Source: Picochlorum sp. 'celeri'
Lineage: Eukaryota; Chlorophyta; Trebouxiophyceae
Length of the DNA stretch: 64,000 bases
Reading direction: 5' to 3'
Assembly: GCA_010909725.1 (NCBI GenBank)
Contig: JAACMV010000005.1
Span: 1-64,000, forward strand
Shown: piece by piece, positions 1 through 64,000 of the stretch
Position numbering within the stretch: position 1 is the stretch's first letter
How the letters are laid out: each line of letters begins with the position of its first letter
Notes under the pieces: generated by a model
Told to the model about the DNA's origin: nothing
The model's input: the letters and a program-made list of their open reading frames with translations, nothing else
Databases searched by the model: none
Made by a program: the position numbers and the translations under genes

Positions 1-706
1 AGCAAATTGAAAAAAATTTAGTGGTTTTAATTTTTCAGATGTAAGTTTAGAGTTGTATGAGGATCAAATTCTTCCATATGTCCGATTCAATGAAATATAT
101 ACTCTTGATCCGCGAAAATTAGAATTTTGGATCGATAATTAACGGGTTTAACTGTTTTGGTACTGAATGAATTAGTAATTCCTTTGTTACTGCATTTAAA
201 TCCGAAGATTCGCGGTTAGTAATCAACTGACTAGGATCTAAAAATCAATTGTCCAATTCCAGTAAAAAGTTCCTGTATTATACTGTCGCCCCCCCCAATG
301 TAATGTGTGTTATTTACGGGTCCGACATTTTCAGGAAAATGGATATCATTGGCAGTAATAATACCTGGTCCGAATAATAATAGACTCCTGTATATTTATG
401 CGTTGGATAATTTGGATCAACTATTTTGGAATTGATGATTTTAATTTTAAATTTTTAAAAGTTAATAAACATCACGAACATTTTTTCTTGAATTCGCTTC
501 AATTGAATCAAATTCATGACAAACATCTTCAATGCCACCTTGTATAAGAAAGCGCTGGTTGGGATGTCGATAGAGAGTTCTACGTGTGTATTTGCAACAG
601 TTAGACTTGACCTATAATAAAACTCCCAATGTGAAACCTACCATATACATTCAGTATTAGATTGAACTCGAGATCAAATATGAAATAAATGATTATTAAC
701 AACCAT
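1..706 (-). pseudogene. rpoA: plastid rpoA N-terminal part, frame-disrupted, runs off window
   Basis: Plastid RNA polymerase alpha subunit. Reading the minus strand from an ATG at 706, short in-frame stretches match the rpoA N-terminus: YGRFHIGSF followed by a LTVAN-like stretch near 600-660, and later matches to the conserved alpha-subunit dimerisation domain. The frame shifts repeatedly and stops occur, so no full ORF survives. The gene continues beyond base 1. It directly follows rps11, as in green plastids. rpoA is a plastid gene and is not in typical mitochondrial genomes, which makes this cluster plastid-derived. Confidence 0.8.
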
Positions 707-713
707 AAAAAAT

Positions 714-1105
714 TTAAATGCGTCGTTTTTTCGGTGGACGACAGCCATTATTGCGGATGGGAGTGAATATCACGACTTCAGTATTGATAATCCAGCCATC
801 TAATTTAAACTCGTTAAGCAGCTTCACGACAGCCACTAGCTCCTTTACTGACTACCATTTCTGTCATCCCTGACTCACCACAAGTTTGTGCAACATTTTC
901 TGCAGCTTGATTAGCTGCAAACGGTGTTTTTTTACGTGCCTTTAAAGCAACAAGCACCTGCTGATGACCAAGCTAAACAGTTCCATTAACATTTGTAATT
1001 GTGAAAATGGTTTTATTAAAAGTAGATTGATAGTGCTACACCACGCCCCCACTTTTTTGCACTGACGAAATTTTTTTTAGCAGTTCGTTCGATTCTTTTT
1101 GCCAT
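714..1105 (-). pseudogene. rps11: plastid rps11, frame-disrupted
   Basis: Small-subunit ribosomal protein S11. The start (ATG at 1105) is followed by a clean reading MAKRIERTAKKNFVSAKKW. Later, in shifting frames, come TNVNGT, SAGAC, FKGTRKN and FAANQAAENVA. The C-terminus reads NGCRPPKKRRI and stops at 714. The residues are well conserved wherever the frame is intact. Breaks are mainly missing single bases, for example a shortened T run before the LAWSSAG motif. That pattern looks more like indel error than neutral decay. Confidence 0.88.
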
Positions 1106-1139
1106 ATATTATAATGATATTATTTTTATAATAAAACAA

Positions 1140-1258
1140 CCTGGAACGGTTGTTAGTTTTGGGATTCGTACAAATAATCCGAATGTACCCCACCTTTACG
1201 TTTAATTTAAACGACATTTATCGCAAATTCATTCTAAACTGATGCGACGTACTTTCAT
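1140..1258 (-). pseudogene. rpl36: plastid rpl36, frame-disrupted
   Basis: Large-subunit protein L36, a roughly 37-residue zinc-binding protein. The ATG at 1258 gives MKVR, then, with frame changes, ICDKCR and a degraded C-terminal NPK.. segment. It sits between infA and rps11, the usual plastid position. Confidence 0.75.
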
Positions 1259-1274
1259 AGTAGTTTAAAGTTTT

Positions 1275-1520
1275 CTTCTGTAATTATTTGTCTTTTGCCA
1301 GGACGCCAATCTAAAAGTAATTAGACCTCGTGTTAAATCATAGGCTTAATTCAACAAGAACACGGTCACCAAAGTAAAATTCGATATAATTTCGACAGAA
1401 ATTTTACCTGATACATGTGATAATACTAAAAACCATTTTCAAGTTTAAACGAAACATACCATTTGATAAGCATTGCGTTACTGTTCCTCGATTTCACTGA
1501 AATCACATTTTTTTTGATTC
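1275..1520 (-). pseudogene. infA: plastid infA, frame-disrupted
   Basis: Plastid translation initiation factor IF-1. Shifting frames give SNGMFR, then LENGF, HVSGKI, GDRVLVEL and a DLTRGLITFRL-like block, in the order of the IF-1 OB fold. The C-terminal part, RQIITEENFKLL, runs up to the rpl36 start. Retention of infA between rps8 and rpl36 fits a green plastid cluster. Confidence 0.75.
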
Positions 1521-1559
1521 AAAGGCCGCAACTACTTATATAAATGTAAAAAAATAATG

Positions 1560-1977
1560 TTGTACCAAACGGAACAAAGAATTTCACCGCCTAATTTTTC
1601 TTTAACGGGCATCGCGATCAGTACATAAACCTTGAGATGTGAAGGATCATAAACAATGCCATCCAGCCAAACTTTGTGGGTATATCTTTAGGTATTTGTA
1701 ATAGATTCTAAGACCACGGTGTTTGTACTAATCTGTTTTAAATTTGTAAACATGGTTTTTAATTATTACTATTGTCGCCCGTGAAATATACTTTTTAATC
1801 TAAAATACAATCATTGGATTCAGGAAAACTTCATTTCAATATATTCAATAAAACCTTCTGTTCTAATAATTTTGCAATATTAATATGACTATTTGTCTTT
1901 GGAATTGTTACACAGTGTGCGATGTAAATTTGCTTACAGATAACGGGCTTAATATCACTAATTGTGTCATTTACCAT
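1560..1977 (-). pseudogene. rps8: plastid rps8, frame-disrupted
   Basis: Small-subunit protein S8. The start MVNDTISD (ATG at 1977) is intact. Later frames give NIAKI, GFIEYIEMKF, GLRIYYKY and a C-terminus close to GGEILCSVWY, which is the conserved S8 end. Several frame changes separate these blocks. Confidence 0.82.
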
Positions 1978-1984
1978 ATTGACT

Positions 1985-2549
1985 TTTATTATTTTTTTTC
2001 TAATGGCATACCAAATGCTGATAATTAAAGCTATAACCCCTTCTTCATCATTTTTTTGCTACTAGTATAAGAATGATAAGGTCACATACCACGCATTTTG
2101 ATAAATGTTATCATATCCAATTTTGGGACATTTAATTGTTTTCATCAATCTTAAACTATTCAATTTCCATGTTCCATCAAAAACTTTTGGATCATTCCTG
2201 AACAATGAAATAATCGCGAATTAACGTGGTAGTGCTAACTAATAAGCGATTAAAAAACGCTCATTCGGATCTTTTTCGTGTGTTACTACTAATCCAACTG
2301 GCATTGTTTGTCTAATTTTAAAAACCAGCAATAGTTTCTTTTGATCGGTTGTAATACCTGTTGGCCAGTAATAAACTTAATTCTTTGAACACGATGCTAA
2401 TAATTTAGAATTTTGTGATGCATCCCTAAACCACGATTAATTACAATTTTTCTAGTTTTGGAACTCGATGAGATTGGTATACTCAAATTGTTTTTTTATG
2501 TGGTGTTACGGTTGTTTGCATTAGAACTTGTCGAATGTTTACCATCATT
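1985..2549 (-). pseudogene. rpl5: plastid rpl5, frame-disrupted
   Basis: Large-subunit protein L5, which contacts 5S rRNA. Recognised from KIVINRGLGDASQNSK near 2400-2450, then LITGQQ, RIRDF-like and FPEIDYD-like stretches, and a C-terminal SFGMPLEKK just before rps8. At least five frame changes are needed to follow it. Confidence 0.8.
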
Positions 2550-2558
2550 CATTTTTTT

Positions 2559-2923
2559 TTATATAAGTCTGGAGCTATGAAAATAATTTTGAAAATTGCC
2601 GTCACGTAACTCAGTGCTACCGGGCGGCCAAAAATCGTGTTCCCGAGGATATTTTTTTCTTAATAATGACAGTGCATTTTCATCGACTCGAATACTTGTT
2701 TACCATTGCTCGTCGTACATTTCTTCTTGTACGAAACAAATACGGCACGAACAATATTGATTTTTTGATTGGCATATTAGGTTGATTCTTTAACAACGCA
2801 ACATAATATCGCCACCGTTGCTGCTCTCGCTTTTTCACTTTCCTAATACTGAATGCCACATTATTTCTCTTGCTCATGAATTATCAGCAACATTGAAGAT
2901 ATTAAGATTGTGGTTGACTCATA
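2559..2923 (-). pseudogene. rpl14: plastid rpl14, frame-disrupted
   Basis: Large-subunit protein L14. The start reads MSQPQ (ATG at 2923), then NVADNS, QPNMPIKKS, VRTRRN and, after further shifts, the conserved FGRPVA and final IAPDLY. It directly follows rpl16, with no rpl29 or rps17 between. That arrangement is usual in green plastids and unlike red-lineage plastids. Confidence 0.82.
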
Positions 2924-2957
2924 TGGTTCTTTTCTAATTTAAACGATTTGATTAATT

Positions 2958-3372
2958 AGTACGAATAAGAAATTCGCGTTTTCACTGGTATTGAGCACCA
3001 GTATGTTAATGCAAACACGTGCAACAGTTTCTGGTACCCCTTTAATTCGTATAAAATTTTACCGGTGTTACAAACAGCAACCCAATATTCTGGTGTCCCT
3101 TTTCCGGAACCCATTCGAGTTTCTGCCAGCATTCGCATTGCTTACTGGTTTAGCTGAATATAAAACGTATCCAAAATTTTACCGACACGTAGATAGTTTG
3201 TCATTGCACGTCTGCGCTTCAATTGACGTGAAAGTAATCCAGATCTGTCTAAGTTGTAATCAATAATCACCAACGCTAATGTATTACCACGTGTAGATTG
3301 CACGCATACGACCACGATGATGACGTCTAAATTTTGTTCGTTTTGGGCTTAAATATTCTTAACATAATTAAA
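2958..3372 (-). pseudogene. rpl16: plastid rpl16, frame-disrupted
   Basis: Large-subunit protein L16. The C-terminal 60 codons are nearly clean ([24 protein letters not shown] and the terminal PVKTR). The N-terminal two thirds match in broken frames (PKRTKFRRHHRGRM, RGNTLAFGDYGLQA, WITSRQLEA, RRAMTNYLR). This is one of the clearest members of the cluster. Confidence 0.88.
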
Positions 3373-3419
3373 TTTAAGAATTACAATTCTTGATAATTGC
3401 ATTATAGTCCAGTTGTAAG

Positions 3420-4088
3420 TTATCTAACTTTGATAAGTGGTCACCATTAAAAACCCAAATTTTAATGCCTAATAAGCCAATAAAATGTTTTGCAGATTTC
3501 GAAAACATAGTCAATTTGCCAGTAAAGTTGGGTAATGGTTACAGAGCCATCGCGAACATCTTCAGCACGAGCAATATCAGCTCGTTCAATCTTCCAGAAC
3601 TTGAACTACATCCTTTACACGCTTTTCGACACGTTGAACAAGTTGTTTCATTGAACGACCGATATGGTTTAGTGTTCTCAAATCTTTCAAACTAATCGGT
3701 CAGCTAAAAACATGTGCAGAAATATCAGGTTTGCTAATGTTTACATTACAACTAATTGTAATTTAGTTGGTTGTTTAAATTTCGTTTCGATTTAAAAACG
3801 TTCTAATCGTTTTAATGAATCACGTAATTTATCTAAATTTTGTGTTTCACGGTTTCCAACTAAAATTTTGGTGTGCTAGCAAAAAATTTCAAGAGAGTAA
3901 TGATGATGAACCAAACGCGCGTCGGATTTCAATACGTGTAATTCCAGCTTTGTTGACTATTTTTTGTAATGAAATTGCGTAAAAAATTCGATCTGAATCC
4001 AAACGTGATAATTCACGGTTCGACACAATAACTTTGATGCTGTTGTGTTATTCCCAGGCGCATGCCTAAAGGATGTATTTTGTCCCAT
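3420..4088 (-). pseudogene. rps3: plastid rps3, frame-disrupted
   Basis: Small-subunit protein S3. The N-terminus reads MGQKIHPLGMRLGITQQHQ after allowing one missing base (ATG at 4088). The C-terminus reads IKIWVFNGD. The span fits the compact plastid gene. Intermediate residues are harder to follow because of many frame changes. Confidence 0.75.
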
Positions 4089-4099
4089 AATTTTCTATC

Positions 4100-4395
4100 G
4101 TTTGATTTTTACCTTTTGAATATGACCTTTAAATGTACGAGTGGTGAAAATTGAACCTATTTATGCCTACCATTTGATCAGTAATAAATACTGGGAATAT
4201 GTGTACGTCAATATGGTCGCAATTGTATGGTCCAATCATAACTGGAACCAAGTGTTGGGAAAGCTGACCATGTTGTAATTATTTTTTATCACCTGAACTT
4301 TGCGCGTTAATCTTTTTAAAGTAAATGGTCAGCCACAAATGGTGCCATTTTTTAATGTCTCCAATATAATGGAATTTTAGTGTTATATCGAAATA
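4100..4395 (-). pseudogene. rps19: plastid rps19, frame-disrupted
   Basis: Small-subunit protein S19. Recognised from APFVADHLLKKI, KIITTWS, then in other frames GHTIA, THIP, TDQMVG, EFSP and TFKGHI. It lies between rpl2 and rps3. I see no rpl22 between rps19 and rps3, which is the chlorophyte arrangement. Confidence 0.8.
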
Positions 4396-4396
4396 T

Positions 4397-5220
4397 ATTT
4401 ATTTACGTTTTGTACACTATATTTTGTACTCCATTTTTTGGGTGTACGAGTTTTGCTCCCTAATGCTGGTTGTACCATGGACTTACTGGACGCGTGAAAC
4501 GACCATTGGAGCACGACCTTCACCAATCACCATGCTGGGGGACAAACTGGTTCATTGCTGATCCCGTATACATGGTGGCCTATTAACCACTACCAACGAC
4601 GGCGGCAAGCTTTACCTAATGTTAAATTAGAAAAATCGATATTCACACGCCAATTGTTGCCCAGCAATTTTCGGAAATTAACATAACTTCACCAGATGGT
4701 AAACGTTAAAGTAAACCAACTATTTCTTGGCAAACAATTGTGCAACTGTTCTGCTGCCACGTAATAATTGTTCCTGCCACCAACAGGTCTGTATTGTTAA
4801 ATGCAATATGAATGAACTTGTTCCATGGGAATATTTTTAATGGTAAAACAATTACCAAATTGTAATATTAGCATCTGGTGATGATGCGTAATTGTATCGC
4901 CCAATATTTAACCCAATTGGTGTAAAATAGAACGTTTTTTCCATACGGGATAATGTAATAAGGCAATACGCGCATTACGGTTTGGATCTATTCAATCCTA
5001 ACGACTTTTCGCATTCACACCTACTGTAGTTCTTGGACAAATCGATTTTTCGAATAGCCTTTATGGCCACCACAACTGTTGTCGAGTTGTAATAAACTCT
5101 ATTATTTTCGTTTTGAACGAGACCACCAAGCTGTTAATTGTCCCTCTATACCCTGTGCCTACGTCGTTCTCCCGGGCCAAGGGTAATGAGGGTAAATATG
5201 ACAAGTATTCACCCCCTACC
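4397..5220 (-). pseudogene. rpl2: plastid rpl2, frame-disrupted
   Basis: Large-subunit protein L2, a peptidyl-transferase-centre protein. Across several frames the minus strand gives NRGVITTR, DPNRNARIALLHY, PIGLNIG, LPLKNIP, AQLFAKK, LGKACRRR, a degraded form of the hallmark MNPVDHPHGGGEGRAP, then RPVSPW and KTRTPKKWSTKY at the C-terminus. The extreme N-terminus fades near 5150-5220, where plastid-like sequence gives way to A-rich repeats. Confidence 0.85.
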
Positions 5221-5225
5221 CACTG

Positions 5226-8200
5226 ACGCTACGCCCATTCCAAAATTAAATATTCAAAATAAAAATAATAACCCACCCAAAAATATGAAAACATCCAAAA
5301 AAGACAAAATATAGCACAAAAAAACAACACACAACAAGACCAAAATACCCTAACCAAAAATACACCAACGAAAAAAAACACGGCAAAACAACAAAATATG
5401 AAGAATTATTATTATTATTATTATAGTAAGCACCTACTACTATATATACAACAACGACAACGACAAAAGACACGGCACACCACAAGCACTGCTGCTGCTG
5501 CTACTCCTACTACTCCTACTACTACAGCAAGAGACAACCAACAAAATCCAAAGAAAAAATCAACAAAAGAAAAAGTCTAGTAGGGAAAGAATCATTATGA
5601 CATGCACAACAATGTAGCAGAGAGCTACGTCCCTGTAGGAGGAGATCTCTCGTCAACATCTAGGGAGATGAGATCCCTAGGAGAGATCTGGTCATCATGG
5701 TCAATTTCATATACTGAGAAGATTTATTCTCATGTAACAACTTCTAATTCAAACTATCTTGTGAAGGAAGAGAGAACCCTCTGTACATTGGTTGGTATTC
5801 TACTCCATCCTCTTCTATCGAACCTCGCTGCGTGTGAAGGTTGAACGCTCTGTGTTGGCAACGACACGAGAGTGTCTTGGCAGTACGTTGTGTAACCTGT
5901 GAAGGAAATCCAGGCCACGACTGGCAATGTACGCTGCCACAAACAATATATATACGACGATGCTATGCTATACTTTATACTATAAGTGGAGCAGGGTAGA
6001 GCTACGACGTCCCTGTGGGAGAGGAGGACATCCCTCGTCAACATCCCTAAGAGACAGAGAAACAGAGAGACATCTGCTACAATCATGGTCGATTTGAGTA
6101 ATGTAATTCATATACTCAGAAAACATGTATTCTCATATGTAACAACAACTTCCTTCACAATTCAAACTACTATCTTGTTGTGAAGGAAGAGAGAACCCTC
6201 TGTACATTAGTTGGGATTCTACTCCATCCTCTTCTACTATCCAACCTCACTGCGTGTCAAGGTTGAACACTCTGTGTTGTTTGGCAACGACACGAGAGTG
6301 ACAAGGCGGTATGGACGCTGCCACAATAATAGCAATCAACAGGACACAACTGAACAGACATAAGAGTCTCATACACATAACAACAACAACAACAACAACA
6401 CCCAGGAGCTAGACCCACAAACAACATAACTATCAACATATGAGATAGAATATGAGGTATAATAATAACACGGTATACATATGGAAAGAATAAATAAAGA
6501 GCAAAGAATGAAAAGAATCTCTGTCTTCTTCTTCACAACAACAACAACAACAACAGCAGAAGGACACAATATTAAGTAAGTACTAAGAAGAAGAAGAATA
6601 CCAATTAAAAAATAATAATAATAAACGCCCATCATTAAAAAATAACGCCGCACACCCAGTACAAAACAACACACAGGTCTGCTGCCACATGTCTGAAGAA
6701 GAGGGAGCATCTCGTAACAGGAAGAATGGCGATCTTCCCACCATCCCTGGATTTGACTGGGACCACCAAAAACCAAAGAAATACCAACCAAATCAATCGA
6801 AAGAAGAGTCTTGTATAAAAAAACAGCAACGCTATATACAAAACAAAAACAAAAAACAACAACAAAATCAACCGTCCAGCACACCAGTGTATATTACTGC
6901 TACTGCTACTGCTACTGCTAATGTCACTGCTGCTACTATAACACTAGACAACACACCAACAAAGAGTCAAAGCAATCAAAAGAAAGTTAATATAATATCT
7001 CATAATAGTTAGAGAAATAGTAATAATGATAATGACATGCACAACAATCGACACGAACAAGAATATGAACCAATAGGAACATGACAGAACAGAATGAAAC
7101 ACACACACACACCAGAAGAACAACCTGGAGATAGACTCACAGACAACATCTGAGATAGAGAAAGGTATCATAGTAGCATATATAAAAAGAATAAATAGAA
7201 GACATGAAACAAGAAAATGAATGAAAAAGATCGTCTCCTTCACAACAACAACAAGCAAGAACCAGGCTGTGGCAAGCTCATTAGAGTGGCATTGCACCAT
7301 TGCTGGAACAAGTATCTCATCACCATGCATGGCATGCTTCCTTCAGTTGATTTCATGTGTTGCTCTAATTAGGGTAGCATATAAATGCGACGCTTCGTTG
7401 AAAAAATGGGAAGATCTGGTCGTGTTTCATAGCAAAGAAAGACTGCTTTTCACAGCACAGCTCCCCTCCTCCTCCTCCTCCTGACTGCCGTGCTCCACGC
7501 ATCCAGGCGCCCCCATCAGAAGAGGTCTTCGATTGGGGAGAGAACTACAGAAACCTAGGACTACACTGCCGGTCAAACCTCCCTTGTGATGGGAGATGAA
7601 AAAAGCACGCCTGAGTGTGGCCGAGCGGCTAAAGGCGTGTGGGCTCTCTGGCCCATGGTCGTCCTTTTTTATTGTCCTCATTTACGGATGCACACGCCTG
7701 AAAAAGAAAAAAGGTCGACCTCACCGATCGGTCCAATACCATGTCGGACCGATGCCTTCAGTCTATCTACCCTCCCTGTGGAGAGGGATAAAAAAGACCT
7801 CTTCTACTGCACCTTTTGTTCTTCTTCTTCTCTACAACTATTACTGGTGGTTTACTACTACTAAAAACAAACAACAATAGTTACTGCTGTTGCTGCTCGA
7901 GAGGTAGAAACAAGGAAGAGAGGAGTAGCACAACATGTGTTAGGGTATAGCAGTAACCCTTACCCTACCCTAAATGATAGGTGTTGTCTGTCCAGCAGAC
8001 ACTAGGAATGAATGTGGCCACCACAGGAGCTGCTCTGACCTGGATCAATGAATGTAGGAGCTACAACTACAGAAAAAAAAAACAGCAAGGCTTCTCCGCT
8101 ACACAACAACAATCAAAACGAAAACAAAGAACAAACAGAATGTATTCCCATGCGTTTGTGTACCAGATTGGAACAACAGCACAAAAAGAGCCTGTGTCCA

Positions 8201-8955
8201 AAGAAAGGAGGTGAGCTCACCCTCAATAGGTTGGTTGTTGAATGGGGATCTACTAGTATGTGACACCGTGTCGAATAGTCGAGATTCAAAAGACCGCCAA
8301 GCAACAAGAACCAAGAAAAGGAGTTGAAAAGATGATTGCAACAGCAGGCACAGCCCCAAACAGAGGCAAGAAAAAAAGAAGAAGCCACGCGCCAGGCTCG
8401 CAGGACAAATCGATCCATCCGTTCGAAAAAGAAAAACAAAAGAAAGAGCGGAAAGCACAGAGCAAAAGGTGCAACGTTCGACGACAAACAATGGGGTAGG
8501 TTCACCACAAGAGGCCCAGAGGTTGCATCCCACAACCACCCGCTGGCTTGGTTTTCTTTCTTCTGTCGTCTCCTTGACTTGATTCGATACTAGTATTTAA
8601 ATGTTGGATTACACGTGTAAGATTTGATTCAATCTTACACAATCAATAACCCTGCGCAGAGAAATGGTGGGACTCACGGTCGGTCCACATGACAGTCCAC
8701 ATGAGAATGGATGGATGTCCACATGCTACACATGTGCTGGTCCATCTGCCTCGGATGGACCCTCAGATGGACCGTCCATCCATAGCCTTAGAATGTATGC
8801 GTACATTGCCAAACCACCACGATGACACACGATGATTGCATACAGACCACTAGTAAACCATGTAACAGATTAATAATAATGTTTATTACTTGAGAGTCGT
8901 AGGAGTGCTTGATGGGAGTGGAGAGTCTGTGTTGGTCTCACTGACACAACATAGG
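5226..8955. repeat. A-rich, microsatellite and diverged-repeat region without a supportable gene
   Basis: Sequence from 5226 to about 5580 is A-rich with runs of ATT, TGC/CTG and ACT-type trinucleotides. A diverged direct duplication follows: about 5610-5945 and 5988-6330 share blocks such as GTGAAGGAAGAGAGAACCCT and CACGAGAGTG. A second diverged pair links about 6410-6560 and 7110-7255. ACA/CAA trinucleotide runs recur. ORFs here are low-complexity and match no family I recognise. Short inverted repeats occur, for example a perfect 10-bp-arm hairpin at 8615-8640 and GGTCCATC/GATGGACC near 8730. Confidence 0.6.
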
Positions 8956-11265
8956 GTCCGCTCTTGTCATCCACTCGACCGGAGACACAATTTCAACGTG
9001 ATATTAGTCCGTAAAAAGACACAATAAAAAAAGACGATCAAGCGACAAGTTTGACATGTTTGAGAAGTTTGGCAAAAGGTCACGATTTTTTATTGTATTC
9101 AATTACAGCAGAAAAACACTTGGGTATGCTTGGGAATGAATGTGTGTCGATCAGTCTACTAGAGTGTCCACTTGCATTGAACATGCCATTATTATAATAT
9201 AATGAAAGTCCCTATTAAAAACACAGCCTGTGTGGGTGGTCGTCAATTCCGTTCGCGTCACATTGGTTGGGACGAGGAGGAGGAGGGACCTGCAGAGCTG
9301 TCACCCATGGGTAGGAAGGGGCCATTCATATGATTCATACTAAACCAATCACACCACCCATGTATGGCTACTTCCAGAGAGCGAGCGAGAGCGAGAGAGT
9401 GGTGTCCTTGACCGTTCCACGGCATTGCCTTAGCAACATGCCCCGACGTCCAGGACCTTCTTATGGTGGGTTTCTGTACGAATCGCTCGTTGATTGTCAT
9501 TCCAACCCCTTTGAATCAAATCAAGGAGGCGGCAGACTACTCCAAAGCTCAAGGAAGCGAATGGTTGTGTGTGTTGGCACGAATGCCAACAACTAATGCC
9601 ACGCTGTTTGTTGAGAGGAGTATCTGTGTGGTTGGCTCGCAAAATTGTGGACACATAAACCATGTAACAATGATATGTACACAGAGAGGTAGTAGTACTA
9701 GTAGTAGTGCTGCCCGGCAACAATACATGGGGCAGAGAAAGAGAGAGCTTTGCTTGCTATTTGGAGCTTGCTGGTTGAACCATGGTCACTAAAACTGAAC
9801 TGTCCGCTCCTAGGATCGACTCGACCGGAGACATCACCCCTGGTACTACTCTCCTCGTCTCTCCGTCCGTAAAAAGACACAATAAAAAAGACGACCCCGC
9901 GACAAATGGACAAATGGGCAAATGGGCAAATGGGCAAATGGGCACGGGTCACGATTTTTTATTGTGTTCAATTACAGCAGAAAAACACTTGGGTAGCACT
10001 TGGGTACTTGGGGAGTGTGTATCGATCGCTCTAGTGTTCCAACGATTGCATTGAATATGGCCATTATTATACTTGGAACAACGTCCAAAGCGCGACGAAT
10101 GAAAGTCCCCATTAAAAACACAGCTGGTCGTCGGCAATTCCGTTCGCGTCACATTGGTTGGGACGAGGAGGGGCCTGCAGAGCTGTCACCCATGCGCAGG
10201 AAGGGCCATTAATATGATTCATAGATTCATAAGAAGTCCATCATACGACCCACGTATGGCCACAGAGAGGGGTCCCGCACCGTTTCACGGAAACGCCTTG
10301 GCAATCACAGTGGACAGAGCCACGGCGTCCAGGACATCTCCTGAGTATCTGCATGAATCATTGATTGCCATTCCAATAGTATCGAATCAAGTCAATGAGA
10401 CGGCAGAAAAAAGACAACCAAGCTCAAGCAGGCGGGTGGCAGTGAGTGTGTTGCGCCAAGAGCACGCTACTGACACGCTTGCTTGTGACTCTGAACTGTG
10501 TCCGCTCCTGTCATCCATTCGACCGGAGACATCACCCCTGGTACTACTCTCCTCGTCTCTCCGTCCGTAAAAAGACACAATAAAAAAGACGACCACGCGA
10601 CAAATGGACAAATGGGCAAATGGGCAAATGGGCAAATGGGCACGGGTCACGATTTTTTATTGTGTTCAATTACAGCAGAAAAACACTTGGGTAGCACTTG
10701 GGTACTTGGGGAGTGTGTATCGATCGCTCTAGTGTTCCAACGATTGCATTGAATATGCCATTATTATACTTGGAACAACGTCCTGCCGACACCGCGAGGA
10801 ATGAAAGTCCCCAGTGAAAACACATCTGGTCGTCGTCAATTCCGTTCGCATCACATTGGTTGGGACGAGGGGGAGGGGCCTGCAGAGCTGTCACCCATGG
10901 GCAGGAAGGGCCATTAATATGACTCATAGAATCATAAGAAGTCCATCATACGACCCATATATGGCCATGTCCACAGAGAAGGGTCCCGCACCGTTCCACG
11001 GGAAAGCCTTGGCAATCACAGTGGACAGAGCCACGACGTCCAGGACCTCTCTTTCTCCTGATGGGTTTCTGCACGAATCGTAAATTGAAATTGCAATACT
11101 GTTGAATCAAGTCAATGAGATAGCAGAAAAAAGACAGCCAAGCTCAAGCAGGCGGGTGGCAGTGAGTGTGTTGTACCAAGAGCACGCTAGCTTGTTCAAC
11201 CCTGTGGCTCTCTCACTGAAAATGGTGTCCGCTCCTATCATCCATTCGACCGGAGACACAATAAA
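8956..11265 (+). repeat. tandem array of ~0.7-0.85 kb units
   Basis: Three diverged tandem units and the start of a fourth, each beginning GTCCGCTC followed by a CGACCGGAGACA-like block: about 8956-9801, 9802-10499, 10500-11226 and a truncated copy from 11227. Shared internal blocks include ACGATTTTTTATTGT, TACAGCAGAAAAACACTTGG, GTCACATTGGTTGGGACGAG and CAGAGCTGTCACCCATG. Units 2 and 3 carry a short octamer array of CAAATGGG at about 9904-9946 and 10601-10640; unit 1 has a degenerate version. No conserved ORF runs through the units, so I treat it as non-coding. Confidence 0.85.
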
Positions 11266-11492
11266 AAAAATGCGACCACTGCATCCAGCTCAAGACCATT
11301 GTACATGAAGCTTACATGACCAAGGTTACATACACACGAATTCAACAAACTCAAGCAGGACAGAATGCTATTTCAACACACTTTCTTGGCACACTCGTCC
11401 ACACAGTGCCCTGAACCAAAATGCCAAGCATCTCGGCAGTCAGTCCAGCCATCCGAAGAGGACGCAAGGCTGCACCAGCAATGAAATCTGTT

Positions 11493-12874
11493 CTATCCTC
11501 GGCTTCCCACCACAGCATTTGCTAAGCCAAACGTGCGCAAACTCAGCGCTCTTGCCTTTTCTAAGAGTTGTTCATATGCACTCAGGGATTGATTCTGGAT
11601 CACCACGGTCTCTGCCTCCGAATCAATCCTTGCATTCAGCCTGGCATTTCGAATCAAGTTCACTATCCATTTCTCTGTGACATCCTTCTCCATGCCAAGC
11701 TGCTTTGACAGGGACGCTAAATCTATAGACTGGTGAATTCTACAGTACGTTTCGAACAAAAACTGTCTTCCTGCCTCGATGAAGGATTCTTTTGTCGCCA
11801 CTAAGAAAAAATCATTGTCCAGCACTGCTTCACATTGCTCCAGTTTCTCATGGGCTCCTTCAAAATCAAATTCCACGAACAAACATCGTAAAAACTCCGT
11901 GATAGGATCAGAATACTCATACTTTTCTTGTTGGATCACCCTGATCAGATCTTTCAGGACGTTCCTCCTGCGTTTGTTTACGACAACTGCAACACTCAAA
12001 TACCTAAGCAAATGCTGGGCAGTCAACTGAATTGCTGTGATATATCGATCTTGCATAAACAAATCTATGAGGGCGTTCATTCCATTCTCATGATTGAAAA
12101 ATACAAAGAGAGACCAATGCATCAACCATGCCTTTTGCTGCAGCTGTCGAGGCACTGGGGCAAATGTGTCATTCTCCAGCAACTCCTTCAGCTTGAGGAC
12201 ATCATCCATGCCACTCTGGTAGTCCTGCAACAGTATATCAGTTGCCACCTTGCCCCACAATGCGTTTGTGTTCCTCTCTGGATGCGTCGAGAGGGTTCGA
12301 AAGTGGTACAAATATTCGCTTGCTGCTGCATAGTTCCCACACTCAAAGTTCCACTTTGCAAAGGCATACAAAGCATCCACTTGCGCAGGGCCTATGGCGA
12401 ATTCACTCTGCAAAAAGTTCATGTTTTGGGTGCGGTCTTGCTTGAGCAGCTTCACGTGCTCGTCGTTGCTCAAAAACTCGACGATTGGCTGCACCTGCTC
12501 CTTCAACGCAGCGAGCTTCGAGAGCACTTCTTCCCTCCTCAACCTGAGAGATTCCGGAAACTGCATTCACATTCCACACAATTATCCCTTAATGCGTTGG
12601 TAACCATGCACAAAGCTCTTGCGAACATTGAAAAAGACACCGCCGACTCTCTTTGAGCGAACCGCACCTCGTCCGTCTGGTTGAGCTGTTGGTATATGTC
12701 CACAGCATAATCAACCATATTCGTCTTTTCGACGAGATCTAATTTGCTAGTTTCTATTTGTTTGACATCATACAGGTGTTTCTGCGCGAGAAACTCCAGG
12801 AGTGGAAACACAAGGTGTTTGTCGAGGAATCCACTAATAACCCCACTGAGGTCGTACTCCGTTGCCGACTTCAT
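11493..12874 (-). CDS. EIF3E: Eukaryotic translation initiation factor 3 subunit E (eIF3e/INT6)
   Basis: Core PCI-domain subunit of eIF3, which scaffolds the 40S pre-initiation complex in the cytoplasm. Exon 1 (ATG at 12874) encodes YDLSGVISGFLDKHLVFPLLEFL and KTNMVDYAVDIY, the conserved eIF3e N-terminus. A roughly 0.1-kb GTGCGG..GCAG intron lies at about 12561-12661. Exon 2 continues with IGPAQVDALYAFAKWNFECGNY, LMHWSLFVFFNHENG, HLLRYL and the PCI winged helix (ETYCRIHQSIDL, EKWIVNLIRNARLNARID), stopping at 11493. Length is near the family norm. It is divergent from SKI3, about 420 bp away. No frame break is seen besides the intron. Confidence 0.96.
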
Positions 12875-13292
12875 GATTCAAATGTTATAGCGTTTTTACA
12901 ACAGGGCTGAAACACAGAGTCCTTCCACATGGTGAGACACCAAAGTTGCCTGAGGAGTAGAGTGCAATGCTTTCCTCCCATCAAACACGGCGTCTAATCG
13001 GGCCCAATCGCTCGACTTGCGATTCATTCAGCCTTCAAGAGACCAACTGGATTTTTGCCATTCGATTGCGGCGTCTCCAAGCAACCCTGTCTAAAAAAAT
13101 AGCGGCAAAGATGCAGCAACATTGACGTTCCCTGCGCGTCATTCCCCATCTTTTTGGCGAGGGTTTCATCGCTTGCCGCAACGTGGAAGGTCCTCCTAGG
13201 AGGGAGGTGGATTCGTTTTCCTGCCATTTGCAGGACAGACAGCAAATCCATCTCAAGTCTTGTTTTCGACTAGGATTGGAGCATCAATTGAC
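12875..13292. other. intergenic region between divergent EIF3E and SKI3
   Basis: About 420 bp between two start codons on opposite strands, presumably holding both promoters. I see no clear TATA box, tRNA or conserved ORF. Small overlapping minus-strand ORFs (13024-13256) resemble no family. Confidence 0.4.
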
Positions 13293-16200
13293 ATGGGTGA
13301 CAAGACGGGCAACCAGGGTCTCGAAGGGCTCCTGTTCAAAGCCCGAGAGGCCTTGGAGGAGGAGCGATATGACGCCGTATTAGAAATATGTGAAAAATGT
13401 GGCAAAGAAAACCCGAACGAGGAAATGGGCTTTCTGCTGCTCGCCGGCCATGCGGCTCGTGGGAAGGGAGACCCCGCGCAGTCTGAAAAGGCCTATAAAA
13501 AGGTGTTGAAAAGCGTGCACGGTGCAACAGAGGGCACTGTCGCTGTTCATGGATACCATGTAGATCTGAGTGTCGTGGAGTACGAGGCATGGGGGGGCTT
13601 GCTCCAGCTGTATCAGGAGAGTGGAGACGTCCAAGGACAAGTTGAATGTTTGGAAAACATGGTAAGATGGTTTTTTCCCCTTGCATATCATGGTACCCGT
13701 GTGGACATTGTCGATTTCTTACTTTTGATACAACTATGCAGCTCAAGTTGACACCCGAAGGAGATCCTAGGGATGATGGTCAACGGATTGAACTGGCAGA
13801 GCGATATGCAGAGATGGGGGCATACGAAAAGTCGCAAATGCAGTTTTGGCATGTTCTCGGGTCCATGCCTGTCGGCTCGGACGAGAGACTTGATCTGTTG
13901 GGCAAGATGGCGGATATAATGTTGAAACAGAAGAACACTCACGTGGATAAGGAGGTAGAACAAAAGCTTTTGGATTCGAAGAAGATGAGTGATGACGCAG
14001 ACGTGGAGGAGAGGACAGTCTCCTGCATCAAGTTGGATGTGATGGCTGCTGTTGCCGCACAAGATGATGAATCGGACGACACCGGAGTCTCGCTGAATCA
14101 TGTTCTTCTGGAAATTGTCGAAACGGCACCAGCGTCTCTGAAGTACCTCCCCTATCGTGAGGAATACCTCAAACGGTGCTTGTTGCGGATTTTTCATCAT
14201 CCCCCGAGGTCCACTGAACGACAACAGCTCAGGCTGGCTGCCCTGAGGGAATGTGTAGGAATTATTTGCAGAGGCGGTCCGTGCTCCAGTTTTGCGTTCG
14301 AGGCGGCTGTGTGGCTTCTGGAGGAGGAAGAAGAAATCACGGGGGGGCAAGTGTCAGTGGGGGGCCAGGAGGTGGGTGGCATGCAAGGCCTTGCTGGAGG
14401 AGTTCAGGCAGGAGCAGAGGGTCATATCGGTCAGGGAAGACACGCTACTGTTGCTTTTGCGGTGGAGAATTTCTCGAGGAGGATGTACCACCAATTTCCC
14501 ACCAATCCGAGTGCTCAGGTGCTTTTCACTCTCATGCTTCGACGGCACGCTTTGTTGGACAAGCAGCCTGTCCCACAGTCAGAAAGGCGTAGATGGGAAG
14601 TGCTGCTGGAACGTGCTATGCAAGATGACAGTGATATTGATTGCGGGTCTGGCTTCAAAGCACTCGCAGAGCTACACTATGAGAATCGCCATTACCAAAA
14701 ATCACATGACATTTCATTGCGAGGCTTGAGATGGCTCCAGGAGCGAAGAGATAGAGGCCACGAATCGCTGACACAGATTGGTCTGGGACTTCGTCTGGTG
14801 TTAGCGAAGTCTCTTAGACGCCTGAAGAAACTTGACGAGGCAGAGGCCCAGTTCAAGGCCTTGGCTGGTTGGGTAAGTGAAGGAGAGATTGCGTTTTCGG
14901 AGATGTGTGGGTCTGCTCCAACATCGATTCACCAACAGGCCCTGCGAGGGATCGCACTTGTTGAAGTTGAGAAAGGAAATTTGGACGCAGCATTGTCTCA
15001 ATATGAACGGATTTTAGGAAAGGCCGCGTTAGGAAGGGGACCTGCAGAGCACTGGGCTCACGCTGATTATGGCTGGTTGCTGTTTAAGCAGGGGGACAAG
15101 GAGCATGCGAGATTTCACCTTGAACAATCCCTACATGTTTCAGAAGAGGAGGGATGTTCGGCTACAGACAGCCAAGTCGGTGAACATAGGTATAGATTGG
15201 GAGAGGTGTACTGGTCTCTGGGGGGCAAATTCAAGATGGATAAGGCGTATGCATATCACATGGTGGGTCACCAGATCTTCTCAATCCCTGCAAGATGATT
15301 TTCTGAAGATTTGTTTTTTCTGTTGCAGTTCTACAATTCCGCAAAAGTAGAAGGACACGCACAAGCCCCTGCACTTGCTGCCTTGGGGAGATACTATGAT
15401 GAGGTGGAGCATGACAAGATCATGGCACAAAGGTGCTATAAGAAAGCCCTGAGTTTAGATCCGACACTTGAATTAGCAGGTACATAGTAGTTTAGTTTCG
15501 ATTGTATATGTATATATAACAGGAGGGGGCGATGCGCTTGATTAAAAGGAAATCCTCATCCCAACAATGTCTCTCATCACTCATCGTAAACTCACCATCT
15601 GACTACAACCACTTTACAGGCACATTAATCTGCCGATCCCTCCTTGGCCGAGGCCAATCAGAGAAAGATATCATAAAATTTTGTTCGTTATTCCATTCGA
15701 CACATGCTGGAGCGGCATGGACCTTTAGAGAAATTGGTGCCGCAGAACTCAGATCTGGAGAATGGGAAAGGGCCATCTGGCCACTTTTGAAAGCTGTCAA
15801 GCTCAATAGCCAAGACGCCACGAGTTGGGAGGGACTTGGTATGGCATACTTTAACTTGGAGAAATTTTCGTCGTCGCGAAAAGCATTGAGGAGGGCCTTG
15901 CAGACTTGTGGAGACTGCAGATATGCGCATGTCATCCTGTGTTGGATTGACCTCTTCTTGGGCAAGGACAGTAAATGCCTCCCAAGGGACACGCAAAGAG
16001 TCAAAGCGACTGAAAACCAATCGCCGGCATTCCTTGCCTTGGCTCTATCTTCGTACAAAGAAGCGCTCGCTCATCTCAGCAGAGGTGCTACAGTGACTGC
16101 AGGAGAGCTCCTTGATGAGGCACAGACTCAAACAAAAGAGGCTCTTCGATGATTCTAGAAGCTCTGTGGGCTTTAAACTCCTGGGAGATATCCATCTGCT

Positions 16201-17627
16201 AAGGGTTAAGTCAATATGGTTGAAATAGCAGGTGTCAATGCCCAGTGTGGGTCGCTGGTGGAGTGAGCTTATGAGGCAATGGGGCGACCAGAAGGCATCA
16301 ATCAGGAGAGCATACGCCAAATGCATTCATCTGAGGCCTTGTGAGCCGTGCTATTGGGCTAACATGTGCCCAAAACTCTCAGAAATGGGAAAGGGCTTGA
16401 GGTATAAGGATGGAGGGGCGGAGATGCTTCTACTTGGATCCACAGAAGAAGTCAGTCGTTGCCTAATGGCCTCCCTGCGGCTCGACCCTCTCTCTCCCGA
16501 ATATTGGAGTCGATTGGGAGGTTTCTATGCGAGAGTAACAACCAGCTGTCCCGGTATGCTTTAGTGAGAGCCCTTATGTTGAATAAGAACTATTTTATCA
16601 GGCTGGCAGATGTTGTCGCATGCTGTCCCAAGAGATTCACTCCTGGGGGGATTCTCCAAGGTGCAGGCGCAACAGATGAAGAGAGACTCCTTAGATATTT
16701 GGGCGCATTTCTTAGATTCAAAGGTGAATCCAGCTTGGAACCTCTATTCCCAAATAACTGTCTCGGAGATATTTGGAGAAGATCTTCTTGAGCTATACTT
16801 ACAAAACTTGCATGGGCGATGACTCTATGGATGTCTGTGCCAAGTTACACTGCACTGCTCTCAGCTTGCTGGATTAATCCGGTTGATTTCGGGACGATGA
16901 TTGCTCGTCTTCTCTCTGCGGTCAGATGCAGCAAGTTTGGTGTAGCGAGGAAACTAGTGGGGGGTATGCCAGGAATGGTTAACAGATACATCCTCTGGGA
17001 TGTTGGTCCAGAGATTGTCACATTGGAAGTGTTTTCCTTCTATCTGAAATTTTTTGACGGAGAAAATGCAGCAGATTGCACAGTACCGTGTTTATTAGAT
17101 GAGAAGATATACCTGAGTGACCCACGCGCGCTTAAATCTGCTCGTGGGGCACCTGTCCTCAGCCAGACCTGGCAGTGTACAGGCGAACGTGCTCTTCTGT
17201 TTCCTGGATGTGATCATGTTGTGGTTCAAATTGCATTCGAATATCTTGGACGATGCGATCGAGGCATTTGTATTGGTGTTGTCAATGTTTGATTCTCAGT
17301 CTGATGCCCCAGTTGGACAGATCTTGGTGCCAGCATTCGAAAAGCTGATCCAGGAAAAACTCTGCAATTTTTGCTGGATCATCGACGGCACGTGTGATAG
17401 GCAGACATTAATCGCACACCTGCGGGATCGTATTTTGCCCTATGCTAGGAGAGCACAAACACTTGACATCTGTGCAAGAGTATGTAGAGGGCAAGATTCT
17501 GCCGACATTGGAGATTGTCGAGGAGGAAAGCAGACAGAAGCCACCGGCAACAGAGGGTTTGACACAAATTGAAGTGACCAAGGCCATTCACGCCTTTCCG
17601 TGGTTAATGTTTCAGGAGAGAAAATAA
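13293..17627 (+). CDS. SKI3: SKI3/TTC37-like TPR protein of the Ski complex (several frame breaks in 3' half)
   Basis: TPR scaffold of the Ski2-Ski3-Ski8 complex, which feeds mRNA to the cytoplasmic exosome. The start is ATG 13293, in frame after a non-ATG extension. Introns fit GT-AG rules at 13662-13741, 15263-15328 and 15480-15619. Diagnostic stretches are ALAALGRYYDEVEHDKIMAQ, YKKALSLDPTLELAG, then AAWTFREIGAAELRSGEWERA and WEGLGMAYFNLEKFSSSRKA, matching the central TPR block of TTC37/Ski3. After about 16140 the frame changes several times (near 16.14, 16.56, 16.81, 17.29 and 17.57 kb) but TPR-like helices continue to AIHAFPWLMFQERK. These breaks are probably sequencing indels or small unmodelled introns. 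The C-terminal third is weakly conserved, so its assignment is less certain. Confidence 0.82.
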
Positions 17628-17629
17628 AT

Positions 17630-19312
17630 TTATTTAGAATGGTTGATCGCCCATTCCGTTAGTAATTGCGCACCCAAACCCTGTCGCTCCACCTTCCTTC
17701 TCATTCATACCGGACAGCAATGTCAAGGTGTGACCACTTGACTTTGTCGTATCGACGAATTCCTTCAAGAATAGAGCAGCAGTGATGGAACCGACCCATT
17801 CTTCCACCAGTATTTTTCAAGTCTGCAATTGGGCTCTTCAGCTGCTCCAAATAGCCCGGCTCGAGAGGCATCTGCCATACTTTCTCTCCTGTCTCAGCAG
17901 ATGCCTTCCTTCAATTGCTCAGCCACAGAATCGGTGGATGCATACATCCCACCCAATGTCTCCCCCGAGGGCAATCATGCAGGCACCTGTCAGTGTGGCA
18001 ATATCAACTATATACTCAGCCTGACAGTTCTTTTGGGCATAGAGAATTGCATCTGCGAGGGTCAGGCGGACCTTCGGCATCTTGTTGTTCACTTCGACTG
18101 TCTTGCCGTTGGAAGCAACCAAAAATATCCCCCGGGCGCAACCCTCGTCCATCAATCATGTTCTCACAGGATGCAATAATGAAGTGAATTTCGACATCTG
18201 CGGGCTTCAAGTCCGCAATGGGCCCTCGCCGCTCCCAGCGTGGCCCCAGAGAACCGCCCATGTCAAACTTCATCATTTCAATCATACTTCCAGCACCAGC
18301 CTTCAAATTGTAACCTCCAGCATCAAACGTCAATCCCTTACCAACGATGGCGATTTTTCTCTTCACCTCGCCTTCCGGTGTGTAAGTTAGATGAATGACT
18401 TGGGAGCCTCCTTCGATGCCTCTGCTACACACCGAGGTATAGTCCCATTCCCAACTCCTCACAGTCTTTCCTTTTCCAGTACCTTCAGGCTCATCCTCGC
18501 TGGGGCACAGAGATGAAATATGGCTTGCTGCCGATGCCAGATAGCTTGGGTGTGCATACATTTGGAGGAGCTTCCCACCAAATATCGAGTAAACAATGAG
18601 CCCTTGCTAGGGCAACTCCCTTTGCGATGCTCTCAGACATGCTGCCAGAGGGAGAAGAATAGATCAATTTTCCTCGCAGAAAGGCTTGGTAGATTTTGAT
18701 TTGAATCTTGTTGCCTCATATGCACCATTCACAATGCCATTTGCCACGTGCTCCCCCGCCCTGCTGTCGATGGAGTGATCGACTGTCACACCACCACCCC
18801 AAACCGTCTCTGCCTTCTGTGACTTGGCAGCAGACGCGATGGACTTCCCCAATCCTTTCCAGACACTACCAGGATCTTTACATTCTTTTGATCCCAGGCC
18901 CACGAGGCACAAAGACATGGCGTTCTTTCCCAACCAGCAACATTGGGAAGCCCCTTGCGAACCTTTGAAGCCAAATTTCGTTCACCAGCTGAGAGGACCG
19001 CGTTGTCATATGACGAGTCCATACTCTTCAGCAGATCGCTCTTGATGGAAACCTTCTCATCATCACCATCACCACATTCGAAATCCTCTTCGTAGCAACC
19101 GACCACTAACAGGTCTCCGTTCCAAGTCTCGTATCCTCCAGAGTTTTCGGCCGATGGTGGGGAAACTTTCTGGCTCAAACGGAATCTGCAATCAAAAATT
19201 ATAACGTAGTTATATACCCTCCCTGAATCCAAAGGAATCCACTCCTGTGAAACGGCCTCGCCTCCCGACCAACCCCGGACAGCAGAACAAAATAACCAGT
19301 CGAAACAGCCAT
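17630..19312 (-). CDS. LAP: Leucyl aminopeptidase, M17 family (frame breaks)
   Basis: Di-metal cytosol/plastid leucine aminopeptidase (peptidase family M17). Core motifs are [17 protein letters not shown] (metal and catalytic Lys/Asp), [14 protein letters not shown]-like, [23 protein letters not shown] and [11 protein letters not shown]. The signature NTDAEGR at about 18080 is legible only by allowing two compensating one-base indels. The C-terminus reads [14 protein letters not shown] after another shift, with the stop at 17630. The N-terminal macro-like domain (about 18790-19190) follows an intron of roughly 50 bp ending TTGATTGCAG at about 19180. The start is tentatively ATG 19312, giving an Arg/Ser-rich leader. 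It is convergent with SKI3, the two stop codons being 2 bp apart. Confidence 0.88.
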
Positions 19313-20266
19313 GGGCACGCAACTGGAATGCGGTGATCAATCTTCATATTTGCATAAAATAGAATGCTTTTTTCTTTGTTTTGGCTGTCAGAGTGGTAGT
19401 GTGACAAGTGCCGCCCATAATTTTGATGTCCGCGTCTTCTGGAGCCTGGACGCTCCACGTGGACAAACGATGGCTCCACTCATGATCATGAATGACCACT
19501 GATCAGTGGTCGGCACGGGACAATTCATCGTCCTCACAGTTTCATAACCATCGTACCTCGAGCGGCTCGTATGGATACGTTCTGGACGTGGCAGAAGTGG
19601 ACACCGAAGGTCGAGAAATACCAACATACGTCAGTCTGCTACTGAAGTTGTAGCCACTGCTCAGGCCTGGGGATATAGATCCCCTAGACTCCGCCAATAG
19701 AGCGCCCCGATGAAGACATAACACTTTCCTACATAGGATACATGCACACTTGAATGCAGGAAAAACATCCAATCGGCGACCAGCGCTGCGAGAACACAAA
19801 AATGTCGCACCCAGAACTTCTCAGGTTGAAAGGCTTCGGAACAAGCCTAGGCATCATCGAGTGCCAAGCTGAGAGACAGCTGCAATCATAAATAGAAACA
19901 CATCGTTGATAAAGGATGCAAATCAAAATGCTCATCTCCATATCGGCGCACCTTGACAAAGACCGTGTGGTTGACATTACAAGGTTTGGTAAGGGAACGA
20001 GAAGAAACGGAAATTCCAATCTTCTTTAGCGAAAAGTTTGCTTATCTTTCATAAATAAATCCCGATTGAGGTTCAGCTCTACTACATTGTCCAGCATCCG
20101 ACCATCTGATGTCGTCGGTTTTGTTCCGAACGGTGAAAGCCGGATCATCGATTTCAGGGGCCGCCACGTACAATGTAGCTCAGTCTTGGTCTCCTCCTCT
20201 ACGTCAACTTCTCGAAAGGAAAAAAAAGTTAATTTACCAGAGGGGACCTTGGGCAATAGTGTCGCG
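19313..20266. other. gene-free stretch between LAP and glycerol kinase
   Basis: About 950 bp between divergent genes. ORFs of up to 96 codons match nothing I know. A perfect 18-bp palindrome centred on TGATCA lies at 19494-19511. Upstream exons encoding leader peptides for either gene cannot be excluded. Confidence 0.4.
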
Positions 20267-21847
20267 ATGGAATGCTTGGGTGCCATCGACCAAGGGACAC
20301 AGAGTTCTCGGTTCATTCTGTATGATACTGGAATGAACACCATATCAAGTAGTTCGGTTCCTTTAGAACAAATGTATCCCCGCCCTGGCTGGGTAGAGCA
20401 GGTGCCGGCTGCCATCTGGGCGACTGTCGAGGAGTGTGTGAACCAAGCAGTGACACAGGCAATTGAGAAGTTTGGCGACCTTAACGTGAGGGCAATAGGT
20501 ATTGCAAATCAGAGAGAGACAACAGTGGTATGGGATAGAGAGAGTGGGGAGGCTCTCTGTCACGCAATCGTGTGGAATGATGACAGGACAAGTGGTCTGT
20601 GCTCTCAAGTAGCTTCGGAACGGGGTATTGATGCATTTCGAGAAGCGACTGGTCTGCCGATATCTACATATTTTAGCATGTTCAAGTTGATATGGATGTT
20701 GGAAAATATTCCAGAAGTGTCTAGGGCAGCTAAAGAGGGTAGATGTATGTTTGGGACCATTGACAGTTGGTTGATGTTCAAGTTGACGAATGGGACAAAG
20801 CACTGCATTGATGTCACGAATGCCTCGAGAACAGGGTTAATGAACCTTAAAAGTTTGACCTGGGATAAGTCTATCGTGTCCGATATGGGGCTCGATTGTG
20901 TAATATTGCCCGAAATTATTAGTAGTGCGGAGGTGGTTGGCCAGGTATCTGCCATCCCAGCACTGGCAGGCACACCGATTGCAGGCTGCCTCGGTGATCA
21001 GCAGGCATCCATGCTTGGACACCGACTCAGGAAAAACCAATTGAAGAACACTTATTGGAACAGGCTGTTTTGTACTTTTGAACACTGGTGAGGATATTGT
21101 GCAATCAACACATGGGCTGCTAACCACTGTGGCATTCAAACTCGGCAAGGATGAAAAAACCAATGTTCGCGCTGGAGGGGAGCATTGGCAGCGCAGGTCA
21201 AGGGATCAGCTGGCTGAGGGACTCTTTAGAGATTTTAACGTGCAGTTCTGAAAGCGAAAGGGTGGCATCCGATGCATTAGATTGTGGTGGAGTCATATTT
21301 GTCCCAGCATTTTCTGGACTCTTGGCACCCTGGTGGTCATCTGCAGCAAAGGCATCCATCCTGGGAATGACGTATGCAACAAAGAAAAGCCATATTGTTC
21401 GCGCAATGCTCGCTGCCATTTGTTTCCAAACAAGAGATGTTCTGGAAGTCATGAAGATGGACTCTGGCATTGAAGACATTGACCATATTGCGGTCGATGG
21501 AGGCGCCAGTAACAACGATGTATTGATGCAAATGCAGGCTGATGTGCTTGGGATACCCATCCAGAGGGCAGAATCAAGCGAAGCGACAGCCCTTGGGGCA
21601 GCTCTTGCTGCTGGGAATTGGTGCAAAATTGTGGACAGTATCGGAGGCCCTTGGAAGTGATGGTTCAAATGAGGCTACAATCGAAGCGAAACAGTTGTTT
21701 ACTCCATTGATACCGCAGGAAGATGTGAACGGTCACTACGAGGCGTGGAAGAAGCTGTCGCTGCGACCATTTCCGTTTCGGAAAGTCTCAACTCTCACCG
21801 CTCTGCTGTCTGATGGCGATGGGCGCCGTGACGGTATGATATCATGA
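20267..21847 (+). CDS. GLPK: Glycerol kinase (three frame breaks)
   Basis: FGGY-family ATP:glycerol 3-phosphotransferase, producing glycerol-3-phosphate. ATG 20267 gives [16 protein letters not shown], the phosphate-binding start. Then come [115 protein letters not shown] and [17 protein letters not shown]. The frame shifts at about 21050 (an extra T turns NTYGTGCF into NTYWNRLF), at an A run at about 21160, and near 21620. The C-terminus (GHYEAWKKL) reads in a third frame to 21847. Homopolymer positions point to sequencing error. The longer ORF upstream to 20066 has no ATG. Confidence 0.93.
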
Positions 21848-21850
21848 TGG

Positions 21851-22166
21851 ATCGATCCGAGCGTTGAACCTAGAATTATTGTACATTTTCTAATATTAAT
21901 AAATAATGCGTGATCCACATAGAGCTCCAGTGAGTTCCAGGCTTGCAACCTTGTCTAGTGAACATCGATAGCGATGTCGACGCTCCTTTGGGGGTTCACC
22001 CTTCCTTATTCTTGCTCCAACAGGAACGCCAAAAGCTTTGACTCAAAATTCAGACGTGTCATACGCCACAGGCAAGTCGATTGAGTCATATATAAGACCG
22101 CGTTGGTACACAATCGAAACGAACTGGTCCTTCTCTTTTCCAGGTGAGTTGTAGGGCAAGGTTTTT
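21851..22166. promoter_or_regulatory. sucrose synthase upstream region with TATA-like box
   Basis: About 315 bp between glycerol kinase and sucrose synthase. A TATA-like CATATATAAGAC lies at about 22086-22097. A GTGAGT at 22144 preceded by TTTTCCAG could be a splice donor of a leader exon. No ORF of note. Confidence 0.4.
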
Positions 22167-24792
22167 GTGTCGAATACCCTGGAGGCTTTGTCAGTACCAT
22201 TTCTGATTGGGGTTTATATTCGTCATGTAGATTACTGGCACATGGGGAGAAGACACCGGTTTTGCTTCCCCATACCCTTCACGACGAGCTCAAACGCGTG
22301 TGCGAGGGCTCTGAACATAGGCAAGCCCTTGAATCATCCGACTTCATGTGTATCATGAAAACAATGCAGGAAGTACGTGCTTCCTAATCTTTTCAAACAT
22401 CTAATCTCATGACTGAGAGGCGTGATCGGATTTCATGCAGGGGGTTATCATTCATCCTCGAATTGCGTTTGCCCTGAGAACGGGTGTTGGTGACTGGCAC
22501 TACATGAGAATCAATGTCGAGGAGATGATTGTTGAGGAGATGTCTGCCACACATTATTTAGCGTACAAGGAAAAACTTGTGTCGAGGTTTTCACCAGGTA
22601 TGCTGGTTATGACGTGTACTTTGAATGAGGTTAGATGGCTGCTAACCGCAACCGTGGTAGTGACATGGCCGGAATGTGCTGAGTTGGGTTTCATGCCCAT
22701 GTGTGCAGAGAGAGATTTGTATGAGCCATTTGTGTTTGAATGGGATATGGAACCCTTTACATCGCACCAGCCTAAAATCACCCTTCAGTCCTCAATCGGA
22801 AATGGTGTCTCTTTTCTGAACAAGACACTGAGTATGAAAGTCTTTGGGAGTAATGGGAACAGCATGCCAGGGTTGTTCTCTCTTTTGGAGTTCCTCAGGA
22901 ATTTCAAGCACAACGATCAGAGCTTGCTGCTCAGTCCCAAGATTGACAACATCAACAAACTCAAACACTCACTCCTTTTGGCAGATAGAATTCTGGATTC
23001 ATTCTCTGAAGACACTCCAATCCAGGAGGTTGAGGGTCTCGAGGATTATGGCTTCCTTGATGGTTGGGGGAACGACGTGTGCCGGGTGAGGGAGTCTTTC
23101 AATCTCCTTCTGGACTTGATTCAGGCCCCAGATCACAGTACCTTGGAGCGCTTCCTCTCTAGGCTACCATTGGTTTTCAGGGTGGTAATACTCAGTCCGC
23201 ATGGGTTCTTTGGGCAAAATAACGTACTGGGTCTTCCTGATACCGGTGGCCAAGTTGTGTATATATTGGATCAAGTCAGAGCCCTGGAGCACGAATTGCA
23301 GGAAAGGCTGAGAATGGCAGGCCTCCAGAAATATGCGCCCGATATTGTTGTGATCACGCGGCTGATCCCTGAATCCTTGGGCACGTCCTGCAATCAGAGG
23401 TTGGAGCATATCAGTGGCACGAAGAACGCCAGAATACTTCGGGTGCCTTTCAGAGGTGATGATGGGCGGGTATTGGAAAAGTGGATGTCGCGCTTCGAAG
23501 TGTGGCCCTATTTAGAGAGATTCACAATTGATGCCACCAGAGAAATGCTTGTGGAGCTTGGTGGGCGGCCAGATTTCGTTATTGGAAATTACTCAGATGG
23601 AAATATGGCAGCAACGTTGATGTGTCACAAACTGAAAGTCACTCAGTGCACGATTGCACATGCTTTGGAGAAGACCAAATACGATGATGCGGACATTTAC
23701 TGGGAAAGGTATGAGGACCAGTATCACTTCAGCCTGCAATTCACAGCCGACTTGCTAGCAATGAACAGGGCTGACTTTATTGTTACTTCAACATATCAGG
23801 AGATTGCTGGTCACGAGGAGAGCGTGGGCCAGTACGAAAGTTATCAGCACTTCAGCATGCCAAATTTGTACAGGGTGGTTGAAGGGATTAGCGTCTACGA
23901 TCCCAAGTTCAACATCGTATCACCTGGTGCTGACCCAACCATTTACTATCCATTTGATGATGAGAGTAGAAGGCTGACGTCGTTGCACGACAACATCAAA
24001 GAGTTGTTATTTGGGGATCCCAGTCCTTCAGCCATTGGCAAATTGGACGATCCCTCGAAACCCATCCTCTTCTCCATGGCAAGGCTGGACAAGGTAAAGA
24101 ATTTGACATCTCTTGCCGAATGGTTCGGAAGAAATGAGCGACTGTCATCAATGGTGAATCTGGTGATAGTGGGAGGGGTTACAAATCCTGGTGATACAAC
24201 GGACAAGGAGGAGCAGGCTGAATGCCGAAAAATGCATGAAATCGCCGAGAAATTTCCTATGAAGGGCAAATTTCGATGGATTGTTGCCCAAAAGAATAGA
24301 GTACAGAATGGAGAGATATACAGGTTCATTTGTGACACAAAGGGTGCATTTGTGCAACCTGCTCTGTACGAAGCGTTTGGCTTGACAGTCATTGAAGCCA
24401 TGACATGCGGTCTGCCCACATTCGCGACAAAGAATGGAGGTCCTGCCGAAATTATTAGGGATGGAAAGAGCGGGTTTCACATCGACCCCCACCATGGGGA
24501 GGAGTCGGCTGAGAAAATGGTCAAGTTCTTTGAAGCATGCATCAAGGATCCTTCCTATTGGGAATCTGTCTCTCGAGCATCACGCGAGAGAATCTTCAGT
24601 CGGTATACCTGGGATATTTATGCTTCTCGTCTAGTCACACTGTGTGATGTCTACACCTTCTGGAATCACGTCACATCGTTGGAGAGGCGCGAAGCAAAGC
24701 GGTATTTGGAAAGCATCTACATCTTGTTGTTCAGGTCACTCGTCGAGAAGATGAAGGACAGGCTCAGACAGCTTGGCATCCAGCATACATGA
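22167..24792 (+). CDS. SUS: Sucrose synthase
   Basis: UDP-glucose:fructose glucosyltransferase, GT4 family with GT-B fold, which reversibly makes or cleaves sucrose in the cytosol. The first exon is legible from about 22167 (a non-ATG codon, so the true start is not resolved) with one frame break at about 22235. It gives LLAHGEKTPVLLPHTLHDEL and KTMQE, then a GT-AG intron at 22373-22440. Exon 2 reads cleanly for 783 codons: SPHGFFGQNNVLGLPDTGGQ, VITRLIPESLGT, VIGNYSDGNM, IAHALEKTKYDDADIYWE, FIVTSTYQEIAG, SPGADPTIYYPF, MARLDKVKNLTSL and the E-x7-E donor motif in YEAFGLTVIEAMTCG. Total length fits the ~800-aa family. The usual N-terminal phosphoserine context cannot be judged because the start is unclear. 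Confidence 0.95.
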
Positions 24793-25031
24793 ACCAATTG
24801 GTTGGTTGCATCGGGCAGACATGTCTGTACAGGCGAGCGATGCGCATGTGCCTGGAAAATAAAGAAGAAAAGCATGGAGTTTGGCATTCGCCAGACGGAT
24901 CAACTTGTACATGCATGGATAAAAAATTGTTTGTATAATAATAATAATATGTATAATAATTGCACTCGCATTTCGATTTGATGTACAAGTAATCAAGGGC
25001 ACAGGATAATGCCTTTCGTTTGTCAAGCAAC

Positions 25032-25691
25032 ATGATCGAGGTAAACCTTGTAGACAGCGAGGATGATGCCAGCATCAGGCAACAATGCATTGATTTGCTG
25101 AGGTCATCGGTTCCGGGTGTAAGCCACGAGAGAGCAGACCAACTTCTCCGTTCGGTTTCGCCACAGGACGATCTCACCTTGTGGTGCGAGGCTGCAATTG
25201 TGCAGATGGCTGTGGACAATGAAGTAGAAGACGAAGCAGAGGAGCTGTCGAAGGCCATGCAGGAGTCACTGGAAGAGGCGCAGGTTAGGAAGGACAGTGA
25301 AATTCCTTTGGAGGAGAGCAGTTGGGATGAGATACAGGGCAATTTCTCTTCTTCAGAGTTCTGTCAGTGGGTTTCCACAATTTTCTCAGAAAATATGTCT
25401 ATTAGAAAGTGCTTTGAGGAAGATGAGCAGCTGAAAAAGTCGCTTGTCCGTTTTTTGAAGATGGAAAAGAAATGTCAACGGTGGTATCCTCAATCTTTAC
25501 CCTATTTTACCAGGCTTTTGGAGCGCATCAACATGATACCTGACCACAATTTCCTCGGCAAGCTATATCAAAATCTGGAGGATGAAATGCAAGTACTGGA
25601 GGATGCCGTGTTTGCATTTCCAGCCTCAGGAAATCCCATTCCAACCATCTTTTGTGACAATGCCAAGCCAGAGGTGATTGATCTGCTGTGA
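25032..25691 (+). CDS. Small acidic protein with ubiquitin-interacting motif
   Basis: A 219-residue protein with no full-length match that I recognise. The start is ATG 25032; the frame extends 12 bp upstream only through a TTG. Residues 13-43 look like a CUE/UBA-type three-helix stretch (IRQQCIDLLRSS.. ERADQLLRS). Residues about 68-84 fit the UIM consensus: an acidic run, then LSKAMQESL with the central Ala and Ser. The C-terminal half (WDEIQGNF, WYPQSLPYFTRLLERI) is helical and charged. A ubiquitin-binding adaptor role is inference from the UIM alone. Neighbours (SUS upstream, RPA2 downstream) add nothing. Confidence 0.65.
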   Translation: MIEVNLVDSEDDASIRQQCIDLLRSSVPGVSHERADQLLRSVSPQDDLTLWCEAAIVQMAVDNEVEDEAEELSKAMQESLEEAQVRKDSEIPLEESSWDEIQGNFSSSEFCQWVSTIFSENMSIRKCFEEDEQLKKSLVRFLKMEKKCQRWYPQSLPYFTRLLERINMIPDHNFLGKLYQNLEDEMQVLEDAVFAFPASGNPIPTIFCDNAKPEVIDLL

Positions 25692-25951
25692 TGATCGTCC
25701 ACACGAATCTATTTATTTATGTTTGAATGAATTAAGCAATTGTAGAACGATTTTGGACCGGGGTATCGAGATACGAGGCGTTGGCACTTGGATGCATGCG
25801 TCTTGGACCTGTGTCCGATATTGTATTTGTCACACGAGTAATTGAGGCCAAAGAGACATCATAATATAATTAGTTTTTTTCTATATATCGTTTGTCAATT
25901 TGAGGCTGACTTCCGCCCGCATCGACGAGAAAGTTCACGTTTAGTACGAAG

Positions 25952-28900
25952 ATGAGTGCCCAGACCTCCAGCGTAGTCCCCAGAAGTCTAGAGGATTTGG
26001 CTCAACCTCACATAGAGTCATTTGATTACTTTATTCAAGATGGAATGAGAAATTTGGTGGAGAATATGAGGCCAGTTGAGGTTCGTGAAACGCCCCACAC
26101 GAGTATGTTGCTGGCAGGGAACTTGGTTGACCATCTTCTCTTGTTTCTGCATGATGCAGGTAGCGGATCCGAAGAGCGGAGACATCACACAATTCTGGAT
26201 CAATGATATTGCTGTCCTGAGACCGGTGAAAGACGAGGCATCGTCATCGGTGTTGGACCCCAGACTTCTGCCGCGAGAGTGCCGAGAGGGGGTAAGTTGG
26301 CATAGTTTCTCATGTTGGATGTGGCCTGTGGGTTGGGTGCAACTTCTCAACATATAATGCTTGGCTTGTAGGGAACAACGTACCGGGCGCCTTTGATGGT
26401 GGATATCAGTTGGTCCTCCAATGTTGATGGACAGCTGGTGTCACATCACATCACAAAAAGGCTTGGTCAGCTTCCGATCATGCTGAAATCACAAGCTTGC
26501 TACCTGAAGCACATGAATGTTGAAGATCTCAGGCGTGTGGGAGAGGAAGGGACCGAATTTGGTGGATACTTTATTTGTAATGGCATTGAGACGATAATTC
26601 GAATGCTCATTGTCACAAGGCGGCATTATATTCTGGCATTAAGAAGAGGGGCTTACAGAAAGCGAGGTCCTTTGTTTAGTGACTTTGGTAACATCAATTC
26701 GCTGTGTGCGGAGCGACGAGTCCTCTATCACCAATCGATGTCACTATCTGATGGATGGTGGTGTAGTCTTTTCCATACTTTTGAACAAAGCGGAATACTT
26801 TGTGCCTGCTGGGATACTTCTTCAAGTGCTTTTGCCGACGTGTCTGATAAAGAAATCTATGAATCTTTGTTGGCTGGAGGAAAGTCGGATGATGCGCATG
26901 CGATCTTTGTGGCTGAGAGCTGAAGTATTGCTGAGGTCAGTGCAACAGGCTAGGGTTAATATCAAAACGGCAATGTTTGGAGTATCTAGGTAACCTATTT
27001 CGAGGCGTTTTGGATGCTCCGGAATCAAAGTCAAATTATGCCGTGGGTGTTGACCTGATAAGTGAGAATTTATTCATCCATCTCACACAAGGCAAAGATA
27101 AATTGGCATTGGCATTTCAGATGATCATCAAATTATATGCATTGGTATGTGCATTCTTTTTACTTGGAAAAGAGATAATGTAGTTATGGTGTTGGAGTTG
27201 TTCGCAGGTGAATGGGCAAGTGCATTGAGGACAACCCTGATGCTCTAACACACCAGGAGGTTTTGTTACCCGGGCATTTACTTCTGAAGTTCATGAGGGA
27301 GCAACTGGAGACATGCTTGGAGACTTTGAAGAATCAAATTCGCAGGGATTATGAAACAGAGTCTCATCTTGTGAATCTACACGATGATATCTATATCAGG
27401 AGAATCACGGATCGATGGCCTGATGTGGTAGGTTCATATTGTGTTTTCGGTTGGTCAGTGTAAGGGAATTTATGCATATATTTTATCGTCACAGGGACAA
27501 AAGTTTGAATATTGTTAAACACCGGGAATATGATTTCTCGATCGGGGTCTAGATCTGTCCCAGTCAACAGGATTTACTGTGGTGGCAGAGAAATTAAACT
27601 TTTACAGGTACGACACACAAATTTGTGCATAGTGAGGGCGGGGGCTTAGGATGAACTCGTAATGTTTAGGACTTGACTGAGATGGCAGATGCCTTCATGA
27701 TTCGTCCAATCCAATTGATCCTTCTGAAGCCGCTGCCATGCATAAGGTCAAGGCAGTATTTGTGGGCGCTTTCATTATCTGTTCTTATTCTTGTTTGTGC
27801 TGCACCTGACTTGATTTCTGATATATTGTAGGTATCTCAGTCACTTCAGGTCGATTCATAGAGGCGCCTATTTCGCAGAACTGCGAACAACAGCAGTAGA
27901 AAAGCTTTTGCCCGAGTCGTGGGGCTTTTGTGTCCGGTTCACACGCCTGATGGGGCACCCTGTGGCTTGCTCAATCATTTGAACGACATCGTGTGTTGTT
28001 GTACCGGGGGAGGCGTCGCAAGGACAATGTTGAGGAATCTCTGCTTCAGGGGCTGAGCAGGATGGGCCTTGTGAGGAAGGATGCAAACGTATTGTTGCCT
28101 CAAGTGATGTCACTGTCCAGTTGGATGGAAAAGTTTATTGGATGCAAGATAGAAGAGATGTTGATGCAGCTATTTGCCATTTAAGATCGCTTAAAGCTAG
28201 GAAATTTGCCATAGAAGTGGTTCTACTTCAGTGCCCAAATCTGATGCAAGTTTCTTCAAGAGGTTCCTGCACATTTGGAGATTGTGTATCTTCCATACAA
28301 GAGAGGGTGAACCTTTCCAGGGATTTACTTGTTCACTCAAGGTGCACGGATGATGCGCCCCGTCCGGCAGATTGCAAGTAAATCTACAGAACTGATTGGC
28401 ACTCTGGAGCAAAGCGTGTTGGATATTTACTGCCCAGATGGTTCCCAGGGAGGGTCTAGAGGCTTGAAGTTTACTCATGAGGAATTTGGACCCCAGCAAA
28501 TGCTAAGTGTCGTTGCGTCTCTTACTCCTTACTCGGATTTCAACCAATCACCCAGAAACATGTATCAGTGCCAGATGGCCAAGCAAACCATGGGAACTGC
28601 TGCTCAGGCCCTTCCACACAGGACTGACAACAAGCTATACAGGCTTCAGACGCCTCAGACTCCTATTGTTCGCACACAGAGATATCCTACGTATGCGATG
28701 GACGAATTTCCAAATGGGACAAATGCGATTGTTGCAGTTCTTGCCTACACAGGATATGACATGGAGGATGCCATGATTCTGAATAAATCATCCGTAGAGC
28801 GTGGTTTTGCGCATGCTTCACTATATAAGACTGAGTCGATCAATTTGTCGAAAGAAAAGGGCTCTGATTTAAAATTTGCTGCAGGCAATAGGCGGGAAAA

Positions 28901-30028
28901 GCTCAGAGGACCATTCAAGGGTGCCTTTGGTGCACAATACCCCCAAGTACCCATTGATGAAACAAAGGACTTTGTGCAACCTCACATCCTCGATATGGAT
29001 GGATTACCGAGGGTTGGGTGCACCCGTTTGGTCTGGGGAGACTTATTACAGCGCCTTGGATAGCCTCACTGGCAAGCAAGACTGGGAAACTGAAGGGTGA
29101 GGAAACAGCAGTTGTGGACCAGGTTTCCATAGTGGGTCACGGGAAGGACAAGAATATAAGGCACGCTAATATAAAACTGCGATTTAATAGGAATCCAGTA
29201 ATAGGAGATAAGTTTTCTTCCAGACATGGTCAGAAGGGTGTATTGTCGAGGCTGTTTGATGACATTGACATGCCATTTTCTGAAACTTCAGGCATGCGAC
29301 CAGATCTTCTCATCAATCCCCATGCTTTCCCATCACGTATGACCATAGGAATGCTCATAGAAAGTTTGACAGGTAAAGCAGGGGCTTTGGAAGGATCCTT
29401 TGTTGATTCTTCGCCTTTCCAGAAGTCCCAAGATGACAAGCGAGACAATGATAGCCTGGCGATCTGTAGAGAATTTTGCGATTCATTGGAAAATGCAGGT
29501 TTTACTAGAAACGGGGGAGAGACGATGATCTGTGGAGTATCTGGTGAAATTTTCCAAGTGGACACATATATCGGTGTTGTCTATTATCAGAGACTGCGCC
29601 ATATGGTGTCGGATAAATTCCAGGTGAGATCCACTGGTCCCATCAACCCAATGACCCGCCAGCCTATCAAAGGAAGGAAATTTGGTGGAGGTATCCGTTT
29701 TGGGGAGATGGAGCGAGATTCGTTGCTCGCCCATGGGGCTGCATACCTTCTTCATGACAGATTACACTCATGCTCAGACTACCATGTTTCTGATGTTTGC
29801 TCCAAATGCGGTCTACTAATATCTACTCAAAATGTCCCACATACGGCTTCTACAGCGCACGGAGTTCATGCAACTAGGGCAGATACAACGAATCGGGGAA
29901 GGGTCATCTGTAGACTTTGTGACACAAGCAAGTATGTCGAGAGGGTAGCTGTGCCGTTTGTTTTCAAATATCTTGTGAGCGAACTTGGGGCAATGAACAT
30001 CCGTTGTTCGCTTGACTTAAAATTGTGA
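25952..30028 (+). CDS. RPA2: RNA polymerase I second-largest subunit (RPA2/RPA135), multi-exon with frame breaks
   Basis: Catalytic beta-like subunit of nucleolar Pol I, which transcribes rDNA. The ATG is 25952 ([20 protein letters not shown]). Introns visible: 26078-26158, about 26292-26371, about 27144-27207, about 27427-27494 and 27609-27831. Motifs in order: [14 protein letters not shown]; the Pol I-type [71 protein letters not shown] in mixed frames; [34 protein letters not shown]; the C-terminal zinc ribbon (CSKCG and CRLC); and [17 protein letters not shown]. Pol I identity rests on the IN box and on the terminal [11 protein letters not shown]. One-base frame breaks occur near 26.69, 26.84, 26.93, 27.9-28.0 and 29.0 kb. 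Confidence 0.92.
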
Positions 30029-30046
30029 GATATAGAGGATACAGGA

Positions 30047-31031
30047 CGATTAAAAATAACCCAACTTCTTTTTAAGCAATTTGTCTCCTCCAGAGAGGAA
30101 GTCTCAGATATGCTTGCATATCCAAACCAAAAACTTTCGAGAACTCGTCATGCGCAAGGTAATACTCCTTTTTGGTCATATCCAGTCCATCCTCTGCGCG
30201 CATATCTTTCAATTTATTGTAGGGTATAAATGTTTCAACAGTCTCAAAAGTTTCATCCTCAGTCAAAGAGACAGGGATTCCACCCCATGCCTTGGCAGCA
30301 TCAGACAGATACGACGAGGGCACCTCCTGATTTTGATACCCCCCTTGTCTTTGCAGGGGCTTTTCCTGCTCACACGCATCAGTCACCTCGTTTGCCACTT
30401 CCACGGCCTGTTCAGGAGGCTGCTCCACGGCCTGCACTTCTTTCCTGCTCCCCTTCCTCTTCTCCTTTCCTGTGAGGGTCTGATGTCAACTGAATTTCCT
30501 GATCACACGCATCAGTCACCTCGTTTGCCACTTCCACGGCCTGCACTTCTCCTGCTCCCCTTCCTCTTCTCCTTTCCTGTGAGGGTCTGATGTCAATGTA
30601 TTTCCTGATCACACGCATCAGTCACCTCGTTTGCCACTTCCCACGGCCGTTCAGGAAGGCTGCTCGCCGGCCTTCACGTCTTCCTGCTCCCCTTCCTCTT
30701 CTCCTTTCCTGTGAGGGTCTGATGTCAACTGTATTTCCTGATCACACGCATCAGTCACCTCGTTTGCGACATTCCACGGGCCTGTTCAGGAGGCTGCTCC
30801 ACGCCTGTACTTCTTCCTGCTCCCCTTCCTCTTCTCCTTTCCTGTCAGTCTCATCCACTCGCCCGGCGTCGCCCTGAGACGCGGCAATTTTCTTGTTCTT
30901 GTTCTTCTTCTTCTTCTTTTCTTCTTGCTCGAGGGATCGAGCACTTCAAAAGCAGAGCTGCTGCTTTCAACCACCGGTACCTCCCTAACTGCCTCTTCCT
31001 GATCCTTCTTTTCCTCCATTCTGCTTGACAT
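30047..31031 (-). CDS. Villin-headpiece protein with coding minisatellite
   Basis: A short protein starting MSSRMEEKKDQEEAV (ATG 31031), followed by a strongly basic KKKRRRRRTRTRK segment, a repetitive acidic middle and a C-terminal villin headpiece. The headpiece reads MTKKEYYLAHDEFSKVFGLD, YLRLPLWRR, then after a one-base shift DKLLKKKLGYF before a stop at about 30047. This fits the F-actin-binding headpiece core (buried Phe/Leu, LPLWK/R, KKxLGxF end). The middle (about 30340-30850) is a tandem repeat whose periods of 106 and 133 bp are not multiples of three. The frame is therefore unresolved there and copy number may be misassembled. No gelsolin repeats are seen, so it is not a full villin. 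An actin-linked role is inferred. Confidence 0.68.
30340..30850. repeat. minisatellite, ~4 copies of a 106-133 bp unit
   Basis: Four copies of a block containing CACGCATCAGTCACCTCGTT start at about 30373, 30506, 30612 and 30745. They are separated by CTTCCTGCTCCCCTTCCTCT-type tracts and GTGAGGGTCTGATGTCAA. Spacings are 133, 106 and 133 bp. The array sits inside the villin-headpiece gene and encodes variants of VANEVTDAC and E/Q-rich segments on the minus strand. Confidence 0.9.
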
Positions 31032-31286
31032 AAGTTTTCATTTCAATCCATGCCGTGTGCGTCGAGCCCTGCTGCATACAAGAGAAGGACTCACCGCGTT
31101 TGAGGCACCCCAAATTGCAAAGCCCGGCCTATGGCCGTGGCCATGGCAGGTATGCGCATGTATTGATCGTTGAGATTCCCTGAAGCGCTCGCATATTATT
31201 ATAACATCAGTATTTCATACTCATTGTTCAGACAAAAGGAATCGCTCTGTTACTCGTATCGTGGTTTGCTCGACTAAACTAACCAC

Positions 31287-32273
31287 ATGGTTTTGACAAG
31301 GAGCCAAAGAGTTCGCTTGAACAACGGGGGATCTGAGCATCAACCGTGCGATATACTGAGGAGCCTTGTGCTGTGGCTGACGCCGAAAACCACTGAATCA
31401 GAGACCGGAGAGTGGGAACCCGGACATGAAGGATCAGCTCGAAGAGGGGTACTGTCGCACCCTCTTGGGGGGGAGAAACTCTCCTGTAGAGAACCTAGTA
31501 CCATAAAAGAAGAGCAAGAGAATCATAATTGTATGCACAAGCTTCCGGACGGAGGCGAACCGAAGGTCGTGGAGGTCACATATCCCTCAGTCTCAGAGTT
31601 GGCACCCATTGCTGAAGGCGCCCTAGATGAATTCGTCTTGGATGTAGAAGCGCAGCTAAAATCGACAGAATGGGTTAGAGTTTGTTCGGGAATGAACGGT
31701 CTTAGGAGCCTTGCCGTTCATCAACCCGTCAGATGTGACAGTGTTGTCTCGAGTTTGCTTCCTTTCGTGGTGAAGGCCATCCGCAGTCCTCGAAGTGCTC
31801 TTTCCAAAAGTGCGATAATCACGTCGAGAGATTTATTTCGATATATACCTATCTCAATGGCCGACCTGATTGATGGCGGTAGCACGAGTACCAGCTTGCT
31901 GTCACAGTTGTTACTGAAAGCAGCATCGAATGATAAACGTTTCGTAGTGGAGGAGGCTGTTGCTTCTCTGGAGGAAATGGCACAGTCTTTGTCCTCGTTA
32001 AGCGTCATGAATGCCTTGCTGCCATACGCTGAGCACAAGAATCCAAAAGTGCGTGGGAGAATCATGAGCCTGCTCTTGATGGTTATCGGGGGCAGCCAGT
32101 GTACTGCTGCCACGATACTGGAGGTTGGATTGGATAGGATCATTGTCTATCTTGCACAAGGTCTGAATGATAACACTGCTGAAGCGAGAGAGAGCTCCAG
32201 GAAGATAACAGAGAAGATATTGTCGATGATGAGAGAAGAAACAAGCCCTTGGTGTGATTCTTGGGAAGGATGA
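31287..32273 (+). CDS. TOG/CLASP-N-like HEAT-repeat protein
   Basis: A 328-residue protein (ATG 31287). After a ~110-residue variable N-terminus it has HEAT/TOG-type helices: WVRVCSGMNGLRSLAVHQP, FVVKAIRSPRSALSKSAI, DLFRYI, LLLKAASNDKRFVVEEA, MNALLPYAEHKNPKVRGR and DRIIVYLAQGLNDNTAEARE. This order and spacing match the single TOG domain of CLASP/TOGARAM (crescerin)-type proteins that bind tubulin. A cytoskeletal or axonemal microtubule role is inferred. The protein is short for the family. An ORF in another frame just downstream (32283-32430) could be a continuation after an indel, or the 5' UTR of the next gene, whose start lies within it. Confidence 0.68.
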   Translation: MVLTRSQRVRLNNGGSEHQPCDILRSLVLWLTPKTTESETGEWEPGHEGSARRGVLSHPLGGEKLSCREPSTIKEEQENHNCMHKLPDGGEPKVVEVTYPSVSELAPIAEGALDEFVLDVEAQLKSTEWVRVCSGMNGLRSLAVHQPVRCDSVVSSLLPFVVKAIRSPRSALSKSAIITSRDLFRYIPISMADLIDGGSTSTSLLSQLLLKAASNDKRFVVEEAVASLEEMAQSLSSLSVMNALLPYAEHKNPKVRGRIMSLLLMVIGGSQCTAATILEVGLDRIIVYLAQGLNDNTAEARESSRKITEKILSMMREETSPWCDSWEG

Positions 32274-32426
32274 AGAGGACTGATGACACGTTCCTCCATC
32301 ATGGCGTACTTCAGCAAGGTTCTAGGCACTTCCAAGGGCAACAATATTTCTGAAATCATTCGACTATTAGATTTGTGTAAGAATAGGTTTGTTCCTCCGG
32401 AGAGAAGCGCTACGATCGTAACCGAA

Positions 32427-34823
32427 ATGTCTTGCAAACTGCGGTGCGTGTTCCCGAGACTCGCTTCTTTTGATCGTATTTCAAAAAACTATCATTCTAA
32501 AATGCTGACTTTGTATCCTCAGGGATCTCATTCGGAGCGTTCGCCAAAGTAAAACTGCCCAGGACGAGCGGAATATCATCGCTAAGGAGGCAGCGGCACT
32601 CAGAAAAGCATTCAAAGAAACAAAATAGTAGATACAGACACAGGTAAGTCATAAGTACCAGCTTGGTCGGCTATAACAGGGTGACAATTGGTTACGGTTG
32701 TATCACTGCAGGAATGTTGCAAAACTCATGTTTATGCACATGCTCTGGTTATCCAACGCACTTTGGGCAGATGGAAACATTGAAACTAGTTGCTTCAAAT
32801 GGATTTGCTGATAAGGTGTGACATATGCGTATTGTTTGGTCCATGTGTCCTGTCTGAGCTGGTGCTCTTCTTCTCCATGTGCAGAGGGTGGGGTATCTTG
32901 GGTTGATGCTTTTACTTGATGAGCGCCAAGAGGTTTTGATGCTGTCACTAATTCTTTGAAAAATGATTTGGAACAGTCAGGATCAGTATGTCATCGGCCT
33001 TGCCTTGACAGCACTTGGCAATATATGCTCCTCAGAGATGGCTAGGGACCTCTCGCCGGAAGTCGATCGATTGCTGGCAAGTCCAAATCCATATATACGG
33101 AAAAAAGCCGCCTTGTGTGCTAGGAGAATAGTTCATAAAATGCCCGATATGATGGAAGCTTTTGTTGATCGGGCGATGGAGCAGCTCCATGAGAGGAACC
33201 ATGCAGTTGTCCTGACAGGGGTAACATTGATGATTGATATTGCTACAGCGGAGAAATTGTTTAGGGCTGTAATAGCACAATCTGCTCCACTTTTGTGTCG
33301 CATACTGAAAGTTCTCGTGTCAGGAGGCTTTGCTGCAGAGTATGATGTAAATGGAGTGTCAGACCCGTATCTCCAAGTGAAAATTCTGCATTTGCTCCGT
33401 TTGCTCAGTGAAAATGATGAGAGTCTCGGGGATTCTATCAGTGACATTTTAGCTCAGGTAGCTACCAATGTAGATAATAACAAGCCAGCTGGTAATGCTG
33501 TTTTGTACGAATGCGTGAAAACGATAATGGCAGTCAAAGGTATTGGAGGCCTTCGAGTTCTTGCAGTGATACATTGGGGGCGATTTCTCGGATATAGAGA
33601 CAATAATATGCGTTATATATCCTATCATTGCTTCTCAATACAATATCTGAGGATCCACAGGCGATGCAGCGGCACAAGAGTGTGGTTTAGAATGTGTGCG
33701 AGATGATGACGATTCAATCCGGAGGAAAGCGTTGGATCTTGTGTTTGCTCTTGTCAATCCAGGAAATGCAAAAGAAATAGTGCAAGAGTTGATAGAATAT
33801 CTGAAGATATGTGATAAATCTTTTAGAGAGGAACTTGCCGATAAAACCTGTATTCTGATCCAGAAACTGTCCATGGATCCTTCCTGGTACATCGACTCCA
33901 TGTTGAATATTCTAGTGGAGTGTGGAGAATATGTTAGTGAGGACGCATGTCGCTCATTGATCGTAACAATTTTGAATGCTAAAGATCTTCATCAGTATGC
34001 CGCTGATAAGTATATCACGGCTTGGCAAGATTGCAAAGAAGACAGCAATGCAGCTCTCACCCAAGTTTCTCTGTGGCTCTGCGGTGAGTACATCCAGGCT
34101 GACAAGGTTCCGGTTTTTATTGAGTTGGCGGAAAAAGTCACCAATGATTCTAATCTTCCCCAGTCTTGCCACTCATATGCATTGGTAGCACTGGGAAAGG
34201 TTTGTGCCAGGACCAAATCTAGTGATGACAGGGAGAAGATATATTCCATTGTCAGTAAAATGAATAAGAGCATCTCCATTGAGAGTCAGAACAGAAGCAT
34301 GGAGATCACTTGTTTGTACCCTCACAAGACTATATATGATAGTGTTTTCGGCCCCATACCCGCACTGGAAGGTATGGACGAAGTAGCAGATCCAGCATCA
34401 TCTGTAGATCTGCAGGACCAAGAATCTTCAGTGGATTTGACCAAACTCCTCGGTATTGATGAGGCAACTCAAGCTAGCACATCTATCTTTGAAGCGTATA
34501 GAGATGAGACCATAAAAATAGATGTGCAATTCTTTGATTCCAATTGTGATGACAACAGCACTATACACTTCTCAGCAAAATATTACAATCAGACCGATGC
34601 GACTATGGAGGAGTTTCGAGTACAGGCAGCTGTTCCCAAACACATGAAACTCCGTTTAGAGGCAGCCTCAGCTGGGAAAATTGCGCCGCACAGCAGTCCT
34701 GTTACTCAAAAAATGTGGATAGTTACCCATGGGAGTGACAAGGTTGTCATGAAGATTCGATTAATGTATGTATCAAAGGGGCAGAAGGTTGTGAAAGTTG
34801 TCGAGGTAGCTTTTCCAAAATGA
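32427..34823 (+). CDS. AP1G: AP-1 clathrin adaptor complex gamma subunit
   Basis: Large adaptin of the trans-Golgi/endosome AP-1 complex. Exon 1 is tiny (ATG 32427, MSCKLR), spliced over the intron 32444-32522 to DLIRSVRQSKTAQDERNIIAKEAAALRKAFKE. The next exons give VAKLMFMHML, GYPTHFGQMETLKLVAS and RVGYLGLMLLLDERQEVLML. A long exon from about 32960 gives QYVIGLALTALGNICSSEM, ARDLSPEVDRLL, AEYDVNGVSDPYLQVKILHL, ILAQVATN and GNAVLYECVKTIM. A one-base break near 33.60-33.70 kb separates RFLGYRDNNMRYI from RDDDDSIRRKALDLVFALV. The C-terminal ~110 residues (IKIDVQFF ... VVKVVEVAFPK) form the gamma-ear domain. Near-complete and almost certainly functional. Confidence 0.95.
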
Positions 34824-34935
34824 CCATACAGGTGAAATTATAAATTTCATTAGGCCCAATGGAAACTTCCACCACAGGCCTCCTGTATCTTTGAGTGATG
34901 CACTGCCTGATGCTCATGTAAAAAACCACAAACAC

Positions 34936-34956
34936 GTGTCAGACAGCGACTGACAC
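34936..34956. terminator. 7-bp-arm hairpin just 3' of Fanzor copy 1
   Basis: Perfect inverted repeat GTGTCAG/CTGACAC with a 7-nt loop, 8 bp beyond the stop codon of the minus-strand Fanzor. It could be part of a transcript end or of a guide-RNA scaffold; function not demonstrated. Confidence 0.4.
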
Positions 34957-34963
34957 ACCGAAT

Positions 34964-37391
34964 TCATTCATCACAACCTCTCTTCCTTTTGAATGGACTG
35001 AGCCGTTCTCCCTTGCCATTGTCTTTCACTGAATAACAGTAATGGAGAAACAAATTCAAAATATTAATAGAGGCATTGATATCTCTATCCCAAACTGTTC
35101 GTATGCAATCGTTTTGTAAGCAACGTTTCATCCTGAACTGTTTTCGTAATTGGGACATTATACCATGGCAGCAACTGCAGAGTTTGGAGGTTCTGAATTC
35201 ATTCGTGACCACCACTCTACAATTCTCTGATACCTTTTTAAACAATTTTGTTGACATCATTGGAGCGGTTCCTCTCAAAGTGCCATTTTTATCACCGTCG
35301 CCATATGCAATTATCACCTTCTTCTGTTCTTCTTTATTCTTCGTTCCAGCAATTTTTGCAACAACATCTTCCATGGCTTTCTGGCGCTTACAGAACTTCC
35401 TCATCCTTTGTTTTTTGGAACCACTTTGACCCATGAAAAAAGGCATTATTTATCTGAGGCCACAACTCAACTTGCTTCTATATGCAGCAAGTGTTCTTTC
35501 AATATCTACTGTCTTGGTGGATGACAAACTTCTCCATGATGGGCAGAAAGCCGTCATTCTCTTGTTCATCTTTGCCGTATACTGTTTCTGCCCTGATAAA
35601 TACCTCCATTCACCTCCTCCAATGCTGCCACTGTCGTACCTTTCTTCCTTCATTGTTTTTTCCCCTTCATCTCCTTTCCATTTTTTATGTTTAGTTTGTT
35701 TCAAAGGATCATGGTACACCCAGGTCGCAGCACTCTTTTTTCCAGGGTCCAACACCAACAACTTTGCATTTTGCATAGTAGATTCCATCAACTTTTTCCA
35801 GTTGCATCAGATCTTTGATATCTTCATGGATCAGTGTTTGGTCATTTCTCTTGTTTATACCAGCTAACAGATTCATCCTTTTCCGTTGTAAGCCGTCAAT
35901 CAATGGATAGATCCGGGAGAACAGAACAAGGAAATCAACAGGCAATGTGACCTCTCCAATAAGATCCTTCAGTTTTGGAAGGAGAGCAGTTGCATCATCA
36001 CCCATCCCTTTTTTGCCTCGCATCTGACACACCTCCAAGCACCATTTTCCATACGCATAACTGTTCAGCACACCTTTGCCAACAGTCTTTGTCTTTCCGA
36101 TCAGATAGGCTATATCATCATTCAAACGAATCACATCACAATGGGCTTTTGACTTCCTCCTCTGAATTGTCGCTGCGACTGATACCCCGTCCTGTGGATA
36201 TAAAACAACCGAACCGACAATCGTTTTGATTGTTTACATGTCTCTGTCTCAGAACTGTCTTTTCAGTTTGAACAAAGCAGACCACAAACGCAACTTCTTT
36301 TCATAAGAAAGATATTTCTCTTTAGTAATACCTTCCAAGTCACGAAGCAACCGTCCGAAATGACTGTGTTTCCCAGCCATATCTTCCAATAAATGTACAA
36401 CTGCAGTTGTGCTGATGTGAATATGCTTCGGTCTCCAAGACAATTGTGGGCACATATTGAATTTCCATGTCTGCTTCCCAAACTTTCCATTACTGGCTTC
36501 ACCATTAAGAAACCTTTGTTGCAAGTCATCCGAAAACGGTTCTACTTCCATCATGATATCAAACATAGTTTGCGACTTCCTAGACAATGATGCTCCTTTG
36601 GATGGAATGAAATTCCTCAGACGAGTTGTAAGATCCTGAGCAACGCCCCAAACATGGCTGTCTAGAGGACAGAGTTTGATCACTGATGGACGTCTTTTAG
36701 CAATTTTCAAAACTTTCTTCCCCTCGTAAAAGGCATCCCGTATTGTAGAAAACACTTTGGCGTAAATCTTCTTAGGGAGTTCTCGAATAGAAATATACTC
36801 CTCCTTGGAACGAAGCAGCATTTTCAAATACCTCATGGAAAATCTCGTCTCCAAGTTGACCTGAATATGATTGTCGGCATGGTTGCCATTCGTCTTGCCG
36901 CTTCATTCAATATATCCGCTCTCCATCCGGACGATACACACCCTGATGGCCAATCTGGTTTTAGACCAACATTTTCACAATACCAGTAACAAGGTCTCTT
37001 AATTCCGTATCCACACCCTTTTTTTTCCGTATTAGACTGTAAATGATTGGCCATTTGACGCATCATCTTATTGTAAAGACCAGGTAAATTTTTAGCCTTG
37101 TCTTTCTTCTTCTCACGAGTGGAAGTCGTCCACAGTTTTGCAATAGAAAAAGGTTCATGATATGTGATGTATGAATTTGCAAGCGACTCATCCAGAAGAC
37201 ACAATCGTCAATTTCATTCTGCACGACTTTGTAACGACAAAGAGGGTTCATAGTACATTTGATCACTGTCGTATGATAAAACCTGTCGTTGTTCTTCTTC
37301 GCCGCGACATCGGGCCTATTGACCGCTTTTTGCTCTTCTTGCTGTTAGAAGAAGACGTTTCGGTATTCTTTTCTTTCCTTTTCTTTCCCAT
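34964..37391 (-). pseudogene. Fanzor (eukaryotic TnpB-like RNA-guided nuclease), disrupted copy
   Basis: Eukaryotic relative of IS200/605 TnpB. The likely start is ATG 37391 (MGKKRKEKNTETSS, nuclear-localisation-like), paralleling the basic start of the second copy. Blocks in order: AKLWTTSTREKKKDKAKNLPGLYNKMMRQM, KTWKFNMCPQ-type core shared with copy 2 (QTWKFNMCPQLSWRPKHI against QKWAFDLCPQASYRAKYM), YPQDGVSVAATI, RuvC-I LLVLDPGKKSAATWVYHD, a VIIAYGDGDKNG stretch, then NEFRTSKLCSCC, a CX2C..CX4C zinc finger and RuvC-III DRDINASINI. The frame is broken near 37.27, 36.84, 36.25 and 35.79 kb. Given the error level elsewhere, some breaks may not be real. It sits tail-to-tail with AP1G, and its start lies 24 bp from the pogo-like element's TIR. 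Confidence 0.82.
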
Positions 37392-37414
37392 GCTGTTTCA
37401 TGCAAAAAAAATTA

Positions 37415-40400
37415 CAGTAGTCCGAAAAAAGATACCTCCGCTTTTTGTTGGTGGTGCCGGTGGTCCAAAATGAAATAACCCAAATCACAAAATTCGTTTA
37501 TTTGCATCAAATTGTAGGTTTCTAAACGAAGTAGACCTAGTAGAAGCCATACAAAGGGATCTTACATCGATTCCAGTGATTTCGAGTCGATATGGGGCCG
37601 TCATTGGGTATGAGATGCCATATGGCCCCCCCACCACCCCCACACAGGCCAAGTGCTTCAATCAGAAATGGGGTCAACTACCATATCTTCAGCGGTCTCT
37701 TCATCAACAAATTCATCTGGACACTCCGAAGTCCCATATTCTGAAAACTGCTGAGTGGGTGCCTCAGTCTCTTCAACGCTTTCCTCCATATCTTCGGGGT
37801 CCAGGCCTGTTTCTTCCTCTGTGGTCTGTTTCTTCTTCCTTCCAGCCTTGGGAATGAATCGTAAATTCCCCCCAATGTCCGATATACCACCACTCATACC
37901 TTGGTGAAACAATGTCCCTGCGGCATATTGAGTTTTAGCATCATTTTGGGTGTCTGTGTCCCATGCTGAGTAATAGCCAGAACCATCATGAGGCTTGTCA
38001 TTATCCTCATATACATACTTGCCAGCCTTTGTCCATCCTTTCTCAATTTGAATTTCTGGAATTTCTTTGTATGCATTTATTATCCCCTCGATCACGACAG
38101 CCTTCAATTTATAAGCAGCTGAATTTTCCCTTGAAGTATTGTCCACCTGTGGGTTGGACTCATCCATATCCCTCCTCTTCTTCTTTAATCTTGCCAATAT
38201 AGGCCTGAATTTGGATTTGAAAGGTCTATTGAAATTGACATCCAAGGGTTGTAGATCACCCGTCATGTTGGGAGGAAGCCAAAGTAAAATCAGATCAGGA
38301 TCATGTCCCTGAAGCTCTGTATCCAAGAAGTCGTCCCACTTTTCTGTGAGAGGCAGTGGGTGCTCACGCCATCGAGGATAACGACATATTTATTAGACAC
38401 GATTTCTCCTTGCAATCTTCTCCTTGCTTTTGCCAAATGAACACGTGGAATGAAATGCTCTTTGAACCACTGGACCATAGTATCATTGGTGGACCACTTG
38501 CCTTTGTTTTGCATGAAACAGATCTCATTTTCCCCTTCCTCATCATATAATTCCTGCCAAGTCTTGAAATCTTCTTTATGACCTGGTATAGCTCCTGTTT
38601 GCATCTTTGTTCCCTTGAATATGACGGCAGGATCAAATTTCTCACCAGCACAGCTGACCATTGGAATGAATGTACAGCAAAGTCTGTGATCTAGAGATCC
38701 TTCATAAGCTTCCCCTCTGACTACTTTCCTTCCTCTGCGTGTAATTACCGTGCCAGTTGCATCTTCGTGAAACCTTACAGCTGTTTCATCAAAGTTGTAC
38801 ACGTCGTTTTTGTGTAGACCATACTTCTGGACGAGGAATGCAAGGCGCTGGAAATTTTGCTCAGTATTCAAGAGTCTCTCCTCGTCAGATAAATCTTTGC
38901 CTCCATATGTTGTTACTTTTCTTGTAGACCCTCCTTTTTTGTATATAAGGGTGCGAAGGTAGATGTCTGGGTTTCTGCAAGCATCATAAAAAAGCTCATC
39001 TTCCTTGAATTCTTGAAGAATCCTTTCCATGTGATCAAGGTAATAGCTCAGCCTGTAACTGATTTTGCCGTCGAGCGTCTCGTGCACAAATTTTTCAATA
39101 GCTTCTAAACATTCTGAAGAAAGCAATGTGGGGTCTACCTCGCTTGCACTTGGTTGATGGGCAAAGGAGTTGATCCTTATTCCTGTAAACATATTTGACT
39201 TTCTCTTTGTTGATGGTATCCCAGTTAAATCCTTCTCTCTTCTTAAGTGTTTCCTTTAGATAAGAGGCTGCCTTATTGAAACTCCGTGCCTCACCTTTTC
39301 CCATAAATGAGTTTTCTCGTCCCTCCACAGCGTCAATGATCAGCCTGACTTGCTCGGGTGTCCAGGCATTGTTATCTCCCTTTCTGTTTCGCTTTGACAG
39401 ATATTTCACATCAACTTTCCATTCTGCGTCAATCAAAGAATCTTTCAAAGATTTGAACTTCATACGGCCAATATTTCTTCCTGCTTTCCTCAAGTCAAAA
39501 TCACTCAATTTGAGAAACTCAGACTGGTCAATCTTAGCAATGCTTCGGTCAATCATTCCCTCAATGAAAACAGGTCCAATCAGTTCAGTCTTTCGTATGA
39601 AGTCTGCTGCTGGAGTTTTCCTCATTTTGTTAACCTTACGACGATCCAGATATGCGAGACGGAGATACATCAATCTCGTCTTAGTGCTATTATTATGTTC
39701 CTCTGACTGAGTCTCAGGAGGCAATGTATCTTCTGTCCTTTCTTCACGATCACCTGATAATAACTGTTTAAAACTTCTAACAACGGTATCAACGTTTGAT
39801 TGGCTTGAAGCAGCCGTATTTTCTTCCTCTTCCTCTGGTTCTCTGGGGAGAAAATATGCAGATATTGGTGCCATCCCACTGCTGGGATCAACCTGTTGTT
39901 TCCCCCTTTGGGCCATTTGCTCTTTCTCGGTCTTTTCCATACTCTTAAATTCATCCAATGATACATCATTCCCAGTTTGTCTGACATACTTTCTCCGCCT
40001 TTTCTCTATTCTCTTCTGAGCTTTCTTCATAGCCTTCTTTTGAAGCTTTTCCTGTCCCTTTGCAGACTCGTATTTCCTTTTCTTTCTCGCCCTTTCCTTC
40101 GCTCTCTTCCTTCTATCTTCTCGCTCTACGGTTGAGCTCTTTGAAACCCTCTGATCTTGATGGATGTTGATACGGATGCTTCCCGGCGAAGCGTTGTTGC
40201 CCAACACAACATTCACTTCTTTCCCAGCATGCCCGAGATACTTGACCCCTCCATCTTCTCTACCAGATTTATTGCGCTTTTTATGTTTATTCTTGCGACG
40301 TGAATCAGATTCACTGCGTCGTTTCTTTACAGATCCCATTTGAAAATGTCACCAGAATTTTGAAAATGCAGCACAGAGAAAATCACCTCCAGAACTATGT

Positions 40401-40732
40401 ATGAGCGATTTAGATAGTCTATCTTGACTTTTAAATCATATAAATCGAGAAAAGAATGATCAATACACGGATGTATCGGCTTAATGACAGATGACTAGAT
40501 CTGGTGATGCCTGACTGAACCAGACAGGATGCGATTGTTGACATCTCATGGAATGTCGATTTCTGGGGACGGATGGATAGATTGGAGCCTGTAGAGGCCT
40601 GTGGCAGAGACTAGAGGGTCTAATTCTCGCTGGGTAGGGAGATATGGCGCGTCGAGTGATCACAAAAATGAAATACCTCCACTTCATGAAGGTGTTCCCG
40701 GTGAATTTGGGTTATCTTTTTTCGGACTACTG
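37415..40732 (-). mobile_element. pogo/Tc1-mariner-like DNA transposon with TIRs and TA duplication
   Basis: A 3318-bp element bounded by terminal inverted repeats beginning CAGTAGTCCGAAAAAAGATA. The left end starts at 37415 and the right end is its reverse complement ending at 40732. The first 20 bp are identical; more distal blocks are shared but rearranged. Both ends are flanked by TA (37413-37414 and 40733-40734), the Tc1/mariner/pogo target duplication. It encodes one minus-strand transposase. Confidence 0.9.
37658..40339 (-). CDS. pogo-like DDE transposase, two frame breaks
   Basis: Transposase of the element at 37415-40732. The N-terminal ~410 residues (ATG 40339) are Lys/Arg-rich with a coiled, highly charged segment. 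They end in a trihelix/Myb-like DNA-binding region (AWTPEQVRLIIDAVEGRENS..). The catalytic RNase H fold has its first Asp in VYNFDETAVRF, the second in VVILDGVSTH and the third in LPPNMTGDLQPLDVNFNRPF, the DDE_1 arrangement of pogo/Tigger transposases. An acidic tail follows. Frame shifts lie at about 39.1-39.2 kb and about 38.3 kb. All three frames overlap, so the gene is either recently inactivated or affected by indel errors. Long N-termini of this kind are unusual for compact pogo proteins. Confidence 0.82.
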
Positions 40733-40850
40733 TATTTTACGACTCGCGGTGGCGATGGCGGCTCGTTTTTCTACTATCCACAATTCCGGGGTCAAATAGA
40801 CAAGACATTGTCTTCCTTAATTAAAACGAAAATTTAAAATTTTACTGTAA

Positions 40851-41634
40851 GGGCGGATCAACTCGATTGTGGGTTTTCTATTAGTGACTTCAAAAAGATC
40901 CTATGGGGGAGCGGGGCATCTTTTAATAATTGATAATTTGATAAAGGTGCCAAGCTGGCATCCAATCGCCTCTTAAAACCTCTGAATCAATGCGTATGCA
41001 TATCCTAGTGCACAAACATAATAAACATGGTCGCTTGGCTGATCCTGTGTGGAGGAATCTTGCCTGGATCACTGTCCATAGCATGTCCTCTGTACGAGCC
41101 TTGTGCCCCACAGCCCTTGCGAATTTTCCGAGGTTCATCATCCCCAAATACTCTCATGATACACCAAGATATACAGAATCTGCATTTGGCATTCGATTTC
41201 ACGCCAGATACGAGAGAGATGTCGACACAGTGCAAAATTCAAACTCCTTTTGACCATGCCCCTTTGCATTCAATGTGATTTCAGCTGTTTCCTTCGCCCC
41301 AAACCCAATTTGTTAACTCAATATCTCCAAAAAGTGTCAAGTATGTTTTATGCTCGGAATATCCTTGGAAATGGACCCACTTCGGGTTGTCTCTGTGACA
41401 GATCTGACGCTGAGATGCAGATCCAGGCTCTGTATTCTATCATTATTGAGGCTTTCCCCGGGTACCTTATGATATTTGCCGGCGTGTATGACGTTTGAAT
41501 GCATCGGAAGGGGTTGATTGAAGCCCATTTAGGGTGGATTTGGCTCAAATTATCACTTTACAAAATCAGGTCCAATTCTGAGAAAATCCTATGGGCGGGG
41601 CTAATAGAAAACCCACAATCGAGTTGATCCGCCC
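40851..41634. mobile_element. 784-bp non-autonomous TIR element with TAA duplication (PIF/Harbinger-like MITE)
   Basis: The left end GGGCGGATCAACTCGATTGT at 40851 is inverted at 41634. The inverted repeats continue through GGGTTTTCTATTAG, about 34 bp perfect. TAA flanks both sides (40848-40850 and 41635-41637). A 3-bp TWA duplication with G-rich termini is characteristic of PIF/Harbinger elements. Internal ORFs of at most 87 codons resemble no transposase, hence a non-autonomous element. Confidence 0.82.
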
Positions 41635-41640
41635 TAATAT

Positions 41641-44600
41641 CCCTACACTACTTATAAAAAAAAACTTCGGCCGATTTTCGGAAACCAAATCTACACATAA
41701 AATAATTACTTTTGGTGCCTATAAAGGATGCAAACGCGCACGGGTTTTTTGACAGACACCATTCTCCAGCCTGTTCGGGCTTCTTTAGGGCCTGATCCAG
41801 CGAGAAAATTTCAGCCCGGCCACAACATAGATGTAACGGTCCCCATTGGCGGGGCCTGCTGTCCGACCGAGAGTGTCGATTTCGAGCGTTGTTCCACGGT
41901 CCCTTCTGTCTCCATGCTTGACTTCCTGCAGTCCTCACGACGGCAAACTCCAATGTGAAAGGATGTTCCGCCGCAAAAAAATGGGGCTCCTGACAATGAG
42001 GTGAAACCGACCGCCCTGTCCCATCCAAGCTACTACTGGACGGATCGACTTTGCCCTGCTTCCTGGGCGACCTCAAGCAGCCAACAACTCACTCCCTCCA
42101 TAAACACCGAAAGGTCCCGAAACATGCACCAAACAAATAATACGAACCCGTGTTTCTGTCAGTATCAACCTCGAGTCGATGAGAGAGTCGTGGATAAACC
42201 CGTCTGTCAACTGCCGTTGTCGCGTTGCGCAACAAACGACCTCGGCCCTCTCGCTGTTTCACACCTTGAGGTGTGATAGGTGTACTAAATAGATGAAACG
42301 GTGCACACATGTAACGTAAATCGCGGGAACTGTGAATAAACTCCCACATCATGGTGTGGTAACAATGCATGCGTGTACATGCACATGTGCAATATCTTAT
42401 TTAGAAGGGACACTGTGACAGTTAACAACGTTGTTATCAGATGATGAGACAAACGAACAGGACACGTTTTACAGCATTCTAAATTCTACTAAATAGTTTC
42501 ATACACATTATAAATGTTATATATTGCATTATTATAACAAGTTTATGTAGAATTAGACCAACTACGCGTGCACGTGAGGTTTGAACGTCTGTGAGGGAGT
42601 GAACTCGCCACAACTTAAAATATACACCGCACGTACGTGAAATGGTATTTATTATATATAAGTATCACGAATGTATCATTGAGACCATTTGCAATGTCAT
42701 CTGTCGTAATAATCCCTACACTACTTATAAAAAAAAACTTCGGCGCAATTTTGCGTCAAACATGGCGAAATCGCCGAATTTGCCCACTTTGACGCCGTGG
42801 GTCCGCGCCTGAGAGCTCCTTCGCGTGCTCTCTTGGCCAACAAACCTCCTATTTTTTGACAGACACCATTCTCCAGCCTGTTCGGGCTTCTTTAGGGCCT
42901 GATCCAGCGAGAAAATTTCAGCCCGGCCACAACATAGATGTAACGGTCCCCATTGGCGGGGCCTTGCTGTCCGACCGAGAGTGTCGATTTCGAGCGTTGT
43001 TCCACGGTCCCTTCTGTCTCCATGCTTGACTTCCTGCAGTCCTCACGACGGCAAACTCCAATGTGAAAGGATGTTCCGCCGCAAAAAATGGGGCTCCTGA
43101 CAATGAGGTGAAACCGACCGCCCTGTCCCATCCAAGCTACTACTGGACGGATCGACTTTGCCCTGCTTCCTGGGCGACCTCAAGCAGCCAACAACTCACT
43201 CCCTCCATAAACACCGAAAGGTCCCGAAACATGCACCAAACAAATAATACGAACCCGTGTTTCTGTCAGTATCAACCTCGAGTCGATGAGAGAGTCGTGG
43301 ATAAACCCGTCTGTCAACTGCCGTTGTCGCGTTGCGCAACAAACGACCTCGGCCCCTCTCGCTGTTTCACACCTTGAGGTGTGATAGGTGTACTAAATAG
43401 ATGAAACGGTGCACACATGTAACGTAAATCGCGGGAACTGTGAATAAACTCCCACATCATGGTGTGGTAACAATGCATGCGTGTACATGCACATGTGCAA
43501 TATCTTATTTAGAAGGGACACTGTGACAGTTAACAACGTTGTTATCAGATGATGAGACAAACGAACAGGACACGTTTTACAGCATTCTAAATTCTACTAA
43601 ATAGTTTCATACACATTATAAATGTTATATATTGCATTATTATAACAAGTTTATGTAGAATTAGACCAACTACGCGTGCACGTGAGGTTTGAACGTCTGT
43701 GAGGGAGTGAACTCGCCACAACTTAAAATATACACCGCACGTACGTGAAATGGTATTTATTATATATAAGTATCACGAATGTATCATTGAGACCATTTGC
43801 AATGTCATCTGTCGTAATAATCCCTACACTACTTATAAAAAAAAACTTCGGCCGATTTTCGGAAACCAAATCTACACATAAAATAATTACTTTTGGTGCC
43901 TATAAAGGATGCAAACGCGCACGGGAACACGGTGCAATTTTGCGTCAAACATGGCGAAATCGCCGAATTTGCCCACTTTGACGCCGTGGGTCCGCGCCTG
44001 AGAGCTCCTTCGCGTGCTCTCTTGGCCAACAAACCTCCTATTTTTTGACAGACACCATTCTCCAGCCTGTTCGGGCTTCTTTAGGGCCTGATCCAGCGAG
44101 AAAATTTCAGCCCGGCCACAACATAGATGTAACGGTCCCCATTGGCGGGGCCTGCTGTCCGACCGAGAGTGTCGATTTCGAGCGTTGTTCCACGGTCCCT
44201 TCTGTCTCCATGCTTGACTTCCTGCAGTCCTCACGACGGCAAACTCCAATGTGAAAGGATGTTCCGCCGCAAAAAAATGGGGCTCCTGACAATGAGGTGA
44301 AACCGACCGCCCTGTCCCATCCAAGCTACTACTGGACGGATCGACTTTGCCCTGCTTCCTGGGCGACCTCAAGCAGCCAACAACTCACTCCCTCCATAAA
44401 CACCGAAAGGTCCCGAAACATGCACCAAACAAATAATACGAACCCGTGTTTCTGTCAGTATCAACCTCGAGTCGATGAGAGAGTCGTGGATAAACCCGTC
44501 TGTCAACTGCCGTTGTCGCGTTGCGCAACAAACGACCTCGGCCCTCTCGCTGTTTCACACCTTGAGGTGTGATAGGTGTACTAAATAGATGAAACGGTGC

Positions 44601-45003
44601 ACACATGTAACGTAAATCGCGGGAACTGTGAATAAACTCCCACATCATGGTGTGGTAACAATGCATGCGTGTACATGCACATGTGCAATATCTTATTTAG
44701 AAGGGACACTGTGACAGTTAACAACGTTGTTATCAGATGATGAGACAAACGAACAGGACACGTTTTACAGCATTCTAAATTCTACTAAATAGTTTCATAC
44801 ACATTATAAATGTTATATATTGCATTATTATAACAAGTTTATGTAGAATTAGACCAACTACGCGTGCACGTGAGGTTTGAACGTCTGTGAGGGAGTGAAC
44901 TCGCCACAACTTAAAATATACACCGCACGTACGTGAAATGGTATTTATTATATATAAGTATCACGAATGTATCATTGAGACCATTTGCAATGTCATCTGT
45001 CGT
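41641..45003 (+). repeat. three tandem copies of a ~1.1-kb unit
   Basis: Units start at CCCTACACTACTTATAAAAA: 41641-42713 (1073 bp), 42714-43821 (1108 bp) and 43822-45003 (1182 bp). They are near-identical except for internal deletions. Unit 3 holds two segments, one containing CCGATTTTCGGAAACC to CGCGCACGGG and one containing GTGCAATTTTGCGTC to CCAACAAACC. Unit 1 lacks the second and unit 2 lacks the first. Each unit has a hairpin CACACCT/AGGTGTG and several GTGCAC/CACGTACGTG palindromes. Shared ORFs on either strand (e.g. 43887-44372 minus) look like chance ORFs; no family recognised. Confidence 0.93.
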
Positions 45004-45329
45004 CACGTGAAAAGACTCCGTGTTGCTCTCGAGTTTGCCCCGTGGTGGAGACTGTCCACGGCATCTCATACTCTGATTCTGCCACAACAGACACTAACTA
45101 TGACATGGGGTTTGAACTGTAGATAAGGGCAGGCGGATATGGCTGTAGACATGTGACATGGTATTACGTGGCTCTCATGTAAATTCAAGAGGTATGCTCT
45201 GCTCAAAATTCACGGTGCAACGAACATCTCTGGACACCAACATGGCTGGTTTTGTTTTTTAAATAAACGTTGGAGTGCAATGATGTTGACGCGTCTGTCG
45301 TTTTTTGTGTGCAGGATATAGTAACCACC
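45004..45329. other. upstream flank of Fanzor copy 2
   Basis: About 325 bp from the end of the tandem repeats to the Fanzor start. No TIR pairing with the sequence beyond the gene was found. An acceptor-like TTTTTTGTGTGCAG at about 45301-45314 may mark the end of a leader intron. Confidence 0.35.
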
Positions 45330-48300
45330 ATGTCGAAATCAAAGAAAAGAAAGAGAGCTACTAAACCAACCACCAGTTCTGGGGAAGAAAACCTCCTCCA
45401 TGGAGACCACATTTGGAACACCCAGTCCATTAACTGTTCATTTGGCGGTTTTTGCAAGATAGAAAGTCTGCGAGATGCCCTTCGCAAGCAAAATCATTGG
45501 TTCAGCCAGCTAGATGTGCATGTCCATAATGTGATGACCATCTATATCAGCGAGAATGAAGGGCAGATGTTTCCGGGTGGGGTTATAGACGAAAACACAG
45601 GCAAAGAAAAAAAATGCACAACAGGGGATCTGGTTAAGGTCTGGGACTGTAGCGTATGCAACTGTGTTGCAGTGCCTCCGGAACCAGAAGATCAGGCAAA
45701 ACAAAAACGAACAGACCCTCGCCCGGAAGAAAGCATTCTACGACCTGTGTGCAAGGTATTGTGCAGACACTGGGGATAGCACGAGATTGGAGTAATGAGG
45801 ACTTGGCTAACTTTTCTGCCGTATCCAGCAACAGAGAAGGACAGCTGTACCAACCACCACAACCACCTTGCCAAGTATGATGTGTATCTTTCTCGATTCA
45901 TTCACTATTGTCTACAGTCTGAAGACAGTTTTCTTGGCGAACATCTGTATCTATTTGAAGGACTGACTAGAAAGCAGTATAATTTTGTTTCCGGTAGAAT
46001 AATGGCGCTGTTGAGGGAAGAGAAGGCGAGCAACAATGCTAATGACGATGATGACGAAAAGGAGAACGAGAGCAATAACACCAAGAATGATGAACAGGAG
46101 AAGAAGAGCATCCATAAAATGTTGGAGGGAACCAGTCCACGTAGTAGAGAAGGGATACCTGAAAAGGTTTGGGATACATTGGAGTGTTTCATGTCTGACT
46201 TCCTCCTGCCAAACTACTACAATAAAAAAATCGTAGATTTCGATTACCAGGAGAGGAGCGTAAAATTATATCAAATGCTCCAAGTCCTGGCACCCCATGG
46301 ACGGGAGATGCAGAGGTTGGCACTGGAGAACAGGAAGAGGATGGGGCAGAGAGAAACAATCAGTGCTGCAGAAGCAGACAATCTCTTTGCGATGCCGAAA
46401 TTTAGATCTCTAGGCGGAGACACAGATTGGAGAGGAACTGATGGCAACCGTTTCCGGGCTCTGTATGACAACAAGCAAATCGAAGATCTCTATGCCGAGA
46501 TGAGGAAGAAGAAAGAGATAGACGGGGACAGGCTCTCACGTGTCGAAAGGATTGCATATAATGTCATCAATGGGTTTGTACGAAGAAGGAATGCGATGAC
46601 CCGAAAAACACCGAGAATGAGGAGGCAACAGAAATGGGCTTTTGATCTGTGTCCCCAAGCAAGCTACCGTGCTAAATACATGCCCCTCACCAACACCGGT
46701 CTTCAACAGCTGCTGAAATTCATCGCCAAGCGCGATGAAAAAGTGAAGGAATCGAGACGAAGAGTACAAGAGCTACAGGAAGAAGACGTGGCGTTTATGA
46801 TGGAGGAAGGCATTGACAAGGATAGCAGCCTTGCGAAGCACTTGCTTAGTTTTAGATATTGGGACGAATGCTTCAATCTGAAAACCGTGATGAAGGATAA
46901 ATATCCAGAGGATCCCAGGTCGTTTCTCCTAATGTGCTACCAACACCCTGATCAAATCCCAAAGGCCAAGAGATTTGGAAACTTTATATCCACAGATGGG
47001 TATGGTACGACAGCATCGCTGGAAAAGCTAAAAGAAGGCATCGACAAAGATATCTGCAAACTCGGCAAACAAATTGCTACTTTGAAAGATAAGAAAGGCA
47101 AGACGAAAAAAGAGAAGGAGGATCTGGAAACCCTTAAGGAGCAGAGGAAACAAATGTGGTTGGACCAGAAGAAGCAACAGTACAACATCCCTGAGGAAAG
47201 TGGATTCACAGTGACTCACATTCTCCGTCAGGAAGATATGGATACTGTAGAGTCACTTTTAGATAGATGGATCAAGGAGTCAGGAGACATATCAAAGGAG
47301 TGCGGCGACATGGTTGTCACCATGAAAAGAGAATTCATGACGGTCTTCGAGCAAGTCAGGCAGGGGGATCCTGATCGATCCAGAGGAAGAGATACAATGG
47401 ATTTCAATGCACGCCTGCTTCATGATCTTGCCAAAGAATGGATTGAAAAGGATATGTCGGTTGAATGGAAGGAGAGGGACATGTCAGAGGAAACTCGCAG
47501 TCAGTTTCAGAAGATGGGAAAAGAGCTGATGTCACTACTCGAGAAGGTGCAAATCTATGAAACCAATCGCAAAGTCATTGGAATAGACATGGGTAAATCC
47601 AATGTAGCGACAGCAGTATATCATGATACCTCTTTGCAAAGAGTTCACATGTCCAATGAGAAAACAAACAAGGAGGATCGTTTCAAAACGCTCAGCATAA
47701 CTAACAAGGCATGGAGGAACAAAAGTGGTCAGATGGCATACACGTTTTTGATGAACAAACGAATCACAAAATTCGTACCAGAAATGAATAGCCGTCCAAC
47801 CACAAGGACAACGAACACCGACAGTATAATGGAGTCTTATCGATTCATGAACACTCAGTGGAAGAATGGCACAGGTGCTGAATCAGGTGGAGGTTTGGAG
47901 AAAGCATTTTTTACAGGTTCTTACAGAAAGCGGAAGATGTTCCAGGGCTTTAAGAGACAGAAGGCGATAGCAGACTTTGTGATGTTGGTTCTTCAGGGAG
48001 GAGACGAGGAAGCAAGTTTCTGTCGAAAACAAGCAAAGGAAGTCATTGTGGCATATGGAGATGCCTGCCCTCGGCATAATACCAAAGGAGTGGCCCCAGC
48101 ACCAAACATGCCCTTTTATCGAAAGTTCAAAGAGCTTGCAACCTGTGTCTTGGTTGATGAACACCGTTCATCAATGAATTGTTCGGGTTGCATACAAGAG
48201 ATGAAGGATGGGTGTGTTTTCAGGTTGAAGTGCTGCAGAAACAACACATGTGTTAGAACAACCTGGAACAGGGACACGAATGCTGGAATCAACATGTTCA

Positions 48301-48368
48301 ATTTGCTACTCTGGAAGATATTGTATGGGGATCGCCCTAGAACATTCTCAAGAACTAAGAAGAAATAA
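45330..48368 (+). CDS. Fanzor (eukaryotic TnpB-like RNA-guided nuclease), nearly intact copy
   Basis: A roughly 1000-residue Fanzor1-like protein. ATG 45330 starts MSKSKKRKRATK, a nuclear-localisation-like segment. The frame is open to 45776 and again from 45795 to 48368 (857 codons), with one TAG at 45777 between. Other frames read more protein-like between 45.72 and 45.90 kb (KKAFYDLCARYCADTG, then SNEDLANFSAVSSNREGQ), so an indel or a GT-AG intron near 45756-45828 is likely. The core has KWAFDLCPQASYRAKYM, TDGYGTTASL, a long Lys/Glu coiled coil at about 47040-47180, RuvC-I IGIDMGKSNVATAVYHD, VIVAYGDACPRHN, VLVDEHRSSMNCSGC, zinc-finger CX2C..CX4C and RuvC-III NRDTNAGINMFNLLL. Catalytic Asp residues are present. 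The Glu lies in the DEH motif next to the zinc finger, as reported for Fanzors with a relocated glutamate. Confidence 0.88.
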
Positions 48369-48391
48369 GAAACAAATATGCCGTGCCATCA

Positions 48392-48409
48392 CAGTGCATT
48401 CGTGCACTG
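48392..48409 (+). terminator. 7-bp-arm TTCG-loop hairpin 3' of Fanzor copy 2
   Basis: Perfect inverted repeat CAGTGCA/TGCACTG closed by a TTCG tetraloop, 24 bp after the Fanzor stop codon. Fanzor guide RNAs are known to come from the element's non-coding end, so this may belong to such an RNA or to a 3' end signal. Function is inferred. Confidence 0.4.
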
Positions 48410-48477
48410 ATTTGCCTTCAATATTTATAGTCCCTCCTACTTAGGAAGGAATATAAAATTTACTTGTATAATGTAAT

Positions 48478-50288
48478 TCATAATCGAGTTGGTATCTTGT
48501 TGACTAACATGTTTTGCTTCACCTGATCAATAGAAACCTCCTGTCTGTGAAAAATGCCGGCTGCCAGACCAGCTGAAGCTGCAGTGTTTTGGAATACATC
48601 AGTAAAGTGGGCAGGGTTCCCAGCCCCACTGCTTGCAATGACAGGAATTGAAACAGATTTCGAAACTAGGTCTACCAATTCAATATCGAAACCCTGTCCT
48701 ACCCCATCATTGTCAATACAATTCAGCAAAATTTCTCCTGCCCCCAATTTTTCAGATATCATGGCCAATTGCACGACATCAATATCTCTGCCCTCTCTCC
48801 CTCCTTTGATAGTACATTGCCACCAGCAGTACTCTTCTCCCTTTGGGCCTATCTTATTCGTTCGTATCGTATGATGTTGAGTCTCGTCTGGCTCGCTGAC
48901 GTATACACGCCTGGGATCAATAGAGATCACCACAGCTTGTGCTCCATAGACCTTTGAGATCTGCTCAATGCAACTTTGTCCATCCATCCGCCCGTCATTC
49001 CTAATATACTCCTCTGCCGCGATCACTGCATCTCCTCCGATTGACACTTTGTCTGCACCACTCCTGAAATACTCTGCTGCCACTTCCAGAGCAGAATATT
49101 TTTTTCCCATTCGCATCGGTAAAACCCCTGATCCCGCCTCCAACAGTGAGAGGAACGAATACGTTCTCAGATGTCTGTTTCAGAACCTCAAGCATCGGTA
49201 AGTCTCCTAGAGGAAAATCTCTGAAACCTGTGATGTTTAGGAACGTCACCTCATCAGCGCCCTCTTCAAAGTACCGCTGGGCAAGTTCTACCGGCTTCCC
49301 CAAGTTTCTCACATTTCCTGAAGAAGGGCCTGCACTCTCCCGAAATCATATTGATCTCCTTTAGTGACAACTAGGTCTCCCTGGTCATTTGCACGAACAT
49401 CCAAGCAAGCAATGACCCTCTTTGCCAGACCTGGATGGTCCCAGTGATGCGTCCTCGTCTTGAGCCTCTGACGACCCTCCACCACCTAGGTACGAATCAA
49501 TTATCCTTAAGACCCAAAGCTCCAGACTTCTCTGGGTGAAATTGAGTAGCATATAAATTATTCTTGTTGACTGCTGCAATGAATTCACAGCCGTAATCAC
49601 AAGTTGCTAGCACCCATGGATCATTCTTTTCGTTTGGAGTGGCTCGATAGGAATGCACAAAGTAAACCCTCTTATCTCCAACTGAAGATAGTAAATCCGA
49701 AGGGCGCCTTTGATGCATGGTATTCCAGCCGATATGGGGCACTTGTAAACCGTTTGCTGAATCAAAACGGCCCCACTACACCTGGTATTATTCCCCAAAC
49801 CTTCGCTGCCTCCATCCCTCTTCTGATCCCTCAAAAGCACCTGCATTCCTATGCAAATGCCGAAAAATGGCTTGTCTGCCAAAATATAATCCTTCAGAGG
49901 ATTAAGAAAATCCCTCTTTTTCAAAATCTCCATGGCTTGCCCAAACGCTCCGACGCCGGGAAATATCAGCTTCTCCGCGCTGCTAATATCTTTTGGGTGT
50001 TCAACTTCTTTGATGGAGTATCCGAGTTTCCTGATCGCATTCTTGATGCTACGTATGTTACCAGCACCTGCTCACACATGCAACCCTCGAGCGTAAGTCC
50101 CAGGTTTTGTCAAAATGGACGCGCATTGATGACGTACCGTAATCAAGAAGGGTTACTTGATCATTTCGCTTTGGTGTTGTCGCAGACGCTGCAATTAGAC
50201 GGCTGCGCCTTTCCTGCCCTTGTGCACGGTCTCCAACGAGCACACTCTGTCCGCACAGAGTGCGATGATGCAATGTGGCCAGGTGCAT
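48478..50288 (-). CDS. HIS7: Imidazole glycerol phosphate synthase HisHF (HIS7)
   Basis: Fused glutamine amidotransferase/cyclase of histidine synthesis, making IGP and AICAR from PRFAR. ATG 50288 gives a leader rich in Arg, Ser and Ala (about 38 residues), probably a plastid transit peptide. Then VTLLDYG is spliced over the GT-AG intron 50068-50137 to [18 protein letters not shown]. The HisH domain shows [11 protein letters not shown] and the nucleophile loop in FFGICIGMQ. The catalytic His/Glu end ([10 protein letters not shown]) is at about 49.51 kb. The HisF barrel has [97 protein letters not shown] and [12 protein letters not shown]. Frame breaks lie near 49.10, 49.36, 49.50 and 49.74 kb. 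Divergent from eRF3 by 286 bp. Confidence 0.94.
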
Positions 50289-50574
50289 GTTCTTTTTCCT
50301 GTTCTTAGAATTTATTTGGGCAGCAGCAGATAGCCCAGGAACTGTCCTTGCAGCTGGATCGTGGGGATGGAAACTGAAGGCGCATTATCCTTTCAAAGAG
50401 CTCTGTTGACCGCGTGCTGCGCAGCATGCGGTGCGACGCATGCACAGTGATGATGATACGGCGCAAGGGCGGAGACAGGTCAGCAATCATTTATTTCAAA
50501 GAAACAATCTGTATCTGTCACGAGCACATTGATCGTGGGGCATTAGATTCAGTCGCCGAGAAGACTACACAAAC

Positions 50575-52336
50575 ATGTCAGACTCTTGGGAAGAACACGC
50601 GGAGGGTTCGAAAACGACGAATTTGAATCCTTCAGCGGCATCATTCTCTTTTAATCCAACAGTCGCTACATTTGTGCCATCAGGTAAAACAAGCGAAACT
50701 GAAAAAAACGGATCAGGACTCAGGGGAGAAAGAAAGCAAAGAGGGTTCCGTCGGCAGTGGCCGTAGAAGACAAAATGGCCAGCGCTTCTCTGAAGGATGA
50801 TGATGACGCGTACTTGAAGATGAGGCACATAGAAAGGAAAAGATTGAGCGAGTGCTGACAGAACTCGACGAGCGAGGATGGCAGGTGCGTCAGAGTTTGT
50901 ATTTCCCCTGTACAAGGACCCCCATGTTCATGACGGAAATGCGATATTCGTGCAGAGAGCATATAGAATGTGGTTTTTATAGGCCACGTTGATGCAGGAA
51001 AGAGTACCACTGCCGGACAAATCTATTTCTGACAGGCGGTGTGGGATGACAGAACAATAGAGAAGTACGAAAGAGAAGCAAAAGAAAAGAATAGAGAGAG
51101 TTGGTACATGGCATACATCATGGACAACCAACGAAGAGGAAAGGGCCAAGGTACGTTGATGACGAATCCAATGGTTGTGCTTCTCCCAATTGACAGGTTG
51201 TTTTGCTCTATTGGCAGGGTAAGAGCTGTCGAAGTTGGGCGGAGCTCATTTTGAAACAACAAGAAAAAGGTTTTATACCATTTTTGGATGCACCGGGGCA
51301 CAAGTTCTTTTGTACCAAATATGATATCAGGCGCTTCGCAAGCTGATATCGGAGTAGTGCTCGTGATTTCTGCGGAAAGGGAGAGTTTGAGACAGGCTTT
51401 TGAGCGACGGTGGCCAAACCAGAGAACATGCACAGTTGGCCAAGACACTAGGGGTCTCAAAACTCATTGTGCTATCAATAAATGGATGATCCTTCGATCG
51501 TTGAGGATAAAGATGCTTGGTCACAACAGCGTTATGATGAGATTGTTGGAAAATTATCTCCCTTTCTTAGAGGGTGCGGGTACAATCCAAAAAAGGACTT
51601 GATTTATATTCCCATCTCAGGACTTATGGGGCACAATATGAAGGAACTTGTTAGCAAGGATGTCTGCCCTTGGTACAACGGAAAGCCATTTTTCGACATT
51701 CTTGATGATGTCGAAGCAATCAGTAGGGATCCTTTTGCTCCGTTCCGCATGCCAGTTATGGACAAATACAAGGACATGGGCACAGTAGTGATGGGCAAAT
51801 GCGAATCAGGTGTTGTTGCTAAAGGAGACAAGCTAATGATGATGCCAAATAAGGTCAAGGTGAAAGTCACAACTGTGTGGAGAGATGAGAACGAGGTCAA
51901 CGCAGCTCGACCTGGGGAGAATTTGAGGCTTCGTCTGGCTGGCATAGAAGAGGATGAAGTTTCTTCTGGCTTTGTGCTTTCAGACTGTAACAAGCTCGTT
52001 CCAGTCGTACACCAGTTTGAAGCACAGATTGTAGTATTGGACCTCTTGGAACACAAACCCATCCTGACAGGAGGATACACGGCAATTTTGCATTTACACT
52101 CTATAGTGGAAGAGTGCGAAGTAACGAAGATCGTCGCAGCCATCGATCCGAAAACCAAGGAGAAGAAGAAAACGAAATTTGTCAAGAGTGGATCCATATG
52201 CATCGCCCGCATTGCTGTTGAGAAGCCCATCTGTGTGGAATCTTTCCAATCAAACCCCCAGCTTGGAAGATTCACCTTGCGCGACGAAGGTCGCACTATT
52301 GCTATTGGGAAAGTCACAAAAATTCCCAAGAAATAA
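50575..52336 (+). CDS. SUP35: Eukaryotic release factor 3 (eRF3/SUP35)
   Basis: Translational GTPase that partners eRF1 at stop codons. ATG 50575 opens MSDSWEEHAEGS, followed by two overlapping PAM2-like PABP-binding motifs (LNPSAASFSFNP and FNPTVATFVPSG, residues about 17-38). A GT-AG intron near 50884-50975 is likely. The G domain has G1 GHVDAGKSTT, EKYEREAKEKNRESWYMAYI, an intron at about 51152-51217, then KTVEVGR-like, G3 DAPGH, FVPNMISGASQADIGV and G4 NKMDDPS. The clean C-terminal ORF from 51482 covers domains 2 and 3 (ISGLMGHNM, MGKCESGVVAKGD, CEVTKIVAAIDPKT, FTLRDEGRTIAIGKVTKI). Several one-base breaks between 50.76 and 51.48 kb split the G domain and are probably sequencing errors. 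Sequence ESWYMAYI plus PAM2 favours eRF3 over HBS1. Confidence 0.93.
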
Positions 52337-52585
52337 TTGTACCCTTCTCTGTAAGAAGAAGAAAGCATGTAAGCATGTAAGAATTTCTATTGTCGACACT
52401 AAAATGAGCACCAGGCAGCCCCTATTCCGTCTCAATCAGAGTTGTCTCACTCATTTGTTCATCTGTTGTCAGGTAGCCTCGGCCATTTCACTGGAAACAG
52501 ATTATATAAAATATTTTTCGAGTCGGAAATACAAATCAGTGACTTCATATTCAAGTGTAAATTGGTGGAATGAACACAGTGAATA
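52337..52585. other. eRF3 3' flank / leader of permuted tRNA-Val(CAC)
   Basis: No ORF of note. The last part (52579-52582, GTGA) is complementary to anticodon-loop positions 33-36 of the tRNA gene that follows, as expected for the precursor's leader. Confidence 0.4.
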
Positions 52586-52680
52586 CGCAGAAGGTCCGCA
52601 GTTCAATTCTGCGCTTGAGCACATATTTGTCCTCACTGAGGTCTGCTCGAGTGGTCTAGTGGTATGACGTCTGCCTCACA
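52586..52680 (+). tRNA. circularly permuted tRNA-Val(CAC): 3' half precedes 5' half
   Basis: The 3' half is at 52586-52621 (tRNA positions 38-73) and the 5' half at 52645-52680 (positions 1-37), with a 23-nt intervening sequence. Rejoined, the acceptor stem is GCTCGAG with CTTGAGC (seven pairs, one G-U). The anticodon stem is TCTGC with GCAGA (5/5) and the T stem CGCAG with CTGCG (5/5) around the loop TTCAATT. The D arm is GTCT/TGAC with AGTGGTA. The variable loop is AGGTC. The anticodon loop across the junction is CTCACAC, the usual valine form, with anticodon CAC and discriminator A73. No CCA is encoded. A TTTTT Pol III terminator follows at 52687-52691. Leader bases GTGA (52579-52582) can pair with TCAC of the loop, giving an intron-like helix for the splicing endonuclease. 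A box and B box are present but in reversed order. Confidence 0.93.
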
Positions 52681-52926
52681 GCCGGATTTTTCTTTCTTTT
52701 CCTTTTGCAGAACAAGGAAGGATCTTGGAGGGGGGTATAGGGGACGATATATCATTTGCAGTATGCATGTGAGAAGGATCGGACGTGTTCATGTCGAGAA
52801 TTCTTCCCTTCAGGTCGTTCAAGTTGTACATCAGTCATATTGAAGCTCGTCAGTACATCCAACGGGTGATCCATGCCATTAGGATCTAAAAATCTGAAAG
52901 TAAAAATTGCAAAATTGATATCGAGA

Positions 52927-53017
52927 TGTTAGACAGGAATCATAACCACTAGACCATTCGAACTGACGAGTGCAATGCACTTGTTCGAACCCAGAATTGA
53001 ACTGGGGACCTCCTGTG
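52927..53017 (-). tRNA. circularly permuted tRNA-Val(AAC): 3' half precedes 5' half
   Basis: On the minus strand the 3' half (53017-52982, positions 38-73) comes first, then an 18-nt intervening sequence containing the palindrome AGTGCATTGCACT, then the 5' half (52963-52927, positions 1-37). Rejoined, the acceptor stem is GTTCGAA with TTCGAAC (7/7), the anticodon stem CCTGT with ACAGG (5/5) and the T stem CCCAG with CTGGG (5/5) around TTCAATT. The variable loop is AGGTC, the anticodon loop CTAACAC with anticodon AAC, and the discriminator A73. The D arm is GTCT..TGAT with AGTGGTTA. T-rich runs that could terminate Pol III lie 13-25 nt downstream of the 5' half. It is convergent with the CAC gene 246 bp away and shares the same A-box and T-loop sequences. 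Confidence 0.93.
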
Positions 53018-53310
53018 AACCATTGTATGTGCTAGAAGCAGAATTTTCTCTCTTCCATATACCTGTGAAATGGCGTGGCGACAGATATTTTTGCTTTGTT
53101 AGACGCATTCGATCGTCTGAACTTCGTCAACCGAACTGAAACACAGTCTCAGGATACATAATAGTACTTTGCGTGGGATATCACAAGGTGTTGAGCAACA
53201 AGGAGTCATCAAAGTTCCGACAAAGAAAACAGGACATCTCGAGACAGGTGTTGCATTCATGTCTATCCATGCGTGCGTGGAATGGCACATATTCAAATAA
53301 AATACTTCAA

Positions 53311-54093
53311 ATGAAGGATTCGTCCAAGAAACACACAAAGAAGGGGAACAAGAGGCACAAGAACACTCTACACTCTGTTAGGTCGCATGCAGGGAACAAG
53401 AAGAAGAGTGTTCTGCAGTCGTTCAAAGAAAAACTACAAGGTAGTAAATTTAGATGGTTGAATGAAGTCCTATATACCAGGAGTGGTGATGAGGCTATGG
53501 TCTTGCTACGGGAGAATCCTGAACTGTATCGTGAATATCACCAAGGATTCAGAGAACAGACGAAGCAATGGCCGGAGAGACCGGTGGACAAAGCTATTGA
53601 ATGGTTATCCAAACGCCCTGAAGAGTGGAAGGTATTGGATCTCGGTTGCGGCGATGCTGAAATTTCAAGGCGAGCCAAGCAGGAAAATATTCAGAACTTT
53701 GACCTGTCCTCGTCAGCTCCAAACGTCACTGTCTGCAACATAGCATCATTACCACTAGAAGACGAGTCTGTGGACGCCGCTATATTCTGTTTGTCGCTGA
53801 TGGGAACAGATTATGGGTCTTTTATCGAAGAAGCCATGAGGGTGCTGAAGGAGAAGGGCTGGCTCTGGATTGCAGAGGTCCAAAGTAGGTGCATGGATGA
53901 CCAGGGCAATAATCTGGTCCATGAACTGATTTGTGCCATCGAAGCTTTAGGATTCGATCTAAGGTCAAAAACAGTCGATCAAAACAGCCATTTTTTCACG
54001 ATTGTACTGCAAAAGAAGAAGAACAAGAAGAGCAAGAAGAATTTGGTTGTCGATTGGCCGGTTCTCAAGGCTTGCACATACAAGAAACGCTAA
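53311..54093 (+). CDS. RRP8: Ribosomal RNA-processing protein 8 (RRP8), SAM-dependent methyltransferase
   Basis: Nucleolar methyltransferase, which in yeast makes m1A on 25S rRNA. The open frame extends to 53173 but only through a non-ATG codon. ATG 53311 (MKDSSKKHTKKGNKRHKN) gives 260 residues and ATG 53269 gives 274; both put a basic nucleolar-type tail first. Conserved blocks: SKFRWLNEVLYT, YREYHQGFREQTKQWPERPVD, motif I VLDLGCGDAEIS, QNFDLSS, VTVCNIASLPLEDESVDAAIFCLSLMGTDY, EAMRVLKEKGWLWIAEVQSR and HFFTIVLQKK. Intact single reading frame without introns. Confidence 0.94.
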   Translation: MKDSSKKHTKKGNKRHKNTLHSVRSHAGNKKKSVLQSFKEKLQGSKFRWLNEVLYTRSGDEAMVLLRENPELYREYHQGFREQTKQWPERPVDKAIEWLSKRPEEWKVLDLGCGDAEISRRAKQENIQNFDLSSSAPNVTVCNIASLPLEDESVDAAIFCLSLMGTDYGSFIEEAMRVLKEKGWLWIAEVQSRCMDDQGNNLVHELICAIEALGFDLRSKTVDQNSHFFTIVLQKKKNKKSKKNLVVDWPVLKACTYKKR

Positions 54094-54118
54094 TCCTGTA
54101 ATTATTTTAAATATAGCT

Positions 54119-56141
54119 ATGAGATTGCTTCTGTTTGTAGTATTCTTGGCCGACCGCGTGTTCGGTGCAAGTGTGCATACGGCTTTTCCTGCGGAATGTG
54201 GTCAGTATTTCGTGTGGCAAAGTTTAGGTACGTCGAGTCCGCACTGAAAGAGATGAAAGATTATTCTTTAGATGATAAGTTGCCACACGTGCAGGCATGG
54301 TCTACAGCCACAGGAAGGCCGGGCAACCTGGCCCATTGACTCGGATCGTGAGTTGCACGGAGGAGCAATGGGATCAGATGCCAGAGGAAGCTAAGAGCTT
54401 GGTGAATTCACACGTGGCTCCATCGTACACGCATCATCCCAGGACTGGCGATGTATATCCCGCGTACAACAAGCCGGTTGCTGTGATTGATTTCCTCGCA
54501 CGGACAGACGTGAAGGAGGACTATGTTCTGATCATCGATGCAGACATGATAATAAGGCGTCCATTTGTACCGGAGGAGCTGGGGGCATCGAAAGGTTGGG
54601 CCATCTCTGCTCATTTCGGGTATATGAAGGGGGTTGCGAATGAACTTGCTGATACACATATTCCAGAGGTTCATCCTAGGGAAGACTCTCTTGCAGGACC
54701 CATTGGGCGGAAGAGTGACGATGCAGGGGGATTTACGTTGATGAGTACGCAAGACTTGAGGCGTGTGGCGCCAATGTGGTTGAAATTCACAGAAGATGTT
54801 AGGGCAGACCCTGAAGCATGGCACTTAACAGGAGATGCATACAGTAAGAAGCCCGGTGATAAGCCGTGGATAAGTGAGATGTACGGATACAGCTTTGCGT
54901 GTGCGAAAGCCAATGTTTGGCACAAGACACCCCAGTCTCTAATGTTATATCCTGGATATGCCACTTCTGAGCCCCCACATGTGCTCCACTATGGTTTGTT
55001 GTGGCAAGTTCATAGCCCAGAGAAGGAATATTCATTTGATAAGCATTGGCACTTTGGATTTGACCCATTTATGTGTCCTCCTTGGAATCTTGAGGAAGAA
55101 AAGCCAAAGGGCGGAATTTTCCCTCATCCTCCCAGACCATCTAGCTTTAAAACCAAAGGAGCTGCACTGCTTAGCGACCTCTTGTCTGTTGAAGTGCCTA
55201 TCACGCTAAATGCAGCACTCTGTGAGCGACATAGGTCGCGTTGCATGCGAACCCCTCAGTTGGAGAAGGAATGCTCCAAAGTAGACGAATATGAAGAAGA
55301 ATTGGAATCAATGTTGTCAGAAGTGCTGGACGTTTTGCCAGATTCTTGCACCGACTCACATACGAAGTGTCAGCAATGGGCCGAACAAGGAGAGTGCGAC
55401 AATAATTCAGCATATATGTTCAAAAATTGCAGGAAGTCTTGCAAGCTCTGTGTCACAAGAAGGTCTGGCCTTGAATCGCAGGATAGTTCAGTCATAAGAG
55501 CCTTTGAATTGAATGAACAGGACAGAGCTGTTGAAGAAAGCGATCAAACCTTCACACACACACCTAAGAGGCATGCTATCAAAATAAAACCGATACTCGA
55601 TGCCTTTGATTCAAATGAGCTGCATGAGCAAGAGCAGCAGCAACAAGTGCAGCAGCAGCAAGTGCAGCAACAACAAGTGCAGCAACAACAAGTGCAGCAG
55701 CAGCAAGAGCAGCAGCAGCAGCAAGATGGCGAGGCACAAGATGCTGAGAAGGATGCATCTTCTTCCACGAATAATATGCAAATGTTGCTGGAGACCAAAA
55801 TAATTCCAGAGTTAAAAGCACGTTGCAAGAAGTTTCCGTCATGGACTTCATCTCAGGTGGAAAGATGTATTTCGTTTGCAGAGGATGGTATTGAATATGA
55901 TCCACAGATATTTGATATTGACGATGATGATGACTTTTTCTCGTCGTCATCGGGCAGTAATTATTTCAATCTTGGAACCAGAGAATCAAATGCATTCCTT
56001 CCAAGTGGACGTACTCTGCTCATGGTCCTCATCTTAGGAGGAATGGTATACAGTGGAAGTAAAATCATAAACAAGAACAAGAATGTTCAGTCGATGTTGT
56101 TGAAATTCAAATTGAAAAGAAAGAATCACCACATAGGTTAA
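54119..56141 (+). CDS. SERGT1: Peptidyl-serine alpha-galactosyltransferase-like (SERGT) with ShK domain and poly-Gln
   Basis: Golgi/ER glycosyltransferase of the family that adds galactose to serine of hydroxyproline-rich glycoproteins in plants and green algae. Exon 1 (ATG 54119) encodes a signal peptide MRLLLFVVFLADRVFG, then HTAFPAECGQYFVWQSL. A GT-AG intron is at 54228-54294. Exon 2 has HRKAGQPGPLTRIVSCT, NKPVAVIDFLART, VLIIDADMIIRRP (DAD metal site), DDAGGFTLMS, HLTGDAYSKKPGDKPWISEM, YGYSFACAKANV, HVLHYGLLW, KHWHFGFDPFMCPPWNL. At about 55340-55455 is a ShK domain (CTDSHTKCQQWAEQGECD..CRKSCKLC), then a Q/V-Q tract and near the C-terminus a hydrophobic segment TLLMVLILGGMVYSG. Total 651 residues. 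A tail-anchored or type I topology is inferred. Confidence 0.92.
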
Positions 56142-56180
56142 TACATGTAAATGATACCATTCATGATTCTGAAGATATCT

Positions 56181-57017
56181 TCAGATCGATCTGGGTCGCA
56201 GTACTAGGTATAGAGCAGGACCAAGCACCGGGAAACAGGCCAGGATGGGAAGGAGTGTATCCTTACCCTCCCATCTCCGCAATTTGGCATCGTTCTCCAT
56301 CCAAAATGGTGCCAAGAAGCAGAGGGTAGTAAAATCTATGCTTGTCACATGCACAAACCTACTCACTGAGAATAGTTGCAAATAATCGTTCCATTGGCCG
56401 CTTCCAGCCACTGCTGCACTCCAAAGACAATACAATGTTCCCCCCAAGATCCCCCATGCTGTAATGGGACTTTCCATTCCTCGCGTGATTGAGTTTTTAA
56501 ATCCCTCCACATCTTGGCCACCTGGAGGCATGTTTGGAGGTCCTCCGTCATCACTGGTAGAGGGGCCCCACAGCGCCATCCAGGGCAGCAACCCGAATGC
56601 GCCTATAGCATAGGACAGGGCCACGAATGGAAAGACTGGCAAACCTTTCCTCATTCCAGCAGGTATCAACAGGGATGTGTAAATCAAAGGCCATAAACCC
56701 ATCACATAAAAGAGAGATGTAAATACTGTATTAATTGAAACTCCATCGTCCTCCAGATTCAGAAACTTTCTCAAAAAGTATTGATCCAAGGCGGGAGTCT
56801 GGTTCGGCGACAGGAAAACTGCGTATCCCAACAAGGCCCCCCAGAGGCCGAATAAACCAACACTACCAATCACATTCCCGTTGTCCTCGATCACTTCAAC
56901 TACATTATTCTTCTTCTGTGAAAATGTACGTGCTACACGTGAATACTGATGAGGCCGTTTGAGTACTTTGTGGTAGACCGCCAGGCGTGGTGCAGCAGAA
57001 TTCAACCTTGCAAACAT
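56181..57017 (-). CDS. Organelle-targeted multi-pass membrane protein, cyanobacterial/plastid type
   Basis: The start is ATG 57017 (MFARLNSAAPRLAVYHKV); the reading frame runs 12 bp further only through GTG. The first ~35 residues lack acids and are rich in Arg, Ala and Ser, a typical mitochondrial or plastid leader. Six hydrophobic segments follow: GSVGLFGLWGALLGYAVF, VFTSLFYVMGLWPLIYTSLL, VFPFVALSYAIGAFGLLPWM, AWGILGGTLYCLWSAAVA, a HVTSIDFTTLCFLAPFWM segment and LLPILACFPVLGPALYLVL. The WMENDAKLRRW and LGPALYLVLRP pattern resembles conserved thylakoid/chloroplast membrane proteins also found in cyanobacteria. I cannot name a function. Single open frame, no intron seen; divergent from SEC1. 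Confidence 0.65.
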   Translation of the reverse strand: MFARLNSAAPRLAVYHKVLKRPHQYSRVARTFSQKKNNVVEVIEDNGNVIGSVGLFGLWGALLGYAVFLSPNQTPALDQYFLRKFLNLEDDGVSINTVFTSLFYVMGLWPLIYTSLLIPAGMRKGLPVFPFVALSYAIGAFGLLPWMALWGPSTSDDGGPPNMPPGGQDVEGFKNSITRGMESPITAWGILGGTLYCLWSAAVAGSGQWNDYLQLFSVSRFVHVTSIDFTTLCFLAPFWMENDAKLRRWEGKDTLLPILACFPVLGPALYLVLRPRSI

Positions 57018-57297
57018 GTTTTTTGTCACATTGATATGAGTCCTACGAAGATAGTCGTGAGTGTTATCTCTTACTCAAATACTGTCGAGGACATTACCGA
57101 TGAGTGGGCATTCTATAGCAATTTGCTAGATCCAGGGCGGGGTCAAGCCTGATGGCAGTGGCCATGGCCATGGCCACTCAAGTGTGCCCAGGCCTGGCCG
57201 TGGGGTGGCCAATGGTACTTGGCCATACTCGTACGATGGGGCATATGTAAATTCCCGTAGACAGAGGTATGATTACTTCCAAAATACTGGATCCAGA

Positions 57298-59374
57298 ATG
57301 GTCATCCGTATGAATTCCGACACGGAAACGACCTTGAGTGCGGTCACCAAAATGCACGTCCTGGACGTGATGCTTGGGAGCGTTAAGGAGGATGGGGAAT
57401 GGGCTGTACTGCTCCTGGATAAATTTACAACACGTATTATGTCCAATATCTGCGGGATATCTGATCTGCTGGATTACGGTGTATCACGTGCGTCTGTTGC
57501 GGTCAAAACGTAGGTTCACTCGGAAGTAATATTTTCTATTTGTGCTTGCAGTGGTAGAGAATCTCATGCAAGGAAACAGCCAAGGACGATACTCAGGTCA
57601 GGGGATTGGAGTGTACTTTGTGACCCCAACGGACGAGAATGTGAACGCTATTGTATCTATGAACTCAAAACGCTCTTGCTTTCGGAAGGTGCATATTTTC
57701 TTCTCGACCGCTCCCTCCCCACAGCACATTGAGCGGATCAAGAGATCTAGTCAATTGCTAAGTCGACTTTGTACGCTGAAGGAGGCGAATGTTGAGTATG
57801 TGTTGTATCCTGATAGTAGAGGATTTCTCACAGGCCCTGAGGATGCACTTGTAACACTTTTGGGGGCTGGGGCGGAAATGGTGCAGCCAAGGTATGATGA
57901 TGCTCTATCGATTATCTCTCAGAGGCTTGCATCGCTCTTTGTGACGATGAAGGAGATGCCTTCCATTAGATACAGAGCGGCAGTTCCTCAGGGGGACGAG
58001 TTTCCCCACGGTTTAGACTCCAGGTTATTGGCGACCCAGCGAGTTGCCATAGAACTGTCAAACCATTTGAATCATTTTCAGCAATTGAATCACGTTCCCG
58101 AGTGTGAAACCTGTGAGTTGATCATACTTGACCGAGGATTTGATGCAGTAGCTCCAGTCATCCACGAGTGGACTTATGAATCCATGATACAGGATGTGCT
58201 GGAGAGCAATGGGACTCTCACTCAAGGAAGAGTTTTCCGATGTGAAGTTGTATCAGAAGCTGGAGTGTCAGAGGAAAAAGAGCATGTGCTCGATGAACGG
58301 GATGGTTTGTACATGGAGTTGCGCCACAAGCATTTTGCTGACGCATCGACACGTATCACCAACTATCTAGATGAATTGATGAGGGGTGGCAAAATGTCGT
58401 CAATGTCAGTGAGGAATATGGATCTGAGGAGCATGGCAAAATTGGTGCAAAAACTGCCAAAGTATCAGGATGATTTACGTACTCTGAATACGCATGTTGA
58501 GATTGCAAGTCGCTTGAATAAAGATATAGATGCTGGAAGACTTGCAGAATTTGGCACATTGGAACAAGAAATAGTTTGCGGCGATGCAACATCAAAGGAG
58601 CTGATTTCATTTCTCTCTTCAAATCAATTGCTGGATAGATTTGACAAACTCCGATTACTTTTGTGTTACTCAGCAACCCATTTGGAAAAGTTAGATGAGG
58701 TCAGAGAAGCTCAATGGAGAAAATTGGCTAGATTACAAGAAAAAGACATGAAATGTATCACAAATTTGGAATACCTGGGCCTTCCTGTCTGCAAAAGGAA
58801 CAAGGGGGCATTGTCTGGGATATCATTTGGCAGGAAGAAAAAGAAGGTAACACGTCGAGACAGAAACGTGTTTGGAATTAACAATCAGGACTATACATTG
58901 GCAAGATTCGTCCCTCTTCTGGCTGAAAAATTGGAGGAATTGATTTCTGGAAGGATGTCTGAGGAGCAGTATCCTTTTGTACAGGCTCCCAGAAGTCCTT
59001 CAGTATCCAACATATCCTTCAGCGATACAACGAGTTCTCGTGATGGCAGTCAGGTTAAAGAGTGTAAAGGAGCTGTGACGTCTTTTAGGACATTGCGATC
59101 GAATAGCACCTGGGTTGGCAAGGCCACAAATAACTCAAGCAATAACCAGAACACAAGGTCCGATCACTCAGATGAAAAAGGTAGACAGAACTCAGGAAGG
59201 AAGGTCGCATCAGGGCAGGGAAGGTTATTTATCTATATCCTTGGAGGGTTTACCTATAGTGAGCTTAGAGTAGTACATCATTTGAGTTCAAAGTTGGACA
59301 AGGACATTTTCATTGGAGGAACATCAATGCTAAACCCTCGGTCATTTATTGATGATTTGTCTAATCTGTCATGA
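57298..59374 (+). CDS. SEC1: Sec1/Munc18 (SM) family vesicle-fusion protein
   Basis: SM protein that clasps syntaxin-type SNAREs at the plasma membrane. ATG 57298 is the first in-frame methionine; the frame runs upstream without an ATG, and an upstream coding exon near 57036-57152 is possible. With ATG 57298 and the GT-AG intron 57488-57551 the product is 670 residues, normal for the family. Blocks: LDVMLGSVKEDGEWAVLLLD, MSNICGISDLLDYGVSLVE, GIGVYFVTPT, KVHIFFSTAP, CELIILDRGFDAVAPVIHEW, TYESMIQDVL, LYMELRHKHFADAS, KLPKYQDDLRTLNTHVEIA, DATSKELISFL, RLLLCYSATH and the C-terminal FIYILGGFTYSELRVVHHLS. The ILDRGFDAVAP motif places it in the Sec1 subgroup rather than Vps45 or Sly1. It converges on AQR with 8 bp between stop codons. 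Confidence 0.93.
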
Positions 59375-59382
59375 TTTACGGT

Positions 59383-62300
59383 TTACATTGCATTTTGTCT
59401 CTTCCACTCTGCTTCCATATTTTTAACAATACTCGCCATGTGTGATATATCTTGAACGTGGAGGCTCTTGAGGGGCACTTCGTAGACTGATCTAGTCATT
59501 TCCATTTCACTATGCTCCCCTTCAACTAATGCTAGATGACTGGGTTTTTCTCGTAGCTGGTCGAACACTGGCTTGAGTTCTTGGCATTGTTGAAATAAGT
59601 TTAGTCTACCAAAAACATAAAGCCCTAATCGAGCTCTTGAGAGAGCAACCACCAGCCTCCTCACATCCCTCAAATGGCCCACATGCCTTGTTCGGACTAA
59701 CGACAAAAGAACAAAGTCGTTTTGCTGGCCCTGGTATTTGTCAACAGTAGAAACACTGCCCGGCATCCCAAATAATGGATGTCCAGCGCATTTCTGATGG
59801 AGGATATCACTCAGTAGTTGACACTGCCCGTTATATGTCGTCAAAATGGATATCTTCTTTGCTTCGTAACCTAACAGCCTCATGTACTGGTATAGAAGAA
59901 CTATGTATTCAGCTTCCCCTAAATTTTGATAAAAATATGGCATTGGTTGACTTTCACCCTTCCCAAGGAAATCCTCAACGTTCACAAACTGGCAAACAAA
60001 TGCAAACCCTGGATTTGCATTGGCAAATTTCCCCATTGATGTTTGAGGCAGATTATCCAGTTCTCTGTACCTCCAATTAAATAGACTGGCCAAACTGGGT
60101 CGACATCTACCTTGCATATTAAGTTGGATATAAGGAGTGTTCAGTCGAATCAATCTTGTAAAAAGAGACTGCTCAAACCTGCAGTAATTCTTCAGCAAAG
60201 GGTTTTTTACCACTGGAGGAAGCTGGTAGTGGTCACCAATCAAGATTAGCCGCTTTAGCCGACAATTATCTTCCCGGTTTTGCTGCATTGTTAGTGGAAG
60301 AATTGATTCAATGTCAAGAATTTGTGCAGCCTCTTCCATCAAAATATTGTCAAAGGAAAATCCCAAGTCCAGAAATTCTTGCCTTTTGATTGCTGCATGT
60401 GTACAAGTCATGGCAATTACCTTGGCCTGCTTTGTCAACATATAATTAATTCTATTCTTCTGTGAAGTTAAAACCTCGAAGGGTCTCAAACCTTCCAACT
60501 CGTCAAAGATACTTGAAATGACTCCGAATGCAGCCATAACAGAGTTCATGGAATCCTCATGATCGATCATGACATTCTTCTGGGTTGTGTACTTCAGAAA
60601 GGGAAATTCAGAAACTATAGTCCCGGCGTCTGTAGATGATTTGACGCGAGAAAGATATTTTTCCCATCTAGGTAACACATGCATTTTCCAGAAACTCGCA
60701 CTAGTTTCACATGTGAATTCACCGATGCTCTGGACTTCAAGAGACTCTGCCAAGTCATGGATATCCATCAACAGCTCTACTCGTCTTCTCAGCATTGCAT
60801 TCACCCTGCCCGACTTGTCAAACTCTTCCTCAGTTTCCAATAAGTTCTCTCCGTATCCAAGCCGGAGCATTTCACCAATGCTAATATCTTTTAGTGACAG
60901 TTTCTGGAAAATATCATTCAGGGCCTGATTCGAATGTGTAATAATCAGGGTTCTTTCTTTACTGTTATTGTGATATAACCCGTGCAGTATCTGTACGGCG
61001 ACATCGGTTTTCCCAGACCCAGGTGGGCCAACTATCAAACTCAAACCGGGCTGCAATGCCCTCGATATTGCTTGGACCTGGGTGGGAGTGAAACGCACAG
61101 CATTTCCTGCCCCTCCCACTGCATAGCTTTCCTTTCGCTTTGAAAAGGTTGATTCCACGATCATTTTGTACTGCTCTGTTTTTTCCCTCATGCCACATGC
61201 CAACTTGAGGCTTTCATCTGTGCAGAATGTCACTTTGAAAGGAGGTTGTTCGCCTCTGAATTCGATGGAATGGTCTGGAAATGACTCGATGACATGCTCT
61301 TTGCTCAAAAATGTATCTTGATAATCGATTGTGTGAATGCATCGATCACTCATCGATAGAAATGTGGAGTCCTCTGGGTTACCGTAACCCAGTAAAGTGT
61401 CGGACAACCAGGGAGGCAAAGTGTCCCCTGCAATACTTTCACTTACGAGAGCATCACGAATGCTGTTCAAAACCGACTTGAAATTGTTTTCTCTCGCATC
61501 TCTTCGTATCACGATGTCAAAAAAAGGATAAATCGCAAGATTTCCATTAATCGCATCGTTGTGATACTGGACAGGATCAAATTCAACTGTGAAAGTCCGC
61601 TTAAAGCCCTTTCCTTCTCCAACCCATTCTCCTTCTTCTGTGAAGCAGTTCATTAAGTTGCCCTCTGCAAAATATTCCGATATTAGATTTCAGTTGTCAA
61701 TTGTGTTCTATTCTGACGCGAAACTCACCTTCATCTCTAACTTCATGAATCTCACATCCACGAATTGCCCTCACACAAGACTGGAGATATCTCATGTCAT
61801 CTACTGATTCTTCAACACTCGGTAGATTATGCTTCAAGCTCACTAAGAACAGAATATCGTGCTGCTTCAATTGGTCCCATTCCCTCTTTAATCTCTCAGG
61901 CATTGCCCTTGTTGTGATGGAGAATTCTGCCCTAACAAGGGCAGGGAAATCCCAGCCAACATTAGATGGCCTAACCTCAGCCATGCTGAATCCCTCTACT
62001 TCTTGACTCATTTTGGACCATCCAGAAAAACTGGGTTTTCCGGCATCGTTGGTATAAGGTGACAGCCTCTTGATAACATCAATCAAATTCTGACATACAT
62101 CATAGCCGGTTTCAGTTAAATACAGTGTGAAATTTCGCTCGAGATAATCTGGCAAAGAAAGAAACTGTAAGTTAATTTTGGGCAATGGATATACAGAGTG
62201 TGTTGCTTCATTAACGTTAGGGATCAACGATTGATCGATGATAAGTTTCTCGTCCGGGTAGATGGGTAAGTTTTCCACTGCCCGCCTCCCTGCGGAAGGC

Positions 62301-63759
62301 AACTTCAGTTCCTCCTCGAATATGGTCTCCAACAAGTTTCTGCCGAATAATTCGTAGTCTTGAGTCCTGGCGAGTTTCAATTGGTCACAAACCAGCTTCT
62401 TAATATCATCATCACTCATCTTTGCCAGATACTTCTTCATTTTATCTGTAGAACAGAGATCCTTGGCGGAAGAAAATGAGGTCTCTTTCAAGTCCTCCCA
62501 AAAGGAGAAAAACAATCTTTCAATCTTTTGTGTGTACCCATAGAAAGACCTCATTGCTTGCTCATACGATATTACCTCTCCAGTCAGATTGTCTACAGCA
62601 GCATCCAGGGAATCAAACAGAGATGATATGTATGCATGCAAGCATTCAGTCTCATTAGTTTTGAGCATAGCTTTGCAACACTGCAACTTGGCCCTAAAAT
62701 TGCAGCGAACTAAATAGGTGGCAAAAAATCTTCTAGTGGGCAGTTGAGATATGATATCCTTTAAGAATACTAACGCTGCTTTCATGTAGCTCAAAGAGTG
62801 GGCACATGCCTCACCTTCAGACCTCTTGAATGACTCAATCACATCATCTACAAGCCATGGCAGGAATTTGGCTTCTATTGAATCGAAGACAGATGCTCCT
62901 GAATGTTGTTTCTTTATTTTGCTTTCTTTTTTCAGTAGATGTCTCCACTTTTTTGCCAATTCTGGTCTGGTCTGAAGTTCAAGTTGCCTCCTTTCTTCTG
63001 GGAGTTGAGACCACATCGCCAAACTGCATATTTTCATCACGCAGGGCCGCACAATTGTATTCTCCAAAGATTGAATGGCATTGGAAAGAAATTTCATCGC
63101 AAGTGTTGCTTCAATAATACTGAAGCGCCCTTCGTACAGAAAGCACAAAACTTGTTTGAAGAATTGCTCAAACATTCCTTCTGCATAGCTTGTCACCGGC
63201 TCCCATGCAGTGGGAAGGGCCTGATCAAACTTCTCGTTTAACATTAGCATCATCGACATCAGAAAAGATGACTTTTCTAACCCTTGATCAAAATAGGGGA
63301 GTAGAACGTCCTCAAGCAGTCCATGGAACTCCAAATTCTGAACAGTCTTCACAGACGGATAGACTTTGCCATCTCCCAGCATCTCTTTGTATATGTTATC
63401 TACGCTTTGCAGGCGAGACCATGGCTTCTCGTCCTTCATCCCTACATTTTCGCTCCCTGTGACTGGACTGACCTTGCTCCTCTTCCGTGTCTCTTTTCCA
63501 ACTGCAGGCTCTGTTATATCATCAGCTACTCGCTTCTTTTTCAAACCATTCTGCATGATAATTTTCTGCGTCAGTCATGATCAATATAAACGATGCATCT
63601 TTTCAGACTCGGACATACCACTTCAACCTCCGACTGCAACGCTTCGGCCAGTCTGGCTACGAGTATTTCCTTTTTTCCTTTGCTAGGCAATCCTAATTTT
63701 TGTAATCTATCTCGGAGCTCTGCAACCTTGAGGGTTCTGATATCTTCCTTTGCATCCAT
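59383..63759 (-). CDS. AQR: Aquarius intron-binding RNA helicase (AQR) with N-terminal SAP domain
   Basis: Spliceosomal SF1 helicase of the intron-binding complex. Three exons, 63619-63759, 61729-63550 and 59383-61664, join in frame over GT-AG introns of 68 and 64 nt to 1414 residues. Exon 1 is a SAP domain: IRTLKVAELRDRLQKLGLP, SKGKKEILVARLAEAL. A basic KKKR/KRSK segment follows. The Aquarius N-terminal ARM-like region has MLMLNEKFDQALPTAWE and LPTRRFFATYLV; the middle has LPIYPDEKLIIDQSLIP and LPKINLQFLSLPDYLERNF. The helicase core has Walker A VGPPGSGKTDVAVQIL, THSNQALNDIF, CTHAAIKRQEFLDLGFSFDN, Walker B-type MEEAAQILDIESI, IGDHYQLPPVV, GRCRPSLASLFNWRY, ILTTYNGQ, VDKYQGQQNDFVLLSLVRT and VVALSRARLGLYVFGR. 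No frame break. A SAP domain is not part of human Aquarius as I know it. Confidence 0.95.
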
Positions 63760-64000
63760 CGTACCATAAACTAATCAACACCGCATGAGCGACCAGCCGT
63801 TTTCTCAGGCTTGTCAGAATGACAAGATCAGGAAATGTTACAGTAAGAATATATCATTTTAACATCATTTGGTTCAGTTGATGATCTTCTCATATTCATG
63901 AACTCCAAACCAAATGGATATCTAATTAAAGAAGCATCCAAGTAATAATCCATATCGAATTCATTCTTTCTGCATTTGAATCATTCATTATCATTATTTC

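Follow-up and report, generated by a model that had tools for sequence, protein, structure and literature searches.

Permuted tRNA genes, in which the 3' half of the tRNA stands before the 5' half, are known from the red alga Cyanidioschyzon merolae and from prasinophytes, as an earlier note on the DNA analysed here stated and the available part of PMC3978253 confirms. The Soma 2014 table, in the portion of that source at hand, gives 34 such genes, at most 11 in any genome, none for valine and with a longest spacer of 74. Two permuted serine genes in the Amorphochlora nucleomorph were reported later (PMC4494063, excerpt), and in Auxenochlorella UTEX 250-A permuted genes came to light after tRNAscan-SE had returned an incomplete set (PMC12636532, excerpt). 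The Picochlorum SENEW3 paper, in its available part, used tRNAscan-SE; within the literature surveyed, a limited collection, no earlier report of permuted tRNAs in Picochlorum was found.

Here we describe permuted tRNA genes of Picochlorum sp. 'celeri', starting from a window of 64 kb, the whole stretch of DNA analysed (contig JAACMV010000005.1, positions 1 to 64,000). A phased diploid assembly of Picochlorum celeri, built from PacBio and Hi-C data, comprises 27.43 Mbp in two sets of 15 scaffolds at 46% GC (PMC7225527). The assembly searched here is diploid and holds 27,412,692 bases in 30 contigs, of which C1-C15 pair with C16-C30 as haplotypes wherever both were seen.

A pair of permuted tRNA-Val genes

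At 52586-52680 on the forward strand the window holds a complete tRNA-Val(CAC) in swapped order, a true circularly permuted tRNA gene. The earlier note had proposed a permuted gene of valine isotype with its junction between positions 37 and 38, and direct reading, script, ARAGORN and covariance models all bear this out. The 3' half (positions 38-73; 52586..52621, found by all four approaches) does lie 23 nt upstream of the 5' half (positions 1-37; 52645..52680), as reading and script agree. The intervening sequence (52622..52644) has no run of four or more Ts and would bridge the two ends of the acceptor stem in the circular form of the RNA. Rejoining restores the valine loop CTCACAC over the junction, with the anticodon at 52677-52679, and the 17 of 17 paired positions previously counted were obtained again: acceptor stem 7/7 (one G-T), anticodon stem 5/5 and T stem 5/5. 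The D stem forms three of four pairs. CCA is unencoded, A73 being followed by CAT. The terminator noted 3' of the 5' half is present as a T5 run at 52687..52691, a likely Pol III terminator, and before the gene the leader bases GTGA (52579..52582) can pair with T33-C36 in the register of the splicing endonuclease. Farther upstream on the same strand stand GAAATAC (52526-52532), one mismatch from GAAATTC, and TATATAAAA (52503..52511), a possible promoter element 75-83 nt 5' of the 3' half.

A second permuted gene, tRNA-Val(AAC), absent from the earlier note, lies on the reverse strand at 52927-53017. Its 3' half (positions 38-73; 52982..53017; script, covariance models, ARAGORN) and 5' half (positions 1-37; 52927..52963; script, ARAGORN) are separated by 18 nt (52964..52981). 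An AAATTC element stands upstream (53041..53046), as it does 5' of other permuted and contiguous tRNA genes, and a terminator-like TTTTGC run follows the 5' half (52909..52914), both on the reverse strand. The two genes are convergent, tail to tail, 246 bp apart; they differ by compensated changes in the main stems, all three of which are intact in both. Between them, 52739-52794 shows 78% similarity to C2:240268-240332. Their neighbours are a gene resembling eRF3, present with its C-terminal part (51482-52336; eRF3a is its best PDB match, E 2e-88), and a Methyltransf_8 gene (53173-54093). Elsewhere in the window, an 857-aa open reading frame at 45795-48368 (+) has no Pfam or PDB match; its C-terminal part may resemble OrfB/Fanzor-type nucleases, judged by eye.

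Ordinary scans do miss such genes, as had been predicted: neither ARAGORN nor Rfam at gathering scores detects any tRNA in the window. The permutation-aware search that the earlier note had proposed, run on the 64 kb, recovered Val(CAC) and added Val(AAC), exactly two permuted tRNAs against none in 40 first-order Markov simulations. One extra candidate from a looser scan (26001-26342) was discarded for poor quality, in stems or spacer length. A permuted covariance model trained on a set that includes both genes (R1) scores them at 79.4 (CAC) and 82.0 bits (AAC). A second model (R2), for which only six contiguous tRNAs of this genome were rotated into permuted order and the Val pair was left out, gives 65.7 bits (E 4e-19) for Val(CAC) and 64.6 bits (E 1e-18) for Val(AAC), and its next-best match in the window reaches 7.5 bits. 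Free RNA folding of the two Val precursors found stability no better than that of dinucleotide shuffles (z 0.31 and -0.53), and the anticodon stem is missing from the minimum-energy fold of the Val(CAC) precursor.

Permuted genes elsewhere in the genome

A partial survey for the 37/38 junction found at least 20 loci in permuted order, which cover 19 isoacceptors; the contiguous loci known number 19. Permuted genes serve Val (CAC, AAC), Ala (AGC, TGC, CGC), Leu (AAG, CAG, TAA), Ser (AGA, GCT), Gly (GCC), Arg (TCT, CCT and TCG, the last at two loci), Cys (GCA), Met (CAT), Thr (CGT, AGT) and Tyr (GTA); the permuted Met(CAT) is taken as the elongator, since the contiguous Met gene resembles an initiator by eye. 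The loci outside the window lie on contigs C2-C15 (L076, L082, L087, L092, L094, L102, L120, L123, L127, L129, L132, L151, L153, L173, L187, L196, L214 and L221). The survey covered short stretches around B-box pattern matches, scanned with the script and R1; R2 was applied to 77 loci picked after the first scans. On C1-C15 the stretches read comprise 94 of 94 matches to GGTTCRANYCC, 81 of 86 to AGTTCRANYCT (the other five belonging to a tandem array) and 41 of 53 to CGTTCRANYCG, one in a Phe locus; the 404 TGTTCRANYCA places in the genome fall outside it. In the stretches read, neither form was found for Gln, for His or for some of the isoacceptors that serve Gly, Arg, Leu, Thr and Pro. Ten plant tRNAs joined into one query returned only Pro(AGG), on both haplotypes, and was set aside as too insensitive.

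The contiguous set consists of 34 RF00005 matches over cut-off, which by our count are 18 distinct loci, plus one pattern locus (L008). It is a lower bound, 63 of 866 candidates having been scored, and several of its 19 loci carry introns. Anticodons of contiguous loci, read for all except C4:806259, include by eye Ser(TGA) at L008, Arg(CCG) at L033, Leu(CAA) at L037 and Pro(TGG) at L054, where ARAGORN output differs (Phe, Trp, Arg and Gln, respectively). Fifteen loci with a good T arm were checked, four of them known genes (L008, L054, L076, L081). Among the 11 others, L126, L158, L198 and L156 resemble tRNA 3' parts by eye and enter neither count; in the first three, T-runs stand close behind the 3' end, and they are probably contiguous genes with introns.

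R2 scores the 18 permuted loci outside the window at 27.1-70.8 bits, the next lower being L126 (18.5) and L147 (13.3). The weakest members are Ser(AGA), which has 27.1 bits and is absent from the R1 list at E <= 1, and both Arg(TCG) loci, at 29.6 bits; what supports these three is the stems found by the script, together with the ARAGORN calls on the rejoined halves. The 128-nt spacer of Arg(TCG) keeps both models from placing its 5' half correctly. Low model scores alone are no arbiter, since ordinary tRNA loci score as high as 29.7 bits with R1. The two Arg(TCG) genes, L120 (C8:59.3 kb, +) and L123 (C8:537.6 kb, -), are near-identical, and their spacers look hairpin-rich by eye. Low-scoring candidates from a loose scan (L009 1528-1788 and L172) were excluded for poor stems or long spacers.

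Controls on the set used 19 genes, with one copy of the two Arg(TCG). ARAGORN called all 19 with the expected anticodon once the halves were rejoined, none in genomic order, and 39 of 342 combinations of halves from different genes, 12 of these within the same amino acid. Acceptor and anticodon stems are perfect in 19/19, a perfection that is partly selected because the collecting scan demanded good stems of both kinds.

Possible signals for transcription

A run of at least four Ts, starting no more than 35 nt beyond it, occurs within 40 nt 3' of the 5' half in all 19 genes, compared with 19% of random 40-nt stretches, and 12 have TTTTGC within 45 nt of the 5' half. One T4 run lies inside the Leu(TAA) gene itself. 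Upstream, AAATTC is found at 10 of 19 permuted genes and at 9 of 17 contiguous ones (17 of the 19 known loci were taken in), where random sets average 0.64 of 19. It starts 29-42 nt 5' of the 3' half in nine permuted genes and 55 nt away in Tyr; within the nearest 46 nt the comparison is 9/19 permuted genes against 2/140 non-tRNA B-box decoys. It is missing upstream of 9/19, three of which were read for 38-40 nt only. Permuted and contiguous genes thus seem to share an external element, and such an element would explain how the permuted genes get by with A and B boxes in inverted order. TATA lies close to some permuted genes; as it is near some genes only, it was not adopted as a common promoter.

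Transcription may yet depend on the boxes, in view of a match to the TFIIIC B-block domain (30.8 bits, within an open frame of 1597 residues), given by a model that also matches 8 of 14 prokaryotic controls, four of them over cut-off. At two contiguous genes, L013 (tRNA-Asn) and L029 (tRNA-Phe), a T-arm fragment, GAGGTCCCGGGTTCAAA, stands directly upstream of position 1 and ends within the T loop. It may act as a B box from outside the gene, or be left over from a duplication or permutation.

Proposed splicing and maturation

Known tRNA-splicing endonucleases recognise a bulge-helix motif, in which the eukaryotic enzymes use an A-I pair between base 32 and intron base -3. Anticodon-intron pairing is mentioned in the available part of PMC3978253. 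In a permuted precursor the leader stands where an intron would have its 3' end. Across the 19 permuted genes, which are partly non-independent (Ala, Leu, Thr and Val groups), loop positions 32-36 pair with leader positions -3 to -7 in 70 of 95 cells, while six other registers give 31-41. The 32:-3 pair is present in 17/19 (11 T-A, 5 C-G, 1 G-T). When leaders were swapped among genes the mean was 50.9, and 0 of 20000 swaps reached 70; part of the pairing excess is shared composition, since swapped leaders exceed the other registers. Individual genes vary: in Val(CAC) 32:-3 is a non-standard C-A and 33-36 are fully paired, in Val(AAC) 32-34 pair, and the Ser(GCT) leader pairs poorly. For the set as a whole, the sequences place a predicted BHB-type leader-loop motif at the 37/38 junction.

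The splicing-endonuclease domain PF01974 occurs at nine places in the genome, in two kinds. One kind accounts for seven places (C10, C16, C21, C25, C9, C12, C26), and on C9, C12 and C26 it sits at the same position near the contig start, as if subtelomeric or repeated.

Known families and the leader-anticodon pairing point to the following route. Pol III would make one RNA, running from the leader through 3' half, spacer and 5' half into a trailer and ending at the T-run. Folding of this precursor would form the anticodon and acceptor stems, and the terminal leader bases together with the anticodon loop would make up a bulge-helix motif, to be cut by the tRNA-splicing endonuclease. A ligase would then link 37 to 38, giving a circle from which RNase P and tRNase Z would excise the spacer, and addition of CCA would yield tRNA-Val. 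Transcription, the circle, end trimming and charging of the Val tRNAs are all predicted in this way. As a whole, permuted Val genes that give one transcript, a spliced circle and, by end processing, tRNA-Val are the best explanation of the locus, with a probability of about 95%.

Alternative explanations

Could the halves be decayed relics, the working Val(CAC) and Val(AAC) genes being ordinary ones elsewhere? The support for function of the Val pair is comparative and, with 63 of 866 candidates scored, the count of contiguous genes is a minimum, which gives this idea what room it has. According to the earlier note, a contiguous tRNA-Val(CAC) of identical sequence elsewhere, combined with an absence of junction or spacer reads from this locus, or long reads with the halves in normal order, would speak against permutation. 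DNA search of the 27.4-Mb assembly found no contiguous copy; with the rejoined Val(CAC) and Val(AAC) as queries, only the split halves on C5 and C20 matched. The sole contiguous tRNA-Val in the RF00005 search, itself a lower bound, has anticodon TAC. The order is swapped on both haplotypes, in an assembly that matches the PacBio-built one, and the Val pair region, with both genes, is 100% identical across 481 bp between C5 and C20. Nor do the genes look decayed, given three intact main stems and compensated changes between them. Val(AAC) would moreover be needed for GTT and GTC, which make up 125 of the 250 Val codons in seven raw open reading frames of the window, and no contiguous substitute was found.

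The 17 further permuted isoacceptors are likewise without a contiguous copy in a DNA search that used all the rejoined tRNAs as one query: every one of its 69 matches consists of separated halves or of permuted order. For 14 of these 17 both halves are on both haplotypes; the permuted Ala loci, three in number, have a counterpart on the second haplotype that has diverged or is partly matched (C4:267307, C4:770652 and C10:935324 differ from C30:266426, C30:784064 and C16:932338, one with opposite strand). Relics are thus very improbable. Less probable again is a split tRNA, with halves transcribed apart and joined in trans as in Nanoarchaeum. The halves do stand apart in the genome, but in 19/19 genes they share a strand, 11-128 nt from each other and with the 3' half first; separate terminators are wanting, T-runs of four or more occurring in 0/19 spacers and being present after the 5' half. 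An artefact of assembly or duplication, in favour of which nothing was found, is just as hard to credit, with the same order on two phased haplotypes and the architecture repeated at 20 separate loci.

Comparison with described systems

Of the tRNA genes found, standard scans would overlook about one in two, in a lineage used in biotechnology. Permuted isoacceptors would read 1472 of the 3717 codons (about 40%) in the seven raw open reading frames of the window, under the decoding rules applied, so that a large share of translation would rest on circular RNAs. With 19 permuted genes of one junction type and comparable leaders, the signals read by the endonuclease can be defined comparatively, 32:-3 being prominent among them, and the genome is suited to testing how permuted genes arise and spread.

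Beyond permuted, circularised Val genes, we lean, with reservations, towards a wider reading whose parts are held jointly. Nuclear tRNA genes here would be permuted as a matter of course, in a state that propagates itself, and circularisation would be needed for about half of the isoacceptors found, among them all three of the Ala anticodons found. Permuted genes would duplicate as permuted units and undergo anticodon shifts (Val AAC/CAC, Ala AGC/TGC/CGC, Leu AAG/CAG, Thr AGT/CGT), and an upstream element of GAAATTC type, common to permuted and contiguous genes, would make it immaterial in which order the A and B boxes stand and so let permutation spread.

The nearest likeness is to the type II (37/38) genes of Ostreococcus and Micromonas (Maruyama 2010, via the available part of PMC3978253), which share the order 3' half, spacer, 5' half, an hBH-type junction motif and a location in the nucleus of a green alga. 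Unlike the green-alga genomes in that portion of PMC3978253, with 3 to 6 genes each and none for Val, this one encodes 19 isoacceptors at 20 loci, Val accounting for two, and the longest spacer is 128 nt against 74 in the table. The genes of C. merolae (Soma 2007, via the same excerpt) have in common with these the gene order, presumably the route through a circular intermediate, a T-run after the 5' half with none between the halves, an unencoded CCA and, for some of the genes here, a TATA-like sequence upstream. According to that excerpt, 11 of 43 tRNA genes are permuted in C. merolae at four junction positions, whereas 37/38 alone was searched here, and TFC1 and TFC3 homologues escaped identification there, whereas a TFIIIC B-block match is found here, with a model that also matches 8 of 14 prokaryotic controls. 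Auxenochlorella UTEX 250-A, as far as the excerpt of PMC12636532 goes, is likewise a trebouxiophyte with a streamlined diploid genome and permuted tRNA genes. The kind of permutation is therefore already known, from a red alga, prasinophytes and Auxenochlorella. What is new, within the literature surveyed, is that tRNA-Val genes are permuted, that Picochlorum has permuted tRNAs, and how many there are; it is the extent of permutation that sets this genome apart.
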